Positions 1 through 64,000 of a stretch of DNA of 64,000 nucleotides are shown here, piece after piece. Each line of letters starts with the position of its first letter. Position 1 is the stretch's first letter. This DNA is from Nitratiruptor sp. YY08-10. GTDB taxonomy: Bacteria > Campylobacterota > Campylobacteria > Campylobacterales > Nitratiruptoraceae. Made by a program: the position numbers and the translations under genes. The notes beneath the pieces were generated by a model that saw only the letters and a program-made list of their open reading frames with translations, was not told the origin of the DNA and ran no database searches. The stretch covers positions 992,001 through 1,056,000 of the forward strand of contig NZ_AP023057.1 in the NCBI RefSeq assembly GCF_016629565.1. The letters run 5' to 3'.

Positions 1-155
1 TGTACTGCCGGTTCACTGATCAGTGTTTGATAATAGGGATGGCCGATATAAAGGCCAGTGATGACTGCCGCTACCATACACAGAGCCACTACCCAGTGAT
101 TGAGACGCATAAAGAGCGTCATTCTTTTAACTTTTTGATACTTTTGTTTTTTCAT
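1..155 (-). CDS. hydC: Ni/Fe-hydrogenase cytochrome b subunit, N-terminal part (cut by window start)
   Basis: Only the first 51 codons are in the window. The protein starts with a basic stretch (MKKQKYQKVKRMTLFMRLNHW) followed by a hydrophobic helix (WVVALCMVAAVITGLYIG). This is the usual start of the di-heme cytochrome b that anchors a periplasmic hydrogenase and passes its electrons to menaquinone. The RLNHW motif carries a His placed like the first heme ligand of the family. The start lies 10 bases after the hydB stop and has a strong AAGGGGG ribosome-binding site, so it is the third gene of hydABC. The heme-binding C-terminal part cannot be judged. Confidence 0.88.
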   Translation of the reverse strand, partial: MKKQKYQKVKRMTLFMRLNHWVVALCMVAAVITGLYIGHPYYQTLISEPAV

Positions 156-165
156 CGCTGCCCCC

Positions 166-1890
166 TTAAATTGAGCAAGAGGTGTTCACTTTGAATTCAC
201 CTAGGCTTTTCCCCTTTGTATCTACGATATGAACTGCACATGCAATACATGGATCAAAGCTGTGAATGGTTCTTAAAATCTCCAACGGTTCCTCAGGTTT
301 TGCCACTTTTGTACCGATTAAGCTTGCTTCATAAGCTCCCATTCTATTTTTATAGTCTCTTGGCGCAGCATTCCAAGTGGATGGCACAACCGCTTGATAG
401 TTTTCCACTTTTCCATCTTTGATTTTTACCCAGTGACCAAGTGCACCCCTTGGAGCTTCTTCAAGACCATACCCTTTAGCATCTTTACTTACATAATCAA
501 AATCAAATTCTGTCCATGTTGAAAGGTCTCCTGCTGCAACATTGGCTGCAAGCTCATCAACCCAATTAAACATAATATCTGCCATCATTTCAGTCTCAAT
601 CGCTCTTGCTGCAGTTCGACCAACGGTTGAGAAGAGCACTTTTGCAGGAAGATTTGCATTTTTTAAGAATTTATTGACATATTCGCTGATTCTTTTATCT
701 CCTTTTACATATCCTACAACCATTCTTGCAAGCGGACCAACCTCCACCCTTGTATCATCATATATAGGTGATTTTATCCAAGAATATTTTCCTTTGGTAT
801 CAAGATAGGCAATTCCTTTTTCCTTTTTACCAAATCCTGTATAGTTTGGAATAGTTTGCCCATCAAAAGGATGAAGCGGCTTATCGCCATTATACCAAGA
901 GTGCGTCACATCTTCAGCCACTTTTTCTTGATCAAACTCTTGATATTTTCCATCAATCACAAGTCCACTTGGGAAAAGAAGCTCAGATTTATAAAATCCA
1001 TTGTCTTGTAGTCTAAATCCTCCATAGACAAGATAGTTCTTAAGTCCTGCTCCTGTTCCATCGAGTGCTTCATCACCATACATCGTTCCAGCCATATAGA
1101 TATCAGGAAGGTATGCGCCTTTGATAAATCGAGTGAAACCTTTAAGCAAGTCTTTATACAGAGCAATTCGCGCAGGATTTTGAATATCTTGTACACATGT
1201 TACCCCACCAACTACAATACTTTGTGGGTGTGGGTTTTTTCCACCAAAAATAGCCATCATCTTTGCAGCGTCTCTTTGCAAATCAAGAGCTTGCAGATAA
1301 TGCGTAACTGCCAAGAGATTTTGCTCAGGAGTTAGTTTATAGTGGGGATTGCCCCAGTATCCTTTGGCAAAAAGACCTAGCCGACCCTGTTTGACAAATT
1401 TTTTGAGTCGATCTTGCACCTCCTTAAACTTTGCACTATCTGCAACATATGGAGTGGTTCCAGCAGCATTTGCCCATTTTTTTGCTTCATTTACTGTCTT
1501 GGTTGGATCAGCTTCCAATGCTTTTGTGATATCGACCCAGTCAAGGGCATGAAGATGGTAAAAGTGCACCACATGGTCATGTAGATAGAGTGCCCCTTGG
1601 ATAAGGTTTCTTACAAGCCTCGCGTTTTTTGGAATGGTCACACCAAAAGCGTGCTCTACTGCCTCGATACTTCTTTGATAATGCGTTCCTGTACATACCC
1701 CGCATATTCGCATAGCAAGTAAACCACAGTCTCTTGGATCGCGCCCTTTTAAAATCTCTTCAATTCCTCGAAACATTGTTGAAGAGCTATAAGCGTCTAC
1801 TATTGTATTATTCTCATTGATAACAGCTTCAATACGCAAGTGCCCTTCTATTCTTGTTATAGGATCAACGACAATATGTTTAGTACCCAT
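166..1890 (-). CDS. hydB: [NiFe]-hydrogenase large subunit, respiratory uptake type
   Basis: 574 residues. It carries the active-site subunit of a group 1 membrane-bound hydrogenase, which oxidises H2 in the periplasm for respiration. Both nickel-binding motifs are intact: RICGVC (Cys63, Cys66) near the N-terminus, and DPCIACAVH (Cys548, Cys551, His554) near the C-terminus. A tail of 20 residues follows His554; in this family it is removed by a maturation protease after NiFe insertion. There is no signal peptide, as expected, because the folded large subunit is carried out together with the Tat-targeted small subunit. The ATG overlaps the hydA stop by one base (TAATG), so translation is coupled. 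Family assignment is secure. Confidence 0.97.
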   Translation of the reverse strand: MGTKHIVVDPITRIEGHLRIEAVINENNTIVDAYSSSTMFRGIEEILKGRDPRDCGLLAMRICGVCTGTHYQRSIEAVEHAFGVTIPKNARLVRNLIQGALYLHDHVVHFYHLHALDWVDITKALEADPTKTVNEAKKWANAAGTTPYVADSAKFKEVQDRLKKFVKQGRLGLFAKGYWGNPHYKLTPEQNLLAVTHYLQALDLQRDAAKMMAIFGGKNPHPQSIVVGGVTCVQDIQNPARIALYKDLLKGFTRFIKGAYLPDIYMAGTMYGDEALDGTGAGLKNYLVYGGFRLQDNGFYKSELLFPSGLVIDGKYQEFDQEKVAEDVTHSWYNGDKPLHPFDGQTIPNYTGFGKKEKGIAYLDTKGKYSWIKSPIYDDTRVEVGPLARMVVGYVKGDKRISEYVNKFLKNANLPAKVLFSTVGRTAARAIETEMMADIMFNWVDELAANVAAGDLSTWTEFDFDYVSKDAKGYGLEEAPRGALGHWVKIKDGKVENYQAVVPSTWNAAPRDYKNRMGAYEASLIGTKVAKPEEPLEILRTIHSFDPCIACAVHIVDTKGKSLGEFKVNTSCSI

Positions 1891-3116
1891 TACTCTTCTC
1901 CTTCACTTTTCTTACCTGCAATTGCACTTGCTGCCGCATGAATTGCAATGCCCACACCAGCAGCAGTCAAAAGACCCAGTCCAAACTCATCCACACTCTT
2001 TTCAACTCCCCCACCAGGAGCCATTTTTATATTTGCGTCTGCCATTGGTCGTTCGTATGCATATTTGTCCCAAAATCCAGGCTCGCTGCACCCTATACAT
2101 CCATGTCCTGAACCAATTGGCCAGTTTACGGATTCGTTATAGCGAACAATCGAACAGTTGTTGAATGTCATAGGACCTTTACATCCCATTTTGTAAAGGC
2201 AGAAGTTGTTTTTCGCACCTTCATCGCCCCACTCTTCGACGAACTCTCCTGCATCAAAGTGCGCCCTTCTTTCACAGTTATCGTGGATTCTGTATCCAAA
2301 AGCAAATTTTGGTCGAAGCAGTGAATCGAGCTCTGGAATTTGACCAGTAAGTACATAGTGTAAGATTACTCCGACCATATTTGCAGGATTTGCTGGACAT
2401 GCTGGAATATTGATGATTGGTTTGTCATTAACGATATCCATGACGCCCACTGCACCGGTTGGATTTGGAGCAGCTGCTGGAACACCACCAAAAGTTGCAC
2501 ATGTTCCAACTGCAACTATCGCTGCTGCATCTTTGGCTACTCTTTTTAGGTGCTCTTCAAAAGTTTCACCACTTGCCCCAATCGTACACCACTCCCTACC
2601 AGGACCTACCGGAATAGCGCCTTCAACAAAAAGAAGATATTTTCCTTTAAAATGTTCCATCGCATCTTCAAGCTGCGCTTCTGCTTGATGTCCAGCTGCA
2701 GCCATAAGTGTCTCTTGAAATTCTAGTGAGATAATTTCTAGAATGATATCGTCCACCTTAGGTCCATCACTTCGTATAAAAGCTTCCGAGTTACCGGCAC
2801 AATCTTGCAGTTCTATCCAAATTACAGGTACTCTCGTCATAAGTTCAGCAGCTTCTGCTACAAGAGGGGTAAAAGAGCTAGGAAGCATTAGCATTGCAGT
2901 AGTTGCACTAGCCCATTTTAAAAAATCTCTTCTAGAAACGCCCTCATCTTCCAAAATCTCTTTAATAGAGATTTTTCGAAGTGGCTCAATTTTTTTAAGC
3001 TCTTCAAGTCTTGCTTTGCATTGCTCATAGAGTCTTGCATAGTAGGCTTCACCTCTGTTTGTCTCAACCCGGGCACTCTTAGTTGTAAAGAGCGAGCGAA
3101 GGTGTTCTCTATTCAT
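1890..3116 (-). CDS. hydA: [NiFe]-hydrogenase small subunit with Tat signal
   Basis: 408 residues from the ATG at 3116. That ATG has AAGGAG five bases upstream, whereas the GTG six bases earlier overlaps the ribosome site. The Tat motif SRRDFLKW is followed by a hydrophobic stretch, but the twin arginines sit at residues 62-63, after an unusually long, charged, helical leader. The Fe-S ligands include GTCATFGG, PACPANP, HDNC, CLYKMGC and GCIGC, fitting the proximal, distal and medial clusters. The first proximal motif reads DCAGN, where the family's usual second Cys (CxxC) is Asn. A C-terminal hydrophobic segment (LGLLTAAGVGIAIHAAASA) should anchor it next to the cytochrome b. It is first in hydABC. 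Confidence 0.96.
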   Translation of the reverse strand: MNREHLRSLFTTKSARVETNRGEAYYARLYEQCKARLEELKKIEPLRKISIKEILEDEGVSRRDFLKWASATTAMLMLPSSFTPLVAEAAELMTRVPVIWIELQDCAGNSEAFIRSDGPKVDDIILEIISLEFQETLMAAAGHQAEAQLEDAMEHFKGKYLLFVEGAIPVGPGREWCTIGASGETFEEHLKRVAKDAAAIVAVGTCATFGGVPAAAPNPTGAVGVMDIVNDKPIINIPACPANPANMVGVILHYVLTGQIPELDSLLRPKFAFGYRIHDNCERRAHFDAGEFVEEWGDEGAKNNFCLYKMGCKGPMTFNNCSIVRYNESVNWPIGSGHGCIGCSEPGFWDKYAYERPMADANIKMAPGGGVEKSVDEFGLGLLTAAGVGIAIHAAASAIAGKKSEGEE

Positions 3117-3130
3117 TATCACTCCTTGAT

Positions 3131-3144
3131 TGAATACTCATTCA
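3131..3144. promoter_or_regulatory. Inverted repeat TGAAT-N4-ATTCA, candidate TetR-type operator of hydABC
   Basis: The 14-bp element TGAATACTCATTCA has perfect 5-bp arms around a 4-base centre. It lies just downstream of the likely -10 box of hydA (3149-3154) and upstream of its ribosome-binding site, where a bound repressor would block transcription start. Size and position suit a TetR dimer, and a TetR-family gene lies 2.1 kb upstream in a hydrogenase operon. The pairing of regulator and site is inference. Confidence 0.45.
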
Positions 3145-3148
3145 TTTA

Positions 3149-3154
3149 ATTGTA
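3149..3154 (-). promoter_or_regulatory. Putative -10 box of the hydABC promoter
   Basis: On the minus strand the hexamer TACAAT sits 33 bases before the hydA ATG, in the AT-rich gap between the upstream sensor-type hydrogenase operon and hydA. No clear -35 box is visible, which is usual in Campylobacterota. Confidence 0.4.
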
Positions 3155-3225
3155 GCGTATTGGACTTATAACAATTTTAAATAATGAGCTGTTCTCTCTC
3201 GATCTTATATAAAAATGGGACCAAT

Positions 3226-4437
3226 TCAGTGCGTTGTACAAACGCTACATATATCAAAGCTTCGAAAAATGAGATTTGCAATCTTTTCATCTGAAGTACC
3301 AATGATTGCTTTTTGTATGACAGAAGGATTTTGGGAAGTTCCATTGGAAAGATTCCACTGAGTGGGAGTAATGATGTTATAGGTTTCAATTTTTCCTTGA
3401 TGGATAGTTGCTTGATGAATCAATGAACCACGAGCTGCTTCGATGCTTATGATTGCTGTACCATCTTGCATTTTGGATTCAACGACACTTGGCTGAGAAA
3501 GATCGATCGTTGCTAAATGATCGATAATTTTTTCTATAAGGAGGGAAACTTCATAAATTCTAGCAATGATTCTTGTAGTGATGCTGTCTTTGAATCTTCT
3601 ATGAAAATAGCGAATAAATGGGTCAGTTTGCTGCATGAGTCTGGCAAGTGGTCCGGTTTCATAATATTTACCGTTGTATGTAACATTTTTTGCATAACTT
3701 CTTTTTTGCTCATTTTCTTCTATGAGTGTGAGCTTTGTCTTTCTTTTTTGTCCATGTAGCAGTTTAATATTTGATACATGAGAGTCTTGGGAAAAGGTAA
3801 TGAAACGATCATGACTCTTCCCAACCAAGAGCAGCTCTTTTTCTTGAAGTGTATGATAGAGTTTTTGCAAATCATTGGTGAGATTGAGGGGATCATGTAA
3901 CTCTCCAATAAGTTGTATGAATTGATCTTTGATCTGTCGAATGAGCGTTTTTGCTTGATAGATTTCAAAAGAGGTAGGATCGCATGTTACTCCTCCAATT
4001 ACGCAATAGGATGAGTGAGGCCACTGCCCGCTAAAGAGTGCTAAAAGTTTGTTGATCGTAATAATAAGATGATGTACTTTTGTAAAATCGTATAGGATAC
4101 CAAGCTCATGAAAAATGACAAGGTAGAACCATTTGATATGATTTTGTATAATTTCGCAAAATCTTGTAATCTCTCTAATTTTTTGGGCTTTTTGAGTGAT
4201 AGTAATTTGAAAAATAGATTCTAAAACCATGGCAGTTGCTTGTAGATGGGCATGTCCGCAAATTCCACAAATTCTAGGATTAATCACAAGTGCATCCCAT
4301 GGATTTCGTCCTCGTAAAATCTCTTCAATTCCTCTATAATGGGGAAAAATGACTTTTACATCAGTAATAATCTTTTTATCTTTTTGGAATTTTAAAAAAG
4401 CTTCACCTTCTATCTTTTCCAAAAGTTCAATTCTCAT
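3226..4437 (-). CDS. Sensor-type / cytoplasmic [NiFe]-hydrogenase large subunit without C-terminal tail
   Basis: 403 residues, much shorter than HydB. The N-terminal motif RICGICGHAH (Cys57, Cys60) and the C-terminal motif DICSVCTTH (Cys397, Cys400, His403) are both present, so the NiFe site can form. The protein stops directly at His403, so there is no tail to cleave. In known families this is typical of H2-sensing hydrogenases (HupV/HoxC) and their relatives. The second motif has Ile where DPCxxC has Pro. It overlaps the upstream small-subunit gene by 11 bases. There is no Tat partner and no cytochrome b, so it should be cytoplasmic. A H2 sensor is the preferred reading; a small cytoplasmic uptake enzyme of group 2 is the alternative. 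Confidence 0.88.
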   Translation of the reverse strand: MRIELLEKIEGEAFLKFQKDKKIITDVKVIFPHYRGIEEILRGRNPWDALVINPRICGICGHAHLQATAMVLESIFQITITQKAQKIREITRFCEIIQNHIKWFYLVIFHELGILYDFTKVHHLIITINKLLALFSGQWPHSSYCVIGGVTCDPTSFEIYQAKTLIRQIKDQFIQLIGELHDPLNLTNDLQKLYHTLQEKELLLVGKSHDRFITFSQDSHVSNIKLLHGQKRKTKLTLIEENEQKRSYAKNVTYNGKYYETGPLARLMQQTDPFIRYFHRRFKDSITTRIIARIYEVSLLIEKIIDHLATIDLSQPSVVESKMQDGTAIISIEAARGSLIHQATIHQGKIETYNIITPTQWNLSNGTSQNPSVIQKAIIGTSDEKIANLIFRSFDICSVCTTH

Positions 4438-5284
4438 CGATGAGCTTTCTGGTAAGTCTTGGAATCTGAAAACTTTTTGCTATACCAGTGATTGTAAGAT
4501 AGGCTCTTTTGGGAACTCCTAAAGGCATATTGGCCGGAATCCCCATATAGGTTTTTGTATGGAAAAGTCCGGTTTTTGGAAAAGTTGGCTCAGTACAACC
4601 AAAACAGGGCGTTCCAGACCTAGTTTTGGAATTTATCTCATTCCATAAGATCCTATTGCAGCTACCGTGTGTAAAAGGAGCTTGGCATCCTTGCTCGTAA
4701 AACAGGCATCCCTCTTTTGTTCCAAAGGATTTTGCATCTACTTTCCATTCAAAATATTCGTTTCTTGTGCAGCCGCTATGGACAGTAAAGGCAAAAATCT
4801 CTTTTGGCCTATGGTATTCATCTAAGGAAAAAGAGTCATTTTCAATTGCAAAAGCGATCCATTCCGGATGAGCCGGGCAGCCTGGAATATTGACGGTTTT
4901 ATTAAAAAAGTGTTCATATAGTTTACTTTTTTTGGTTTTATCAAATAAGACTCCAGTAATTGTTGGGTCAAACTCTTTAAAGACTCCTCCAAATACTGCG
5001 CAGCTTCCTACCGCAACGATTTTTTTTGCTTTTTGTGCCAAATGAAAAAAGAGTTCATAAAGATCTTTATCTCCTTTTTTCCACCCCTGTTTTAAGCCAC
5101 CCTCAACAACTAAAATATCAAAATCGGCTGTATGTAGATCCATAAGTTGCAGTGGTGATGGAAAAAGAGGATGGTACAAGAATTCAAACTGTTGCAGTAG
5201 CGAAGCTAGAGAAGGTAGATTGAGAAATGAGTGGGAGTTGCCGTTGCAGGTAACTCCTTGCAGCCATATTATTTTAGCTTTCAT
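4427..5284 (-). CDS. Sensor-type / cytoplasmic [NiFe]-hydrogenase small subunit, no signal peptide
   Basis: 285 residues. It starts directly with the flavodoxin-like fold (MKAKIIWLQGVTCNGNSHSF) and lacks both the Tat signal and the C-terminal membrane helix of HydA, so it stays in the cytoplasm. Fe-S ligand motifs are visible: GSCAVFGG, PGCPAHP, HSGC, CLFYEQGC, and a final GTPCFGC. As in HydA, the first proximal motif is CNGN rather than CxxC. The ATG overlaps the end of the TetR gene by 11 bases, and the large subunit follows with another 11-base overlap. The tight coupling to a one-component regulator, without any histidine kinase nearby, is unusual for H2-sensing hydrogenases. Confidence 0.9.
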   Translation of the reverse strand: MKAKIIWLQGVTCNGNSHSFLNLPSLASLLQQFEFLYHPLFPSPLQLMDLHTADFDILVVEGGLKQGWKKGDKDLYELFFHLAQKAKKIVAVGSCAVFGGVFKEFDPTITGVLFDKTKKSKLYEHFFNKTVNIPGCPAHPEWIAFAIENDSFSLDEYHRPKEIFAFTVHSGCTRNEYFEWKVDAKSFGTKEGCLFYEQGCQAPFTHGSCNRILWNEINSKTRSGTPCFGCTEPTFPKTGLFHTKTYMGIPANMPLGVPKRAYLTITGIAKSFQIPRLTRKLIDEN

Positions 5285-5870
5285 TTTTTAATGATCGATA
5301 AATATTTTCACTGATTTCTTGCGAATAAAACTCTATATCGTTGGGTAGAAGTCCTTCCCCCATCAAAAAGACCATGCCGCCGAGATATCCCATGAAAAGT
5401 CCAAATGCACTGAAAAAATCTTGATTTCTCAACTCTCCATTACGAACGCCCTCCTCAAAAAAGACCATAATCTCTGTTACAAATGGACTGACGCATATCA
5501 TACCTTCGCATCCATGTTTAAAGACTTCCCGATTGGAAAGATATATGCGTAAGAAATACTCTATAAACTCTGGTCGTTCTTTAGCCGTATGAAAATAGAA
5601 ATCTACGATTTTTCTGATTTTCTCTTTGGAAGTGATCTGCATCATATTGATTTTTCGAATCTCTTCTGCTAAATGTTTGGAAATGTATAATATGAGTTCT
5701 TTTGCCAAAGCGTCTTTTGAATTGAAATAGTTATAGAGATTGCCTACACTCATATGGAGTTCCTTTGCGATATCGGCCATTGTTACTTCAAAAAAGCCCT
5801 CTTTGCTGAAGAGTTTTAAAGCTGTATCCATAATCTGTTTTTTACGATCCTCTTTGTTGATTTTTGCCAA
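5274..5870 (-). CDS. TetR/AcrR-family transcriptional regulator
   Basis: 198 residues. The N-terminal TetR DNA-binding domain is clear (residues about 10-55: QIMDTALKLFSKEGF, then TMADIAKELHMSVGNLYNYF), followed by a helical ligand-binding region of the usual length. The start is TTG, supported by GAGG six bases upstream; this ribosome site overlaps the stop of the methyltransferase gene. It is translated with the two sensor-type hydrogenase genes (11-base overlap). It may control hydABC through the inverted repeat at 3131-3144, with the hydrogenase informing it about H2; that link is inferred from position only. It could equally respond to a small molecule and control the efflux or methylation genes nearby. 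Confidence 0.93.
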   Translation of the reverse strand: MAKINKEDRKKQIMDTALKLFSKEGFFEVTMADIAKELHMSVGNLYNYFNSKDALAKELILYISKHLAEEIRKINMMQITSKEKIRKIVDFYFHTAKERPEFIEYFLRIYLSNREVFKHGCEGMICVSPFVTEIMVFFEEGVRNGELRNQDFFSAFGLFMGYLGGMVFLMGEGLLPNDIEFYSQEISENIYRSLKNES

Positions 5871-5878
5871 TTTTTACC

Positions 5879-6379
5879 TCACTTTTTTCCTACTAATATT
5901 GCTTTCGTTTCATTTTGAGTCAAATTATAATGGATAATTTCAAGTTTACAAAAAAGTTGGCACAGTTCATTCTTTTGGGCAACAAATGCTGGATTCATTG
6001 ATGATTTATAGGTAAAAACCTCACAAATGAAAATCCCATCCTTTTTCAAGGAATCAATAATTTTCTGTGCAATGGATCTATCGAAAAAGTTTGTACATAT
6101 GATGAGATTATAATACTCTTTTTTAAACTCAAATGCATCAATATCTTGACAAAATGCATGAATGTTAGAAAGGTTTTGTAGTTTTTCAATCGCTACTTCT
6201 GATATATCCACTGCATCCACTTCGAAACCGTTTTGTGCCAAAAATTTGGCATTTTGTCCAAGCCCGCAGGCGATATCAAGTGCTTTACCTTTTTTAGCTA
6301 AAGAAAAGAACTGTTGAACATTTTCGTTGATATCGGGCTCTTGCATTGCAAGATATTTTCTGTCCCATTTTCCTTTCAC
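5879..6379 (-). CDS. SAM-dependent methyltransferase, TehB-like class I
   Basis: 166 residues from a GTG at 6379 that overlaps the preceding stop in a GTGA, a typical coupled start. An open frame continues further upstream but there lies inside the previous gene. The SAM motif I LDIACGLGQNAKFLA is clear, followed by the acidic strand VDAVDIS. The overall plan resembles small TehB/UbiE-type methyltransferases. The substrate cannot be told. It lies eight bases before the TetR gene and is probably in the same transcript as the sensor-type hydrogenase. Confidence 0.8.
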   Translation of the reverse strand: MKGKWDRKYLAMQEPDINENVQQFFSLAKKGKALDIACGLGQNAKFLAQNGFEVDAVDISEVAIEKLQNLSNIHAFCQDIDAFEFKKEYYNLIICTNFFDRSIAQKIIDSLKKDGIFICEVFTYKSSMNPAFVAQKNELCQLFCKLEIIHYNLTQNETKAILVGKK

Positions 6380-6777
6380 GATTCGACTCTTTTGAGAAGA
6401 TTTTTGTATCGGTCTACTCCTAAAAAGCTCTTTTCGAGGCGCCATCTGAGAACAAATTCGGCTATTTTTTCTCGTAAGTGCTCATCTACCTGTTCACTCC
6501 TGCCAAAATAGCGCAAATTAACATTTTTGCCGCTTGCTATACCAATAATTTGAATATAACGTTTTGGATGAATAGCTAAAAAACTATCTTCTTGCAAAGA
6601 AAATCCTGTAACATTAATCGCGGAGAAACTAAGCAACGTATCTAGGTTATTGACTTTCTGATCGATTTGTAGCTCTTGAAATAGTGAACGGAGTTTTCGA
6701 CTATTCTCTCGTCTGAGCTTTTCGTAACTCACAAAATTTTCTACGAGTTTATGGAGTCTTTCAATATTGTTGGTCAT
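6376..6777 (-). CDS. Conserved-looking small protein of unknown function
   Basis: 133 residues, not recognised. The N-terminal third is helical and charged (ERLHKLVENFVSYEKLRRENSRKL), the middle contains beta-like stretches (INVTGFSLQEDSFLAIHPKRYIQIIGIASG), and the end is helical and basic. There is no signal peptide or membrane segment. It begins the minus-strand operon that continues into methyltransferase, TetR and the sensor-type hydrogenase, and it is divergent from murA. Its start has AAGG seven bases upstream. Confidence 0.7.
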   Translation of the reverse strand: MTNNIERLHKLVENFVSYEKLRRENSRKLRSLFQELQIDQKVNNLDTLLSFSAINVTGFSLQEDSFLAIHPKRYIQIIGIASGKNVNLRYFGRSEQVDEHLREKIAEFVLRWRLEKSFLGVDRYKNLLKRVES

Positions 6778-6820
6778 GAATAACCTTGTAAATATTAAAT
6801 AATATCAATGCAGATTTTAG

Positions 6821-6826
6821 TATAAT
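6821..6826 (+). promoter_or_regulatory. -10 box of the murA promoter
   Basis: A perfect TATAAT lies 22 bases before the murA ATG and just before the ribosome-binding site AAAGGA, in the 70-base gap shared with the divergent operon. Confidence 0.6.
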
Positions 6827-6847
6827 CTACCTTAAAAAAGGATCTTG

Positions 6848-8110
6848 ATGGATTTCCTTCGTATTGAAGGTGGAAAGACTTTAAAAGGTTCTGTTCCAAT
6901 CTCTGGTGCAAAAAACGCGGCACTACCATTGATTGCTTCAACGATTTTGTCGAAACAGAGCGTACAAATAGACAATCTCCCCGATGTTCAAGATATCAAA
7001 ACACTACTTCGGTTACTCCAAAACCTTGGGGCTTCTTATCAGTATGAAGATGGTTTGGCAACGATCGACGCTTCAAAACTGACATCGACTGTTGCAACGT
7101 ATGATATCGTTCGAACAATGCGAGCTTCTATCTTGGTTTTAGGGCCGATACTGGCGAAGTACGGACGATGTGAAGTGAGTCTTCCCGGAGGGTGTGCCAT
7201 CGGTCAAAGACCGATTGACTTACATTTACAGGCATTAGAACAGATGGGAGCAAAAATTACCATTAAGGCCGGTTACGTGATAGCGGAAGCGCCCCGTGGG
7301 CTTCAAGGCTCTACAATCATTTTCGATAAGATCACTGTCACAGGGACAGAAAATATTGTAATGGCAGCTGCTCTTGCAAAAGGAAAAACAACTATCATCA
7401 ATGCAGCGAAAGAACCGGAAGTTGTACAACTGTGTGAAGTTTTAAAAGATGCAGGTGTTGAGATTGATGGAATTGGGAGTGATGAGTTGGTGATACATGG
7501 AACGAACAGAGAGTCTTTAGAGATGAAATCCATACATGTTATACCCGATCGTATAGAAGCTGGAACCTATTTATGTGCAGGAGCAATGACCAACTCCACG
7601 CTTTCTATCAACAATGTCATTCCCCATCATCTCGATTCAGTTTTAGTGAAATTACGCCAAATGGGATTCCCACTCGATATAGAAGATACAACAATTACAA
7701 TTCATCCGGCATCAAAAATTGAACCGGTGGAGATCATCACCTCTGAATATCCCGGTTTTCCTACCGATATGCAAGCTCAATTTATGGCCCTGGCTCTCTT
7801 GGCCAATGGAGCATCTATCATCGAAGAGCGGCTTTTTGAAAATCGGTTTATGCATGTGAGTGAACTCAAAAGATTTGGAGCCAATATCCAGCTCAAAGGC
7901 AATATTGCTACAGTAATTGGACCGACGGAACTTTGGGGTGCAGATGTCATGGCAACCGATTTAAGAGCGAGCAGTGCATTGGTTTTGGCTGGACTTGCAG
8001 CGAAAGGAACGACAAACGTCCATCGAATATACCATTTGGATCGGGGCTATGAAAAGCTTGAAGAAAAGCTCAATGCTCTTGGCGCATCTGTTCAACGTTT
8101 GAGTGAGTGA
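6848..8110 (+). CDS. murA: UDP-N-acetylglucosamine 1-carboxyvinyltransferase
   Basis: 420 residues. It adds enolpyruvate from PEP to UDP-GlcNAc, the first committed step of peptidoglycan synthesis, in the cytoplasm. The N-terminal motif [11 protein letters not shown] and the active-site loop [13 protein letters not shown] (Cys116, the fosfomycin-sensitive Cys) are intact, and the length is that of the family. I chose the ATG at 6848 because AAAGGA ends five bases before it; a TTG three bases earlier is less likely. It is a single gene with its own promoter and ends in a hairpin shared with hspR. Confidence 0.97.
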
Positions 8111-8123
8111 TAAAAAATCACTC
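8105..8123. terminator. Hairpin between convergent murA and hspR
   Basis: GAGTGAT and ATCACTC form a 7-bp stem around a loop of five A. Both stop codons lie in the stem arms. No clear T-run follows on either strand, so a terminator role is likely but not certain. Confidence 0.4.
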
Positions 8124-8498
8124 CTCTTCCTCAAAAATGATGATATCCGTATTATAATCTTTTTTTACAACTGCCCTACTTTTTGGAACGCACATCTGAT
8201 TTTCATATTTCTCAAGTTCTGAGCGTAAATACTCGATCTCTTTTTCCATTTCTGCCATCTGCTCTTTGAGTCGAAGTATGATATCGACCCCTGCGAGATT
8301 TACACCAAGATCTCTTGTCAGGCGTAAAATTGTTTTAATGCGATCAATATCTTTTTGTGAATAGAGTCTTGTTTTCCCTTGCGTACGTGATGGGGAAATA
8401 AGCCCTTCTCTTTCATATTGTCGCAAAGTCTGGGGATGGATATTGAGCACTTTTGCAACAACACTGATAAGATAGACCGGTTCGTCATATCTATGCAT
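8118..8498 (-). CDS. hspR: MerR-family heat-shock regulator HspR
   Basis: 126 residues. A MerR-type winged helix occupies residues about 8-75 ([31 protein letters not shown]) and is followed by a coiled coil ([23 protein letters not shown]) and an acidic tail. This is the repressor that, in Helicobacter and Campylobacter, controls chaperone genes. It overlaps the end of cbpA by eight bases, the classical cbpA-hspR arrangement, and probably represses its own operon through the HAIR-like site at 9431-9451. Confidence 0.93.
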
Positions 8499-9390
8499 TT
8501 TCGCCTCCTGGCAGTTTTTCTTCCATCATTTTAGCAAGTTCTGGATCGAGTTCTTCCACTTTTGGTATAACAATATTTGCTTTGAGATACAAATCCCCTT
8601 TTTGTTTTGTTTTTCTATCCATTACACCAAGCCCTTTGACACGAAATTTTGCACCACATTTTGTATTTTTAGGTACTTTGAGTGTAATCTCTTTTTCTAA
8701 CGTAGGAACTTTGACTTTACCACCAAACATAGCGATTTTAAGCGGAATGTCAATTGTCTTATACAAATCGTTTCCGACTCGCTCGTACTCTGGGTCCGGT
8801 GCAACTTCTACTTTGAGCAGTAGATCACCTCTTTTTCCGTTATAGCTTTTTCCTTTTCCTCTAATACGCAAAGTATCGCCATTTTTGAGTCCCGGTGGAA
8901 TGCGAACATCGAATGTTTCCCCATTGATCGTTAGTGAATGGGTTCCTCCAAGTACAGCCGTTCTAAAAGGAATAGTGATTTTTGCATGGAGATCAAGATC
9001 AGGTTGAGCGAATTCTTCAAATCCTCCAAAACCGCCAAAGCCGCCTCTGCTGTAACTTGCACCGCCAGAAAAGCCTCCAAAACCGCCGCCACCGAAGATA
9101 CTGCGTAAAATCTCATCTAAATCCACACCACCTTGGAAATTTTGCTGTGCAAAATCGTGGAAGTTTTGTCCACCAAACATGCTGTCACCAAATTGATCAT
9201 ATTGCTTTCGTTTTTCTGGATCACTTAGTATTTCATAAGCGGCATTGATCTCTTTGAATTTTTCTTCACATTCAGGTTCTTTGCAGATGTCCGGGTGGTA
9301 TTTTCTGGCTAATTTTCTATACGCTTTTTTTATTTCATCAGCAGAGGCGTTTGGACTGACTCCCAATGTTTCATACAGACTTTTGCTCAA
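8491..9390 (-). CDS. cbpA: DnaJ-class co-chaperone CbpA
   Basis: 299 residues. A J domain (residues 1-70, with the YHPD signature that stimulates DnaK) is followed by a Gly/Phe-rich linker (about 95-130) and two beta-rich substrate-binding domains. The Cys-rich zinc centre of true DnaJ is missing, which places it with CbpA. The start is TTG, supported by a strong GGAGG six bases upstream. It is first in the cbpA-hspR operon and its promoter region carries a HAIR-like repeat. Confidence 0.95.
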
Positions 9391-9416
9391 TTTTGACCTC
9401 CAAATTTTTTATTTTA

Positions 9417-9422
9417 ATTATA
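9417..9422 (-). promoter_or_regulatory. -10 box of the cbpA-hspR promoter
   Basis: TATAAT on the minus strand, 26 bases before the cbpA start codon, with the HAIR-like element directly upstream where a -35 box would lie. Confidence 0.55.
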
Positions 9423-9430
9423 GCATAAAA

Positions 9431-9451
9431 TCTTAGTCAAAGTCAATCAAC
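9431..9451. promoter_or_regulatory. HAIR-like inverted repeat, candidate HspR operator
   Basis: Read on the minus strand the site is GTTGATT-N7-ACTAAGA. The known HspR consensus is CTTGAGT-N7-ACTCAAG; nine of the fourteen arm positions agree and the spacing is right. It covers the region just upstream of the -10 box of cbpA-hspR, which suits autorepression. Confidence 0.4.
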
Positions 9452-9493
9452 TTATTTTATATTTTAAGAATTAGCAATTGGAAGTTGGAACCG

Positions 9494-9517
9494 AAAAAGC
9501 CCATCAGAGGGCTTTTT
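9494..9517 (-). terminator. Intrinsic terminator of htpG
   Basis: AAAAAGCCC and GGGCTTTTT form a 9-bp stem with a 6-base loop. On the minus strand it ends in a run of five T. The htpG stop codon lies in the loop, so the terminator begins inside the last codons of the gene. The symmetric A/T arms could also stop plus-strand transcription. Confidence 0.75.
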
Positions 9518-11309
9518 CAATTAAACTGTTCAGACTTTTCGCAAACTCTCCTGGATCTTTTATCTCCATTCCTTCAAGCAGTCTTGCTTCATTATAAATC
9601 ACAAGGGCAATATCTTTTGCCATTGAAAAGTCGTTTTTGAGTAACAACTTTGTAAAGATTGAGTGTTCTGGATTTATCTCAAGGATTGGTTTTGGCTGGG
9701 TAGCATATTGTCCCATTTGTTTTAGCAGTTCATATGTTTGAAACTCTGGATCGTTTTTGTCGTGCACCAAACATGCAGGTGAATCTTGAAGTCTGGTTGT
9801 TATTTTGACATCTTTGACTTCATCTTTTAGAGCCTCTTTTATCGCTTCTAGGAGATCTTTATATTTACTCTCATCAATTTCCGGTGTTTCGAAATCCTCA
9901 TCTACTTCTGTACTTGCAATGGATTTGAGTTTTTTCTCGTTATATTCGCCAATTGCTGGCACAATGAATGAGTCTACTTCATCTGTAAAGAAAATGACTT
10001 CAAAATCCTCTTTTTTGAACCTATCAAGCAGTGGAGAATCTTTCAGTTCTTTTTCGCCTATGAGATAATAGATCGATTTTTGATTTTCTTTCATATTTTT
10101 TACATAGGTCTCAAAATCGATATACTCATCACTTTTAGATGTTTTAAACAAAATGAGATCTTTGAGAAGCTCTTTATTTTCAAAATCGCTCATAAGTCCC
10201 TCTTTGATCACTTTTCCAAAGAGTTCCCAAATTTTGACATACTTTTTTCTCTCTTTTTCTTTGAGCTTTTTAAGTTCACTCAATATCTTTTTCACCGAAG
10301 CTTTTTTGATCTTTTCAAGGACTATATTGTGCTGGAGCATCTCCCTTGAGATATTAAGCGGTAAATCCTCTGAATCGATGATTCCTCGAATAAATCGCAG
10401 ATATGTAGGAAGGAGTTCTCTATCTTGCATAATAAAAACATTTTTTACATACAGTTTCACTCCAGGTTCATAGTCTGCTCTAAAGAGATCGAAGGGTTGC
10501 ACAGATGGAATGTAAAATAGCGTAGTATATTCAAGGGTTCCTTCTGCTTTTGTGTGAATCCAGTGGAGCGGATCGTTGTTGTCATGAGAAAGAGTTTTAT
10601 AAAACTCCTTATATTCTTCCTCTTTTATTTCGCTTTTACTCATTCGCCATAGTGCTTTTGCACTGTTGATCTGCTCTTCTTTGTCACCAATTTTGAGATA
10701 GATTTTGTATGGGATATGATCGCTATATTTTTTAACAATCTCTTTTATTCTCCACTCTTGCAAAAACTCTTTGTTCTCTTCGGTAAGATACAAAATGACA
10801 TCTGTTCCTTGCTCACTTCTTTGAGCTTCATCGATTTCAAATTCTCCGTTTGCTTCACTACTCCAGATCCAAGCTTTCTCATCTCCAGCCTTTTTACTTA
10901 CCACTTCCACACGGTTTGCCACCATAAAAGCACTGTAAAATCCAACACCAAACTGACCTATCAAATGGGCATCTTTTTTCGCGTCGCCGCTCAATTTTTC
11001 CAAAAAGTTTTTTGTTCCACTTTTTGCGATGGTTCCAAGATTTTCTATCATATCTACATCGTCCATACCGATACCGTTGTCTGAAACAATAAGTCTATTT
11101 TCCACTTCATCAAGAGTAATGGTGATTTTTGGATCAAAGGAAAAATTTTTAAACTTCTCATCTGTCAGTGTCAAAAGATGGAGTTTATCGATCGCGTCGT
11201 TAGCATTGGAGATCAGTTCGCGTAAGAAGATCTCTTTGTTGGTATAGAGTGAATGGATCATGAGTTTCAACAGTTTCGATATCTCTGCTTCAAAATGATG
11301 TTTTGCCAT
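9504..11309 (-). CDS. htpG: Hsp90-family chaperone HtpG
   Basis: 601 residues. The N-terminal GHKL ATPase domain shows the family signatures (LRELISNANDAIDKL, then DNGIGM and GQFGVGFYS), followed by the middle and C-terminal dimer domains. It is a cytoplasmic ATP-dependent chaperone. The ATG has a strong AAGGAGG upstream and a -10 box at 11338-11343. It lies beside the cbpA-hspR operon but has its own promoter and terminator. No obvious HAIR or CIRCE repeat was found before it. Confidence 0.97.
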   Translation of the reverse strand: MAKHHFEAEISKLLKLMIHSLYTNKEIFLRELISNANDAIDKLHLLTLTDEKFKNFSFDPKITITLDEVENRLIVSDNGIGMDDVDMIENLGTIAKSGTKNFLEKLSGDAKKDAHLIGQFGVGFYSAFMVANRVEVVSKKAGDEKAWIWSSEANGEFEIDEAQRSEQGTDVILYLTEENKEFLQEWRIKEIVKKYSDHIPYKIYLKIGDKEEQINSAKALWRMSKSEIKEEEYKEFYKTLSHDNNDPLHWIHTKAEGTLEYTTLFYIPSVQPFDLFRADYEPGVKLYVKNVFIMQDRELLPTYLRFIRGIIDSEDLPLNISREMLQHNIVLEKIKKASVKKILSELKKLKEKERKKYVKIWELFGKVIKEGLMSDFENKELLKDLILFKTSKSDEYIDFETYVKNMKENQKSIYYLIGEKELKDSPLLDRFKKEDFEVIFFTDEVDSFIVPAIGEYNEKKLKSIASTEVDEDFETPEIDESKYKDLLEAIKEALKDEVKDVKITTRLQDSPACLVHDKNDPEFQTYELLKQMGQYATQPKPILEINPEHSIFTKLLLKNDFSMAKDIALVIYNEARLLEGMEIKDPGEFAKSLNSLIEKAL

Positions 11310-11337
11310 GCAACCTCCTTGAGTATATTTTTATAAA

Positions 11338-11343
11338 ATTATA
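11338..11343 (-). promoter_or_regulatory. Putative -10 box of htpG
   Basis: TATAAT on the minus strand 29 bases before the htpG ATG, in the 134-base AT-rich region shared with the divergent GTPase gene. The middle of that region also contains a CTAATT/AATTAG repeat (11379-11395) of unknown meaning. Confidence 0.45.
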
Positions 11344-11405
11344 TCAAAAATTCATATCAATTATCATTAGTATTATGACTAATTCTTAAAATTAGAAATT
11401 TTTAC

Positions 11406-11411
11406 TATAAT
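11406..11411 (+). promoter_or_regulatory. -10 box of the dynamin-like GTPase gene
   Basis: TATAAT, preceded by TAC, lies 32 bases upstream of the ATG at 11444; the ribosome site is AAAAAGGGA. Confidence 0.5.
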
Positions 11412-11443
11412 TAATGAAAAAGTATTTTTAAAAAAGGGATTCT

Positions 11444-12808
11444 ATGACGCCAAAAGAGCGATATGCAAAACTCAAAGAGCACCTCAAAGAGGAAAATCCT
11501 ATTTTAATGGAAGTTATCGATGAGTATAAAGAGCTTGATGCAATTGCGCGAAAAATCGGTTTTTTAAACGACAAGCAGACTTTTACGGAATCGATTTCTT
11601 GGTGGCCGCTTATCTCCATTCTTGGAACCTTTAGTGCAGGAAAGTCAAGCTTTATCAACGAATATCTTGGCAAAAAAGTGCAAGATACGGGCAATCAGGC
11701 AGTCGATGACAAATTTACCGTGATTTGTTACAGCAAAAATGAAGAGGTAACAACTCTTCCAGGTGTCGCCCTTGATGCAGATCCTAGATTTCCATTTTAC
11801 AATATCTCAAAAGAGATCGAGAAACTCGATCCCAAAGAGAAAAACATCAACAGATACCTTCAACTCAAAGCTGTTAACAGTGAAAATATTAAAGGAAAAA
11901 TTCTCATAGACTCTCCCGGATTTGATGCAGATATCCAAAGAGATGCAACTCTTCGAATCACACGCCATATCATCGATCTAAGCGACCTCGTGCTTATCTT
12001 TTTTGATGCAAGGCATCCTGAACCTGGTGCGATGCGAGATACTCTTAATCATTTGGTAGAAGTTGCAAAAAATCATGCGGATTCCGATAAGGTGCTCTAT
12101 ATTTTAAACCAGATCGATACCTGCGCCAAAGAAGATAATCTAGAAGAGATTATAGGAGCATGGCAAAGGGCACTCAGTCAAAAAGGGATCGTGAGCGGCA
12201 GGTTTTATGCCATTTACAACGAAGCTGCAGCTTCCATCGAGCATCCAGCCATTGAAGAGAGACTCAAAAAGAAAAAAGATCATGATATAGCCGAAATCAA
12301 GCATAAAATGGACAAGGTTTTGATAGACAGAGCCTATCGAATAGTTAAAAATGTGGAATATAGAGCCAAAGAGATTATGAGTCTCGCTCCAAAATTGCAA
12401 GAGTTGTTGATTACTTTTCGAAATAGAGTTCTATTTTTTGATATTGTGTATATTCTTCTTCTGGCGCTTCTTGGCGGTTGGATTTCGATGCAGTTTCAGG
12501 ATGCGACAGTGTGGACGATTATAGCGGCTGTAAGTATTGTTGCTTTTTTTATACTCCATTTGAAAACGAAAAGTTGGCTTTCCAAAAGAATGGCCCAGAA
12601 AATAGATGATATGCAAATCATGCAAGCTTTTACAAAGCAGACACGATGGTTCCGATCCATATTTTCTACAAATCCACTTAAAAAATTGATGCAAGAAGAA
12701 CTTGAACGATTGATCAATAAATCAAAATCTTTTATCCAAAAGCTTAACGACCAGTTTATTACAATGAAAAAGAGCGAATCTTCTCAAGAAGAGAAAAGCT
12801 CTTTTTGA
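11444..12808 (+). CDS. Dynamin-like GTPase with two membrane segments
   Basis: 454 residues. The GTPase motifs are visible: G1 GTFSAGKSS (about residues 61-69), a G2 Thr in DDKFTVICY, G3 DSPGF and G4 NQID, with Asn replaced in the usual TKxD pattern. A helical region and two adjacent hydrophobic segments (LFFDIVYILLLALLGGWISM and WTIIAAVSIVAFFILHL) follow, then a basic helical tail. Large GTPases of this plan remodel membranes or help in membrane maintenance in bacteria; the exact job here is unknown. The last 25 bases overlap the convergent reductase gene and contain a hairpin terminator. Confidence 0.8.
   Translation: MTPKERYAKLKEHLKEENPILMEVIDEYKELDAIARKIGFLNDKQTFTESISWWPLISILGTFSAGKSSFINEYLGKKVQDTGNQAVDDKFTVICYSKNEEVTTLPGVALDADPRFPFYNISKEIEKLDPKEKNINRYLQLKAVNSENIKGKILIDSPGFDADIQRDATLRITRHIIDLSDLVLIFFDARHPEPGAMRDTLNHLVEVAKNHADSDKVLYILNQIDTCAKEDNLEEIIGAWQRALSQKGIVSGRFYAIYNEAAASIEHPAIEERLKKKKDHDIAEIKHKMDKVLIDRAYRIVKNVEYRAKEIMSLAPKLQELLITFRNRVLFFDIVYILLLALLGGWISMQFQDATVWTIIAAVSIVAFFILHLKTKSWLSKRMAQKIDDMQIMQAFTKQTRWFRSIFSTNPLKKLMQEELERLINKSKSFIQKLNDQFITMKKSESSQEEKSSF
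12767..12806. terminator. Bidirectional terminator inside two overlapping convergent genes
   Basis: AAAAAGAGC (12767-12775) pairs with GCTCTTTTT (12798-12806). The 22-base loop contains a second small stem (CTTCT/AGAAG). T-runs follow the stem on both strands. Both arms encode the last residues of the GTPase and, partly, of the reductase. Confidence 0.65.
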
Positions 12809-14349
12809 AGTGCCAAAAACGTTTCATGAGAGGGAAGATCAAGCTCGGATATTTTTACATCTTCTCCTTTCATACGAAGTAATAAAAAGTAAGCCACCTT
12901 CTCCTCTTCATACTGGTTTATTTCATTTTCACAAAATGCCTCAAACGAATCATAACCACTTTTTTCGAAGATATCGAGAATGGTTTCTATTAAAGCGTTG
13001 AGTTTGCGAAGGGGGACTGCCCAGAAAATCAATCTTGCCGGAAAAGTGCCTTTGGAATGCAATGCTCCCATATAGAGTCGAACACCCCGCTCTACTTTTC
13101 CATATTGATTTAAACGTATCCCAACAAAACCGATGTCGGCTACAATATGTCTTCCACACCCTTTCAAACAGCCGCTATAGCCTACTGTGATGTTGTGCCT
13201 ATTGAGTCTTGCAATTGGAAGAGTTGCAGCGCCCTCTTTTGTATCGAACAAAGAGTAAATACAGTATTTGCTTCCGGCACAGGCTAAAATGGTGTGGGGT
13301 TGAGAATCGATTTCGATGTTTGGTTCAGTAAGATTGATGATATACAGATTTTGATCAATTCCTAAGCGAACCGTTGCGTTATGTTTTTGTGCGAAATCTA
13401 TAATAAGGGCAAATTCCGCTTTTGTCATCTCTCCAAATTTTGTAAAATATCGATATGCCCAGCCTCCATCTTTGAGTTTGAACCACTGCTTTGATGGCTC
13501 ATGAAAATGTACCACGGTTTTCCCACCGCTTTGCCACTTTTTTGGATAATAGGTTTGCAATAGTTCTTTAAATTTTTCTAGACCCACTTCCTCAATAAGA
13601 TGGTAAAGTCTTGCTTTTGTCCTGCTGGCACGAAGTCCGTGAACAAGATAGGTCTGCAAAACCGCTTCATACAACGCGACGACATCTTCATAAAAAACGA
13701 AAATGTCACACTCTTGTGCAAAGTGGGTGTTTTTCCCTCCCACATAGAGGTGAAAACCGTACGTATCATCCTTTTTTGCCAATGCAAAATAGCAGTCATT
13801 CCCCCAAAAAGGTGTGATGAGTGTTTTATTTGCAGCAATTGCCGTATTAAATTTTCTTGGAAGCATTCCGCACCACTCTTTTTTTTCCAAAAAGAGTTTT
13901 TGCATCTTTTCTATAAGTGGTGTGACGTGAACAATGGAATCTTCAGCAATGTCATAGAGTGGATCGGTCACAATGGCGCGGGCATTGTCTGTCAATGTTT
14001 GGCAACTTGTTAGTCCATGTTTTTTAAAAAGATAGTGCAGTGATAGTACCTCTTCAAAAGTAAATCCATGCAGTTCCAACTGCCCTCTTGCAGTGAGTAA
14101 AATCTTTGTATTCTCGTTGATATTATCCAATATCAACTCGGCAGTATCAAGAGACATCTCTTTTTGATCGAAACGTAAACGAAGCATAAAATTTTTTGGA
14201 TTTTGTTTTGTTGTATAGATACCAAAATTTTTGAGATAGAAGATATCTGCATCTTTTATCTCATCAGCTTTTAGGTTTGGCAGACGGTGCTGATAGTACT
14301 CCCAAGGAGACAACTGCTCTTTTAATTTTTCTATTTTATTTTTTTTCAT
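12784..14349 (-). CDS. Siroheme-dependent nitrite/sulfite reductase, ferredoxin type
   Basis: 521 residues. The four cysteines that bind the coupled siroheme/[4Fe-4S] centre are present as ACAGSKYC and GCLKGCGRH in the second half, and the two ferredoxin-like half domains are recognisable (TARGQLELHG in the first). The enzyme reduces nitrite or sulfite with six electrons in the cytoplasm. Ferredoxin-dependent assimilatory nitrite reductase (NirA) is the more likely role, but the sequence alone does not separate it from sulfite reductase. It stands alone; no nitrate transporter or cysteine genes are adjacent. Its 3' end overlaps the convergent GTPase gene. Confidence 0.85.
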   Translation of the reverse strand: MKKNKIEKLKEQLSPWEYYQHRLPNLKADEIKDADIFYLKNFGIYTTKQNPKNFMLRLRFDQKEMSLDTAELILDNINENTKILLTARGQLELHGFTFEEVLSLHYLFKKHGLTSCQTLTDNARAIVTDPLYDIAEDSIVHVTPLIEKMQKLFLEKKEWCGMLPRKFNTAIAANKTLITPFWGNDCYFALAKKDDTYGFHLYVGGKNTHFAQECDIFVFYEDVVALYEAVLQTYLVHGLRASRTKARLYHLIEEVGLEKFKELLQTYYPKKWQSGGKTVVHFHEPSKQWFKLKDGGWAYRYFTKFGEMTKAEFALIIDFAQKHNATVRLGIDQNLYIINLTEPNIEIDSQPHTILACAGSKYCIYSLFDTKEGAATLPIARLNRHNITVGYSGCLKGCGRHIVADIGFVGIRLNQYGKVERGVRLYMGALHSKGTFPARLIFWAVPLRKLNALIETILDIFEKSGYDSFEAFCENEINQYEEEKVAYFLLLRMKGEDVKISELDLPSHETFLALQKELFSS

Positions 14350-14404
14350 AACAGTAATGGTACTAAAATTTTGTATTAATCTCTAATGTAATATCAACTA
14401 TTTT

Positions 14405-15148
14405 TTATTTTTTTTCATCGTAATTTTCTATGTTGGATTGCAAAGATGTGATAATTTGCCGTAATTCGTAGGCATTTTCTATAGCTGCCCCGCTGGCGGT
14501 ATTGTCAAAAATGACAAGAGTATCTTTTGCCTCCAAGCGTATAATATTGTCGGCAATGTTCCTTAAAAACTTCTCATCATATTTTGAGTAGTATATTTTT
14601 GGAGAGCCGTGGAGTCTATAGTAGATTAAATCAGTATAAAAAAGTGGCTTGTCGTTTCCTTCAAATCTTGGAGGATCCGCTGCAACCAACGATATATCAA
14701 ACTGGTGTAAAACCTCTTTCGCTTCCAGCCATGTCTCGTTTCTCGCTTCCAAAGCGATATGGCCTTGATAGATTGAGCGAAGAGTAGAAAAAAATGGTAT
14801 TGCGATTTCTGATTCAAAAGTCAATTTTGGTGGAAGCTGAATCAAAAGAGCAAGCCATTTATTTCCAAGGTTTTGCAAATGTTTTATAAAATCATGCAAA
14901 TTTTCGGTCGATCGGAGTTTGTGAATATGAGTGAATGAACGGTGCATCTTCACACTGAACCGAAAATGATCGGGAGTGCTTTGGCTCCATTTTTGGAGGG
15001 TTGAAGCTCTTGGGAGTTGATAGAATGTCTTGTTGATTTCAGTAATATTAAAAACTTGAGCGTAGCGCTCCAAATGTGTTCCCTCTTTTGGGAAAAGATG
15101 GGCATACGTTTTCGGTATGCTCCATCCAGCAGTGCCTATGTAAATCAT
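14405..15148 (-). CDS. DUF72 (YecE-like) protein, TIM-barrel
   Basis: 247 residues. The start [20 protein letters not shown] and the following TEINKTFYQLPRAST are hallmarks of DUF72; so are RFSVKMHRSFTH and YYRLHG. The function of the family is not established. The ATG overlaps the purH stop by one base (TGATG), so it is translated from the purH transcript. No signal peptide. Confidence 0.88.
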   Translation of the reverse strand: MIYIGTAGWSIPKTYAHLFPKEGTHLERYAQVFNITEINKTFYQLPRASTLQKWSQSTPDHFRFSVKMHRSFTHIHKLRSTENLHDFIKHLQNLGNKWLALLIQLPPKLTFESEIAIPFFSTLRSIYQGHIALEARNETWLEAKEVLHQFDISLVAADPPRFEGNDKPLFYTDLIYYRLHGSPKIYYSKYDEKFLRNIADNIIRLEAKDTLVIFDNTASGAAIENAYELRQIITSLQSNIENYDEKK

Positions 15149-16668
15149 CAGTGCAAAAAGTGTCTCACACCTGTAAAGTAAAGGGCGATGCCATGTTCAT
15201 TGGCTGCTTCTATCACCTCATCATCTCTGATGCTTCCACCAGGCTCAACGATTGCTTTGATTCCGGCTTTTGCCGCCTCATCTACACTGTCTCTAAATGG
15301 AAAAAAAGCTTCGCTCGCCATTGCAGCACCTTTCACATCAATACCAAGCTCCTCAGCTTTTTTGAGTGCGCATTTTGCCGCGTCGACTCTGCTCGTCATT
15401 CCCATACCGATTGCTACAAGCGCTCCATCTTTCACGTATGCTACGCAGTTTGATTTGGTAAGAGCCGCGATTTTGTATGCCATCAAAAGATCTTTTTTAT
15501 CCTCTACCCCTACTTTGCTCACCTGTTTTGCTTCCAGCACCTCTTCATCTTTGACAAAGTCGGCTGTTTGATAGACAAATCCCCCTTCGATATGTTTGAA
15601 ATCATACATATCACCGCTGATTTCCAGTTCAGCCTGTCCAAGATCAAACAGCTTGATGCGTTTTTTGTTTGCGAATACCTCTTGCGCCTCTTGGGTTATC
15701 TTTCCAGCAATCAATACTTCTACGAAAATTTTATTGATCTCTTCAGCAAGCTCTTTTGTCACCACGCCATTGACTGCTACTACCCCGCCAAATGCACTTA
15801 CTGGATCTGCTGCAAGCGCTTTTTGCCATGAAGTTACGAGATCCTCTTTGAGAGCCGCTCCGCAAGGATTGCCATGTTTGACGATAACGACACTTCCTTT
15901 TCCAAGGCTTACAGCGATCTTGGTCGCTGCATTGATGTCTGTGAGGTTATTGAAGCTAGGCTCACCTTTCAAAATATTAAGCTCATTGTAAAAATCTTCA
16001 AACTCATACAGAGCTCCCTTTTGATGCGGGTTTTCTCCATAACGGGTATTGAAAACTTTTTTCCCTACGATAAACTGCTTGTTGCCAAATCCTTCGTGAA
16101 ATCGTTCATTCATATAGTTTGCAATGGTAGCGTCGTACTGGGCAGTATGTTCATACGCCTTAATCATGAGCTCTCTTCGAAATTCAAGCGTGTTTTTATT
16201 CTCTTTCAAAGCCATTAAAACTTTGTCATAATCGTTAGGATCCGTTACGATGATTACGCTTTCAAAGTTTTTTGCCGCACTTCGTACCATCGTTGGTCCG
16301 CCAATATCGATATTTTCTATAATCTCTTCAAAATCATCTGTTCTTTCAATTGTCTCTTTGAAGGGATAGAGATTGACGCAAACCAGATCAATTGGCTCAA
16401 TGCCAAGTTTTTTAGCTTCTTCGACATGGTCCGGCTTGTTTCTTCTATATAAAATTCCTCCATGTACATATGGATTGAGCGTTTTTACCCTTCCTTCAAA
16501 ACACTCTGGAAAATTCGTTATTTCGCTGATTTCTGTCACTTCAATCCCTGCATCTTTTAAAACTCTCCAGGTTCCACCGGTACTTACAATCTCGTATCCC
16601 AGTTCTACTAGCCCTTTTGCAAAATCAACTATCCCTGTTTTGTCGCTGACACTTAACAGTGCTCTCAT
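15148..16668 (-). CDS. purH: Bifunctional AICAR transformylase / IMP cyclohydrolase
   Basis: 506 residues. It makes the last two steps of IMP synthesis. The N-terminal cyclohydrolase domain ([24 protein letters not shown]) and the C-terminal formyltransferase domain ([19 protein letters not shown], and the end [13 protein letters not shown]) are both complete. The start is well supported by AAAGGA and by a -10 box at 16694-16699. It is followed by the coupled DUF72 gene. Confidence 0.97.
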
Positions 16669-16693
16669 CTTTGTCCTTTGCTTTTTTGATTAT

Positions 16694-16699
16694 ATTATA
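16694..16699 (-). promoter_or_regulatory. -10 box of purH
   Basis: TATAAT on the minus strand, 26 bases before the purH ATG, in the 129-base gap to the divergent glucan operon. Confidence 0.5.
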
Positions 16700-16766
16700 T
16701 CCATTTCATACTTATAGTTCCCTATATGCGGGATTTTTCGTTAATTTTAATTTAAAATTCGTGATG

Positions 16767-16772
16767 TATAAT
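16767..16772 (+). promoter_or_regulatory. -10 box of the glycogen/glucan operon
   Basis: TATAAT 26 bases before the chosen glgP ATG (16798). An ATG at 16771 falls inside this box, which is one reason to reject it as the start codon. No other strong promoter is evident until 35110, so this one may serve the whole 18-kb operon. Confidence 0.5.
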
Positions 16773-16797
16773 GGATATGATTTTTAAAGGAAATGAA

Positions 16798-18891
16798 ATG
16801 AATGATCCCGCACGATCTATTCGAATTCCAAATCTTCCCAAAGAATTGGAAGGACTGCAAGAGATTGCTCTTAATCTGTGGTGGAGCTGGAATGCAAGGG
16901 CCAGACGACTTTTTCGAACGATAGATCCCTATCGTTGGAAAGAGAGCGTCCATAATCCCATCAAACTTTTGCGTTCCCTTTCAAAAAAGGAGTATGAAAA
17001 ACTTCTGCTTAACAAGGATTTTCTTAAAGAGTACCATTATGTCTATGCACTCTTTAAACAGTATATGCAGCCCTCTTCTTGCAAAGATTCAAAAACTGTT
17101 GCCTATTTTTGTGCAGAGTATGGCCTGCACCGATCCCTTCCTATCTACTCGGGAGGTCTAGGCTTTTTAGCTGGAGACATTTTAAAAGAAGCAAGCGATA
17201 TGAATCTTTCGATGGTAGGCATAGGCTTTATGTATCCGGGTGGATATGTGCATCAGGTGATTGGGAGTGACGGATGGCAAAAGGGTGAGAATGAGACAAT
17301 CGAAAAAGAGATCGCTCCCATTGAAAAAGTACTTGATGAAAAAGGGAATCATCTTACCATTCAAGTTCCATTGATCACTCCGGCAGTCTACGTTTCTGTA
17401 TGGAGGGTCAATGTCGGACGGGTGAGCCTCTATCTTCTCGATACCGATATAGATCAAAACGATCCATGGGACAGGATGATAAGTTATCGTCTCTATACAT
17501 CCGATATGCATCAAAGACTTAGACAGCAAATTGTTTTGGGTATCGGTGGCCATGCGGTTTTGGAAAGACTAGGAATTGAGTTTTCCATCCTGCATCTCAA
17601 TGAAGGCCATCCTGCATTTGCTCTGTTTGAGAGACTTCGATATTTTGTAGAAAATAAAAATTTGAAGTTTAACGATGCAGTAGAAAAGGTCAAAAAAAGT
17701 TCCATCTTTACAACCCATACACCGTTAATGGCTGCAACGGATGTGTATGGATTTGATATGGTGGGAAAATATTTTGGCGAGTATGCAAAAAAACTCGACA
17801 TTGATATAAACGATCTGCTTTCCTTTGGTATCGATCCAGCGAACCCATCAAATGGTTTCAATATGACCGTACTGGCTTTGAAATTGTGTGAATACAAAAA
17901 TGGTGTCAGCAAAAAGCACCAGCAAGTAGCATCAAAGATCTGGCAACAAGTTTTAAAAGAGCAAAATTCCAAAATTGATGCGATTACTAATGGGGTGCAT
18001 CTAAGTACATGGATCGATGGTGATTTGGAAAAAGAACTCGATAGAACTCTTGGCAGTGAGTGGTTGGATTTTCAAGATGATCCCGATATCTGGTTTAAAG
18101 TTGATGACATCGATGAAAAGTTCTTATGGCAGATGCATATACAAAACAAATATGATCTTTTTAATTTCATCAAAGAGAAAGGTCGCAAAAAATGGGCTGG
18201 AGGAACAACCGATCCAATGGTGCTCTTAGCAGAAGGTGTGATGCTCGATCCAGAAGTCCTCACTATCGGTTTTGCAAGACGAATGACCGAATACAAACGC
18301 CCAGATCTCATTTTGTACGATCTTGACAGACTTGAAAAAATAGTCAATGACCCTTCTAAACCTATGCAGATTATTTTTGCCGGAAAAGCGCATCCAGCAG
18401 ATATTCCCGGTAAAAAAATTATCCAAAAGATATTCAATGTGGCAAAAAATCCAAAGTTTCAAGGTCGAATTGCTTTTATAGAAGATTACGGTGAAGAGCT
18501 TGCAAAATATATGGTCAAAGGTTGCGATATTTGGCTCAATAATCCAAAACTTCCTTTGGAAGCGTGTGGGACAAGTGGTATGAAAGCCTCCATAAACGGT
18601 GTTTTACACTGTTCGACCAAAGATGGTTGGTGGCTTGAAGGATTTAACGGCAAAAATGGCTGGGCATTTGGCGTGGATCCAAGCGATGATTTGAAAGACG
18701 CAAATGAATTGTACGATCTTTTGGAAAACGAGATTGTTCCACTCTATTATGATCAGGATGAAAATGGGATTCCATCAAGTTGGACGAAAATGATGAAGGA
18801 GGCTATCAAAAGTGTTGCTCCCCATTTTAGTGCCAGGCGTATGATGAAAGAGTACAAAAACAGATTTTATGAGAGGATAGGAGAAAAATGA
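16798..18891 (+). CDS. glgP: Alpha-glucan (glycogen) phosphorylase, GT35, with intact PLP lysine
   Basis: 697 residues. It releases glucose-1-phosphate from glycogen. The N-terminal DUF3417 domain (residues about 5-95, LQEIALNLWWSWNARARRLF) is followed by the GT35 core: VAYFCAEYGLHRSLPIYSGGLGFLAGD, LNEGHPAF, TTHTPLMAATD, ITNGVHLSTW, TEYKRPDL and CGTSGMKASINGVL, in which Lys596 is the PLP-binding residue. This is the distant short-type phosphorylase branch common in thermophiles. AAAGG lies seven bases before the ATG at 16798. It leads an operon and overlaps the phosphoglucomutase start by four bases, so its product goes straight to glucose-6-P. Confidence 0.95.
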   Translation: MNDPARSIRIPNLPKELEGLQEIALNLWWSWNARARRLFRTIDPYRWKESVHNPIKLLRSLSKKEYEKLLLNKDFLKEYHYVYALFKQYMQPSSCKDSKTVAYFCAEYGLHRSLPIYSGGLGFLAGDILKEASDMNLSMVGIGFMYPGGYVHQVIGSDGWQKGENETIEKEIAPIEKVLDEKGNHLTIQVPLITPAVYVSVWRVNVGRVSLYLLDTDIDQNDPWDRMISYRLYTSDMHQRLRQQIVLGIGGHAVLERLGIEFSILHLNEGHPAFALFERLRYFVENKNLKFNDAVEKVKKSSIFTTHTPLMAATDVYGFDMVGKYFGEYAKKLDIDINDLLSFGIDPANPSNGFNMTVLALKLCEYKNGVSKKHQQVASKIWQQVLKEQNSKIDAITNGVHLSTWIDGDLEKELDRTLGSEWLDFQDDPDIWFKVDDIDEKFLWQMHIQNKYDLFNFIKEKGRKKWAGGTTDPMVLLAEGVMLDPEVLTIGFARRMTEYKRPDLILYDLDRLEKIVNDPSKPMQIIFAGKAHPADIPGKKIIQKIFNVAKNPKFQGRIAFIEDYGEELAKYMVKGCDIWLNNPKLPLEACGTSGMKASINGVLHCSTKDGWWLEGFNGKNGWAFGVDPSDDLKDANELYDLLENEIVPLYYDQDENGIPSSWTKMMKEAIKSVAPHFSARRMMKEYKNRFYERIGEK

Positions 18892-20477
18892 ATAGATTGA
18901 TACCTGGCAAAAAAGCCCCAAAGGATATTTTGATAGATACGGCAAAACTGGTGAGCGAATATTTTTATATCAAAAAAGATCTTGCTCCTGTAAAATTTGG
19001 TACAAGTGGTCACAGGGGAAGTGCTCAAAGAAGAAGTTTCAATGAAGAGCATATTTTTGCCATATCTCAGGCACTCTGTAACTACAAAAAAAGAAGCGGT
19101 ACGCAAGAGATCATCATCGGAATCGATACCCATGCCCTATCCACTCCTGCAAAGATGAGTGCGTTACGGGTTTTTGGAGCAAATGGGATAGAGGTAATCC
19201 ATACTGACAAATTCACACCAACTCCATTAGTCTCTTTTACAATATTGGAAAAAAACAGAAAAGGTAGAAAGTGTGATGGAATCGTTTTGACTCCTTCACA
19301 CAATCCACCAGAAGATGGAGGATACAAATACAATCCGCCCAATGGAGGCCCAGCCGATACGGATGTCACCTCCATTATCGAAAAAGAAGCAAATGAGATA
19401 TTGCAAAACAGAAACTATACAGTGATCGATTATGAAGAGGCTTTGGAAAAAAAACATATCAAAAAAGAGGATTTCATCACTCCTTATGTTGAGTCATTGA
19501 ATGAAATTGTTGATATGGAGTCGATCCAAAAAAGCGGACTTAAGCTCTGTGCAGATGCACTTGGCGGATCGACAATGCAGGTGTATGAAAAAATAAATGA
19601 GGTGTATGATCTGTCTCTTCATATCCGTCACAACTATCTTGATTACCGTTTCTCCTTTATGACGATCGATCATGACGGAAAGATCCGGATGGATTGCTCA
19701 AGTCCTTATGCAATGGCCTCTTTGCTGGAAATCAAAGAGAGATATGACCTGGCCTTTGCAAACGATACCGATGGAGACCGCCACGGCATCGTTACGCCTG
19801 TTGGGGGATTAATGAATCCCAACCATTTTTTGAGTGTGGCTATCTGGTATCTCTTTACACACAGAAAATGGCCCAAAAATCTCAAAATCGGAAAAACGTT
19901 TGTTTCCAGCTCCATGATCGATCGAGTGGCAAAAGATTTGGGCGTTGAAGTATATGAGACGCCAGTCGGTTTCAAATGGTTTGCTAAGGGTCTGTATGAA
20001 GGGTGGCTAGGATTTGCCGGTGAAGAGAGTGCGGGGGCGAGTTTTTTAAGAAAGGATGGAACTGTCTGGACAACAGATAAGGATGGCATCATCATGGCGC
20101 TTTTGGCAGCAGAGATCAAGGCAAAATTGAAAGATCCGGCTCTTATATATCAAGAGTTTGAAGCTAAATTTGGCAAAAGCTATTATGAAAGGATCGATGT
20201 CCCGGCAAACGAACAGATACGGATGAAAATAAAGGCGATTGATCCAAAGAAACTTGGTTTAAAAACATTGGCAGGTGAGCCTGTTGAAACTGTTTTCACA
20301 CAAGTCAATGGTATGAGCGTTGGTGGTGTAAAAATCGTTACAAAAAATGGCTGGATCGCCATGCGACCATCGGGGACCGAAGATATCTACAAAATCTATG
20401 CCGAAAGTTTTCTATCCAATGAACATCTTCATGCACTGCAAGAAGAAGCACAAACCATTGTAAGGAATCTTCTATGA
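18888..20477 (+). CDS. pgm: Phosphoglucomutase (alpha-D-glucose phosphate-specific)
   Basis: 529 residues. It interconverts glucose-1-P and glucose-6-P. The catalytic Ser loop (GIVLTPSHNPPEDGGYKY), the metal loop (NDTDGDRHG), the N-terminal FGTSGHRG and the C-terminal phosphate-binding loop (RPSGTEDIYKIYAES) are all intact. Length is near the E. coli Pgm type. It overlaps both neighbours by four bases, between phosphorylase and glucose-6-P isomerase, in pathway order. Confidence 0.96.
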   Translation: MNRLIPGKKAPKDILIDTAKLVSEYFYIKKDLAPVKFGTSGHRGSAQRRSFNEEHIFAISQALCNYKKRSGTQEIIIGIDTHALSTPAKMSALRVFGANGIEVIHTDKFTPTPLVSFTILEKNRKGRKCDGIVLTPSHNPPEDGGYKYNPPNGGPADTDVTSIIEKEANEILQNRNYTVIDYEEALEKKHIKKEDFITPYVESLNEIVDMESIQKSGLKLCADALGGSTMQVYEKINEVYDLSLHIRHNYLDYRFSFMTIDHDGKIRMDCSSPYAMASLLEIKERYDLAFANDTDGDRHGIVTPVGGLMNPNHFLSVAIWYLFTHRKWPKNLKIGKTFVSSSMIDRVAKDLGVEVYETPVGFKWFAKGLYEGWLGFAGEESAGASFLRKDGTVWTTDKDGIIMALLAAEIKAKLKDPALIYQEFEAKFGKSYYERIDVPANEQIRMKIKAIDPKKLGLKTLAGEPVETVFTQVNGMSVGGVKIVTKNGWIAMRPSGTEDIYKIYAESFLSNEHLHALQEEAQTIVRNLL

Positions 20478-21715
20478 ATGCCTACCATTTAGACTATCCA
20501 CTAGAAATGGACAATGAGATAAAAAACCTCATGGCAAACGCTTACGGCGCTGTGTTGCATGAAAAAGAGAACGGTGTTACGGGATATTTCAACCTTCCCC
20601 AAGAATCGATGTTGATTGTTGAAGAGATCATGAAAAGAGAACTTTCTCAAAAGTTTGAAGCGATTGCCGTTATCGGGATCGGGGGTTCATCACTTGGTAC
20701 GAAGGCTGTGGATCACTTTTTGCGATACAAAAAAGAACATAAACCGATCTTTTTTTTGGAAAACCCCGACCCTGTAGCGATACGACACCAGTTTGAACAG
20801 ATCAAAAAAAACAAAACCCTTTTTATAGTCATTTCAAAATCGGGAGGGACCATTGAAACCCTCTCTATATTCAAAGCTGCGATTGCATATTTCAACATCG
20901 ATTTACAAAAGGATACAGAGCAGATTTTGGTGATAACCGATATCGATTCACCTCTTCACGCTTTTGCAAATGAGTATGGAATCGAGAGTTTTGCAATCCC
21001 CAAAAATGTAGGCGGACGATTTTCTGTGATGAGTGCAGTGGGAATCGTACCCTTGACGATAGCAGGATACGATACGCAGAGCTTTTTGGAAGGTGCCAGG
21101 GGTATGTTCGATCGCTTTTTCATGCTTCATGAAGAGCATATTCTTATAAAAGCTGCTTTTATCTATAAAAATTGGCAGAAGCATAGAATGAACGTTCTTT
21201 TTTCCTATGCGGATGAATTGGAAGATTTCAATAAATGGTATGTTCAGCTTTGGGGAGAGTCCCTTGGCAAAAAAGACCGAAAAGGTAACCGTGTAGGCCC
21301 TACCCCCATCGCACACATAGGTTCGGTGGATCAGCACTCCTTCTTGCAGCTTGTCATGGAAGGTCCGCAGGACAAAACGCTCACTTTTATCTGTATCGAT
21401 GATTTTGAGGAAGAGCTTACAATCCCAGATATCTCGTTGCCGCATCTTTCCAAAACAGATTTTGTCAATGGCTCCACATTCAACAGACTCATCAATGAAG
21501 AGTGCAAAGCAACAATGCAAAGTGTCAAAGCGCAAAATATTCCCGTCGATAAAATTGTTCTTCCCTTTATGAATGAAGAGAGTATTGGTGAATTGATGGC
21601 CTATTATGAGCTGCTTACCTCCGTTGTCGGAGAGATGTTCGGTATCAATACCTATAATCAACCAGGAGTTGAGCTTGGCAAAAAGATCCTTAAAGAGAGG
21701 TTTGCAAACAAATGA
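20474..21715 (+). CDS. pgi: Glucose-6-phosphate isomerase
   Basis: 413 residues. It interconverts glucose-6-P and fructose-6-P and so links the glucan pool with glycolysis and gluconeogenesis. Signature segments are IGIGGSSLGTKAV, ISKSGGTIET, NVGGRFSVMSAVGI and the QHSFLQL motif carrying the catalytic His. It is shorter than the 550-residue enterobacterial enzyme, as in many thermophiles. It shares 4-base overlaps with the genes on both sides. Confidence 0.96.
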   Translation: MNAYHLDYPLEMDNEIKNLMANAYGAVLHEKENGVTGYFNLPQESMLIVEEIMKRELSQKFEAIAVIGIGGSSLGTKAVDHFLRYKKEHKPIFFLENPDPVAIRHQFEQIKKNKTLFIVISKSGGTIETLSIFKAAIAYFNIDLQKDTEQILVITDIDSPLHAFANEYGIESFAIPKNVGGRFSVMSAVGIVPLTIAGYDTQSFLEGARGMFDRFFMLHEEHILIKAAFIYKNWQKHRMNVLFSYADELEDFNKWYVQLWGESLGKKDRKGNRVGPTPIAHIGSVDQHSFLQLVMEGPQDKTLTFICIDDFEEELTIPDISLPHLSKTDFVNGSTFNRLINEECKATMQSVKAQNIPVDKIVLPFMNEESIGELMAYYELLTSVVGEMFGINTYNQPGVELGKKILKERFANK

Positions 21716-23355
21716 GAAGATTGCACCACTACTCAATCAATCCAAAATATCAAACGAGTGTTGCCTATTTTTCTATGGAGTTTGCCATTGACCAAGCACT
21801 CAAAACCTACTCCGGAGGTCTTGGATTTTTGGCAGGTTCGCATATGCGAAGTGCTTGTGAACTTCGTCAAAATATTATCGGTATAGGCATGCTTTGGAGC
21901 TACGGATACTATGATCAAAACAGATATGAGGATAATACGCTCAAGGTCGATTTTCGAAGAAAATTCTACTACTTTTTACAAGAGACAGGTGTTGTTGTCG
22001 AAGTTATGATCAACAATAAACCTGTCAAAGTCAAAGCCTATCTTCTTCCTGGCTCAGTCTTTGGTACGGCCCCTGTTGTTTTACTATCCACCGATATTTT
22101 TGAAAACGATTATCTCAGTCAGACAATAACCCATCGATTATACGATATCAATGAGGAGACCAGAATTGCTCAAGAGATTGTTTTAGGCATAGGAGGTTTA
22201 AAAGTACTCAAAGCTCTTGGACAAGAGATCGAAATCTATCATATGAACGAAGGGCACTCCTTGCCGTTGGCATTTGAACTGTATCAAACATATAAAGATA
22301 TCCAAGAGGTACAAAAGCGGCTCGTTTTTACGACACATACTCCCGAAATGGCGGGAAATGAAGAGCATGATATCAATCTTTTGGCAAAAATGGGTTTTTT
22401 TGCAGGATTGAGTGCTCAGGAAGTACAAGAACTGCTTCATTATCATGAACAAAATTTCTCTTTGACAGTGGGTGCCTTGAAACTCTCCAAGCGATCAAAC
22501 GCAGTATCGAAGATTCATGAAACGGTTTCCAATCAGATGTGGTCTCATGTGAAGGATAGAAGTGAGATTATCAGTATCACCAATGCACAAGACATGAACT
22601 ACTGGGCCGATAAACAGCTGTTAAGATGGATGCAAGAACATGAAGATTATCAGCTCATTGGCAGAAAGAAACATCTTAAACATAAACTGTTCGAAGAGGT
22701 AGCTGATCAGACAGGAAAACTTTTTGATCCAGATGTATGTACACTCGTTTGGGCAAGACGATTTGCTGAGTATAAACGTCCAAAACTGCTTATCCGGGAT
22801 ATAGAGCGCTTTCGAAAGCTGATTCAAAATAGTGAATATCCGATCCAAATTATTTGGGCTGGCAAGCCCTATCCTTTCGATACGAATGCGATCGAAACCT
22901 TTAATGAACTTGTTTTGATGAGCAAAGAGTTTAAAAATGTGGCCGTATTGATTGGATATGAACTGCGTCTTTCTAAACTTTTAAAACAAGGAAGCGATCT
23001 GTGGCTCAATACGCCAAGGTGGGGAAGAGAGGCAAGCGGAACGAGTGGTATGAGTGCAGGAGTCAATGCAAGCATCAATTTTTCGATAGACGACGGATGG
23101 ATTGCAGAGTTTGCAAAGGATGGCCAAAACGCTTTTGTCATTCCCCACGCAGATCCGAATCTGCCTATAGAAGAGATCGACAGGATCGATTATGAACATA
23201 TGATGCAAAAGCTTGAAGACCTTATTTTACCGATGTATTACAACAATCCTAAAAAATGGATTCAGATTGCCAAAAACGGTATGCGAGATATTTTGCATTT
23301 CTTTGACAGCACAAGAATGGCGGATGAGTATTATCAAAAAATGTATATCCCATAA
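21712..23355 (+). CDS. GT35-like phosphorylase paralogue lacking the PLP lysine
   Basis: 547 residues, clearly related to the glgP in the same operon: VAYFSMEFAIDQALKTYSGGLGFLAG, MNEGHS, TTHTPEMAGNE, AEYKRPKL and EASGTSGM match. It lacks the N-terminal DUF3417 domain. The PLP-binding Lys of the motif GTSGMK is Ser448 (GTSGMSAGVNASINFS), and the NGVH loop reads NAQD. Without the lysine it cannot form the normal cofactor bond, so classical phosphorolysis is unlikely. It may bind glucan as a regulator or be a glycosyltransferase with another mechanism. The frame is otherwise intact and coupled to pgi, so it is not a decayed gene. Confidence 0.85.
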   Translation: MRRLHHYSINPKYQTSVAYFSMEFAIDQALKTYSGGLGFLAGSHMRSACELRQNIIGIGMLWSYGYYDQNRYEDNTLKVDFRRKFYYFLQETGVVVEVMINNKPVKVKAYLLPGSVFGTAPVVLLSTDIFENDYLSQTITHRLYDINEETRIAQEIVLGIGGLKVLKALGQEIEIYHMNEGHSLPLAFELYQTYKDIQEVQKRLVFTTHTPEMAGNEEHDINLLAKMGFFAGLSAQEVQELLHYHEQNFSLTVGALKLSKRSNAVSKIHETVSNQMWSHVKDRSEIISITNAQDMNYWADKQLLRWMQEHEDYQLIGRKKHLKHKLFEEVADQTGKLFDPDVCTLVWARRFAEYKRPKLLIRDIERFRKLIQNSEYPIQIIWAGKPYPFDTNAIETFNELVLMSKEFKNVAVLIGYELRLSKLLKQGSDLWLNTPRWGREASGTSGMSAGVNASINFSIDDGWIAEFAKDGQNAFVIPHADPNLPIEEIDRIDYEHMMQKLEDLILPMYYNNPKKWIQIAKNGMRDILHFFDSTRMADEYYQKMYIP

Positions 23356-23365
23356 GGAGTAAATG

Positions 23366-23629
23366 ATGATTAAAAGAAACCCAAAAAGTGTTACATTCAT
23401 CGTGCACACAGATGCAAATGAGGTGATCCTTAAAGGAAGCTGGAACGGCTGGGAAGAAGAGCCAATGAAAAAGAACAAAGATGGCTCTTTTTCAAAAACA
23501 AAACGTCTGAAACCGGGCACGTATGAATTTGGATATCTTATCGACGGAGTTTGGACGATAGAAGAGACACTCCCAACTGCTCCTTCTCCTTATGGCAGCT
23601 TCAATTCTGTTTTGAAGGTAGAGCCATGA
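23366..23629 (+). CDS. Stand-alone CBM48 / AMPK-beta-type glycogen-binding peptide
   Basis: 87 residues, all of it one beta-sandwich domain: SVTFIVHTDANEVILKGSWNGWEEEPMKKNKDGSF, then PGTYEFGYLIDGVW. The Trp residues of WNGWE and the GVW near the end match the glycogen-binding pattern of AMPK-beta/CBM48. AAGGAG lies six bases before the ATG at 23366; an ATG three bases earlier is too close. No catalytic domain is attached. It ends in an ATGA overlap with the nucleotidyltransferase. It may target a partner enzyme, perhaps the phosphorylase-like protein next to it, to glycogen. Confidence 0.85.
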   Translation: MIKRNPKSVTFIVHTDANEVILKGSWNGWEEEPMKKNKDGSFSKTKRLKPGTYEFGYLIDGVWTIEETLPTAPSPYGSFNSVLKVEP

Positions 23630-26151
23630 AAAAGGTCAAAGCGGTTATTATGGCTGGCGGGTTTGGAACCCGTATCCAACCTCTCACCCACTCTCTGCCA
23701 AAGCCGATGCTTCCTGTTATGAACGTTCCTATGATGGAGAATGTTTTAAAGCAGCTTGTCAATGTCGGTATCGACGAAGTAGTGATTCTTCTATATTACA
23801 AACCACAAATCATCAAAGACCATTTCAAAGATGGGAGTGAATGGGGCGTAAAAATCCATTACGTCTTGCCCGATGCAGATTATGGAACAGCGGGTGCCGT
23901 CGGTATGGCAAGAGAGTATCTGGATACAACATTTATAATCATCAGTGGTGATTTGGTAACCGATTTTGATTTTCAAAAAATTTTGCAATTCCATGAAAAA
24001 AGAGACTCAAAACTTACTATTACATTGACTTCTGTGGATAATCCTTTGCAGTTTGGGGTGGTTATTGTCAATGAAGAGGGGAAAATCGAGAAATTTTTGG
24101 AAAAACCAAGCTGGGGCGAGGTATTTAGCGATACGATAAACACAGGAATCTATGTCATTGAACCCGAGATTCTAAACTTTATTCCCAAAGGCGAATCCTT
24201 CGATTTTGCCAAAGATCTTTTTCCTTTGTTGATGAAAGAGGGGATTGATCTTTTGGGGTATACCGCCCATGGATACTGGAGAGATGTTGGCAATCCAGAG
24301 AGCTATCGGGAAGTACACAAAGATATCTTTTTGCAAAAAGTAAAATTTGAAATTCCTGGCAAAGTGATCAAATATCCTGAAGGAACGCTCTATCTGCAAG
24401 GCGACAGCGAAATAGATAAAAGTGTTGAGATTATCGATACGGTAGTGATTGGCAATAATGTAACGATTGGAAAAAATACAAGACTGCACAATGTAACCAT
24501 TGGAGATAATGTTTCTATAGGTGAGGAGTGTAGACTGAGAAACTCCATTCTTTGGAATGGTATTACCATAGGGAAAAAGTGTACATTTGATAACGCCGTT
24601 ATATGTAACGACAATGTTATCGAAGATATGGTTACCGCAAAAGCAGGTGTTATTTTAGCAGAAGGATGTCGCGTCGGAAAATTGGCCACTTTTGATCAAG
24701 ATGTGACTGTCTGGCCGAACAAAGAGATAGAACCTGCCGCTATTGTAACGAACAATGTGGTCTGGGGAACAAAATACAAAAATGCCATCTTTCACGAAGG
24801 TATTATCCGTGGCAAAGCAAACATCGCAATCGGATGTGAGATGTCGTGCAAAATCGCCGAAGCCTTTGCATCTTTGCTACCGGAAGGAAGCACCATAGCT
24901 ATTGGTCGTGATTTCGAAGACTCATCCAGAATGCTTAAACGTGCCTTTGATGGTGGGACTCTCGCTACGGGAGTCAATATTGAGGATTTACAAGAGATTC
25001 CACCATCAATATTGCGATACTATATTCGTGCCAATGAGCATATCGATGCTGGGGCCTATTTTCGCAAAAGCATCCAAGATCCTTCCAGTGTGGAAATCAT
25101 TTTGTATACCAACGAAGGCCACAGACTCGATACGGATATGGCAAAGAATGTGGAGAAAAACTACTTTACGGAAAAGTTTCGAAAAGTTGATTATAAAGCT
25201 ATGGGCAAGCTGATCGATGACGAACGTTTAAGAAAGAATGCATGTAGAATGTATCTGCAAAAAATTGAAGAACTGATCGATCACAAAATTATAAGAGGAA
25301 GCAATTTCAAAGTAGTGATCGATTTGATGTTTGGTATCACAAAAGAGATTTTTCCGCGTATTCTTTCTGAAATACAGATAGAAAATATTTTGCTCAATGC
25401 CTATTATGACAGATTGAAACTTGAAAATATCACCCATTATGCAAAAGAGTCCCGGTATGAATTGTCACGTATCGTTACCGCGTTGCATTTCCAGCTTGGA
25501 GTACTCATCTATCCGCACGGTCAGCGTTTGACGCTCATTAGTGACGATGGAGAGGTGTTGGATAGAGTCGATACACTCATAGCAGTACTTCGACTTATGG
25601 ATATAGATGCGGCCCAAAAAGGGAAAAAATATAGAGTTTTCCTTCCATCCTGGGCACCGGATATGATGGATGGAGATTTTACAAACATTGAAATTGACAG
25701 AGGGAAATATTTCAATTTTAAAAGAGAAGATTTTAAACAATATGATCTTATTGCCACAGTAGATGGCAACTTTGCCTTTACAGAGTTTGCATATCATCGA
25801 GATGCGATCTATGCGACGCTCAAAATCATGGAGCTTTTAAGTCGTCACAATATTCTTCTTTCGCAGATAGAAAAAGAGATGAAGCATTTTTATTATAAAA
25901 AGTGCAAAATCCCTTGTCCGCAAAGCAAAAAGGGAAAAATGATGCGAAAGTTTATCGAATACGCCCATGATAAACCCCATTCCACTATCGATGGTGTAAA
26001 AATCTGGGAAAATGATACGGATTGGGTTTTGATGATTCCTGACCAGTATACCGAAGATCTCAATCTTTTCTTGCAAGCGAGTGACGAAGAAGAAGGAAAG
26101 CTGCTTCATGACAAATACAAAAAATTGATAAGTGAGTGGATGAACGAGTGA
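23626..26151 (+). CDS. Sugar-nucleotidyltransferase fused to beta-helix and degenerate phosphomannomutase-like domain
   Basis: 841 residues from the ATG at 23626 (ATGA overlap; a longer frame runs into the CBM gene). Residues 1-235 form a nucleotidyltransferase (VIMAGGFGTRIQPLT, LPKPMLPVMN, GDLVTDFDF); 250-390 form a left-handed beta-helix with hexapeptide repeats; 400-840 resemble phosphomannomutase. In the last part the catalytic TASHNP loop is missing (DAGAYFRKSIQDPSS in its place) and the metal loop DGDGDR is replaced by VDGNFAF, so mutase activity is doubtful. The first domain could make GDP-mannose or a glucosyl nucleotide. Because no glgC is nearby, it may feed the glycogen synthase of this operon. 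Confidence 0.85.
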   Translation: MKKVKAVIMAGGFGTRIQPLTHSLPKPMLPVMNVPMMENVLKQLVNVGIDEVVILLYYKPQIIKDHFKDGSEWGVKIHYVLPDADYGTAGAVGMAREYLDTTFIIISGDLVTDFDFQKILQFHEKRDSKLTITLTSVDNPLQFGVVIVNEEGKIEKFLEKPSWGEVFSDTINTGIYVIEPEILNFIPKGESFDFAKDLFPLLMKEGIDLLGYTAHGYWRDVGNPESYREVHKDIFLQKVKFEIPGKVIKYPEGTLYLQGDSEIDKSVEIIDTVVIGNNVTIGKNTRLHNVTIGDNVSIGEECRLRNSILWNGITIGKKCTFDNAVICNDNVIEDMVTAKAGVILAEGCRVGKLATFDQDVTVWPNKEIEPAAIVTNNVVWGTKYKNAIFHEGIIRGKANIAIGCEMSCKIAEAFASLLPEGSTIAIGRDFEDSSRMLKRAFDGGTLATGVNIEDLQEIPPSILRYYIRANEHIDAGAYFRKSIQDPSSVEIILYTNEGHRLDTDMAKNVEKNYFTEKFRKVDYKAMGKLIDDERLRKNACRMYLQKIEELIDHKIIRGSNFKVVIDLMFGITKEIFPRILSEIQIENILLNAYYDRLKLENITHYAKESRYELSRIVTALHFQLGVLIYPHGQRLTLISDDGEVLDRVDTLIAVLRLMDIDAAQKGKKYRVFLPSWAPDMMDGDFTNIEIDRGKYFNFKREDFKQYDLIATVDGNFAFTEFAYHRDAIYATLKIMELLSRHNILLSQIEKEMKHFYYKKCKIPCPQSKKGKMMRKFIEYAHDKPHSTIDGVKIWENDTDWVLMIPDQYTEDLNLFLQASDEEEGKLLHDKYKKLISEWMNE

Positions 26152-28046
26152 AAATAGCGATACTTTGGCATATGCATCAGCCAGATTACAGGGATGAAAA
26201 AGGGGTTTTTACTCTCCCCTGGGTCTTTTTGCATGCAATCAAAGATTATTATGATATGCCTTATATTGCAGCACAATATAATGTCAAGGTGAGTTTCAAC
26301 CTTACGCCAATTCTCATAGAGCAGCTTCGAGATTACATTCAAAAAGGCCCTTCTTGCGACAGGATATTACAGCTGTTTCTTAAAAAAACGGACTTTTTAA
26401 CGAAAGAGGAAAAAAATACCCTCCAAAAAGTGTGTAAAACAGTGCATCCTCAAACTATGGGTTATGGTCTGAACCATCGATTTTTTACATTGATTGAAAA
26501 AGAGGATCTTGATGATGAAGAGCTCAATGATTTGGAAGTCTATTTTCTTTTAAGCTGGTGTGGCAACTATCTAAGAAATACAAACAGTTTTATCCAATCC
26601 CTTCTACGAAAAAGCGGTTATACCCAAGAAGAAAAAGAGCATCTCATCCAAAATCTTTTTTCCTTTTTACCCTCTATTCTTCCATTTTATAGGAAATTGC
26701 AAGATGATGGGAAAATAGCTGTTTCGACGACTCCTTATTCCCATCCGATTTTGCCCTTGCTTTTGGATATCAATGTAGCGAAAGAGGCAAATCCCTCTAT
26801 CACATTGCCAAAACAACCACTCTCATTGCAAGATGACGCCATTTTACATATACAAAAAGCAAAAGAGCTTTATAAAACTGTTTTTGGCAAAGAACCAAAA
26901 GGGTTTTGGCCGGCTGAAGGAGCAGTGGACGAAAAAAGTGTAACGCTGTATAAACAGGAAAACATCGCATGGATAGCGACAGATGAGGCGATCTTGTATA
27001 AGAGTGAAGAAAGCGATAAATATAGTCCCTACGCTTTTGAAGGTGTAAAAATCTTTTTTCGAGACCATGAACTGAGCGATCTTTTGGGATTTGTCTATAA
27101 AGATTTTCCAGCAGATAAAGCCGTTGAGGATTTTTCACAAAGACTTCCTCAAAAAGGCTCTGTTTTTATCATCTTGGATGGTGAAAATGCCTGGGAGTAC
27201 TATCCCAAAAATGGCTGGGATTTTCTAAACGCTTTGTATGCAATGCTTGAAGAAAAAGATACTCTTACTTATGATGAAGCCGCTACGTTACAAGCAAAAC
27301 CATTAAAAAGATTGGCACCCGGGTCATGGATTTATGGAAATTTTGATACATGGATCGGTGATGAAGAGAAAAACAGAGCATGGGAACTTCTGTTTCAAAC
27401 CAAAAGAGATTCGATGCATCATGCACAGGACACATTTGTTCAACATCAATTTTTACTTGCCGAGACCTCTGACTGGTTCTGGTGGTATGGATATGGACAC
27501 TATACGGAATTTGCACAAGAGTTCGACACCCTTTTTCGAAGCCACCTTATGGCAATATACAAGCATCTTGGCATAAACCCTCCACAAGATATAAGGATTC
27601 CGATTGTTGGGGCACATTCGATGCAAGCAATTATCAATGAGCCTCGAGGATATATATATCCTATTATTGATGGAAAAGTCACCTCCTTTTTCGAATGGCT
27701 CGATAGCGGGTATCTGGATGAGAAATCTTCTACGATGCAGAGTAATTTTGTCATTCAAAAGCTTTTTTGGGGAGAAAATGAAAGCTCTATCTTTTTTAGG
27801 ATGGATGGAGATGGTGTGGCACTACTTGATTGTCGATGCTTTTTTGATGAGGATGAAGTCCAAATCAAACGAGTAGCAAAAGATGAAATCATTGAAATTG
27901 AAATCGATAAAAAGAGTTGCCAAAAAAAGGAGTTTGAAGTCCGAATCGAGATATTCAAAGAAAAGAGACTTCTTCAAATTCTTCCATCGACCACAAGACT
28001 CTATATAAGGATTGATAATGACTATACCCGTTACTGGTTTGTATGA
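26148..28046 (+). CDS. GH57 glycoside hydrolase, amylase/amylopullulanase-like
   Basis: 632 residues from a GTG at 26148 in a GTGA overlap with the previous stop; this gives the family start MKIAILWHMHQPDYRD. The likely nucleophile is Glu in GFWPAEGAVDE and the acid/base Asp lies in DGENAWEYY. There is no signal peptide, so it acts on intracellular glucan. Enzymes of this type cut alpha-1,4 and sometimes alpha-1,6 bonds; here it could replace the missing GH13 debranching enzyme. The C-terminal 120 residues form a beta-rich extension. Confidence 0.88.
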   Translation: MKIAILWHMHQPDYRDEKGVFTLPWVFLHAIKDYYDMPYIAAQYNVKVSFNLTPILIEQLRDYIQKGPSCDRILQLFLKKTDFLTKEEKNTLQKVCKTVHPQTMGYGLNHRFFTLIEKEDLDDEELNDLEVYFLLSWCGNYLRNTNSFIQSLLRKSGYTQEEKEHLIQNLFSFLPSILPFYRKLQDDGKIAVSTTPYSHPILPLLLDINVAKEANPSITLPKQPLSLQDDAILHIQKAKELYKTVFGKEPKGFWPAEGAVDEKSVTLYKQENIAWIATDEAILYKSEESDKYSPYAFEGVKIFFRDHELSDLLGFVYKDFPADKAVEDFSQRLPQKGSVFIILDGENAWEYYPKNGWDFLNALYAMLEEKDTLTYDEAATLQAKPLKRLAPGSWIYGNFDTWIGDEEKNRAWELLFQTKRDSMHHAQDTFVQHQFLLAETSDWFWWYGYGHYTEFAQEFDTLFRSHLMAIYKHLGINPPQDIRIPIVGAHSMQAIINEPRGYIYPIIDGKVTSFFEWLDSGYLDEKSSTMQSNFVIQKLFWGENESSIFFRMDGDGVALLDCRCFFDEDEVQIKRVAKDEIIEIEIDKKSCQKKEFEVRIEIFKEKRLLQILPSTTRLYIRIDNDYTRYWFV

Positions 28047-28055
28047 GGTGGATGT

Positions 28056-30008
28056 ATGAGTCGTCTCTATTTTGGGCTGCATATGCATCAGCCTACGCAA
28101 AATTTGCCGGAAGCGGTAGAGAATGCAGTACAAAGGTGCTATAGACCTCTTTTTCAAATTCTGCGCAAATATCCCGAGTTTTGTTTTGCACTGCACTGCA
28201 GTGGATGGCTGTTTGAAGAGCTCAAAGAGCGTTACAGCGATGTGTTTGAGGATATTTTGTATCTCAGTGATCAAGGCAGTATCGAATTTTTCACCGGAGG
28301 ATTTTATGAACCGGTACTTGCCAGTATTCCAAGAGAGGATCGTATAGTACAGATTGAAAAACTCAATCATTTTATTCAGAACCATTTTTCAAAAACACCA
28401 AAAGGACTTTGGTTAACAGAGAGAGTATGGGAGAGCTCCATCGCATCCGATTTTATAGATTGCGGTATTGAGTATGTGGTGGTGGATGATTACCATTTTC
28501 TAGCCAGCGGATTTGACAAAGAGGAGCTTGAAGGCTACTTTTTCAGTGAAGAGAATGGTCACAGGTTTACTCTTTTTCCTATATCACAAGATCTTCGCTA
28601 TGCTATCCCTTTTTATCCTGTGGATGAGGCGTTGCAGACTATTGCTTCTTTTGAAAATGCCATTTTGTTTGATGATGCGGAGAAATTTGGTTTGTGGCCG
28701 AATACCTATGAGTGGGTCTATGAAAAAGGGTGGCTCGAATCGTTTATCCAAAAAATTTTACAAAGTGATATTGAAACCAAACATTTTGAATCGATGCTGA
28801 GACAAAAACCGAGGGGACTTGCCTATTTGGCAAATGTCTCCTATTATGAGATGGGAGAGTGGAGCCTGAAGGCTAAAGATATTCTTGAACTTGAGAAACT
28901 CAAAGAAAAAGTGGGCAAAGAGTACTTTGAAACGATCGGTATCAAATTTATACGGGGAGGTATCTGGAGAAACTTTTTTGTCAAATATGAAGAGTCGAAC
29001 AGACTTCATAAACGAATGCTTGATATCTCAAAAAGGCAAAAAAGTGAATCTTTGTACAAACTCCAGACAAACGATGTCTACTGGCATGGTATTTTTGGAG
29101 GATTGTATCTGCCAAACTTAAGAGACAATGCTTACCGTTTTGTTGCCGAGTGTGAAAAAACCCTTGATGATCGGATGGATGTTGCTGATAAAGATATGGA
29201 TGGGTATAAAGAGCTTGAGGTTAAACAAGAGAATTTTGTGTGGCGATTCTATGAAAAGTCGGGGGGTCAGATTATTGAAATATTGGATATCGATTCGGCT
29301 TTCAACTTTCAAAATACCTTAACAAGAAGATACGAAGCCTATCATGAAACAATTCTTCATCCAAAGAAACAGAAAGGTGAAAAAGGCATCACAACCATTC
29401 ATGAAATGGCTCCAAAAATAGACGAAGAAGTCAGAAAAAATCTCTTTTTTGACTGGTATGTGAAAAATTCAGCCATTGATCATTTCAGTGATACATCCTT
29501 CAATATCCAAACGTTTTTACAAAACAGTTTCAAGGAGTATGGAGATTTCGCCAATCAGCCTTTTACATTAAAAGAGCCAACTACCTTTGAGCGTCAAGGA
29601 GGGCTCTATCTTGATCAAAAATATCCGGCATCCATGAAAAAAACATATTTTATCGCTGCAAATTGCTTGAAAATGTCCATCGATTTTCACTCAACGTATA
29701 CAAAGGAGCTTTTCTATATCAATGAGTGGAATCTCCATTTTGCCCATTATGAGTCACTTCTCATCAATGCAAAATTCTGCTGTGACGAATTGGAATTCTA
29801 CTCAAAAAAGCTTGAGATTGTTGATCCGTTTACGCAAAAAACGCTTCATTTCTCATTTGACGAAGCAGTACGGATTTATGTCGTACCGCTTTGTACCGTA
29901 TCCCAAAGCGAAAAAGGTTTCGAACGCACTCAGCAAGGCATCAGTATCGCTTTTTCGTTTGCTTTTGCAAAAACATTCCGATGGGATTTACAACTATGTC
30001 TGAAATAA
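28056..30008 (+). CDS. GH57 4-alpha-glucanotransferase / alpha-amylase
   Basis: 650 residues, with the start MSRLYFGLHMHQPTQNLPEA and GAGGTGG before the ATG. The catalytic Glu is expected in GLWLTERVWES and the Asp in LFDDAEKFGLWP. The central region and the long C-terminal beta domains match the 4-alpha-glucanotransferase branch (DUF1925/DUF1926 type). It would rearrange short maltooligosaccharides made during glycogen breakdown, a role played by MalQ in other bacteria. No export signal. It follows the other GH57 gene by nine bases and overlaps galT by 13. Confidence 0.88.
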   Translation: MSRLYFGLHMHQPTQNLPEAVENAVQRCYRPLFQILRKYPEFCFALHCSGWLFEELKERYSDVFEDILYLSDQGSIEFFTGGFYEPVLASIPREDRIVQIEKLNHFIQNHFSKTPKGLWLTERVWESSIASDFIDCGIEYVVVDDYHFLASGFDKEELEGYFFSEENGHRFTLFPISQDLRYAIPFYPVDEALQTIASFENAILFDDAEKFGLWPNTYEWVYEKGWLESFIQKILQSDIETKHFESMLRQKPRGLAYLANVSYYEMGEWSLKAKDILELEKLKEKVGKEYFETIGIKFIRGGIWRNFFVKYEESNRLHKRMLDISKRQKSESLYKLQTNDVYWHGIFGGLYLPNLRDNAYRFVAECEKTLDDRMDVADKDMDGYKELEVKQENFVWRFYEKSGGQIIEILDIDSAFNFQNTLTRRYEAYHETILHPKKQKGEKGITTIHEMAPKIDEEVRKNLFFDWYVKNSAIDHFSDTSFNIQTFLQNSFKEYGDFANQPFTLKEPTTFERQGGLYLDQKYPASMKKTYFIAANCLKMSIDFHSTYTKELFYINEWNLHFAHYESLLINAKFCCDELEFYSKKLEIVDPFTQKTLHFSFDEAVRIYVVPLCTVSQSEKGFERTQQGISIAFSFAFAKTFRWDLQLCLK

Positions 30009-31000
30009 GATACGATCTACTCCATAACGAATATATTATCATTGCACCAGAGCGGCTCCATAGACCTATGCCTCAGCCAACATCTCCTTTGGATTCTGTG
30101 CAAAACTGCCCTTTTTGTCCGGGTAATGAGAAATTGACACCTCAAGAGATTTTCTCAATCAAAACAAATGGATCTTGGCGAACAAGAGTCATACCAAATC
30201 TGTATAAAGCGGTTCAGATAGAGACCCCTTATGAATCTAAAAGAGATGGTTTAAATGAGATGTGGGGCGGATATGGTGCCCATGAGATTGTCATCGATAC
30301 GCCAAATCATTACGCAAATTTGCATACTTTAAGCCAAGAGGAGATTTTTTTGTGGCTTTCGACTTTACAAGAGCGTTATATCGATTTATGCAAGGATAAA
30401 AAGTTGATAACTGTACAGATATTTAAAAATCATGGGCTCAGGGCGGGAGCCACCCAACCCCATCCACATACACAAATTATCGCTTTGCCGCTCATGACAA
30501 AAACGCATCTCGCTCTTTTTGAGCACTGCCAAAGGTATTATCATCATCACGGAAGATCCTTGCATGAAGATATTGTTGCTTTTGAGCAAAATGGACAAAG
30601 ATCCCTTAAAGAGAGTGAACACTTTTTTACCTACACTCCGTATGCCTCCTCTTTTGCCTTTGAAACAGCAATCATCGCAAAAAATGTAAGATTTGGGGAG
30701 TGTTCAAACATGCAGCTGCAAGAATTGGCAGAGCATATTCGCTTACTTTTTTTTGCTTTATCAAGAGAGCTTGGCGATTTTCCTTTTAATCTACTTTTCT
30801 ATTTGCCACCACTCAATGAAAACTTTGAAAACAGCTCCTTTTTTCATGAAGTAAACAATATTTTTCGTTTCTACGTTCGTGTTACGCCAAGAATGTACAC
30901 ACTTGCGGGATTTGAAATGGCAACTGGATCGATGATCAATCCTGTAGTTCCGGAGATGGCGGCACAGCTTCTTAGGAGATGGTATGAAACTGGCTCTTGA
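29996..31000 (+). CDS. galT: GalT-family hexose-1-phosphate nucleotidyl/uridylyltransferase
   Basis: 334 residues from the ATG at 29996; an in-frame extension upstream lies wholly in the GH57 gene. The zinc site CPFCPGNE and the nucleotide-transfer motif QPHPHTQI (second His is the covalent uridylylated residue in GalT) are intact. GalT exchanges UMP between UDP-glucose and galactose-1-P. No galK or galE is present here, so it may instead work as a nucleotide-glucose phosphorylase or transferase in glucan metabolism. That is inference; the domain assignment is firm. Confidence 0.88.
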   Translation: MSEIRYDLLHNEYIIIAPERLHRPMPQPTSPLDSVQNCPFCPGNEKLTPQEIFSIKTNGSWRTRVIPNLYKAVQIETPYESKRDGLNEMWGGYGAHEIVIDTPNHYANLHTLSQEEIFLWLSTLQERYIDLCKDKKLITVQIFKNHGLRAGATQPHPHTQIIALPLMTKTHLALFEHCQRYYHHHGRSLHEDIVAFEQNGQRSLKESEHFFTYTPYASSFAFETAIIAKNVRFGECSNMQLQELAEHIRLLFFALSRELGDFPFNLLFYLPPLNENFENSSFFHEVNNIFRFYVRVTPRMYTLAGFEMATGSMINPVVPEMAAQLLRRWYETGS

Positions 31001-31760
31001 TATAGGAGGTACATACATCAGGTGGGAGATGGCAAACGGCATAAAGGGGAAAGAACGGCTCGATAAAATTGATTTGCAAACATTTATTCAAGATTTGATC
31101 AAAAAAGGGAAAATTACTCATATGGGGATTTCCTATGCCGGACAGGTTTTCAGGAATGAGATTTTATCTGCTCCCAATATCCATGCCACTTTTGATCCAA
31201 AAAAAATGGGTATACCATATGTTATAGAAAATGATCTCAAATGTGCCGTTTTAGCTGAAGCTCAATTTTTTAACGCCTCCTGCATTACAGCTCTCTATTC
31301 CGGCACAGGTCTTGGCAGCGCTACAATCGATCAAAATAGAATTGTTCGGGGTTTTAGAAATTTAGCAGGTGAAATCGGTCATATTCCGTATAAAAAGGCT
31401 CCTTTTCGTTGTGGGTGTGGAAAAGATAACTGTATTGAGCTTTTTGCATCAGGCAGCGGCTTGCAAAAGTGGGCAAACTATCTAAAAACAGAGGCGACGC
31501 TAAAAAACAAAGTGCTCTATGCGCTCTATACTGAAGCACTTTTGTATGCAACTGCAACTGTTTTGACACTTTTTAATCCTTCTGTTTTGGTTCTGGGAGG
31601 GGGTGTCATAAAAAACAGTCCTGATATAATCGGTGTGATACAAGAAAAGATTGAGAGTTTTTCTCCCCCATTTTCTTTGAAAGATGTGCAAATCAAACTT
31701 ACGCAACTTGAAGATGCCTCTTTGGAGGGAATAAAAATTTTATTAGAAAGGCTTCCATGA
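30984..31760 (+). CDS. ROK-family sugar kinase, probable glucokinase
   Basis: 258 residues. ATP site ALDIGGTYIRW, a ROK signature AGEIGHIPY and the zinc motif CGCGKDNCIE are visible. It phosphorylates a hexose, most likely the glucose released by GH57 enzymes, to glucose-6-P. It is somewhat short for the family (about 300). AGGAG lies five bases before the ATG; the gene overlaps galT by 17 bases and glgA by four. Confidence 0.87.
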   Translation: MKLALDIGGTYIRWEMANGIKGKERLDKIDLQTFIQDLIKKGKITHMGISYAGQVFRNEILSAPNIHATFDPKKMGIPYVIENDLKCAVLAEAQFFNASCITALYSGTGLGSATIDQNRIVRGFRNLAGEIGHIPYKKAPFRCGCGKDNCIELFASGSGLQKWANYLKTEATLKNKVLYALYTEALLYATATVLTLFNPSVLVLGGGVIKNSPDIIGVIQEKIESFSPPFSLKDVQIKLTQLEDASLEGIKILLERLP

Positions 31761-33211
31761 AACAGATTCTCTTTTGCGCTTCAGAGATGACACCATTTGC
31801 TAAAACCGGTGGCTTGGCCGATGTAGCTTCGGCTCTGCCAAAATATCTGAAGAAACTGGGACACAACGTTAAAGTTGTCCTGCCGCGATACTACACGATT
31901 AATAAAAATGATTTGGAGTTTGTTATTGGAAATATCGGTGTGGATATGGGACCACTTGGCACGTTGTGGTGCGGTGCATACAAGACTATCTATGAAGAAG
32001 TAGAAGTCTATTTTATCGATTATGAGATCTTTTTTGGTAGAGCTAATCTCTATACAGACTATAATGGTTACTCTTATCCGGACAATGATGCGCGTTTTAT
32101 CTTCTTTTCCAAAGCGGCACTGGAACTTGCAAGAGCTTTGGATTTCAAGCCAGACATTGTCCATGCGAATGATTGGCACACTGCAGCCCAACCGATACTG
32201 CTCAATACTCTTTTGCGAAATGACCCTTTCTTTCAAAAAACCGCTTCTGTTTTTACGATACACAATCTCCAGCATCAAGGCGTCTTTGCTAAAAGTGCTT
32301 TTGAATATCTGGGAATTGGCTGGGAACACTTTAATATGTACGAAATGGAGGCCCTTGGAGCGCTTAATCTCATGAAAGGCGCAATCTATCATGCAGACAA
32401 AATCACAACAGTAAGCCCCAAGTATGCCCAAGAGATACAGACGCCCCAGTTTGGTTTTGGTTTGCAAGAGCATATCAAAGCCCATGCATATAAGCTTTTT
32501 GGAATATTAAACGGGGTCGACTATGATGAGTGGAATCCAAAAACGGATCCCTTTATAGCAAAAAACTACGATATCGACGATCTTAGCGGTAAAAAAGTGT
32601 GTAAGATAGATTTGCAAAAAAGCTTTCATCTTGCCCAAAAAGATGATATTCCACTTATTGGTTTCGTGGGACGATTTGCACAGCAAAAAGGAATAGAGCT
32701 GATAGCTGCAGCCATGCATGAATTGGTACATCTGCCTTTGCAGATGGTCTTTTTAGGCAGCGGAGAAAAATGGGCGGAAGGTTTTTTCCAAGATATTGCA
32801 AGTCGATATGAAAATGTTGGCTGCTATGTGGGATACTCCAATGAGCTTGCCCACAAGATTGAAGCAGGAAGTGATCTTTTCTTGATGCCAAGTCTCTTTG
32901 AGCCATGTGGACTCAATCAGATCTACTCTCTTCGCTATGGAACACTTCCAATTGTGCGTGCTGTCGGCGGACTTGATGATACGATCCAAAACTATGAACC
33001 CCACACAAAAACGGGAGATGGTTTCAAGTTTTACGATGCGACCAAAGAGGCTCTCATCGGAACTGTTCGCTGGGCTGTCGATACGTGGCTGCATGACAAA
33101 GAGGGAGTACATACAATGATCCATACCGCTATGAGCAAGCGGTTCGACTGGCAAAGAAGCGCTAAAGAATATGAAAGAGTCTATGAACTGGCAATGGAGA
33201 CAAAACAATGA
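31757..33211 (+). CDS. glgA: Glycogen synthase, GT5
   Basis: 484 residues. The nucleotide-sugar binding KTGGLADV motif lies at the N-terminus (MKQILFCASEMTPFAKTGGL), HANDWHTA and VFTIHNLQHQG follow, and PSLFEPCGLNQIYSLRYGT carries the conserved Glu region near the C-terminus. It extends alpha-1,4-glucan from ADP- or UDP-glucose. No ADP-glucose pyrophosphorylase (glgC) occurs in the operon. It overlaps the ROK kinase and glgB by four bases each. Confidence 0.97.
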   Translation: MKQILFCASEMTPFAKTGGLADVASALPKYLKKLGHNVKVVLPRYYTINKNDLEFVIGNIGVDMGPLGTLWCGAYKTIYEEVEVYFIDYEIFFGRANLYTDYNGYSYPDNDARFIFFSKAALELARALDFKPDIVHANDWHTAAQPILLNTLLRNDPFFQKTASVFTIHNLQHQGVFAKSAFEYLGIGWEHFNMYEMEALGALNLMKGAIYHADKITTVSPKYAQEIQTPQFGFGLQEHIKAHAYKLFGILNGVDYDEWNPKTDPFIAKNYDIDDLSGKKVCKIDLQKSFHLAQKDDIPLIGFVGRFAQQKGIELIAAAMHELVHLPLQMVFLGSGEKWAEGFFQDIASRYENVGCYVGYSNELAHKIEAGSDLFLMPSLFEPCGLNQIYSLRYGTLPIVRAVGGLDDTIQNYEPHTKTGDGFKFYDATKEALIGTVRWAVDTWLHDKEGVHTMIHTAMSKRFDWQRSAKEYERVYELAMETKQ

Positions 33212-35106
33212 TTTGCCATGATGTAACGCGTTTTAGCGATTTTGATATATATCTATTCAAAGAGGGAACTCATACGAAACTGTATGAAAAATTTGGTGCT
33301 CATATTATGCAATATCAAGGGGAAAATGGGGTCTATTTTGCCGTATGGGCGCCTCATGCAAAATATGTAAGCGTTGTGGGGGATTTTAACGGTTACAACG
33401 CTACCGCTCATCCTCTTAAAAAAAGAGAGGATGAAAGCGGAATATGGGAAGGCTTTACGATTGAAGCAAAGATTGGTCAAACCTACAAATACCATATCAT
33501 CACTCCCTATGACACTGTTTTGCTCAAAGCAGACCCCTACGCATTTTATGCAGAAAAGCCTCCAAAGTCGGCTTCAAGGATCTGGTCTTTAAAGGGATAT
33601 GGCTGGAAAGATAGCCAATGGATGCAAAAAAGAGCCAAAACAAACATTCACGAATCACCAATGAACATCTACGAAGTACATTTGGGCTCTTGGAGAAGAA
33701 AAGATGATGGAAGTTATCTAAGCTACACGGAAGCTGCAAAAGAATTAGCCCAGTATCTAGTAAAGTTGGGATATACCCATGTGGAGCTACTGCCCATTAC
33801 CGAATATCCTTTCAAAGGGTCCTGGGGCTATCAGGTAAGCGGTTACTATGCTCCAACTGCAAGGTATGGCACACCGCAAGAGTTTATGGAGTTTGTGGAT
33901 ATTATGCATTCTCATGGAATTGGTGTCATACTGGATTGGGTGCCCTCGCACTTTGTCACGGATGGGCACGGACTCATCGCTTTTGATGGAACGGCTCTGT
34001 ATGAGTACGCTGATCCTAAAAAAGGCTATCATCCAGAGTGGAAAAGCGCCGTTTTCGATTATGGCAAAAACGAAGTACGAGCTTTCTTGATCTCATCAGC
34101 GCATTTTTGGCTTGAAAAGTATCATATCGATGGTATCCGAGTAGATGCAGTAGCAAGTATGCTCTATCTTGATTATGGAAGAAAAGAAGGGGAGTGGGAG
34201 CCAAACATCTATGGGGGCAATGAAAATTTAGAAGCGATCTCGTTTTTAAAGCAGCTTAACGAGAGTTGTTACGGCACATTTGAAGGCATTACAATGATTG
34301 CAGAAGAATCCACTGCATTTCCTGGTGTTACAAAACCAGTCTTTGCAGGAGGACTTGGCTTTGGATATAAATGGAATATGGGCTGGATGCATGATACTCT
34401 CAAATACTTCAAAACCGATCCCCTCTTTCGCAAATATCATCACAACCAGATCACTTTTTCCATGTGGTACGCCTATGATGAGAACTTTATTTTGCCTCTG
34501 AGCCATGATGAAGTAGTCCATATGAAAGGCTCGCTCATCAACAAAATGCCAGGAGACATCAATCAAAAACTGGCAAACTTAAAAGCTCTTTTTGGATATA
34601 TGGCAGCCCATCCAGGCAAAAAACTTCTTTTTATGGGAGGAGAGTTTGCCCAGTTCAAGGAGTGGAATTTTGATGGAGAGCTTCAGTGGGAACTTTTGCA
34701 AGATCCCAAACATAAAGCTTTGCAAAGGATGTTACAAGATCTCAACACCCTTTACAAAACTACTCCGGCTCTGTATCAATGGGATGAAAAAAGAGAGGGG
34801 TTTATCTGGCTCAATGAAAAGGATTGGGAACGAAGTGTTTTGAGTTTTGCAAGAGTAGCAAAAGATGGGACCATCGTTGTTGTGTGCAATTTTGCCGATA
34901 CCCAGTATGAAAACTATATTCTGCCCGTTCCAAAGAAAGGAGAATACAAAGAGATTTTTAATTCCCAACATCCAAAATATCTGGGATGGGACTGCTATCC
35001 AGACAGATTTTTGCAAAGCGAGCCAATGGAGTGCTGTGGATTTGAAAATTCCATCACTATAACTCTTCCAGCCTTAAGTGTGATTTATTTACGATTAACT
35101 TCATAG
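33208..35106 (+). CDS. glgB: 1,4-alpha-glucan branching enzyme, GH13
   Basis: 632 residues. An N-terminal CBM48 (GVYFAVWAPHAKYVSVVGDFNGYN) precedes the GH13 barrel with the catalytic Asp in DGIRVDAVASMLYLDY, the Glu in MIAEESTAFP and the Asp in LSHDEVVHMKGS. It adds alpha-1,6 branches to glycogen. It is the last gene of the glucan operon; a new promoter begins four bases after it. No strong terminator hairpin was found between it and the next gene, so some read-through into the pdh operon is possible. Confidence 0.97.
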   Translation: MICHDVTRFSDFDIYLFKEGTHTKLYEKFGAHIMQYQGENGVYFAVWAPHAKYVSVVGDFNGYNATAHPLKKREDESGIWEGFTIEAKIGQTYKYHIITPYDTVLLKADPYAFYAEKPPKSASRIWSLKGYGWKDSQWMQKRAKTNIHESPMNIYEVHLGSWRRKDDGSYLSYTEAAKELAQYLVKLGYTHVELLPITEYPFKGSWGYQVSGYYAPTARYGTPQEFMEFVDIMHSHGIGVILDWVPSHFVTDGHGLIAFDGTALYEYADPKKGYHPEWKSAVFDYGKNEVRAFLISSAHFWLEKYHIDGIRVDAVASMLYLDYGRKEGEWEPNIYGGNENLEAISFLKQLNESCYGTFEGITMIAEESTAFPGVTKPVFAGGLGFGYKWNMGWMHDTLKYFKTDPLFRKYHHNQITFSMWYAYDENFILPLSHDEVVHMKGSLINKMPGDINQKLANLKALFGYMAAHPGKKLLFMGGEFAQFKEWNFDGELQWELLQDPKHKALQRMLQDLNTLYKTTPALYQWDEKREGFIWLNEKDWERSVLSFARVAKDGTIVVVCNFADTQYENYILPVPKKGEYKEIFNSQHPKYLGWDCYPDRFLQSEPMECCGFENSITITLPALSVIYLRLTS

Positions 35107-35109
35107 GAG

Positions 35110-35115
35110 TATAAT
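35110..35115 (+). promoter_or_regulatory. -10 box of the AhpD-pdh operon
   Basis: TATAAT just after the glgB stop and 28 bases before the start at 35144, with AAGGAGG between them. It divides the glucan operon from the pyruvate dehydrogenase operon. Confidence 0.55.
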
Positions 35116-35143
35116 AGAACTAAAGCGCAAAAAGGAGGCAGCT

Positions 35144-35485
35144 ATGGGCAAAATGGCACAAAAACTAGAAGATATCAAAAGACTCATCGGCAAACTGCAG
35201 CAGCAGCAACCTGAGAATATCAAAAATTTTCTGGGTTTCATGACAAGCGTAGAAAAAGAGGGAGCGCTTTCTACCAAGCAAAAGGAGCTTGTCAATGTAG
35301 CTCTTGCAGTTGCTGCACAGTGCGAATGGTGTATAGCGCTCCATGTCAAGGGAGCTTTGGATGCAGGAGCCAGTAAAGATGAGATTTTGGAAGCTGCTAT
35401 GCAGGCGGTTTTAATGCATGGAGGACCGGCTCTCATGTATATGACACCAGTAGAAGAAGCTTTAGAGGAGTTTAGCCATGAATAG
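35144..35485 (+). CDS. AhpD-like carboxymuconolactone-decarboxylase-family protein
   Basis: 113 residues. The core AAQCEWCIALHVKGALDAGAS contains the CxxC and the following His typical of the AhpD active site; the rest is helical. In Mycobacterium AhpD passes electrons from the lipoyl group of an E2 and from Lpd to a peroxidase. Here the gene leads the PDH operon (8-base overlap with E1-alpha) and E2 and E3 follow, so a lipoyl-linked peroxidase or thiol-redox role is likely. The partner peroxidase is not in the window. Confidence 0.8.
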   Translation: MGKMAQKLEDIKRLIGKLQQQQPENIKNFLGFMTSVEKEGALSTKQKELVNVALAVAAQCEWCIALHVKGALDAGASKDEILEAAMQAVLMHGGPALMYMTPVEEALEEFSHE

Positions 35486-36449
35486 TGCAAGAGTCAAAAC
35501 CTTTTATTATCTGATGAAACTTGGTCGAGAATTTGAATTGGCTGCAAAGCAAGAATACATGAAAGGCAACATTGCAGGCTTTTTGCATCTCGATATAGGG
35601 CAGGAAGCCTGCAGTGTTGGAAGTATGCAAGCCTTTGACAAAGGCGATGTCTTTACTCACTATAGAGAGCATGTTTTGGCAATTGCCAGAGGTATGGATC
35701 CAAAAGTAGTTATGGCAGAGCTTTTTGGAAAGGCAACGGGAGTGAGCAAAGGCAAAGGTGGCTCGATGCACCTTTTTGATCCTACGCTCAGTTTTTATGG
35801 AGGCGATGCGATAGTTGCCGGGCATCTGCCGATTGCTACAGGGTGTGCGTATGCGAGAAAAGTGCAAGGAGAAAAAGCCGGCGTCTTTGCCATCTTTGGT
35901 GATGGTGCCACCAATGCAGGAGCCTTTTTTGAAAGCATCAACATAGCAGCTGCCTGGAAACTGCCACTCATCTTTTTTTGTGAAAATAACTATTACGCAA
36001 TAGGTACACGTATCGGATGGGTGAGTCCTTTTGAAGAGCTTTTTAACAAGGCAAAAAACTATATGCCTGCTAAAAGAATCGATGGTATGGATGTGTGTGA
36101 AGTATATAAAGCTGTAACGGAGGCCAAAGAGTATCTTGAAAATGGTTTGGGGCCTTATTTCATTGAAGCTGAAACTTACCGCTATGAGGGACACTCAATG
36201 AGTGACAACGGAAAGTATCGCAGTGAAGAGGAGATGGAGATTTTCAAATCTCGAGATCCGATAGAAAAGCTTAAAAGAGAAGCTATTGCTCTAGGTATTG
36301 TGGAAGAGAGTTATTTTGATGAAACGGATAAAAAGATCGAACAAGAGATTAATGAGGCAATAGAGTTTGCTGCAAACTCTCCTGAGCCAGAACTAAATGA
36401 ACTCTATGAAGATGTATACTGCAAGGAGTGCACAAATGTTGTATCGTGA
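35478..36449 (+). CDS. pdhA: Pyruvate dehydrogenase E1 component, alpha subunit
   Basis: 323 residues. The thiamine diphosphate motif GDGATNAGAFFESINIAA...ENN is complete and the phosphorylation-loop region YRYEGHSMSD is present. It decarboxylates pyruvate with the beta subunit and hands the acetyl group to the E2 lipoyl domain. The E1 alpha/beta-type PDH is uncommon in Campylobacterota, which mostly use pyruvate:ferredoxin oxidoreductase. A branched-chain or acetoin substrate cannot be excluded from sequence alone, but the adjacent ACD and PEP synthase genes favour pyruvate. Confidence 0.9.
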   Translation: MNSARVKTFYYLMKLGREFELAAKQEYMKGNIAGFLHLDIGQEACSVGSMQAFDKGDVFTHYREHVLAIARGMDPKVVMAELFGKATGVSKGKGGSMHLFDPTLSFYGGDAIVAGHLPIATGCAYARKVQGEKAGVFAIFGDGATNAGAFFESINIAAAWKLPLIFFCENNYYAIGTRIGWVSPFEELFNKAKNYMPAKRIDGMDVCEVYKAVTEAKEYLENGLGPYFIEAETYRYEGHSMSDNGKYRSEEEMEIFKSRDPIEKLKREAIALGIVEESYFDETDKKIEQEINEAIEFAANSPEPELNELYEDVYCKECTNVVS

Positions 36450-37413
36450 AGCGCTAAACAGGGCCATTGATGAAGCGATGGCAGCAGATGAAAGTGTTGT
36501 CATTTTAGGTGAGGATGTTGGACGCTATGGTGGAAGTTATCGTGTCAGTGAAGGACTCTTTGCAAAGTATGGAGCAAAAAGGGTAATTGATACGCCGATT
36601 GCGGAGCTTAGTATCGTTGGAAATGCCATAGGAATGGCGATTGGGGGACTTAGACCAATAGCCGAAATTATGACAGTCAACTTTTCACTCCTTGCTATGG
36701 ATCAAATTGTCAATCATGCTGCCAAGTTTCGCTATATGAGCGGTGGAAAAATGACGATTCCACTCACTGTTAGAATGCCAGGAGGTGTTTCACGCCAGCT
36801 CGCAGCGCAGCACAGCGAAAGTTATGAGACGCTCTATGCCTCCATTCCTGGTCTTATAGTCTTGGCAGCAAGTAATGCAACTTATGCCTACCATGCCCTA
36901 AAGCACGCGATTTTTCTCAATGATCCGGTCATCTTTTTGGAGCATGAACTGCTCTATCCTATGGAGATGGAGTTTGAAGAAAAAGCAAATTTCGACCCAT
37001 TCAAAGCCGAAGTTGTCAAAGAAGGAGATGATTTAACAATCCTTACATATTTAAAAATGCGATACGATGTGCTTGAAGCAGTTCCTACAATCGAAAAAGA
37101 GCTAGGGATTTCAGTAGAAGTGATCGATCTTAATTCTCTCAGACCTCTTGATATGAAAACGATTTCAAACTCTATCAAAAAAACAAAAAGAGTTGTGTTA
37201 GTAGAAGAAGATCATAAAACCGGAGGCTATGGTGCTGAAGTGATAGCAAGAATCACAGAAGAACTCTTTTATGAACTAGATGCTCCTCCTCTTAGAATTG
37301 CAGGAGAAGACGTGCCAATTCCTTATAACAGAACTCTTGAACTTGCCTCTATTCCAACACCAGACAAAATTGCAGCACAAATCAAGCTTTGGGGACAAAA
37401 CCATGGACTATAA
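36436..37413 (+). CDS. pdhB: Pyruvate dehydrogenase E1 component, beta subunit
   Basis: 325 residues from the ATG at 36436, which has AAGGAG seven bases before it; a longer frame starts inside pdhA. Signatures: ILGEDVGRYGGSYRVSEGL, AEIMTVNFSLLAMDQIVNHAAK, PGGVSRQLAAQHS, VVLVEEDHKTGG. It overlaps pdhA by 14 bases and pdhC by 11. Family assignment as transketolase-like E1-beta is firm. Confidence 0.93.
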   Translation: MLYREALNRAIDEAMAADESVVILGEDVGRYGGSYRVSEGLFAKYGAKRVIDTPIAELSIVGNAIGMAIGGLRPIAEIMTVNFSLLAMDQIVNHAAKFRYMSGGKMTIPLTVRMPGGVSRQLAAQHSESYETLYASIPGLIVLAASNATYAYHALKHAIFLNDPVIFLEHELLYPMEMEFEEKANFDPFKAEVVKEGDDLTILTYLKMRYDVLEAVPTIEKELGISVEVIDLNSLRPLDMKTISNSIKKTKRVVLVEEDHKTGGYGAEVIARITEELFYELDAPPLRIAGEDVPIPYNRTLELASIPTPDKIAAQIKLWGQNHGL

Positions 37414-38599
37414 AATTGTGATGCCGGTTCTATCTGATACGATGGATAAAGGAAAACTCATTAAATGGCACGTTCACGAAGGAGACACAGTTCATAAAGG
37501 CGATGTAATAGCAGAAGTGGAGAGTGATAAGGCAATTATGGAAGTACAAACCTTTAAAGATGGAGTGGTAAAAAAACTGCTTGTCAAAGAAGGAGATGAG
37601 GTCCCGGTTAAAGAGCCTATAGCAATCCTCGATACGGAGACAAAGCCCCAAGCTCCTACAAAAAAAGAGCAGGCAAAAGAAGAGCCATCCAAAGAGGAGT
37701 CCAAAGTTGTTCAAAAAAGCGAAATTCCCTCAATTCTTCAAGAATTGATGCCCACTTCGGCACCGCCTGTGGAAGGATACGCTTCACCAGCGGCAAAAAA
37801 AGCGGCAGCAAAAGCAAATATTGATATAGAGACTCTACAAAAAGAGGGAGTTTTACCAAAGCCTGCACATCTAAAAGATATTAGCGAAGAGCTTCTGAAG
37901 CGATACTTTACGCCAAAAGCATTGCATTTATTGAAGGAATATGGAATCGAAGCAAACAGCTTTACACTCGATCATAAAATCGATGAAGAAGAGGTTCAAG
38001 ATTTTATCATGAAAAACAATATTCCAAAACCATTTCCCCTCTCCTCTAACCGAAAAGCTGTTATAAAAAATGTGGAAGAATCTGCCAAAAAACCAACCTA
38101 TCTGGTTATGGAGACATTTGATATTAAACCATATAAAAACGTCAAACTCACTTCAATTCTCATTAAAACCATTGCTGATGTGATGCAGCGCCATCCTTTA
38201 ACCAGAGCCATACTAGAGGGAGACAGATATCTCATTTATCCTTCATCCAATATCAGCGTAGCAGTGGCAAAGGGTGATGATCTCTTTATGGTGGTATGTA
38301 AAGATGCCCAGCAAAAAAGTCTCGAAGCAATCGATGAGTGGGTACGAAATTTGAAAAATAGAGATTATAGTGCAGAAGAGCTGAGCGGTTCCACTTTTGG
38401 AATCAGCAATCTTGGAATGTTTGGAATCAAAAGATTTAGTGCAATGATCAATAAAAAAGACTCTGGCATTGCAGCTTTTGGAACACTCTACGATGGAAAA
38501 ATAGATGTCACCTTTACATTTGATCATAGAATCCTAAATGGGGTTGATGCAGCAAAATTTGTGAGTGATCTCAAAAATAGCTTTAAAGGAAACGGATGA
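37403..38599 (+). CDS. pdhC: Dihydrolipoamide acetyltransferase, E2
   Basis: 398 residues from the ATG at 37403 (a longer frame begins inside pdhB). There is one lipoyl domain (residues 1-76, lipoyl Lys in ESDKAIMEV), a Lys/Glu-rich linker, a peripheral subunit-binding segment (ASPAAKKAAAKANID), and a catalytic domain ending in DHRILNGVDAA. The catalytic His is kept, but the Asp of the usual HRxxDG motif is Asn. lipB and lipA downstream would supply its lipoyl group. It overlaps lpd by four bases. Confidence 0.92.
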   Translation: MDYKIVMPVLSDTMDKGKLIKWHVHEGDTVHKGDVIAEVESDKAIMEVQTFKDGVVKKLLVKEGDEVPVKEPIAILDTETKPQAPTKKEQAKEEPSKEESKVVQKSEIPSILQELMPTSAPPVEGYASPAAKKAAAKANIDIETLQKEGVLPKPAHLKDISEELLKRYFTPKALHLLKEYGIEANSFTLDHKIDEEEVQDFIMKNNIPKPFPLSSNRKAVIKNVEESAKKPTYLVMETFDIKPYKNVKLTSILIKTIADVMQRHPLTRAILEGDRYLIYPSSNISVAVAKGDDLFMVVCKDAQQKSLEAIDEWVRNLKNRDYSAEELSGSTFGISNLGMFGIKRFSAMINKKDSGIAAFGTLYDGKIDVTFTFDHRILNGVDAAKFVSDLKNSFKGNG

Positions 38600-39915
38600 A
38601 AGACATTATATTTATAGGAGGAGGACTCAATTACGCCGGAGCCGTGGTTGCGGCAAAAAATGGACTTAATGTGATGCTGATTGAGCAAAATTTAGAACAT
38701 ATCGGAGGAACATGCCTTAATAACGGATGTATTCCATCCAAACATCTTTTACATCTGGCTGAGACGGAAGTGAAACTCAGACAAAAACCATTTACAAGAC
38801 ACAAAGATAGACTCAATCTCAAAATTGCCGTGGAAGAAAAAGACGAAATTGTCCAAAAAGCGCACAAATCGATCCAGATGCAATGCAGCAGTGCCGGAGT
38901 GGAGCTGATTGAGGGAAAAGGTTATCTTGTGGCTCCTGGCAAAGTTGAGGTTGATAATCAAACCTACAGCGCAAAATATATAGTCATCGGTACTGGCTCA
39001 TTACCTTTTATTCCCGAAGGGATCGAATATGATAAAGAAGCGATCATTACAAGCGATGAGGTGCTCAACTTAAAAGAGTTCCCCTCTTCTATCGCCATTT
39101 ATGGAAGTGGTGCAATTGGCGTAGAGATGGCAAGCTTTTTTGCAGCATGCGGAGTTGAAACGACGCTTATTTTTAGGCATGAACATATCTCCAATAAAAT
39201 CCACCCAACACTCTTGGAAAATCTTGAAAAAGGTCTGGAAAAACTGGGTGTAACATTGATGAGAAACACCTCAGTACTAGAAGCAAAAGCACACAATAAA
39301 AAAGCTAAAATAGTCACTGACAAAGATGTCTATGAATTTGATAAACTGCTCGTTGCTACAGGGCGTCGACCAAATGTTGATGTGATTAAAACGGATGCGG
39401 TAAAAATAGAAAAAGGGATTGTTACTGATGAGTATTTTCAAACGAACCTGCCAAACCATTTTGCTATAGGCGACTGTAACGCCAAACTGATGCTTGCACA
39501 TTCCGCAAGAGCGCAGGCTCTGAATGTAGTGCAAAATATTCTTGGAAAAAAAGAGCGGCTAAATCTCAATAATATTCCAAAATTTTTCTACACCCTACCC
39601 TTACAATATGCAGCTATCGGCTTAACAAAAACTTCATTGCAAAAAAGAGATATCGAATATAAAGAATCCTTTTTTCCTTTATCAGCCCTTGCTCTTTCAC
39701 ACCTAACAGATGCTACAGAAGGCGGGATAGTTTTGTATGCTGACAAAGAAAATTTTTTGATAGGAGCTGAAATTTTGGCTCCTCATGCCGAGGAGCTCAT
39801 TGGGATTTTGAGTGCAACACTAGTAGCTGAAATGGATGTAAAACGTGCGTTACAATCGGTCTATGCACATCCAACTTTTTCTGAAGCAATAGATAGAGCT
39901 TTGAGGAGATTTTAA
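38596..39915 (+). CDS. lpd: Dihydrolipoamide dehydrogenase, E3
   Basis: 439 residues. FAD site IIFIGGGLNYAGAVVA, redox disulfide GGTCLNNGCIPSKHLL, NAD site IAIYGSGAIGVEMASFF, and the C-terminal dimer motif YAHPTFSEAID with the catalytic His and Glu are intact. It reoxidises the E2 dihydrolipoyl group with NAD, and could also serve the AhpD-like protein. Slightly shorter than the 470-residue norm. It touches the ATPase start by one base (TAATG). Confidence 0.95.
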   Translation: MKDIIFIGGGLNYAGAVVAAKNGLNVMLIEQNLEHIGGTCLNNGCIPSKHLLHLAETEVKLRQKPFTRHKDRLNLKIAVEEKDEIVQKAHKSIQMQCSSAGVELIEGKGYLVAPGKVEVDNQTYSAKYIVIGTGSLPFIPEGIEYDKEAIITSDEVLNLKEFPSSIAIYGSGAIGVEMASFFAACGVETTLIFRHEHISNKIHPTLLENLEKGLEKLGVTLMRNTSVLEAKAHNKKAKIVTDKDVYEFDKLLVATGRRPNVDVIKTDAVKIEKGIVTDEYFQTNLPNHFAIGDCNAKLMLAHSARAQALNVVQNILGKKERLNLNNIPKFFYTLPLQYAAIGLTKTSLQKRDIEYKESFFPLSALALSHLTDATEGGIVLYADKENFLIGAEILAPHAEELIGILSATLVAEMDVKRALQSVYAHPTFSEAIDRALRRF

Positions 39916-42602
39916 TGAAAGAAACAAAATATTATGAAAAACTAAGCTCTTTACAAGTGGCTGCCGAACTTGATGCAGATGTAAAAAAAGGTCTGAGTGA
40001 AGAGGAAGCAAAAAAGAGACTCCAAAAATATGGTCCCAATGAAATTCCTGAAAAAGAGGAGCCGCTTTGGCATCGAATCTTTCGAAGATTTTGGGGACCG
40101 ATTCCTTGGATGATAGAGGTTGCTGCAATCTTAGCTGCAGCAGTCAAGCATTGGGAAGAGTTTTATATCATCCTCATTATGCTTTTTATGAACGCCTTCT
40201 TGGACTTTTACCAAGAATCAAAGGCTTTGAACGCTATTAAAGTCCTCAAGCAAAAGTTGGCTAGAAAGGCAACTGTTTTAAGAGATGGGCGGTGGAAAGA
40301 GATTCCTGCAAAGGAGCTGGTTCCCGGAGATATCATCAAAGTAAAAATCGGCGATATTATTCCAGCTGATATGAAAATCGTCGATGCCGGCGAATATGCT
40401 TTGGTGGATCAATCTGCTTTGACGGGAGAATCACTGCCAGTGCACAAAAAAAATGAGGATGTGGCTTATTCCAATACCATCGTCAAACAGGGCGAGATGG
40501 TGGGAATTGTCGTCAATACAGGTCTTAATACCTACTTTGGAAAAACCGTTGGACTTGTTGCAAAGGCTGAGAGAGAACAACGTAGCCATTTTCAACAGAT
40601 GGTAATCCGTGTCGGGAATTTTCTTATTGCTATTACCATTATAATGATTGCCATAATTCTCTATTTTGGTTTTACACGGCATGAAAACCCCTATGAGCTT
40701 CTTGTTTTTTCTTTAGTTCTTACCATATCTGCCATTCCTGTAGCACTTCCAACGGTACTGACTGTTACTATGGCGATTGGTGCTTTGAATTTGGCAAGAA
40801 AGCAAGCGATTGTTAGCCGACTCGCCGCCATTGAAGAACTGGCTGGAATGGATGTATTGTGTTCCGATAAAACTGGAACCCTTACAAAAAATCAGATGAC
40901 TATAGCCGATCCATACATTGCAGATGATCATAATGTAAGTGAGCTTTTCTTATATGCTGTGCTTGCTAGTAGACGTGAAAACAACGACCCGATTGAAAAA
41001 CCGATTTTTGAGTATGCAGATGAGCATGGAATAAGCAAACTGGCTCAAAAATATAACGTTTCCAAGTTTGTTCCATTTGATCCGGTCAGAAAAAGAACAG
41101 AAGCTGTAGCAGAAGATAAGGAGGGCAACTGTATCGTAGCTGTAAAAGGGGCACCACAGGTCATTATCGCTCTTTGTGGTTCACAAGAAATAAATGAAGA
41201 CAAAATCAATCTTAAAATTGAAGAGTTTGCTGAAAATGGGTTTAGAACACTCGGTGTTGCTTACAAGGCATGTGATGAGGAGAAATTCCATTTTGTAGGT
41301 CTCATACCTCTGTATGACCCGCCTCGAGAAGATTCCAAAGAGGCTGTAGAAGAGGCAAAAGCAAAAGGGGTAGAAGTGAAAATGGTTACAGGCGACAACA
41401 TCGCCGTAGCCAGATATATCGCTAAAATTTTGGGAATTGGTGAAAACATATTAGATATCCAAGAGCTTCGTGGGCAAAGTACACGAGAGTATGAGATATT
41501 AGCTGAAGTTATCTCAAAAGCGCTTTTAAAGGTTACCAATCCAGATATCAGTAAAGACAAAATTGAACTTTTATCAAAACAGATTGTCAAAGAGGTACGA
41601 AAAGAGCTCCATGAAAAAGAGCTTCTTCGTGGAACAGTCAAAAAACATGAGAGTGAAATCATAGCTCTCATAGAACAGGCAAACGGTTTTGCGCAGGTTT
41701 TTCCGGAAGATAAATATTTTATCGTCGATGAGCTGCAAAAAGCAGATCATATTGTTGGTATGACTGGAGACGGAGTTAATGATGCTCCAGCACTTAGAAA
41801 AGCAGATACTGGAATTGCGGTAAGCGGTGCAACAGATGCAGCAAGGGCAGCTGCTGATATCATCTTGATGGCACCAGGTTTAAAAATCATTGTGGATGCT
41901 ATCAAAGAGGCTCGTATCATTTTTGAGCGAATGAAAAGCTACACTATTTTTAGAATTGCTGAAACGATTCGAATCATAGTCTTTATGACGCTAGCCATTG
42001 TGGTATTTAATTTCTATCCATTGACTGCAATTATGATCATCGTTTTGGCCCTTCTCAATGACATTCCAATCCTGGCGATCGCCTATGACAATACGAAGGT
42101 GAGGAAAATGCCGGTCCGCTGGGATATGCATGAGATGTTGGTACTTTCAAGCTGGCTGGGAATTGCGGGTGTTATAAGCTCTTTTCTAATCTTTTATATC
42201 GTCATGGTCTATCTAAAAACCCATCCTGAGTCCGCACAATTTTTACCAGATGTTCCAATCTGGGTCAATATGAATGATAGTGACTCTTGGCTCAGTTTCG
42301 TTCAATCCATCTTTTTTGCAAAAATGGTTATCGCAGGACATGGAACAATTTACAACACGCGTATTGACGACTGGTTTTTCAAGCGTCCCTGGCCATCATG
42401 GATTTTGTTTGGAGCCACTTTTTCCACAAGGGTACTTGGAACAATTATCGCTGTATATGGTTTTGGTTTGATGATGCCTATAGGATGGGATTGGGCTATC
42501 TTTATGTGGGCGTATGCACTGACCTGGTTCGTTTTCAATGATGCAGTGAAAATGGCAGTACTTAAATATTACAGAAAAGTAAAAGGTATTGAAGTTCTAT
42601 GA
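39915..42602 (+). CDS. Plasma-membrane H+-type P-ATPase
   Basis: 895 residues. The type III P-ATPase pattern is clear: TGES, phosphorylated Asp in CSDKTGTLTKNQM, TGDNIAVA, GDGVNDAPALRKAD, and two N-terminal plus several C-terminal membrane helices. About 75 additional residues, helical and charged, are inserted in the cytoplasmic region after the TGDN motif (roughly 515-590), and the protein is longer than the usual archaeal/bacterial 800. It would export H+ at the cost of ATP, or hold pH. GAGGAG precedes the ATG. It is locked into the operon by overlaps with lpd and the DUF4010 gene. Confidence 0.9.
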   Translation: MKETKYYEKLSSLQVAAELDADVKKGLSEEEAKKRLQKYGPNEIPEKEEPLWHRIFRRFWGPIPWMIEVAAILAAAVKHWEEFYIILIMLFMNAFLDFYQESKALNAIKVLKQKLARKATVLRDGRWKEIPAKELVPGDIIKVKIGDIIPADMKIVDAGEYALVDQSALTGESLPVHKKNEDVAYSNTIVKQGEMVGIVVNTGLNTYFGKTVGLVAKAEREQRSHFQQMVIRVGNFLIAITIIMIAIILYFGFTRHENPYELLVFSLVLTISAIPVALPTVLTVTMAIGALNLARKQAIVSRLAAIEELAGMDVLCSDKTGTLTKNQMTIADPYIADDHNVSELFLYAVLASRRENNDPIEKPIFEYADEHGISKLAQKYNVSKFVPFDPVRKRTEAVAEDKEGNCIVAVKGAPQVIIALCGSQEINEDKINLKIEEFAENGFRTLGVAYKACDEEKFHFVGLIPLYDPPREDSKEAVEEAKAKGVEVKMVTGDNIAVARYIAKILGIGENILDIQELRGQSTREYEILAEVISKALLKVTNPDISKDKIELLSKQIVKEVRKELHEKELLRGTVKKHESEIIALIEQANGFAQVFPEDKYFIVDELQKADHIVGMTGDGVNDAPALRKADTGIAVSGATDAARAAADIILMAPGLKIIVDAIKEARIIFERMKSYTIFRIAETIRIIVFMTLAIVVFNFYPLTAIMIIVLALLNDIPILAIAYDNTKVRKMPVRWDMHEMLVLSSWLGIAGVISSFLIFYIVMVYLKTHPESAQFLPDVPIWVNMNDSDSWLSFVQSIFFAKMVIAGHGTIYNTRIDDWFFKRPWPSWILFGATFSTRVLGTIIAVYGFGLMMPIGWDWAIFMWAYALTWFVFNDAVKMAVLKYYRKVKGIEVL

Positions 42603-43843
42603 GTTTTGTTCCCAATGAATTGATACATCTACTCTATGTTACAGCCCTCTCCTTCTTGGTAGGGCTGGAGCTTAAAACATATAGAATCAATAAAGGCATA
42701 GAGAAAAAGACCCACATTGGTTCTACAAGGACATTCACTTTTATAGGCTTATTGGGATATCTTTTTTTTAAAATTGATATGATGCTCTATATCATAACCT
42801 TTGTGACACTTTTTGGTATTTATGCAATCTACTATTATCATAAACTCAATGAAGAACGGGCTTCCATCATCTCCTTTTTGCTTATCGCTTTAGTGTACAG
42901 CTTTGGCCCTGAAATCGAACGTTTTGATATTTGGCTCCCTACTCTCGTTTTTGTTTTAATCGTCTTTTTGCTCAATGCAAACAGATCGCTCCAATTTCTT
43001 TTTGAAAAGCTCAATATTAAAGAGTTTGAAACTCTTGGAAAATTTTTACTGCTCAGTGCTGTAATATTGCCAATTTTACCTCATACAAAAATCCCTTATC
43101 TCAATATTTCCGCTTTTAAAATTTGGCTTGTCGTCGTTATAATTTCGGGTATCAGTTATGGCAGCTATATTGCGCAAAAATATATTTTCAGACAAAAAGG
43201 CTATCTTATTACCGGGATTTTGGGTGGTCTTTACTCTTCAACCGCAACAACAGTCGTGCTTGCCAAAAAGAGTGAGATAGCTGTAGGGATTGTCAACGCT
43301 TCCATCATCATGGCTACTGCTATGATGTATATAAGACTTTTGCTTATTGCCGCTATTTTCAATATGGAAGTTGCTCAAAATCTAGCTGTCCCAATGTTTG
43401 GACTTTTTGCTTTAGGATCAGCAGTGGCTCTGTATCTTCACAAAAAAGAGCCGGAAAACAACGATGCACCTTTTGATGACAGAAACCCCCTCGAACTCGG
43501 TACTGCTTTTGTTTTTGCAGCCCTTTTTATATTAATGATTCTTTTGACCAATTTTGTTGTACACAACTACGGTAATTTGGGACTTCAGTTTCTCTCTTTT
43601 ATTGTTGGCTTTACCGATATCGATCCGTTTGTCCTCTCGCTTCTTACAGGAAAATATGCAGTCACAACCCAGCATATAGCAACTGCTATTTTGATAGCAA
43701 GCGGATCAAACGATTTTTTAAAAGCGGTGTATGCTCTTGTTTTTGGGAAAAACAGACCAAAAGTTGCCGCAATATGGCTTTTTATTTTAGGAGTTTTAAC
43801 TATGATTAGCCCAGAAATAATGAATATCGTAGGAGCACAATGA
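42599..43843 (+). CDS. MgtC/DUF4010-family membrane protein
   Basis: 414 residues, almost all hydrophobic, with about ten to twelve predicted membrane helices. The N-terminal MgtC-like start (ALSFLVGLELKTYR) is followed by GSTRTFTFIGLLGYL and, later, GILGGLYSSTATTVVLAKKS, the usual DUF4010 signature. Function of the family is unknown; some MgtC relatives affect ATPase activity. The 4-base overlap with the P-ATPase gene makes a partnership possible. Confidence 0.82.
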   Translation: MSFVPNELIHLLYVTALSFLVGLELKTYRINKGIEKKTHIGSTRTFTFIGLLGYLFFKIDMMLYIITFVTLFGIYAIYYYHKLNEERASIISFLLIALVYSFGPEIERFDIWLPTLVFVLIVFLLNANRSLQFLFEKLNIKEFETLGKFLLLSAVILPILPHTKIPYLNISAFKIWLVVVIISGISYGSYIAQKYIFRQKGYLITGILGGLYSSTATTVVLAKKSEIAVGIVNASIIMATAMMYIRLLLIAAIFNMEVAQNLAVPMFGLFALGSAVALYLHKKEPENNDAPFDDRNPLELGTAFVFAALFILMILLTNFVVHNYGNLGLQFLSFIVGFTDIDPFVLSLLTGKYAVTTQHIATAILIASGSNDFLKAVYALVFGKNRPKVAAIWLFILGVLTMISPEIMNIVGAQ

Positions 43844-44763
43844 TGAAAAAAAGATCTTTTCCTTGGCAAAAACCAAAATCAAAATTAGAAGAGCCAAAGG
43901 TCGATGAGTTATTGCAAAGAATTTTCAATTCTCCTTCTTATAAATTGGCAATGGAGGATGTGGAATTTTTAATGAGTGATGATACAAGAGGCGTACGACT
44001 GGAACTCGACTATCTCAAACCCGAACTCATGATGAAAAAGTACGGTATCAAACATACTATCGTTGTTTTTGGAAGCGCACGCATCAAAGAGCCGAAAACT
44101 GCTTTGAAAGAACTGGATAAAATTCAAAAACTTGTCGATAAAGAGCCAGATTCCAAACAGCTTCTGCGAGAACTTCGGATTGCTGAAAAGATGGTGGAAA
44201 AGAGTATCTATTACGAAGAAGCGAGAAAGTTTGGTCAACTTGTCGGCAAAGCAGGAAAAGGACCTTCGGACAATACATTGACACTGATGACTGGTGGAGG
44301 GCCGGGTATTATGGAGGCTGCCAACAGGGGAGCCTATGATGTCGGTGCAAAAAGCATAGGTCTCAATATCCAGCTTCCGCATGAGCAGTTTCCAAACCCC
44401 TATATTTCACCTGAGCTCTGTTTTCAGTTTCACTATTTTGCTATTAGAAAGCTTCATTTTTTACATAGAGCATGTGCACTGGTGGTTTTTCCCGGTGGGT
44501 TTGGAACACTAGATGAGCTATTTGAGACACTCACTCTCATACAAACCCACAAAAACAGACCTATTCCCGTCGTTTTGATCGGCAAAGAGTATTGGCACAG
44601 ACTGATCAATTTTAAATTCTTGGTAGATGAAGGAACAATTGAACCTGAAGATCTGCACATTTTTACCTTCAAAGAGAATGCCAAAGAGGCGTGGGAATAT
44701 ATCTTAGAGTGGTACGATAAAAGAGGATTGGATCTATTTAATAATACAAAGGAGAAATCATGA
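43840..44763 (+). CDS. LOG-family (lysine decarboxylase-like) nucleotide hydrolase
   Basis: 307 residues. The LOG/YgdH signatures VVFGSARIKEP, MTGGGPGIMEAANRGA and PGGFGTLDELFETLTLIQ are present. Such proteins hydrolyse ribose-monophosphate bonds of nucleotides, in plants and some bacteria releasing cytokinins; here the substrate is unknown. Two ATG codons (43840 and 43843) are possible; the second has the better distance from AGGAG. It overlaps the aldolase by four bases. Confidence 0.87.
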   Translation: MMKKRSFPWQKPKSKLEEPKVDELLQRIFNSPSYKLAMEDVEFLMSDDTRGVRLELDYLKPELMMKKYGIKHTIVVFGSARIKEPKTALKELDKIQKLVDKEPDSKQLLRELRIAEKMVEKSIYYEEARKFGQLVGKAGKGPSDNTLTLMTGGGPGIMEAANRGAYDVGAKSIGLNIQLPHEQFPNPYISPELCFQFHYFAIRKLHFLHRACALVVFPGGFGTLDELFETLTLIQTHKNRPIPVVLIGKEYWHRLINFKFLVDEGTIEPEDLHIFTFKENAKEAWEYILEWYDKRGLDLFNNTKEKS

Positions 44764-45668
44764 ATCTGGAAAGACTGATCCCAGCAGATGTCCCTCCGGA
44801 CAAAAAAGGAGAGTTTTTAGCACATTTGCAAGAGACGACAAATGGAACTGGCAGACTCATGCTTTTTGCAGGGGATCAAAAGGTAGAACACCTGAACAAC
44901 GACTTTTATGGTCCCAAAATCTCACTTGAAGACAACAACCCAGAGCATCTTTTTCAAATCGCTTCCAAAGCAAAAATCGGAGTATTTGCCACTCAGTTTG
45001 GACTTATTAGCAGATATGCGCCCGATTTCAAAGAGATTCCCTATCTTATAAAACTCAACTCAAAAACAAACCTTATCCCCTACTCTGCCAAAGATCCATA
45101 CTCCCAGCAGTGGATCGATGTAGAAGAGGCGATAGAGTTTGCAAATTACAGTGGCATCAATCTCAAAGGCTTTGGATATACTGTTTATCTTGGAAGCGAG
45201 CATGAGCACAGTATGCTCACGGAAGCTGCCAATATCGTCCATACAGCCCACAAACATGGATACCTGGCCGTTTTATGGATGTATCCAAAAGGAAATTTTG
45301 TAAAAGATGAGCATGATCCTCATTTAATTGCCGGAGCAGCCGGAGTGGCTCTATGTCTGGGAGCCGATTTTGCCAAAGTGAAAGTTCCATACAAAGATGG
45401 AAAATTTATACCGGAACTTCTGATAGAAGCAACGGTTGCAGCAGGTAATTGTGGAGTGCTATGCGAAGGGGGTAAAAAAATAGATGAAAAAACCTTTTTA
45501 CAAGAGCTTTATGAGCAGATCCATATAGGAGGAGCCAGAGGAAACGGAACTGGTAGAAACATCCATCAAAGACCCCTTCACGAGGCTATCAAAATGGCAA
45601 ATGCCATCTATGCCGTTACATGTGAAGATAAAAGCGTAGAGGAAGCCGTGAAGATTTTGGAAGAGTGA
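44760..45668 (+). CDS. DhnA-type class I fructose-bisphosphate aldolase
   Basis: 302 residues. The region ADFAKVKVPY contains the likely Schiff-base Lys, and FAGDQKVEH at the start and GGARGNGTGRNIHQRP at the end form phosphate-binding loops typical of archaeal-type (DhnA) aldolases. It condenses triose phosphates in gluconeogenesis or cleaves fructose-1,6-bisphosphate. It fits the gene run that also contains PEP synthase, GAPDH and phosphoglycerate mutase. Confidence 0.85.
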   Translation: MNLERLIPADVPPDKKGEFLAHLQETTNGTGRLMLFAGDQKVEHLNNDFYGPKISLEDNNPEHLFQIASKAKIGVFATQFGLISRYAPDFKEIPYLIKLNSKTNLIPYSAKDPYSQQWIDVEEAIEFANYSGINLKGFGYTVYLGSEHEHSMLTEAANIVHTAHKHGYLAVLWMYPKGNFVKDEHDPHLIAGAAGVALCLGADFAKVKVPYKDGKFIPELLIEATVAAGNCGVLCEGGKKIDEKTFLQELYEQIHIGGARGNGTGRNIHQRPLHEAIKMANAIYAVTCEDKSVEEAVKILEE

Positions 45669-46228
45669 TGAAAATTGTGGATTTGGGACTGCTTGCGTAT
45701 GAAAAATGCAATGATGTTTTAGAGAACTTTATCCTACAAGATGAAGATCATCTCATACTTTGTGTGCATCCTCCCGTCTATACCATAGGAAGTGAGCCTT
45801 ATGAGACTGATCTACCGGTTATTCATACAGACAGAGGAGGTTCCATTACCTATTTTGATGAGGGATGTTTGATGCTCTATTTTGCATTCCGTGTTCCAAA
45901 TCCGCCAAGATTTTATGCGAAAGTCCTTCGCTCTTTGGACTTCTTTTTTCATCACTTTGACAAAAATATCAGATATGACAAGAATAAACCCGGCTACTAC
46001 ATTGAAAATAGGAAAATAGCCTCTCTTGGCTTTCGATACAAAAAAGGGTATAGCAAACATGGTGTTTCTATCCATGTCAATCCAAATCTTAAAGAATTTA
46101 ATAAAATCAATCCTTGCGGTTTGAGTGGCATCAAAGCAACTTCGTTAATAAATGAGGGATATAATGTGAACATGGAACAAGCAAAAGCGTTAGCTGTGAA
46201 GGCAGTAGAGTATGGTTTTAAAGCCTAA
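45668..46228 (+). CDS. lipB: Octanoyl-[ACP]:protein octanoyltransferase
   Basis: 186 residues from the ATG that overlaps the aldolase stop (TGATG). Motifs DRGGSITYFDEG, RKIASLGFRYKKGYSKHGVSIHVN and the catalytic Cys in INPCGLSG match LipB. It transfers octanoate to lipoyl domains; LipA, encoded next with a 17-base overlap, then adds sulfur. Together they can make the lipoyl group needed by the E2 of this operon. It is a little shorter than most LipB proteins. Confidence 0.93.
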   Translation: MKIVDLGLLAYEKCNDVLENFILQDEDHLILCVHPPVYTIGSEPYETDLPVIHTDRGGSITYFDEGCLMLYFAFRVPNPPRFYAKVLRSLDFFFHHFDKNIRYDKNKPGYYIENRKIASLGFRYKKGYSKHGVSIHVNPNLKEFNKINPCGLSGIKATSLINEGYNVNMEQAKALAVKAVEYGFKA

Positions 46229-47036
46229 AGTCAAAGCCCCCTCACCGGAACTCATCGGTAAAACGCAAACGATATTGAATCGGCACTCACTCAATACCAT
46301 CTGTATTGCTGCAAAATGTCCCAATATCGCAGAGTGTTATGCAAGAGGGACAGCTACATTTTTGATTCTAGGCAATATCTGCACAAGAAGATGCAAATTT
46401 TGCAATGTCTTTTATGGAAAACCGTTTGAAATAGATGAAACAGAGCCAAAACGAATAGCACAAGCTGTCAAAGAGATGGAGCTTAGCTATGTAGTGATAA
46501 CCTCTGTGGATAGAGACGATTTGAGTGATTTTGGCTCAAAGCAGTTTTTCAACGTAACCAAGAAGATACAAAAATATACCCCAAATACAAAAATCGAACT
46601 GCTTACACCAGATTTTCAAGGTCACAATGGAGCTTTGCAAAGAGTTATTGCTGCAAGACCCTACAAATTGGCGCACAATATCGAAACGGTGGAGCGCCTC
46701 TTTAAAACAATCAAAAGTGCCGGAAGCTACAAAAGAAGTTTGAGTGTGCTTGAGACGTATGCAAAATCTGGTATAAAAACAAAAAGCTCTGTAATGGTTG
46801 GGCTTGGTGAAACAAAACAAGAGCTTCTTCAAAGTTTTCAAGATTTGGCAAACGCCGGTGTTTCGCAACTCACTATCGGACAATATTTGCAGCCTTCACC
46901 TACAAACTATAGCGTTCAAAAATATTACACACAAGCAGAATATGATGAATTGGCGCAACTTGCCAAAGAGTATGGTATCAAACATGTTGTAAGTGGCATA
47001 CTGGTTCGAAGCAGCTACTATGCAGAAATCTATTAA
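46212..47036 (+). CDS. lipA: Lipoyl synthase, radical SAM
   Basis: 274 residues. Both Fe-S clusters are coded: the auxiliary one by CIAAKCPNIAEC and the SAM one by CTRRCKFC. The C-terminal Ser ligand region (VRSSYYAE) is also kept. It inserts two sulfur atoms into the protein-bound octanoyl chain. It follows lipB in the PDH operon. Confidence 0.96.
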   Translation: MVLKPKVKAPSPELIGKTQTILNRHSLNTICIAAKCPNIAECYARGTATFLILGNICTRRCKFCNVFYGKPFEIDETEPKRIAQAVKEMELSYVVITSVDRDDLSDFGSKQFFNVTKKIQKYTPNTKIELLTPDFQGHNGALQRVIAARPYKLAHNIETVERLFKTIKSAGSYKRSLSVLETYAKSGIKTKSSVMVGLGETKQELLQSFQDLANAGVSQLTIGQYLQPSPTNYSVQKYYTQAEYDELAQLAKEYGIKHVVSGILVRSSYYAEIY

Positions 47037-47045
47037 AGGGCGAGA

Positions 47046-48956
47046 ATGAAAGAGTTTGAAGTGTATGGGCTACTGCAAAAATATGGAATAAAAGTACCTA
47101 AATATGCGGTTTTTGAAATTGATCAGATGCTCAGTTTTGATAAATTTCCGGCCGTTTTAAAAATAGCCAGTGACAAGGTGATTCACAAAAGCGATGTGGG
47201 AGGTATTCGTACAGGTATTCATTCGATGGAAGAGCTGCAAGAAGCAAAAAGAGAAATCGTCAACAATTTGCAAAGTCATGGTATCTTTTTGGATCTTAAT
47301 GACCGGTTTATCGTAGAAGAAGAGCTGCATGGGGAAGAGTTTTATATAGGTGGTATTTATGACCCGATTTTTGAGGAGGTGCTGCTTTTTGGCAAAGGCG
47401 GCGTGATGCTTGAAGTCCTCAAAGATATCTGCTATATCGATGTGTATGCAAATGTTCAAGAGATTATACGCAGCTTTAAAACTACAAAAGTTTCCAAAAT
47501 GTTTCCAAATTTCAGAGGAAAAGAGTATAAGATAGAGTATCTTGTTGATGTTATTCAAAAATTTCAACGTCTCTTTTTGGCTGAAAACATCAGCGAATTT
47601 GACATCAATCCTCTTATCTACACAGAGAGAGGATTTGTAGCGGTAGATGCAAGAATCAAAAAAGGAGATAAAAATCCTCATCAAAAAAGAGAAAGAAGCA
47701 ATGATCTATTTGAAAATGAAAACATTGCAATATTCGGCGCTACTGATAAGCCTCAAAAAGTTGGATACGCACTTGCCAAAAATGCATTAAAAAGCAGCGC
47801 CAATATCTTCTTTGTCAACCCCCGCCTTGAGAGTCTTTTTGATCAAAAAGTGTACCACTCTGTCGATGAGCTTCCAAACATCGATACTGCTGTCATTGCT
47901 ATTCCATCTAAGTATGTTTTGGATTTACTGGAACAACTTGGCAAAAAAGGCGTAAAAAACGCTGTTGTCATCTCAGCAGGTTTCAAAGAGAGTGGCAATA
48001 TTGAAGCCGAGAAACAGATGCGCCAGATTGCAAAAAAATATGGGATGAATATTGTCGGTCCAAATTGTCTTGGGATCTACAACGCTTCCAAAAGGCTTAA
48101 TCTCACCTTTGCAAAAACCGATATTTTGCCTGGAGACATTGCTCTCGTTTCTCAATCAGGAGCAGTTTTGGCTGCTCTCATCGATAAAGCCACCTCTCAC
48201 TCTATCGGTTTTTCTCATATTATTTCGCTGGGCAATATGGCCGATTTTGATTTTGCAGATGCGATAGAAGAGCTCAATACCAAAGAGGAGTGTCGTTTTA
48301 TCAACATTTACGCTGAAGGACTAAAGGACGGCAAAAACTACCTTCAAGCCATCCGAGCATCAAAAAAGCCCATCTTTGTTTATAAAGCCGGCAAAACGAA
48401 AGAGGCAAAAAAAGCAGCATTTTCCCATACCGGCAACATCAGCGGAAGCTATGAGATATTGGTCGGGCTTAGTTATGCAGCAGGTGCTGTCATTAAAAAA
48501 GATATCGATGAGCTGATCTTTGCTTCACGATTTGAGCAGTTTACAGAAGTGCTCATCATAACCAATGCTGGAGGTCCCGGAACTATTTTGACCGATATAG
48601 TAGTACAGCAAGGCAAAAAAATGTATGAGCTTTCAGACGAAGAGATAAAGAAGCTGGATATGGTTTTACCGCCTACCTGGTCCCATAACAATCCTGTAGA
48701 CATCATAGGCGATGCCACAGCAAAGCGTTACAAAGCAGTACTTGATATTTTGTATAAGCCTGACATTCTTATTTTTATCCTTGCAACACCACAATTGATG
48801 ACAGATGGATTGGCGATTGCGAAGGCTATTGGCAAAAAAGCAAATATTGTCCCGGTGTTTTTTGGTGAGGACTCTTTTCAAGAGGCTTTTGAGTACTTTA
48901 AGCATGAAAAAATCCTCTATTTTAACGATTTGGAAAATGTGGCAAATATATTATAA
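47046..48956 (+). CDS. ADP-forming acyl-CoA (acetyl-CoA) synthetase, fused with beta-alpha order
   Basis: 636 residues. Residues 1-215 are an ATP-grasp beta domain with the conserved His of VIHKSDVGGIRTG; residues 225-636 are the CoA-binding and ligase alpha domains, with NIAIFGATDKPQKVG, GPNCLGIYN, SQSGAVLAALID and the phosphorylated His in AFSHTGNISGS. In most bacterial fused enzymes the alpha part comes first; here the order is reversed. It converts acetyl-CoA, ADP and Pi to acetate and ATP, or the reverse. Next to PDH it could drain or supply acetyl-CoA. Substrate range is not visible. Confidence 0.88.
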   Translation: MKEFEVYGLLQKYGIKVPKYAVFEIDQMLSFDKFPAVLKIASDKVIHKSDVGGIRTGIHSMEELQEAKREIVNNLQSHGIFLDLNDRFIVEEELHGEEFYIGGIYDPIFEEVLLFGKGGVMLEVLKDICYIDVYANVQEIIRSFKTTKVSKMFPNFRGKEYKIEYLVDVIQKFQRLFLAENISEFDINPLIYTERGFVAVDARIKKGDKNPHQKRERSNDLFENENIAIFGATDKPQKVGYALAKNALKSSANIFFVNPRLESLFDQKVYHSVDELPNIDTAVIAIPSKYVLDLLEQLGKKGVKNAVVISAGFKESGNIEAEKQMRQIAKKYGMNIVGPNCLGIYNASKRLNLTFAKTDILPGDIALVSQSGAVLAALIDKATSHSIGFSHIISLGNMADFDFADAIEELNTKEECRFINIYAEGLKDGKNYLQAIRASKKPIFVYKAGKTKEAKKAAFSHTGNISGSYEILVGLSYAAGAVIKKDIDELIFASRFEQFTEVLIITNAGGPGTILTDIVVQQGKKMYELSDEEIKKLDMVLPPTWSHNNPVDIIGDATAKRYKAVLDILYKPDILIFILATPQLMTDGLAIAKAIGKKANIVPVFFGEDSFQEAFEYFKHEKILYFNDLENVANIL

Positions 48957-48965
48957 GGAGTTGAT

Positions 48966-51365
48966 ATGAGCAAATATATCAAATGGTTTAAAGAGATTGG
49001 TGTAAAAGATGTTGCTGAAGTTGGAGGGAAAAATGCAAGTTTGGGAGAGATGTACAATCATTTGAGTCCACTTGGAGTGAAGGTGCCAAACGGTTTTGCA
49101 GTGACTGCAACCGCCTATAGACACTATCTTGATGCAAATAATTTATGGGAGCCTCTCCAAAAACTTTTTGAAGATTTCGATCCAGACGATATTGACCAGC
49201 TCAAAAAAGTTGGCAAAACTGCCAGAGAGATGATTATGAAAGGGGAAGTTCCAAAGGATCTTGAAAAGGAGATTCTCAAAGGATATGAAGAGCTAAAAAA
49301 TGAGTATGGAAAAGATGTCAGTTTGGCTGTAAGAAGCTCAGCAACGGCCGAAGACTCCCCTACTGCCTCCTTTGCAGGACAAAATGAGACCTATCTCAAT
49401 ATCAAAGGAGATAAAAATCTTTTATGGGCGTACAAAATGTGTCTCGCTTCCAATTTTACCGATAGATCTATCAACTATAAACATGTCCACCATTTTGATC
49501 CAATGAAAGTCTATCTTTCTGTTGTGATTATGAAGATGGTACGAAGCGATCTTGGAAGCAGTGGCGTAATGTTTAGTATCGATACAGAGACCGGATTTCG
49601 CGATGTGGTTTTCATCAACGCTGCCTGGGGGCTTGGAGAAAACGTGGTACAAGGAACCATCGATCCGGATGCTTTCTATGTACACAAACCTACCTTTAAA
49701 AAGGGCTATAGGGCAGTTCTTAAACGAAAAAGAGGTGCTAAAGAGAAAATGATGGTCTTTAGCGAAACACTTGAGAGAGCAAATCTGGCTGAGCAGTTTA
49801 CGAAAAATATCCCTACTCCAATTGAAAAAAGAATGAAATTTGCAATTCGTGATGATGAGATTTTAAAGCTGGCAGACTGGGCAATGAAGATTGAGGAGCA
49901 CTACAGTGAAGTGAACAATCGGTATACCCCTATGGATATGGAATGGGCGAAAGATGGAATGGATGGAGAGCTTTACATGGTGCAAGCCAGACCTGAGACG
50001 GTCCACTCCCAAGAGAAACTTACCCAGTTTGAAATTTACCGACTCAAAGAAAAAGGCAAGGTCCTTCTAACTGGCAATGCCGTAGGAGAAAAAATAGGAG
50101 CTGGAAAAGTAAAAATAATGTACTCTATGGCTGAAGCGGATAAGTTTGAAGAAGGCGATGTTCTTGTAGCACCTACTACAAGCCCGGATTGGGAACCTGT
50201 AATGAAAAAGGCAAGTGCCATCATTACTGAGACGGGAGGAAGAACTTGTCATGCGGCGATTGTAAGCCGTGAGCTTGGAAAGCCGGCAGTGGTTGGAGCA
50301 AAGAATGCTACAAAAGTACTCCATGACAATCAGCCCGTAACGGTAAGCTGTGCTGAAGGTGAAATCGGAAAAATTTATGAAGGAATACTTCCATTTGAAG
50401 TAGAAAAAGTAGATATTTCCAAACTGCCTCGACCAAAAACAAAAATCATGATGAATTTAGGCAATCCCGAGCTTGCCTTTAGCTTAGCGAAACTACCAGT
50501 AGATGGTATAGGTCTAGCACGAATGGAATTTATCATAAACAACTACATCAAAGCACACCCAATGGCAATAAGACATCCAGAGATGCTAAGCGACACGGAA
50601 CGTGCTTTAATCGATGAGCTTGCATTTCCTTTTGAAGGCGATGCAGAGGACTTTTTCATAAAGACTCTCAGTGAAGGGGTGGCGACAATCGCAAGCTGTG
50701 TTTATCCAAAAAAATGTATTGTCAGAATGAGTGATTTTAAATCCAATGAATATGCAAATCTTCTTGGAGGCCGCCATTTTGAGCCGATTGAAGATAACCC
50801 GATGCTAGGATTCAGGGGTGCAGCACGCTATACTCATCCAAGCTATGCTGAGGGGTTTGAGTTAGAGTGCAAAGCGATGAAGCGAGCTACCCAGGAGATG
50901 GGATTTGACAATATTGTCTTGATGATACCATTTTGCCGTAGAGTCGATGAAGCAAAACGGGTTAAAAAGGCAATGATTGAGCACGGATTGACAGATGTAT
51001 CAATCTATATGATGTGCGAAATTCCAAACAACGTTATCCAGATTGATGCATTTTTGCAAATTTATGATGGTATCAGTATCGGAACCAATGACCTGACTCA
51101 ACTCACACTCGGAGTTGATAGAGATAGTGAAATAGTTTCATTTGATTATGATGAAAGAGATGAAGGTGTCAAAAAGATGGTACAAATGGCAGTGGAAGGT
51201 GCAAAAAGAAATGGTAAATACTCCGGGCTTTGCGGACAAGCTCCTTCAGACTATCCGGAGTTTGCCGAGTTTTTAGTCAAAATAGGAATTGAGTCCATGA
51301 GTCTCAATCCTGACAGCGTCCTTAAAATCATCAAAGATGTGGCGGAGATGGAAAATGACAATTGA
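48966..51365 (+). CDS. ppsA: Phosphoenolpyruvate synthase
   Basis: 799 residues. The N-terminal ATP-grasp region (GGKNASLGEMYNHLSPLGVKVP), the phosphohistidine loop TGGRTCHAAIVSRELGKPAVVG and the C-terminal PEP-binding domain (GTNDLTQLTLGVDRD, then GLCGQAPSDYPE) are complete. It makes PEP from pyruvate and ATP, the entry to gluconeogenesis. AAGGAG precedes the ATG. It lies nine bases after the ACD gene and overlaps the nuclease gene by 11 bases. Confidence 0.97.
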   Translation: MSKYIKWFKEIGVKDVAEVGGKNASLGEMYNHLSPLGVKVPNGFAVTATAYRHYLDANNLWEPLQKLFEDFDPDDIDQLKKVGKTAREMIMKGEVPKDLEKEILKGYEELKNEYGKDVSLAVRSSATAEDSPTASFAGQNETYLNIKGDKNLLWAYKMCLASNFTDRSINYKHVHHFDPMKVYLSVVIMKMVRSDLGSSGVMFSIDTETGFRDVVFINAAWGLGENVVQGTIDPDAFYVHKPTFKKGYRAVLKRKRGAKEKMMVFSETLERANLAEQFTKNIPTPIEKRMKFAIRDDEILKLADWAMKIEEHYSEVNNRYTPMDMEWAKDGMDGELYMVQARPETVHSQEKLTQFEIYRLKEKGKVLLTGNAVGEKIGAGKVKIMYSMAEADKFEEGDVLVAPTTSPDWEPVMKKASAIITETGGRTCHAAIVSRELGKPAVVGAKNATKVLHDNQPVTVSCAEGEIGKIYEGILPFEVEKVDISKLPRPKTKIMMNLGNPELAFSLAKLPVDGIGLARMEFIINNYIKAHPMAIRHPEMLSDTERALIDELAFPFEGDAEDFFIKTLSEGVATIASCVYPKKCIVRMSDFKSNEYANLLGGRHFEPIEDNPMLGFRGAARYTHPSYAEGFELECKAMKRATQEMGFDNIVLMIPFCRRVDEAKRVKKAMIEHGLTDVSIYMMCEIPNNVIQIDAFLQIYDGISIGTNDLTQLTLGVDRDSEIVSFDYDERDEGVKKMVQMAVEGAKRNGKYSGLCGQAPSDYPEFAEFLVKIGIESMSLNPDSVLKIIKDVAEMENDN

Positions 51366-52743
51366 GATTAGTTATGGTGCAGCCGAAGTAGTAACGGGTT
51401 CATGCCATTTTGTCAAATTTGATGATGGCACGAAAGTTTTAGTCGATTGTGGCATGTTTCAGGGATTGGATGAGTGGAAAAACTATGAGCCATTAGGTTT
51501 TAATGCAAAAGAGATTGATTATCTGCTTGTTACCCACGGGCACCTCGATCATGTAGGAAGAATCCCCCTTCTCTATAAAGAGGGGTTTCGTGGAAAAATC
51601 ATCGCAACCGCTGCCACGTTTGAGCTTATGAAAATCGTTCTTCTTGATACGGCCCACTTGATGCAAGAAGATTTCGAGACAGCTTTCAGAAAAGCCCAAC
51701 GAAGAGGTGAAGAGGAACAGGTTAAAAAGCCGCTCTATACCAAACACGATGTCAAAGCGGCATTGAAACTCCCCAGGCGTATTGTAAAATATGGGCAAAA
51801 TATCAAACTTTCAAAAAATATTACTGTACGCTACAAAGATGCAGGGCATATAATCGGTTCAGCATTTTTGGAGATTGAATATAAAGATGACGGAGCACAT
51901 AAAAAGGTGATATTTAGCGGAGACCTTGGTAATCGTCAGGTCCATCTCAATCCGCCTCCAACCGATCCCTCATCTGCAAGACATCTTTTTATAGAGAGCA
52001 CCTATGGAGACAGGCTCCATAAAAATTATGATGAGAGTGTCAAGGAGTTCAAAGAAGTCATAATGGCCACTCTCCAAAGAGGTGGAAATGTACTGATTCC
52101 CTCTTTTGCAATCGAGAGAACCCAACAGATTTTATGTATTTTAAAAGAGATGAGTGACCGACACGAATTGCCAAACCACTGTAATGTCTATCTAGACAGT
52201 CCCATGGCAATCAAAACAACACATGTATATCAAAAGTATCGACACCTGTTATCCAATTATTGCAAACATCAACCAGCGCCTTTCGATTTTCCGCAACTAA
52301 GATTTGCTACAAGTACAAATGCTTCTAAGCGTATCAACGCAAAAAGAAGCGGAAACGTTATTATTGCTGGAAGCGGTATGTGTAACGGCGGAAGGATTTT
52401 ACACCATTTCAAACATCGAATCTGGGATCCAAAAAACAGTGTCATATTTGTAGGGTACCAAGCTGAAGGCACACTTGGAAGAGAGATCATAGAAGGAGCA
52501 AGATTTATCGAAATTTATGGAGAACGTATCGCAATTCGTGCCCAAATTTTTACCATCAACGGTTTTTCAGCCCATGCCGATCAGCATGAACTCACCTCTT
52601 GGGCGCAAAAAATTCATGGTCTTGAGAAAATTTTTTTGATCCATGGCGAGGAAGACAAACAACGTATTTTCAAAAAACATCTCATTAAAACGCTACACAA
52701 AAAGGTTCATATCGTCAAACAGGGTGAAATAATTCATCTTTAA
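51355..52743 (+). CDS. Metallo-beta-lactamase fold beta-CASP nuclease
   Basis: 462 residues from the ATG at 51355; an earlier in-frame start lies inside ppsA. The zinc motif THGHLDHVGRIP, the SGDLGNR strand, the ESTYGDR motif and the beta-CASP motifs with late His residues (INGFSAHADQHEL, FLIHGEEDKQ) identify a CPSF/RNase-like metal-dependent RNA nuclease. It may process RNA. Its place between ppsA and gap says little about its target. No signal peptide. Confidence 0.92.
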   Translation: MTIEISYGAAEVVTGSCHFVKFDDGTKVLVDCGMFQGLDEWKNYEPLGFNAKEIDYLLVTHGHLDHVGRIPLLYKEGFRGKIIATAATFELMKIVLLDTAHLMQEDFETAFRKAQRRGEEEQVKKPLYTKHDVKAALKLPRRIVKYGQNIKLSKNITVRYKDAGHIIGSAFLEIEYKDDGAHKKVIFSGDLGNRQVHLNPPPTDPSSARHLFIESTYGDRLHKNYDESVKEFKEVIMATLQRGGNVLIPSFAIERTQQILCILKEMSDRHELPNHCNVYLDSPMAIKTTHVYQKYRHLLSNYCKHQPAPFDFPQLRFATSTNASKRINAKRSGNVIIAGSGMCNGGRILHHFKHRIWDPKNSVIFVGYQAEGTLGREIIEGARFIEIYGERIAIRAQIFTINGFSAHADQHELTSWAQKIHGLEKIFLIHGEEDKQRIFKKHLIKTLHKKVHIVKQGEIIHL

Positions 52744-52755
52744 TCAATTTATAGC

Positions 52756-52761
52756 TAAAAT
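52756..52761 (+). promoter_or_regulatory. Possible -10 box before gap
   Basis: TAAAAT in the 48-base gap upstream of gap, followed by AGGAG five bases before the ATG. The hexamer is weak, but this is one of the few breaks in the long gene run. Confidence 0.3.
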
Positions 52762-52791
52762 ATTTACAAAATAAAAGAGTCAGGAGTTTTT

Positions 52792-53805
52792 ATGAAAAAG
52801 GTAGCAATCAACGGACTTGGACGAATCGGAAAGATGGTGCTGTGGCATTATAGTGTCAACAAACCTAAAAATATCGAGATAACAGTAGCAAATGGCGGAA
52901 GCGGAACAGCTGAAGATTTGGCATATATGCTCAAATACGATTCTGTTCATGGAAAATTTCCAACCAAAATCGAATATGGTGAAGATTATCTGAAAGTTGG
53001 AGATCAAAAGATTCAGCTTGTAACAGGAAGAGATCCTGAAAAGCTTCCTTGGAGTGAACTTGGTGTCGATATCGTCCTGGAGTGTACAGGCCACTTTACA
53101 AAAAGAGATGATGCCGCAAAACACTTAAAAGCAGGTGCAAAAAAAGTGATTATCTCTGCACCAAGTAAAGATGCAGAACTCACCATCGTAATGGGTGTGA
53201 ATCAAGACTGGTATGATCCAAGCAAACATGATGTCATTTCTAATGCGAGCTGTACGACAAACTCACTGGCACCTGCCATCAAAGTGCTCCATGATGCTTT
53301 TGGAATAGAGAATGCTCTTGTGACAACGGTGCATGCCTATACTTCCTCTCAAGCTGTTGTTGATAGAAAAAATCCGGGAAAACACAGACGGGGAAGAACA
53401 GCAGCTGCCAACATCATCCCTACAACTACCGGAGCTGCCATAGCAACAACAAAAGTGATTCCAGAACTTCAGGGAAAAATGAATGCATTGGCGCTTCGCG
53501 TACCGGTACCAGATGTAGCTATTACCGATATAAGCGCAACACTCAAAAAAGAGGTAACTGCCGAAGAGGTTAATAAAGCATTTGAAGAAGCGATGAATGG
53601 TGAATTGAAAGGTATTTTGGAAATTACATATGATGAAGTCGTCTCTACTGACATTGTCAACAATCCCCACTCATCCATTATTGATGGTCTATCTACGATG
53701 GTAGTCGATGGAAACAAAGTAAAAGTATTCGCATGGTATGACAACGAGTACGGATATTCTGGCCGCCTTCTTGAACTTGCTGATTTTATTGCAGAAAGGA
53801 TGTAG
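52792..53805 (+). CDS. gap: Glyceraldehyde-3-phosphate dehydrogenase
   Basis: 337 residues. NAD-binding INGLGRIGKMVL, the active-site ISNASCTTNSLAP with the catalytic Cys, and the phosphate-binding HRRGRTAAANIIPTTTGAA are all typical. It works reversibly in glycolysis and gluconeogenesis. gpmA follows without any gap (TAG then ATG), so both are translated from one message. Confidence 0.97.
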   Translation: MKKVAINGLGRIGKMVLWHYSVNKPKNIEITVANGGSGTAEDLAYMLKYDSVHGKFPTKIEYGEDYLKVGDQKIQLVTGRDPEKLPWSELGVDIVLECTGHFTKRDDAAKHLKAGAKKVIISAPSKDAELTIVMGVNQDWYDPSKHDVISNASCTTNSLAPAIKVLHDAFGIENALVTTVHAYTSSQAVVDRKNPGKHRRGRTAAANIIPTTTGAAIATTKVIPELQGKMNALALRVPVPDVAITDISATLKKEVTAEEVNKAFEEAMNGELKGILEITYDEVVSTDIVNNPHSSIIDGLSTMVVDGNKVKVFAWYDNEYGYSGRLLELADFIAERM

Positions 53806-54495
53806 ATGAAACTGGTTTTAATACGACATGGTCAAAGTGAATGGAACGCTAAAAATCTATTTACCGGCTGGATTGATGTAGAGCTCAGTGAAAAAGGAAA
53901 AGCTGAAGCAAAAAAAGCTGGTGAGCTTCTTAAAGAGGCCTGCATCTATCCAGGAATTTGCTACACATCATATCTTAAACGAGCCATTCATACAGCTCAA
54001 ATTGCATTGAATGAACTGGGCTGGGAGCATATCGATGTGATTCGCAGCTGGAAACTTAATGAGCGTCACTATGGAGACTGGCAAGGCAAAAACAAAGATG
54101 AGGTAAAAGCCAAATATGGCGAAGAACTCTTTTTAGCTGTTCGAAGAGGCTACGATACCCCTCCTCCACCAATTGAAGAGAGTGAACCAGATTTTGAAGA
54201 GCGGCTTCCTGTTGATCCAAAATTTGAAGGAATCGAGATTCCAAAGAGTGAATCCCTCAAAGATACGAGAGAGCGGGTAATTGAATATTGGTATGAAGAG
54301 TTGGTTCCTTCGCTTATGCTGTATGATACTATCTTGATAGCTGCTCATGGAAATTCACTCAGAGCACTTATCATGTACCTTGAAGATATCGATCCAAAAG
54401 ATATTGCAAAGATTGAAGTACCAACCGGAACACCAATTGTCTACGAACTGACAAAAGAACTCAAAATCAAAAACAAAACTATCTATAACCATTAA
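53806..54495 (+). CDS. gpmA: 2,3-bisphosphoglycerate-dependent phosphoglycerate mutase
   Basis: 229 residues. The phosphorylated His lies in LIRHGQSEWNAKNLFTGW, and LNERHYGDWQGKNKDE and AAHGNSLRALIMYLE complete the active site. It interconverts 3- and 2-phosphoglycerate. It ends the central-carbon gene run and is followed by a hairpin terminator. Confidence 0.97.
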   Translation: MKLVLIRHGQSEWNAKNLFTGWIDVELSEKGKAEAKKAGELLKEACIYPGICYTSYLKRAIHTAQIALNELGWEHIDVIRSWKLNERHYGDWQGKNKDEVKAKYGEELFLAVRRGYDTPPPPIEESEPDFEERLPVDPKFEGIEIPKSESLKDTRERVIEYWYEELVPSLMLYDTILIAAHGNSLRALIMYLEDIDPKDIAKIEVPTGTPIVYELTKELKIKNKTIYNH

Positions 54496-54515
54496 GAGGG
54501 TCTGTTCCCTCTTTT
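54494..54515 (+). terminator. Intrinsic terminator after gpmA
   Basis: AAGAGGG and CCCTCTT form a 7-bp stem with a 6-base loop, followed by a short T-run (TTTT). The stem starts at the gpmA stop codon. It closes the operon that begins near 35110. Confidence 0.65.
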
Positions 54516-54517
54516 GC

Positions 54518-54523
54518 TATAAT
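54518..54523 (+). promoter_or_regulatory. -10 box of the aminomutase-like gene
   Basis: TATAAT directly after the gpmA terminator, 22 bases before the TTG start at 54546; the leader is very short and contains AAAAAAGGAG. Confidence 0.55.
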
Positions 54524-54545
54524 ACGCCCTAAAAAAGGAGCATTT

Positions 54546-55823
54546 TTGGAATACAGGGCGTATAACGCAAAAAGTTTTAAAAAAATACCACAAGTTCAGC
54601 AGTTTTTATCTTCAGAAGATATCGAAAATATCGAAATTGCAGCGCTCGTTTTTCCGTTTAAAGTCAACAATTATCTCATTGATAAACTGATTAATTGGGA
54701 AAATTATCAAAATGACCCTATTTTCCGCTTAGTATTTCCTCATAAAGATATGCTCCTGCCACAAGATTTTGAAAGACTTAAAACGTTGTATAAAAAAGGA
54801 GATCAAAAAGCCCTTAATAAAGCTATATATGAGATACGCATGCGGATGAATCCGCATCCGGCTGATCAAAAAAGCAATGTCCCAACCATTAATGGAAAAG
54901 AACTAACCGGTTCACAACATAAATATAAAGAAACCATCCTCTTTTTCCCGAAACAGGGGCAAACTTGCCATGCATATTGTAGTTTCTGTTTCAGATGGCC
55001 ACAGTTTACTGGAATCAATGAGCTAAAATTTGCTATGAAAGAGGTGGATCTTTTAATCGAGTATATCAAAGCGCACCCTAGCATAACGGATCTTATATTT
55101 ACCGGTGGCGATCCGCTCATTATGAGTACAAAACTGCTTCGCAGCTATATTGAGCCTATTTTAAATGCAAAAATCCCTCATCTACAAAATATTCGTTTTG
55201 GTACAAAAACACTAGGTTTTTGGCCATACAGATTTTTAACTGATAGTGATGCGGATGATTTACTCAAACTATTTGAAGAAATCGTTGTACATGGATACCA
55301 CTTGGCGTTTATGGCTCACTTCAACCATTACCGAGAACTTGAAACGGATGAAGTAAAGGAGGCAGTAAAACGGATCCAACAAACTGGAGCAATTATAAGA
55401 ACCCAAGCTCCAATTTTACGCCATATCAATGATAGTAGCAAAGTTTGGCAAACTATGTGGAAAATGCAAGTGAAGATGGGAATGATTCCTTACTACATGT
55501 TTATCGCAAGAGACACAGGAGCACAACATTACTTTGGTGTTCCTCTCGTAAAGGCTTGGCAAATCTATAAAGATGCCCTCTCAAATGTCAGTGGACTTGG
55601 TAGAACTGTTCGTGGACCAAGTATGAGTGCGGCTCCTGGGAAAATTGCAGTTAGTGGAGTCAGTGAGATTAACGGAGAAAAAGTAATTGTATTGAATATG
55701 CTTCAAGCCAAAAATCCAGCGCTTGTTGATATTCCGTTTTTTGCAAGGTATGATGAAAATGCTCAATGGATCGATGAACTTAAACCGGCATTTAGTGAAA
55801 AGTTTTTGTTTGAGAAAAAGTAA
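54546..55823 (+). CDS. KamA-related radical SAM enzyme (lysine 2,3-aminomutase family)
   Basis: 425 residues from a TTG start supported by GGAG five bases upstream. The radical SAM cluster motif is CHAYCSFC, followed by FTGGDPLIMS. A Lys in AAPGKIAVSG matches the PLP Lys of KamA, and YYMFIARDTG matches the region of the first substrate Asp. From memory of KamA, the second substrate-binding Asp (in VVDAPGGGGK) is Ser here, so lysine may not be the substrate. The acetyltransferase partner of the beta-lysine osmolyte pathway is not adjacent. Single gene; function is inferred to be an aminomutase. Confidence 0.8.
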   Translation: MEYRAYNAKSFKKIPQVQQFLSSEDIENIEIAALVFPFKVNNYLIDKLINWENYQNDPIFRLVFPHKDMLLPQDFERLKTLYKKGDQKALNKAIYEIRMRMNPHPADQKSNVPTINGKELTGSQHKYKETILFFPKQGQTCHAYCSFCFRWPQFTGINELKFAMKEVDLLIEYIKAHPSITDLIFTGGDPLIMSTKLLRSYIEPILNAKIPHLQNIRFGTKTLGFWPYRFLTDSDADDLLKLFEEIVVHGYHLAFMAHFNHYRELETDEVKEAVKRIQQTGAIIRTQAPILRHINDSSKVWQTMWKMQVKMGMIPYYMFIARDTGAQHYFGVPLVKAWQIYKDALSNVSGLGRTVRGPSMSAAPGKIAVSGVSEINGEKVIVLNMLQAKNPALVDIPFFARYDENAQWIDELKPAFSEKFLFEKK

Positions 55824-55841
55824 ATGGTTGGTTGATCCGTT

Positions 55842-56693
55842 TTACTTAGAAGCTTTTATATAATATGTTTTTCCATCGTTTTCTGTAACTTTTGTGAACA
55901 ATTTATTTTCAGAAATCAAATCAGCATGTCCTAAAAATAGAACTCCAGAATCTCTTAGCAGTCGATCAAATATTTCGATTGCTTTACTCTTATGTTCCTC
56001 ATCAAAATAATATAATAGATTTCTACAAAATATAACATCAAATTTTCCTAAAGAAAAAATTTCACTGTTAAAAATATTCATCTGTTTAAAGGATACATGT
56101 TGTTTTAATATATCATCTACACAATGGAATACATCTTCTTGATAAAAATATTTCTCTTTTAGAAGAGTAGGCACTTGTTGAATAGATCGGCTTGAGTAAC
56201 ATCCCCTCTTTGCTTGCTCTATTCTATCGGAATTAATATCTACACCTACAATTTCCATCCCGGATAGATCTGTTTGATGGGCCAAGATATATAAGACGAT
56301 TGTATATACCTCTTCACCGCTTGAGCATGGAATACAAAGGATTCTTCGTATTCTTTTTTTCTTCATTAGTTTTACAAGTATCTCAAATTGTGCTGTTTCT
56401 CGGAAAAAATATGTCTCTCCTACTGTTAGTTTATTGATAAGATCATTTTTAAAATGATGCGAATGCAAGAGTTGCTCTCTTAAATCTGTAAATGAGTAAA
56501 TATCGTGCTGTATTGCAAAATTTTTCATTTTTTCAATGGTAATTTCCTTTTTATTTGAAAAATCCAATCCAAACTCTTCCCTTATCTCACGTAAAATAAT
56601 TTTCGCATCATTGTTATCAAACTTTTTCTCTTGAATTTTTTTGATTTCATTTTTTTGATTTTCATTCTTTTTAGGAAACAGCCATCTTAACAT
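55842..56693 (-). CDS. cheR: Chemotaxis protein methyltransferase CheR
   Basis: 283 residues. A basic N-terminal leader, then the CheR all-alpha domain (RETAQFEIL) and the SAM domain with IPCSSGEEVYTIVLYIL, VGVDINSDRIEQAKRG and FDVIFCRNLLYYFDEE. It methylates glutamates of chemoreceptors. It overlaps cheB by seven bases and follows the chemoreceptor gene, so the three form one sensory module. The 3' end faces the aminomutase gene across an 18-base gap. Confidence 0.95.
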   Translation of the reverse strand: MLRWLFPKKNENQKNEIKKIQEKKFDNNDAKIILREIREEFGLDFSNKKEITIEKMKNFAIQHDIYSFTDLREQLLHSHHFKNDLINKLTVGETYFFRETAQFEILVKLMKKKRIRRILCIPCSSGEEVYTIVLYILAHQTDLSGMEIVGVDINSDRIEQAKRGCYSSRSIQQVPTLLKEKYFYQEDVFHCVDDILKQHVSFKQMNIFNSEIFSLGKFDVIFCRNLLYYFDEEHKSKAIEIFDRLLRDSGVLFLGHADLISENKLFTKVTENDGKTYYIKASK

Positions 56694-57280
56694 TTAAGTT
56701 CTCTTTGAATGTCTTGTATGATTTCATCGATACTCAATACTTGAATATCATTATTTAATTCATAGGCTTTTTTTGGCATACCATATACGATGGAACTGTG
56801 TTCATCTTGAGCTATTGCTTTATGTCCAGCATTTTGCAGTGTTGACAAACCTTTGGCACCATCTTCACCAATTCCACTTAACAGATATGCAGCTATTTTA
56901 ACACTGGACAAAGAATTAGCAGAAGCAAAAAGTGTATCAATGGTAGGATTGTAAAAACTTTTGTTCCTATCAGTTTTTTTAAAAAAGAGCGACCCCTTTT
57001 TTTCTTCAATAGAAAATGTTGCACTTAAGAGATAAAGTTTTCCACTTGTTAATGCACAATGATCTTTCGTTACAAGATTAACTGAATAACCACAAAGTTC
57101 AGAAAGCCTTTTTGCATATGAAGAAAGTCCCAAGGGATCCATATGTAAAGCGATGACAATACTCTCTTTTTTGGGTGGACAAAGGGAGCTGATAATTTTT
57201 GCAATGAGTCCCGGTCCACCTGTTGAAGCCCCTATCAGTATAAGCTTTGTGGGGAGTTTATTTTGCAACACTCTAAACAC
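56687..57280 (-). CDS. cheB: CheB-type methylesterase without receiver domain
   Basis: 197 residues. Only the esterase domain is present: Ser in LIGASTGGPG (about residue 19), His in ALHMDPLG and Asp in LSGIGEDGAKGL form the catalytic triad. The receiver domain that activates CheB in E. coli is missing, as also known for Campylobacter and Helicobacter relatives. It removes methyl groups from the chemoreceptor encoded just upstream (six-base gap). How it is controlled is not visible. Confidence 0.93.
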   Translation of the reverse strand: MFRVLQNKLPTKLILIGASTGGPGLIAKIISSLCPPKKESIVIALHMDPLGLSSYAKRLSELCGYSVNLVTKDHCALTSGKLYLLSATFSIEEKKGSLFFKKTDRNKSFYNPTIDTLFASANSLSSVKIAAYLLSGIGEDGAKGLSTLQNAGHKAIAQDEHSSIVYGMPKKAYELNNDIQVLSIDEIIQDIQRELKC

Positions 57281-57286
57281 CTATCA

Positions 57287-59236
57287 TCAACTTTTAAATT
57301 TGAAAAGATGGGAATCAAGTTTTTCGATAATGTTATTTAAATGTTCGGCAGCTGAGGCAATCTCCTCGACACTTCTTGCATTTGACATCGATACCTCATT
57401 GAGTTGGTTGATTTTTTGGGCAATTTCAGCAACTTTTTCTTTGAGATTATCCACAGAAATCGAACTCTCTTTCGCTTTTTCTTTTGAATCTTCCATCAAA
57501 TGAATCACATTGCCGATATTGGTTTCTACGACATTGGCTATTTCGACGGTTTGCATTACCTCATTTGCGTTGCTTTGCATATGTTTACTCGTCATTTCGA
57601 TGGCAGTGGTAATACTATTAATCGTTTTATTAATCTCCTCTAAATTTTTTTGCGTTTTCTCTGCCAATTTTCTGACCTCTTCAGCAACCACTGCAAAACC
57701 TTTTCCATGTTCTCCCGCACGAGAAGCTTCGATGGAAGCATTGAGCGAAAGCAGATTTGTCTGATCGGCGATATCTCCAATGAGTTTTAGAATATCTTTG
57801 ATTGCAAAAGCACTTTCTTGCAGTTTTTTCATTTGATTGGAAAGTTTTCCTTCTTCAATACTTGTATATTTGATCTTTTCCACAAGAGTATTGATATGTT
57901 CTACTGCATCATTGAGAGCTTGATATGAACTTTCAGAAATTTCTGTCATCTCTCGAACTTTACTCTCAACGAAAGTCGCATCTTTTGCCGTGTTTTTTGC
58001 ATTAGTATCGATAACTTTGACCAAAGAAGATTCATCTTCTACTCTTTTACCTATTTCCAAAGACGTAGCTGAGAGTTCATTAGAGATAGAAGAGGCTTCA
58101 TTACTTACATTTTTTGCTTCACCAATTGCACTTTGAACTTTTTCTATAAACTTATTGATATAAAATGCAACTTGGGAGATCTCATTTTTTCCCTCTATAT
58201 CGATTCGTTTCGTAAGATCTCCTTCTCCACTGGCCAAGTTTTGCGCTGCATTTCGTATATTGTCTAGATTTTTACCGATCATTAAAGCTACAAATATAAG
58301 AAGAGCACTTATAATTAAACCGACTATAATGAAAATGATCGTAAGTTTGATCTTCAATGCTTGTATCAATGCCTCTTTCTCTTTTTTCTGATCTTCACGC
58401 AATTTAACGAGTGAATCTATAGTTTTTCTCGCTGCATTTTTCATTTTATATGAAATTGTATTCATGGAGTTTCTAATTTTTATCAACTCTTCTAACGTAT
58501 TTTCATATTTTTGTAATGCCAACATCATGGAGTTAACCATTTTTTTATTTATTATACTATCCAGTGATGTTCTTAGTTGATTTGCCAATTGTTTTATTTT
58601 TGCAATTTCAGTAGATATTTCTTTGATATATTTGTCGTTTTTTCTACGTAAATAATTTTTTTCTGCAATTCGGATACGCATCAAGCCTATTATAATCTTA
58701 TTGGAAAGCGCTGCTTCCTCTACTTCATCAATAATTTCTTGAGCAGAAGCTTTATGAGAGCGTATGACACTATCTCTTTGACCATTTTGTATGATTTCAA
58801 TTTTTCTAGCGATCTCTTCTACCCTGTTTGCTAACTCAACCAATTTGTGTTCTTTTTTGATAGCTTCATTTCGGATTCGGGCATATCTATAAAAAAGTTT
58901 TTTATATTCTAAAAGCCTTTGAATGGCTCTTTCTACAAGCTTTTGGTTCTCTTTTTGTGTAAAAATTGCTTTTAGCTTTTTTGCTATTTTTATATTTTGT
59001 TCAATGAGTCTCATAACTTCCTTGGCGTATTTTTCATCTTTTCTTCGGATATAGTTTTTTTCTGCCACTCTTGCTTCAAGCATCAGTTTGATGATCTTGT
59101 TGGCAAGTGAGGCTTTTTGGCTTTTATCCTGAATGGAATCGATGCTAGATGCAATGGTAAAATATAAAAATACAAAAGCTATGATCAAAATGGCCGGAAT
59201 AGCCATTAACACCTTTTTGATAGAAATATTTTGCAT
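57287..59236 (-). CDS. Methyl-accepting chemotaxis protein with HBM-type sensor
   Basis: 649 residues. One membrane helix near the N-terminus and one around 295-320 flank a helical periplasmic sensor. The sensor contains two similar repeats (about 44-72 and 176-203), both with a R-x-AEKNY-x-RRK core, the mark of the helical bimodular domain. A HAMP region and a full signalling domain follow (tip: [34 protein letters not shown] in part). The ligand is unknown; HBM sensors in other bacteria bind organic acids. It is cotranscribed with cheB and cheR. Confidence 0.94.
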
Positions 59237-59249
59237 TTAAACTCCCTTA

Positions 59250-61364
59250 TTATCTGGTTTGTATCATTGCTTCTACCTCCTCCATAGGAAGAGGAGGAAA
59301 ATAGTAGTACCCTTGGATTTTTATTTGATAATTTCTGTATCGCTTTAAGTAATCAATAGTCTTTTGATCTTCAACACCTTCTATAACCAATGGTATCTCT
59401 AATGAATCTGACATAGAGATAATTACATCCAGAAGTTTTCTTAATTTTTGATTGGAAAAGATGTTTTGTATGAAGGATTTATCGATTTTGATCGTAGCTA
59501 AATTATAATCTTTAATATAAAATAGCGACGAATATCCTGTCCCAAAATCATCAAGTGCAAATCTATATCCCTCTTTTTCAATCATCTGCATTAGTTCTTG
59601 TATCACAGATATGTTTTCGGCAAAGATAGTCTCTGTCAGTTCAAAAATGATTTGATTTGGTGAAATTTCTGGATATTTCTTTTGCATTTCATATAAAAAA
59701 TTTAAAAAATTTCTATCATAAAATTGCAGTAAAGAGAGGTTGATTGTAATAAAACCTTTATATCTATTATGCGTAATAAACTGAAAAACCTTTTCTATGA
59801 TCTGATATGTAACCTCTACGATATATCCTTTACTTTCTAAAACATGGATAAAGTAAGAGGGAGGCAAAATTTTATCTTCTTTTTTCCACCGAAGCAGTGT
59901 CTCATACCCTACAATATTTTCCGTTTTTAAATCGATTATCGCTTGAAAATAGGGAACAAATTCATAATTATCTATAGCCTGACGAATATCATGTTCAAGC
60001 ATATGTAGATTCTTTAACTCTTCAAGCATTGAATCATCAAAAAATTGGTAACTATTTTTTCCGCTCTTTTTTGCTTTATACATGGCAATATCGGCATAGG
60101 ATAAAGCTTTCTTAGGATCTGTTTTTTTATCAGTAGGCACAAAAATACCTAAAGAAGCAGTAATATATACGATAGTATCATCAATCTTTATTGGCTCTTG
60201 TAAAGAATCTATGATTTTATTTGCAATATTTCCAACATATATAGGATTTTTTACATCTTTTATAATAACGCCAAATTCATCCCCGCCCAATCTTGCTACA
60301 AAATCTTTTTTTCTTAGTGTATTGTGAAGTCTAGTTGCAACAATTTTTAGCAGTTTGTCTCCAGCTGAATGTCCAAAATTATCATTAATAAATTTAAAAT
60401 TGTCTAAATCAATAAGAATGAGAGCAAATTTGATTGATTTTTGATTATATTCTTTGATAGTTTTATTTAAAAAATCTTGAAAATATTTCCGATTTGGCAG
60501 TTTTGTCAATATATCATATTTGCTAAGATTTTCAAGATTTTTTAGTGTCTGTTGTAAGCGCATAATGTTTCTATTGATCTCTTCAGCAATTAAAGAAAAC
60601 TCATCGTCAGTATTGATCAAAATTCTTGTATCCAAATCATTATTTGCTATCTTTTGCAGCGCTTCATTGATTCTATGAAGAGGAGTTACAATTGATTGGA
60701 TGAGGCTTTTTATTAAAAGTATTACTATTATACTTAAAAAAATAAGAGCAACTATGATTATTGTCTTTTGTTTAAAATATAAATTTTGGCTATGTTGTTG
60801 CCGCAAATGCGCACGCTGAATCTGGTAATCTAAAAGTTGATTTAAAGCAGCTCTTGTTTCGCGAAACTCTTTTAATGCTACGTGATATAAAAGATCATTT
60901 ATAAGTTTTTGTTTTTGCTTTTGTGATAGATTGACCGTTTTTACCAAAGGATAAATTTTTTTTTGAATGATTTGAACATATTGAGTTAAATTTTCTTTAA
61001 ATTGCTGCAGAAGTTGTCTCTCTTTTTCCGATAATCGTGTATTATCATATAGATCAATCTTTTCAGTAATCCTTTTTAACTGTTTTTTAATTTCTCTTTG
61101 GTGACGTAACAGCTCTTGTTCTGACTCTGCATCAACAAGCCGCAATGTTCTGTCACGAATTCTATAAAGAGCGCCTTTTAGATCGCTTAACAGTTCAAGA
61201 GAGACAATTTCTTGAGTAAAAATATTATCAATTCGCTCCTGCATCTGTTTGGCTAAATATAAAGAAGTAACTCCTTCGATTAATATGATCAAACCCAATA
61301 TTCCTAAAACAGTATAGAGTTTTAGATAGATTGAATTTTTTTTAAATATAATATTATGTAGCAT
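59250..61364 (-). CDS. Membrane GGDEF-EAL cyclic-di-GMP enzyme
   Basis: 704 residues. Two membrane helices (about 13-35 and 200-225) enclose a helical sensor of about 160 residues, followed by HAMP. The diguanylate cyclase domain has an intact RLGGDEFGV. The phosphodiesterase domain has YETLLRW (ExLxR kept, EAL read as ETL), NLS, ELTET, DDFGTGYSS, KIDKSF and VIEGVED, so it could be active. It stands 13 bases upstream of the chemoreceptor on the same strand and may share a transcript with it. Confidence 0.95.
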   Translation of the reverse strand: MLHNIIFKKNSIYLKLYTVLGILGLIILIEGVTSLYLAKQMQERIDNIFTQEIVSLELLSDLKGALYRIRDRTLRLVDAESEQELLRHQREIKKQLKRITEKIDLYDNTRLSEKERQLLQQFKENLTQYVQIIQKKIYPLVKTVNLSQKQKQKLINDLLYHVALKEFRETRAALNQLLDYQIQRAHLRQQHSQNLYFKQKTIIIVALIFLSIIVILLIKSLIQSIVTPLHRINEALQKIANNDLDTRILINTDDEFSLIAEEINRNIMRLQQTLKNLENLSKYDILTKLPNRKYFQDFLNKTIKEYNQKSIKFALILIDLDNFKFINDNFGHSAGDKLLKIVATRLHNTLRKKDFVARLGGDEFGVIIKDVKNPIYVGNIANKIIDSLQEPIKIDDTIVYITASLGIFVPTDKKTDPKKALSYADIAMYKAKKSGKNSYQFFDDSMLEELKNLHMLEHDIRQAIDNYEFVPYFQAIIDLKTENIVGYETLLRWKKEDKILPPSYFIHVLESKGYIVEVTYQIIEKVFQFITHNRYKGFITINLSLLQFYDRNFLNFLYEMQKKYPEISPNQIIFELTETIFAENISVIQELMQMIEKEGYRFALDDFGTGYSSLFYIKDYNLATIKIDKSFIQNIFSNQKLRKLLDVIISMSDSLEIPLVIEGVEDQKTIDYLKRYRNYQIKIQGYYYFPPLPMEEVEAMIQTR

Positions 61365-61453
61365 ATTTGTGATAACCCTTCAAGCAAAAGTCAGAATTTA
61401 AAATAATTTTACATTTTAAAAATGAAAAAAAAATGAATAATAGGAGCCAAAAA
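61365..61453. other. AT-rich divergent intergenic region
   Basis: The 89 bases between the GGDEF-EAL gene (-) and the response regulator (+) are very rich in A and T and must hold both promoters. Several TAAAAT-like hexamers occur, but none stands out. AGGAG at 61442-61446 is the ribosome site of the regulator. Confidence 0.4.
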
Positions 61454-62122
61454 ATGTATGTTTTATGTATTGAAGATGATGAAAATATTAAAAAAATTAT
61501 TAAAGATAGTCTTGCACATGAAAAAATCGATGTAGAATTCACAGACTCAATTGAAGAAAGCATATACAAACTTGAAATAAAGAGAGTGTATGATGTAATT
61601 ATTCTTGATAGAATCTTACCTGATGGAGATGGTATCAATTTTCTTCAATACATGAATCGGAAAAAAATTAATATTCCATGTTTAATCATTAGTATTTTAG
61701 GGGATATAGATCATAGAATGGAAGGGTTACAACTGGGTGCATATGATTATCTTCCAAAACCTTTCGATACGAGAGAACTTATAATGAAACTTAAAAACAT
61801 TGTTAAAATAAAATATAATTTAACAACAAATATTATTCGTATTGATGATGTATGTTTAAATATTTTTTCAAGAAATGTTTATGTAGGAGACAAAAGAGTA
61901 AAACTAACTCCTCAGGAGTTCAAAATCTTGAAGTTACTCATGGTTAATAAAAATAGGATTATAGGAAAGTCTGAAATTTTAGAACGATTAATAGAGAATG
62001 AAGAAAAAAGTATTGAGTCTAATCTTGTCGATGTTTTAATCTATAGATTAAGAAAAAAACTTGGGAAAAAAGATTTTATTCAAAATGTTAAAAGAGTCGG
62101 ATATGTTATCAATGATATATGA
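61454..62122 (+). CDS. OmpR/PhoB-family response regulator
   Basis: 222 residues from the ATG at 61454, with AGGAG seven bases upstream; an earlier frame start has no ribosome site. The receiver has the acidic pair EDDEN, the phosphorylated Asp in IILDRILPDGDG and the conserved Lys in YLPKPFD. The C-terminal winged helix contains LTPQEFKILKLL. It overlaps the kinase gene. Base composition here is clearly more AT-rich than in the gene runs before it. Confidence 0.94.
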   Translation: MYVLCIEDDENIKKIIKDSLAHEKIDVEFTDSIEESIYKLEIKRVYDVIILDRILPDGDGINFLQYMNRKKINIPCLIISILGDIDHRMEGLQLGAYDYLPKPFDTRELIMKLKNIVKIKYNLTTNIIRIDDVCLNIFSRNVYVGDKRVKLTPQEFKILKLLMVNKNRIIGKSEILERLIENEEKSIESNLVDVLIYRLRKKLGKKDFIQNVKRVGYVINDI

Positions 62123-62927
62123 AACTACTATAACTTTCATAATAGCAATATTTTTTTTTATTTTAGTTGGAATCACAATAAGATATTTCATTGTATTAAG
62201 AGCACTAAATAGATATAAATATGCTATTGAAAATAGAAACTATTTATCTTATCAAAGCTTTCCAAGTGAATTAAAAACCCTAATATTTATGTGCAATAAA
62301 AAGTTATTTGATTTGCAACTCCAAAATGATATATTAAAACAGTTTAATCTCTATTTGGCTCATGAAATAAAAAGACCATTAACTCGTATAGTAATGAGCA
62401 TAGAACATATAAGCAATCTTGAATTAGACCATTTACATAATGATTTGCTTCAAACTATTAAAATCATTGATAGACTCCTTTATCTTTCAAATAGCTATAA
62501 TTTAAATACAATAAATCGTATTTGTATTAATGAAGTTATTCAAGATATTATCCACTCTTTACAATCAGATATTGAAATTACATTTTTGCAAAATGGCTTG
62601 ATACATATTCATGGAGATAAAGATTTGATAAAAATAGCACTTCAAAATATGATAGAAAATGCCATAAAATATTCAACAAAGAAAAATAAGATCTTAATTG
62701 TTTTACATTCAAATAAAAAAAACTTCTTAATAATTAGAGATTGGGGAGTTGGAATTCAAAAATCTAATTGCAAAAAAATATTTCATTTTTCTTATCAAGA
62801 GAGTAGTTTCAACCAAGGATATGGTATAGGATTAGCCCTCGCAAAATGGATATTTGATTATCATGGCTTGGCTATAAAAATTTATAGCAAAAAAGGTTAT
62901 GGGACAAGAGTTAAGATCATATTTTAA
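62103..62927 (+). CDS. Short membrane sensor histidine kinase
   Basis: 274 residues from the ATG at 62103, with AAAGAG six bases before it; an upstream TTG at 62061 is possible but less likely. A single membrane helix (TFIIAIFFFILVGITIRYFIV) is followed by a short linker and the H box YLAHEIKRPLTRI, an N box QNMIENAIKYS, and G boxes RDWGVGI and GYGIGLALAKWI. There is no periplasmic sensing domain of any size, so it may sense the membrane itself or a partner. It overlaps the regulator by 20 bases and converges with the RND pump gene. Confidence 0.88.
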   Translation: MLSMIYETTITFIIAIFFFILVGITIRYFIVLRALNRYKYAIENRNYLSYQSFPSELKTLIFMCNKKLFDLQLQNDILKQFNLYLAHEIKRPLTRIVMSIEHISNLELDHLHNDLLQTIKIIDRLLYLSNSYNLNTINRICINEVIQDIIHSLQSDIEITFLQNGLIHIHGDKDLIKIALQNMIENAIKYSTKKNKILIVLHSNKKNFLIIRDWGVGIQKSNCKKIFHFSYQESSFNQGYGIGLALAKWIFDYHGLAIKIYSKKGYGTRVKIIF

Positions 62928-62930
62928 ATC

Positions 62931-62952
62931 GAAGTAGGCATACGCCTACTTC
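62931..62952. terminator. Hairpin between convergent kinase and RND genes
   Basis: GAAGTAGGC and GCCTACTTC form a perfect 9-bp stem with a 4-base loop. The RND stop codon lies in the second arm. T-runs are short on both strands, so efficiency is uncertain, but the position suits a two-way terminator. Confidence 0.55.
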
Positions 62953-64000
62953 TTGTACAAAAGATAGTATAAACTTGGTAAAATTAGAAGTGTTACAAGG
63001 GTTGAAGTAACAATACCACCTACAACAACCACAGCGAGCGGATACTCGATCTCACTTCCAACACCCGTTGCATACAGAAGAGGTAAAATACCAAAAAGCG
63101 TTGTCATTGCCGTCATTAGTACTGGTCTGAGTCTAAGAAGCGTTGCATCTTTAACTAAAGTTTGCATCTTCACATCAGGAAAACGTTTTTGTAGCTCTTC
63201 TATGAAACTCACAAGCACGATACCATTGAGTACCGCAATTGCGATGATGACGATAAAGCCGATAATTGCAGCAATGGAGAGGTAGATATCGGCAATTAAT
63301 ACCGCAACGATGGAGCCAATAATACCAAGAGGAACGCCAAGCAAGATGATCGTCGCTTTCTTGAAGCTGTTGAAAGCTGTGTAGAGTAAAAGGAGTATCA
63401 ACAGCAGTACTGCAGGAATGATAACAGCTAGTTTTTTTGTTGCCTCTTGCATGTTTTTAAAATCACCTGCCCACTGAATATAGTATCCTGCCGGAAAATG
63501 CAGGTTTTTATGAATCTTTTCATTGGCCTCTTTCACAAAAGAGGCGATATCGCGCCCTTCCACATCAAAGGATATGAGCATATAGCGAGAAAGATTTTCT
63601 CGTTTTATAAAGGATGGTCCTTGAATAATCTGGATATCTGCTACTTCTTTGAGACGAGCCACTTTGCCGTCTGGGGCTCTAAGCAAAATATTTTGTAAAC
63701 TTTCAATATCACGCTCCCCTTTTGGCTTGATAATGATAGGGAACCTCTTAATCCCTTCAAATTTATCGGTTATCGCATCTTCACCCAGCAAATAGCGCAC
63801 CACATCCATAATATCTTCAGCAGTCAATGAGTATCTGGCCATCGCTAAGTAGTTTGGTTTGATCACGATTTGAGCTTGTCCAAGCTGTGATTCAATCTCA
63901 ATAGATCTAAGTCCATCGATATGCGAAAGAATATCTTTGATTTTTGATGCAAGATATGCAAGAATTTTTTGATCTTCTCCAAAGATTTTTACCGCAAGTT
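62946..64000 (-). CDS. CusA/CzcA-type RND efflux pump, C-terminal part (cut by window end)
   Basis: 351 residues are in the window; the frame stays open to base 64000. The segment holds part of the porter domain (LGQAQIVIKPNYLAMARYSLT, SFIKRENLSRYMLISFDVEGRD) and the last group of membrane helices (LLLILLLLYTAFNSFKKA, VIIAIAVLNGIVLVSFI, TAMTTLFGILPLLYATGVGSEIEYPLA). These match heavy-metal efflux RND transporters of the CusA/CzcA branch, which export metal ions across both membranes. The metal cannot be told. The two-component system next to it is a possible regulator. Confidence 0.9.
   Translation of the reverse strand, partial: LAVKIFGEDQKILAYLASKIKDILSHIDGLRSIEIESQLGQAQIVIKPNYLAMARYSLTAEDIMDVVRYLLGEDAITDKFEGIKRFPIIIKPKGERDIESLQNILLRAPDGKVARLKEVADIQIIQGPSFIKRENLSRYMLISFDVEGRDIASFVKEANEKIHKNLHFPAGYYIQWAGDFKNMQEATKKLAVIIPAVLLLILLLLYTAFNSFKKATIILLGVPLGIIGSIVAVLIADIYLSIAAIIGFIVIIAIAVLNGIVLVSFIEELQKRFPDVKMQTLVKDATLLRLRPVLMTAMTTLFGILPLLYATGVGSEIEYPLAVVVVGGIVTSTLVTLLILPSLYYLLYKK

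Follow-up and report, generated by a model that had tools for sequence, protein, structure and literature searches.

Organization of the locus

The stretch of DNA analysed here, referred to below as the window, comprises 64 kb of the Nitratiruptor sp. YY08-10 genome (NZ_AP023057.1, positions 992,001 to 1,056,000). The features discussed are the following, listed in the direction of the minus strand.

5274..5870, minus strand: TetR-family regulator of 198 aa, here named HuaR (PF00440, TetR_N, E=2.3e-15)
5493..5510, minus strand: codons of the invariant cysteines of HuaR (C126, 5493-5495; C121, 5508-5510)
4427..5284, minus strand: hydrogenase small subunit HuaS, without signal peptide (PF01058, Oxidored_q6; PF14720, NiFe_hyd_SSU_C)
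3226..4437, minus strand: [NiFe]-hydrogenase large subunit HuaL, tail-less (PF00374, NiFeSe_Hases)
3131..3144: candidate TetR-type operator before hydA, TGAATACTCATTCA (TGAATGAGTATTCA on the hydA strand), TGAAT-N4-ATTCA
1890..3116, minus strand: hydA, encoding the small subunit of the membrane-bound respiratory hydrogenase, a presumed target (TIGR00391, E=9e-139; TAT signal)
166..1890, minus strand: hydB, encoding the large subunit of the same hydrogenase, likewise a presumed target (NF033181, E=8e-169)

The TetR, small-subunit and large-subunit genes are minus-strand ORFs joined by 11-base overlaps, one at each junction, and the small subunit has no TAT signal; the tail-less, cytoplasmic [NiFe]-hydrogenase coupled to a TetR gene that had been noted is indeed present. 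A gap of 109 bases separates huaL from hydA, whose ATG is at 3116 (a GTG further upstream, at 3122, is a possible alternative). After hydA come hydB, hydC, a maturation protease gene and the hyp genes, the run from hydC onwards lying beyond the window edge. A PF00374 search of the 1.82-Mb genome found HuaL and HydB as its only [NiFe] large subunits. Upstream, 8 bases separate the TetR gene from the end of a gene for a TehB-like methyltransferase (window 5879-6777), so that transcription of the unit seems to start here at a promoter further upstream that does not have the operator.

HuaSL is a group 2 hydrogenase without a C-terminal tail

Membership of group 2 is indicated by the lack of a TAT signal, by invariant CxxC motifs and by the best PDB match, mycobacterial hydrogenase-2 (Huc), which belongs to group 2. 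HuaL ends in SFDICSVCTTH, three residues past the last CxxC, and the corresponding extension of HydB is 23 residues long. Both CxxC motifs are invariant in the 96 orthologues analysed and the last is followed by three residues in every one of them. The CxxCTTH end is like that of the H2 sensor HoxC and unlike the tails of 16-23 residues in HoxG, HydB, group 2a-like enzymes and a diguanylate cyclase-linked enzyme of Ideonella. In the tree, HuaL forms a clade of its own (support 100/100) and HoxC falls with other groups.

The cysteine ligand positions checked in HuaS are invariant in the 96 sequences; position 16 is Asn in most and Cys in 8/96. Regulatory hydrogenases have a narrowed gas channel in which Ile and Phe replace Val and Leu. 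At the corresponding HuaL positions Ile59 is invariant and residue 107 is Thr, Val, Phe or Ser. HuaSL (HupSL) of Campylobacterota has been classified as group 2d, the Aquificae type (PMC12286921, PMC6702916, PMC5357620), and on this literature (PMC12286921, PMC6702916) the YY08-10 enzyme is assigned to group 2d.

HuaR is a TetR protein with an invariant cysteine pair

The assignment of HuaR to the TetR/AcrR family is one on which the PF00440 match (E=2.3e-15), the AF2 model (a TetR fold, pLDDT 87.7) and the Foldseek matches agree. The nearest folds are those of ordinary ligand-binding TetR proteins, including FadR. C121 and C126 are 100% conserved in the 96 orthologues and are not retained in paralogous TetRs; they are located in the low-confidence alpha6-alpha7 loop of the AF2 model. 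Mean identity among orthologues is 66% for the DNA-binding domain, 61% for the C-terminal domain and 73% for residues 100-140, and HuaR is thus better conserved than HuaS (52%) and HuaL (45%). It is unusual for the C-terminal domain of a TetR protein to be conserved to about the same extent as its DNA-binding domain.

Some HuaR paralogues without the cysteine pair adjoin genes of group-4-like hydrogenases (L293:9071-9652 and L296:9541-10125), and in L296 several copies of the HuaR repeat lie close to the hydrogenase genes.

The TetR-hydrogenase unit is conserved in Campylobacterota

Close relatives of HuaS (E below 1e-75) occur in approximately 115 of 397 Campylobacterota genomes. The TetR-small-large gene order is conserved in other Campylobacterota, as anticipated: in 96/96 loci analysed, from about ten families, the same TetR gene is found directly upstream of huaS-huaL. 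A further 80 loci from named assemblies, a set that shares species with the first, have the TetR gene upstream in 77; one locus starts at a contig end, and the two with other genes upstream are from fragmentary genomes that encode the TetR elsewhere. A search with the TetR as query found it in 114 genomes. HuaSL without the TetR was not seen in any of the genomes searched, and the TetR without the hydrogenase was seen only in two, G142 and G347. Taken together, these comparisons strongly support the view that the linkage of TetR and hydrogenase in Campylobacterota is that of a conserved unit and not a local arrangement.

In both G142 (L288:8263-10447) and G347 (L289:9019-9911) huaSL has been lost and the TetR gene and the hydA operator have been kept. 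A reverse ORF occupies the place of huaSL in G142, and the TetR branch of this genome is rather long (0.33). The TetR-Hua-Hyd module is plasmid-borne in Sulfurimonas paralvinellae (L341, NZ_CP041407.1) and Sulfurovum mangrovi (L343, NZ_CP087125.1), with integrase genes nearby, and the H2 oxidation genes plus their regulator may travel as a single mobile unit. On a plasmid of Runella slithyformis (L345:1148-2832) two TetR genes, distantly HuaR-like, precede a group-2a-like hydrogenase; this pairing is possibly of independent origin.

A conserved repeat at hydA promoters

A TGAAT-N4-ATTCA repeat had been noted at the hydABC promoter. It lies exactly at 3131-3144, 15 bases before hydA and centred 21-22 bases ahead of the hydA ATG, and is the sole exact match in the window. 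The genome of 1.82 Mb has six exact copies of TGAATACTCATTCA, and the hydrogenase cluster accounts for two of these. A lone 14-mer proves little, and it is because the repeat is kept across relatives that it goes far beyond chance. The interval between huaL and hydA contains an exact copy of the pattern in 51/86 linked loci, against 0.1 expected from first-order Markov resampling, and a copy with no more than one mismatch in 84/86, against 4.2 expected; the repeat is thus shared by the hydA promoters of Campylobacterota relatives, as the original prediction implied. Spacings of 0 and 8 are also enriched in this interval and other spacings are not, which we attribute to overlapping palindromes in the consensus of the relatives' hydA-promoter site, TGAATGAnTATTCAtt.

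Where hydA is not linked to huaL, the main hydA gene carries the site in 9/9 genomes. This rules out a linkage artefact, in which the site would be kept merely as sequence downstream of huaL. In hydrogenase-less genomes the site is missing from 57/60 hydA promoters, and it is missing in 16/17 such genomes whose hydA is 72-79% identical. The three exceptions among the 60 are G142 and G347, which keep the TetR beside hydA, and G164, a member of the same genus as G347 with neither hydrogenase nor TetR. When the data are pooled, the site is found in 95/97 cases with the TetR versus 1/58 without it (Fisher p=8e-39, a value inflated by shared ancestry). Both failures despite the TetR are in genomes of family f5, by gene content probably Nautiliaceae, several members of which have a weaker variant between -35- and -10-like boxes, as judged by eye. 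Also by eye, the site overlaps the promoter, at the start region in YY08-10 and in the -35/-10 spacer in the f5 genomes; a scan for sigma-70 promoters found no convincing candidate near 3131.

The co-occurrence of TetR and site makes it highly likely that HuaR binds the repeat as its operator, and the proposal that this operator is sited at hydABC is well supported by the same counts.

Predicted targets of HuaR

Exact sites number 87 across all loci: 71 precede hydA, two precede the nik/hyp operon and one precedes the TetR gene. In YY08-10 the nik/hyp operon, which has the order nik/rcnA-hypB-hypD-hypE-hypX-hypA, likely starts 19 bases after a second site (G000:C1:984452-984465). Among the remaining exact and near matches that were inspected in the genome, none is intergenic and in front of a gene start. 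On the 50-kb plasmid of S. paralvinellae the genes for TetR, HuaSL, HydABC and Hyp form a single set with two exact sites, 35 bases before hydA and 33 bases before the hyp operon. Additionally, in genomes of family f7, taken as Arcobacteraceae from genome content, that have two hydA copies (52-55% identical), both copies carry sites. By this distribution HuaR very probably controls hydABC and hyp and not mainly its own operon; autoregulation as the main role of HuaR is rejected on the site positions. Zero-spacer matches upstream of the TetR gene proved to be the coding start of the divergent hypA (MHEYSIV) and were dropped.

YY08-10 has a second TetR gene, convergent to hypA, where the hyp operon ends (L034:2988-3611; G000:C1:977987-978610). 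The gene between hypE and hypA encodes a 577-aa HypX-like protein (L034:3959-5692) with formyl transfer and enoyl-CoA hydratase parts, as judged by eye.

A proposed H2-responsive switch

The unit, its conservation, the operator and the operator's targets are supported by sequence comparison, and a switch can be proposed around them. HuaR would be a dimeric repressor bound to TGAATGAnTATTCA at the hydABC and nickel/hyp promoters; we infer repression and not activation because the operator is at the promoter or start region. HuaSL would be the H2-sensing input, being soluble and without a membrane anchor, an electron-acceptor subunit or a C-terminal maturation tail. In the presence of H2, HuaSL would pass electrons or a conformational change on to HuaR, probably at the invariant Cys121/Cys126, and HuaR would then leave the DNA. 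We put the probability that the genes at 3226-5870 form an H2-responsive regulatory unit, with HuaSL as the input to HuaR, at roughly 0.55.

That H2 would be the signal is suggested by the sensor-like hydrogenase and by one transcriptome, that of A. butzleri hDNRA1. In this strain both hynAB sets are 2.3-6.2-fold up with H2 and huaSL is down, the contrast being one of H2 with acetate in which another variable changes too (PMC12286921). The published expression data conflict, with PMC12286921 for H2-dependent control of the target genes and PMC5357620 against it. In Sulfurospirillum multivorans hydB is constitutive and not induced by H2, and hupL is barely transcribed (PMC5357620). In Sulfurospirillum hDNRA2 hynAB is unchanged, though formate too gave H2 (PMC12286921).

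It had also been claimed that the locus has neither a histidine kinase nor an NtrC-type regulator. This holds for the cluster ORFs, and neither a HoxJ/HupT kinase nor an NtrC-type regulator was found in the ORFs or annotation of the window cluster, L034 or the plasmid cluster. Since the unit encodes no kinase and no electron acceptor, a direct hand-over of the signal is attractive. HuaSL would then define a new H2-sensor class, in which a [NiFe]-hydrogenase signals directly to a TetR repressor, either by electron transfer to the cysteine pair (as disulfide or bound metal cluster) or by contact, and H2 controls transcription with no kinase, second messenger or diffusible ligand in between. We regard this extension as tentative, at clearly less than even odds.

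Alternative explanations

HuaR might instead repress hydABC and hyp as a self-contained regulator, itself sensing a small ligand or the cellular redox state, perhaps via Cys121/Cys126, with HuaSL merely a co-transcribed metabolic enzyme that, for example, supplies the reductive TCA cycle with reduced ferredoxin. The TetR, with both cysteines, and the operator survive without HuaSL in G142 and G347, which indicates that HuaR can have value alone; its fold neighbours such as FadR are consistent with this, and the Aquifex and Nautilia enzymes have been suggested to have the ferredoxin role (PMC2628731, PMC5357620). Mere co-transcription, however, leaves unexplained why HuaSL never occurs without this TetR in the genomes searched. 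The unit is without an electron acceptor gene, and the group 2d enzyme of A. aeolicus is hardly detectable and is thought an unlikely ferredoxin reducer (PMC10052474). We therefore consider a self-contained HuaR with a metabolic HuaSL unlikely, while still a serious competitor to a unit in which HuaSL is the input.

The suggestion made for S. multivorans, that the TetR acts locally as an ordinary repressor of the hupSL/huaSL operon to which it belongs, agrees with the adjacency of the genes and with the lack of hupL expression in that organism (PMC5357620). Against this, the site is exact in just 1/96 TetR promoters and present with no more than one mismatch in 19/96, some of these near-matches being coding artefacts of the divergent hypA start; the sites are instead at hydA and hyp, and local repression is very improbable. 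There is an equally slight chance that HuaSL senses H2 via a HoxJ-like histidine kinase encoded elsewhere, with the TetR as a separate layer. Group 2b sensors do signal in this way (HydDB table, PMC5037454), but the S. paralvinellae plasmid module has no annotated kinase in its cluster and the HuaL clade is separate from HoxC. Finally, a single 14-mer in an AT-rich intergenic stretch might be a chance repeat, a coding feature or a piece of an unrelated element, and shuffles of the window give approximately nine one-mismatch matches, but this reading is refuted by its conservation and its presence/absence pattern among relatives and TetR-less controls.

Relation to known systems

HydDB leaves the role of group 2d between a carbon-fixation reductant and a regulatory function (PMC5037454). 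The Nautilia papers call the enzyme H2-sensing from phylogeny (PMC2628731, PMC10092268), and in S. multivorans the TetR gene upstream of hupSL was noted and read as a hupSL repressor (PMC5357620). No H2 sensor is named in the part consulted of a review of Campylobacterota respiratory regulation (PMC6682613). In the open-access literature we found no report of a general TetR link, the operator or the operator targets. The group 2d enzyme itself is known, and the TetR output for a sensory-type hydrogenase, the predicted operator and its targets appear to be new. For Campylobacterota the TetR link offers a strong, testable answer to the question of group 2d function: with a constant TetR partner and a defined predicted operator and targets, a regulatory role can be tested directly in vent and sediment bacteria that grow in culture. 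Should HuaSL indeed act on HuaR, the signal would pass from H2 to the DNA by a route that needs no kinase, and the pair would make a compact switch responsive to H2.

By the literature, HuaSL is the same enzyme as group 2d hydrogenase III of A. aeolicus (PMC12286921, PMC6702916, PMC5357620). The diguanylate cyclase-linked enzyme of group 2c (Ideonella plasmid, L348) is, like Hua, a putative sensory group 2 hydrogenase with an adjoining signalling gene, but it works with a second messenger and has a 16-residue large-subunit tail, whereas Hua is tail-less and is paired with a DNA-binding protein. FadR of Bacillus has a fold like that of HuaR (Foldseek) at approximately 20% identity, and HuaR adds the invariant cysteine pair and the hydrogenase partner. 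The FadR operator is of the TGAATGA type, similar to the HuaR repeat. The nearest functional parallel is HoxBC with HoxJ/HoxA, of group 2b (Cupriavidus necator pHG1). Like HuaSL, HoxBC is a soluble, two-subunit group 2 enzyme without the large-subunit extension, and its genes lie beside a transcription regulator and a respiratory hydrogenase cluster. HuaL, however, has approximately 390-450 aa compared with 485 in HoxC and is in its own clade, and the output of HoxBC is a histidine kinase and an NtrC-type regulator, in contrast with the TetR protein that is the gene partner of Hua.
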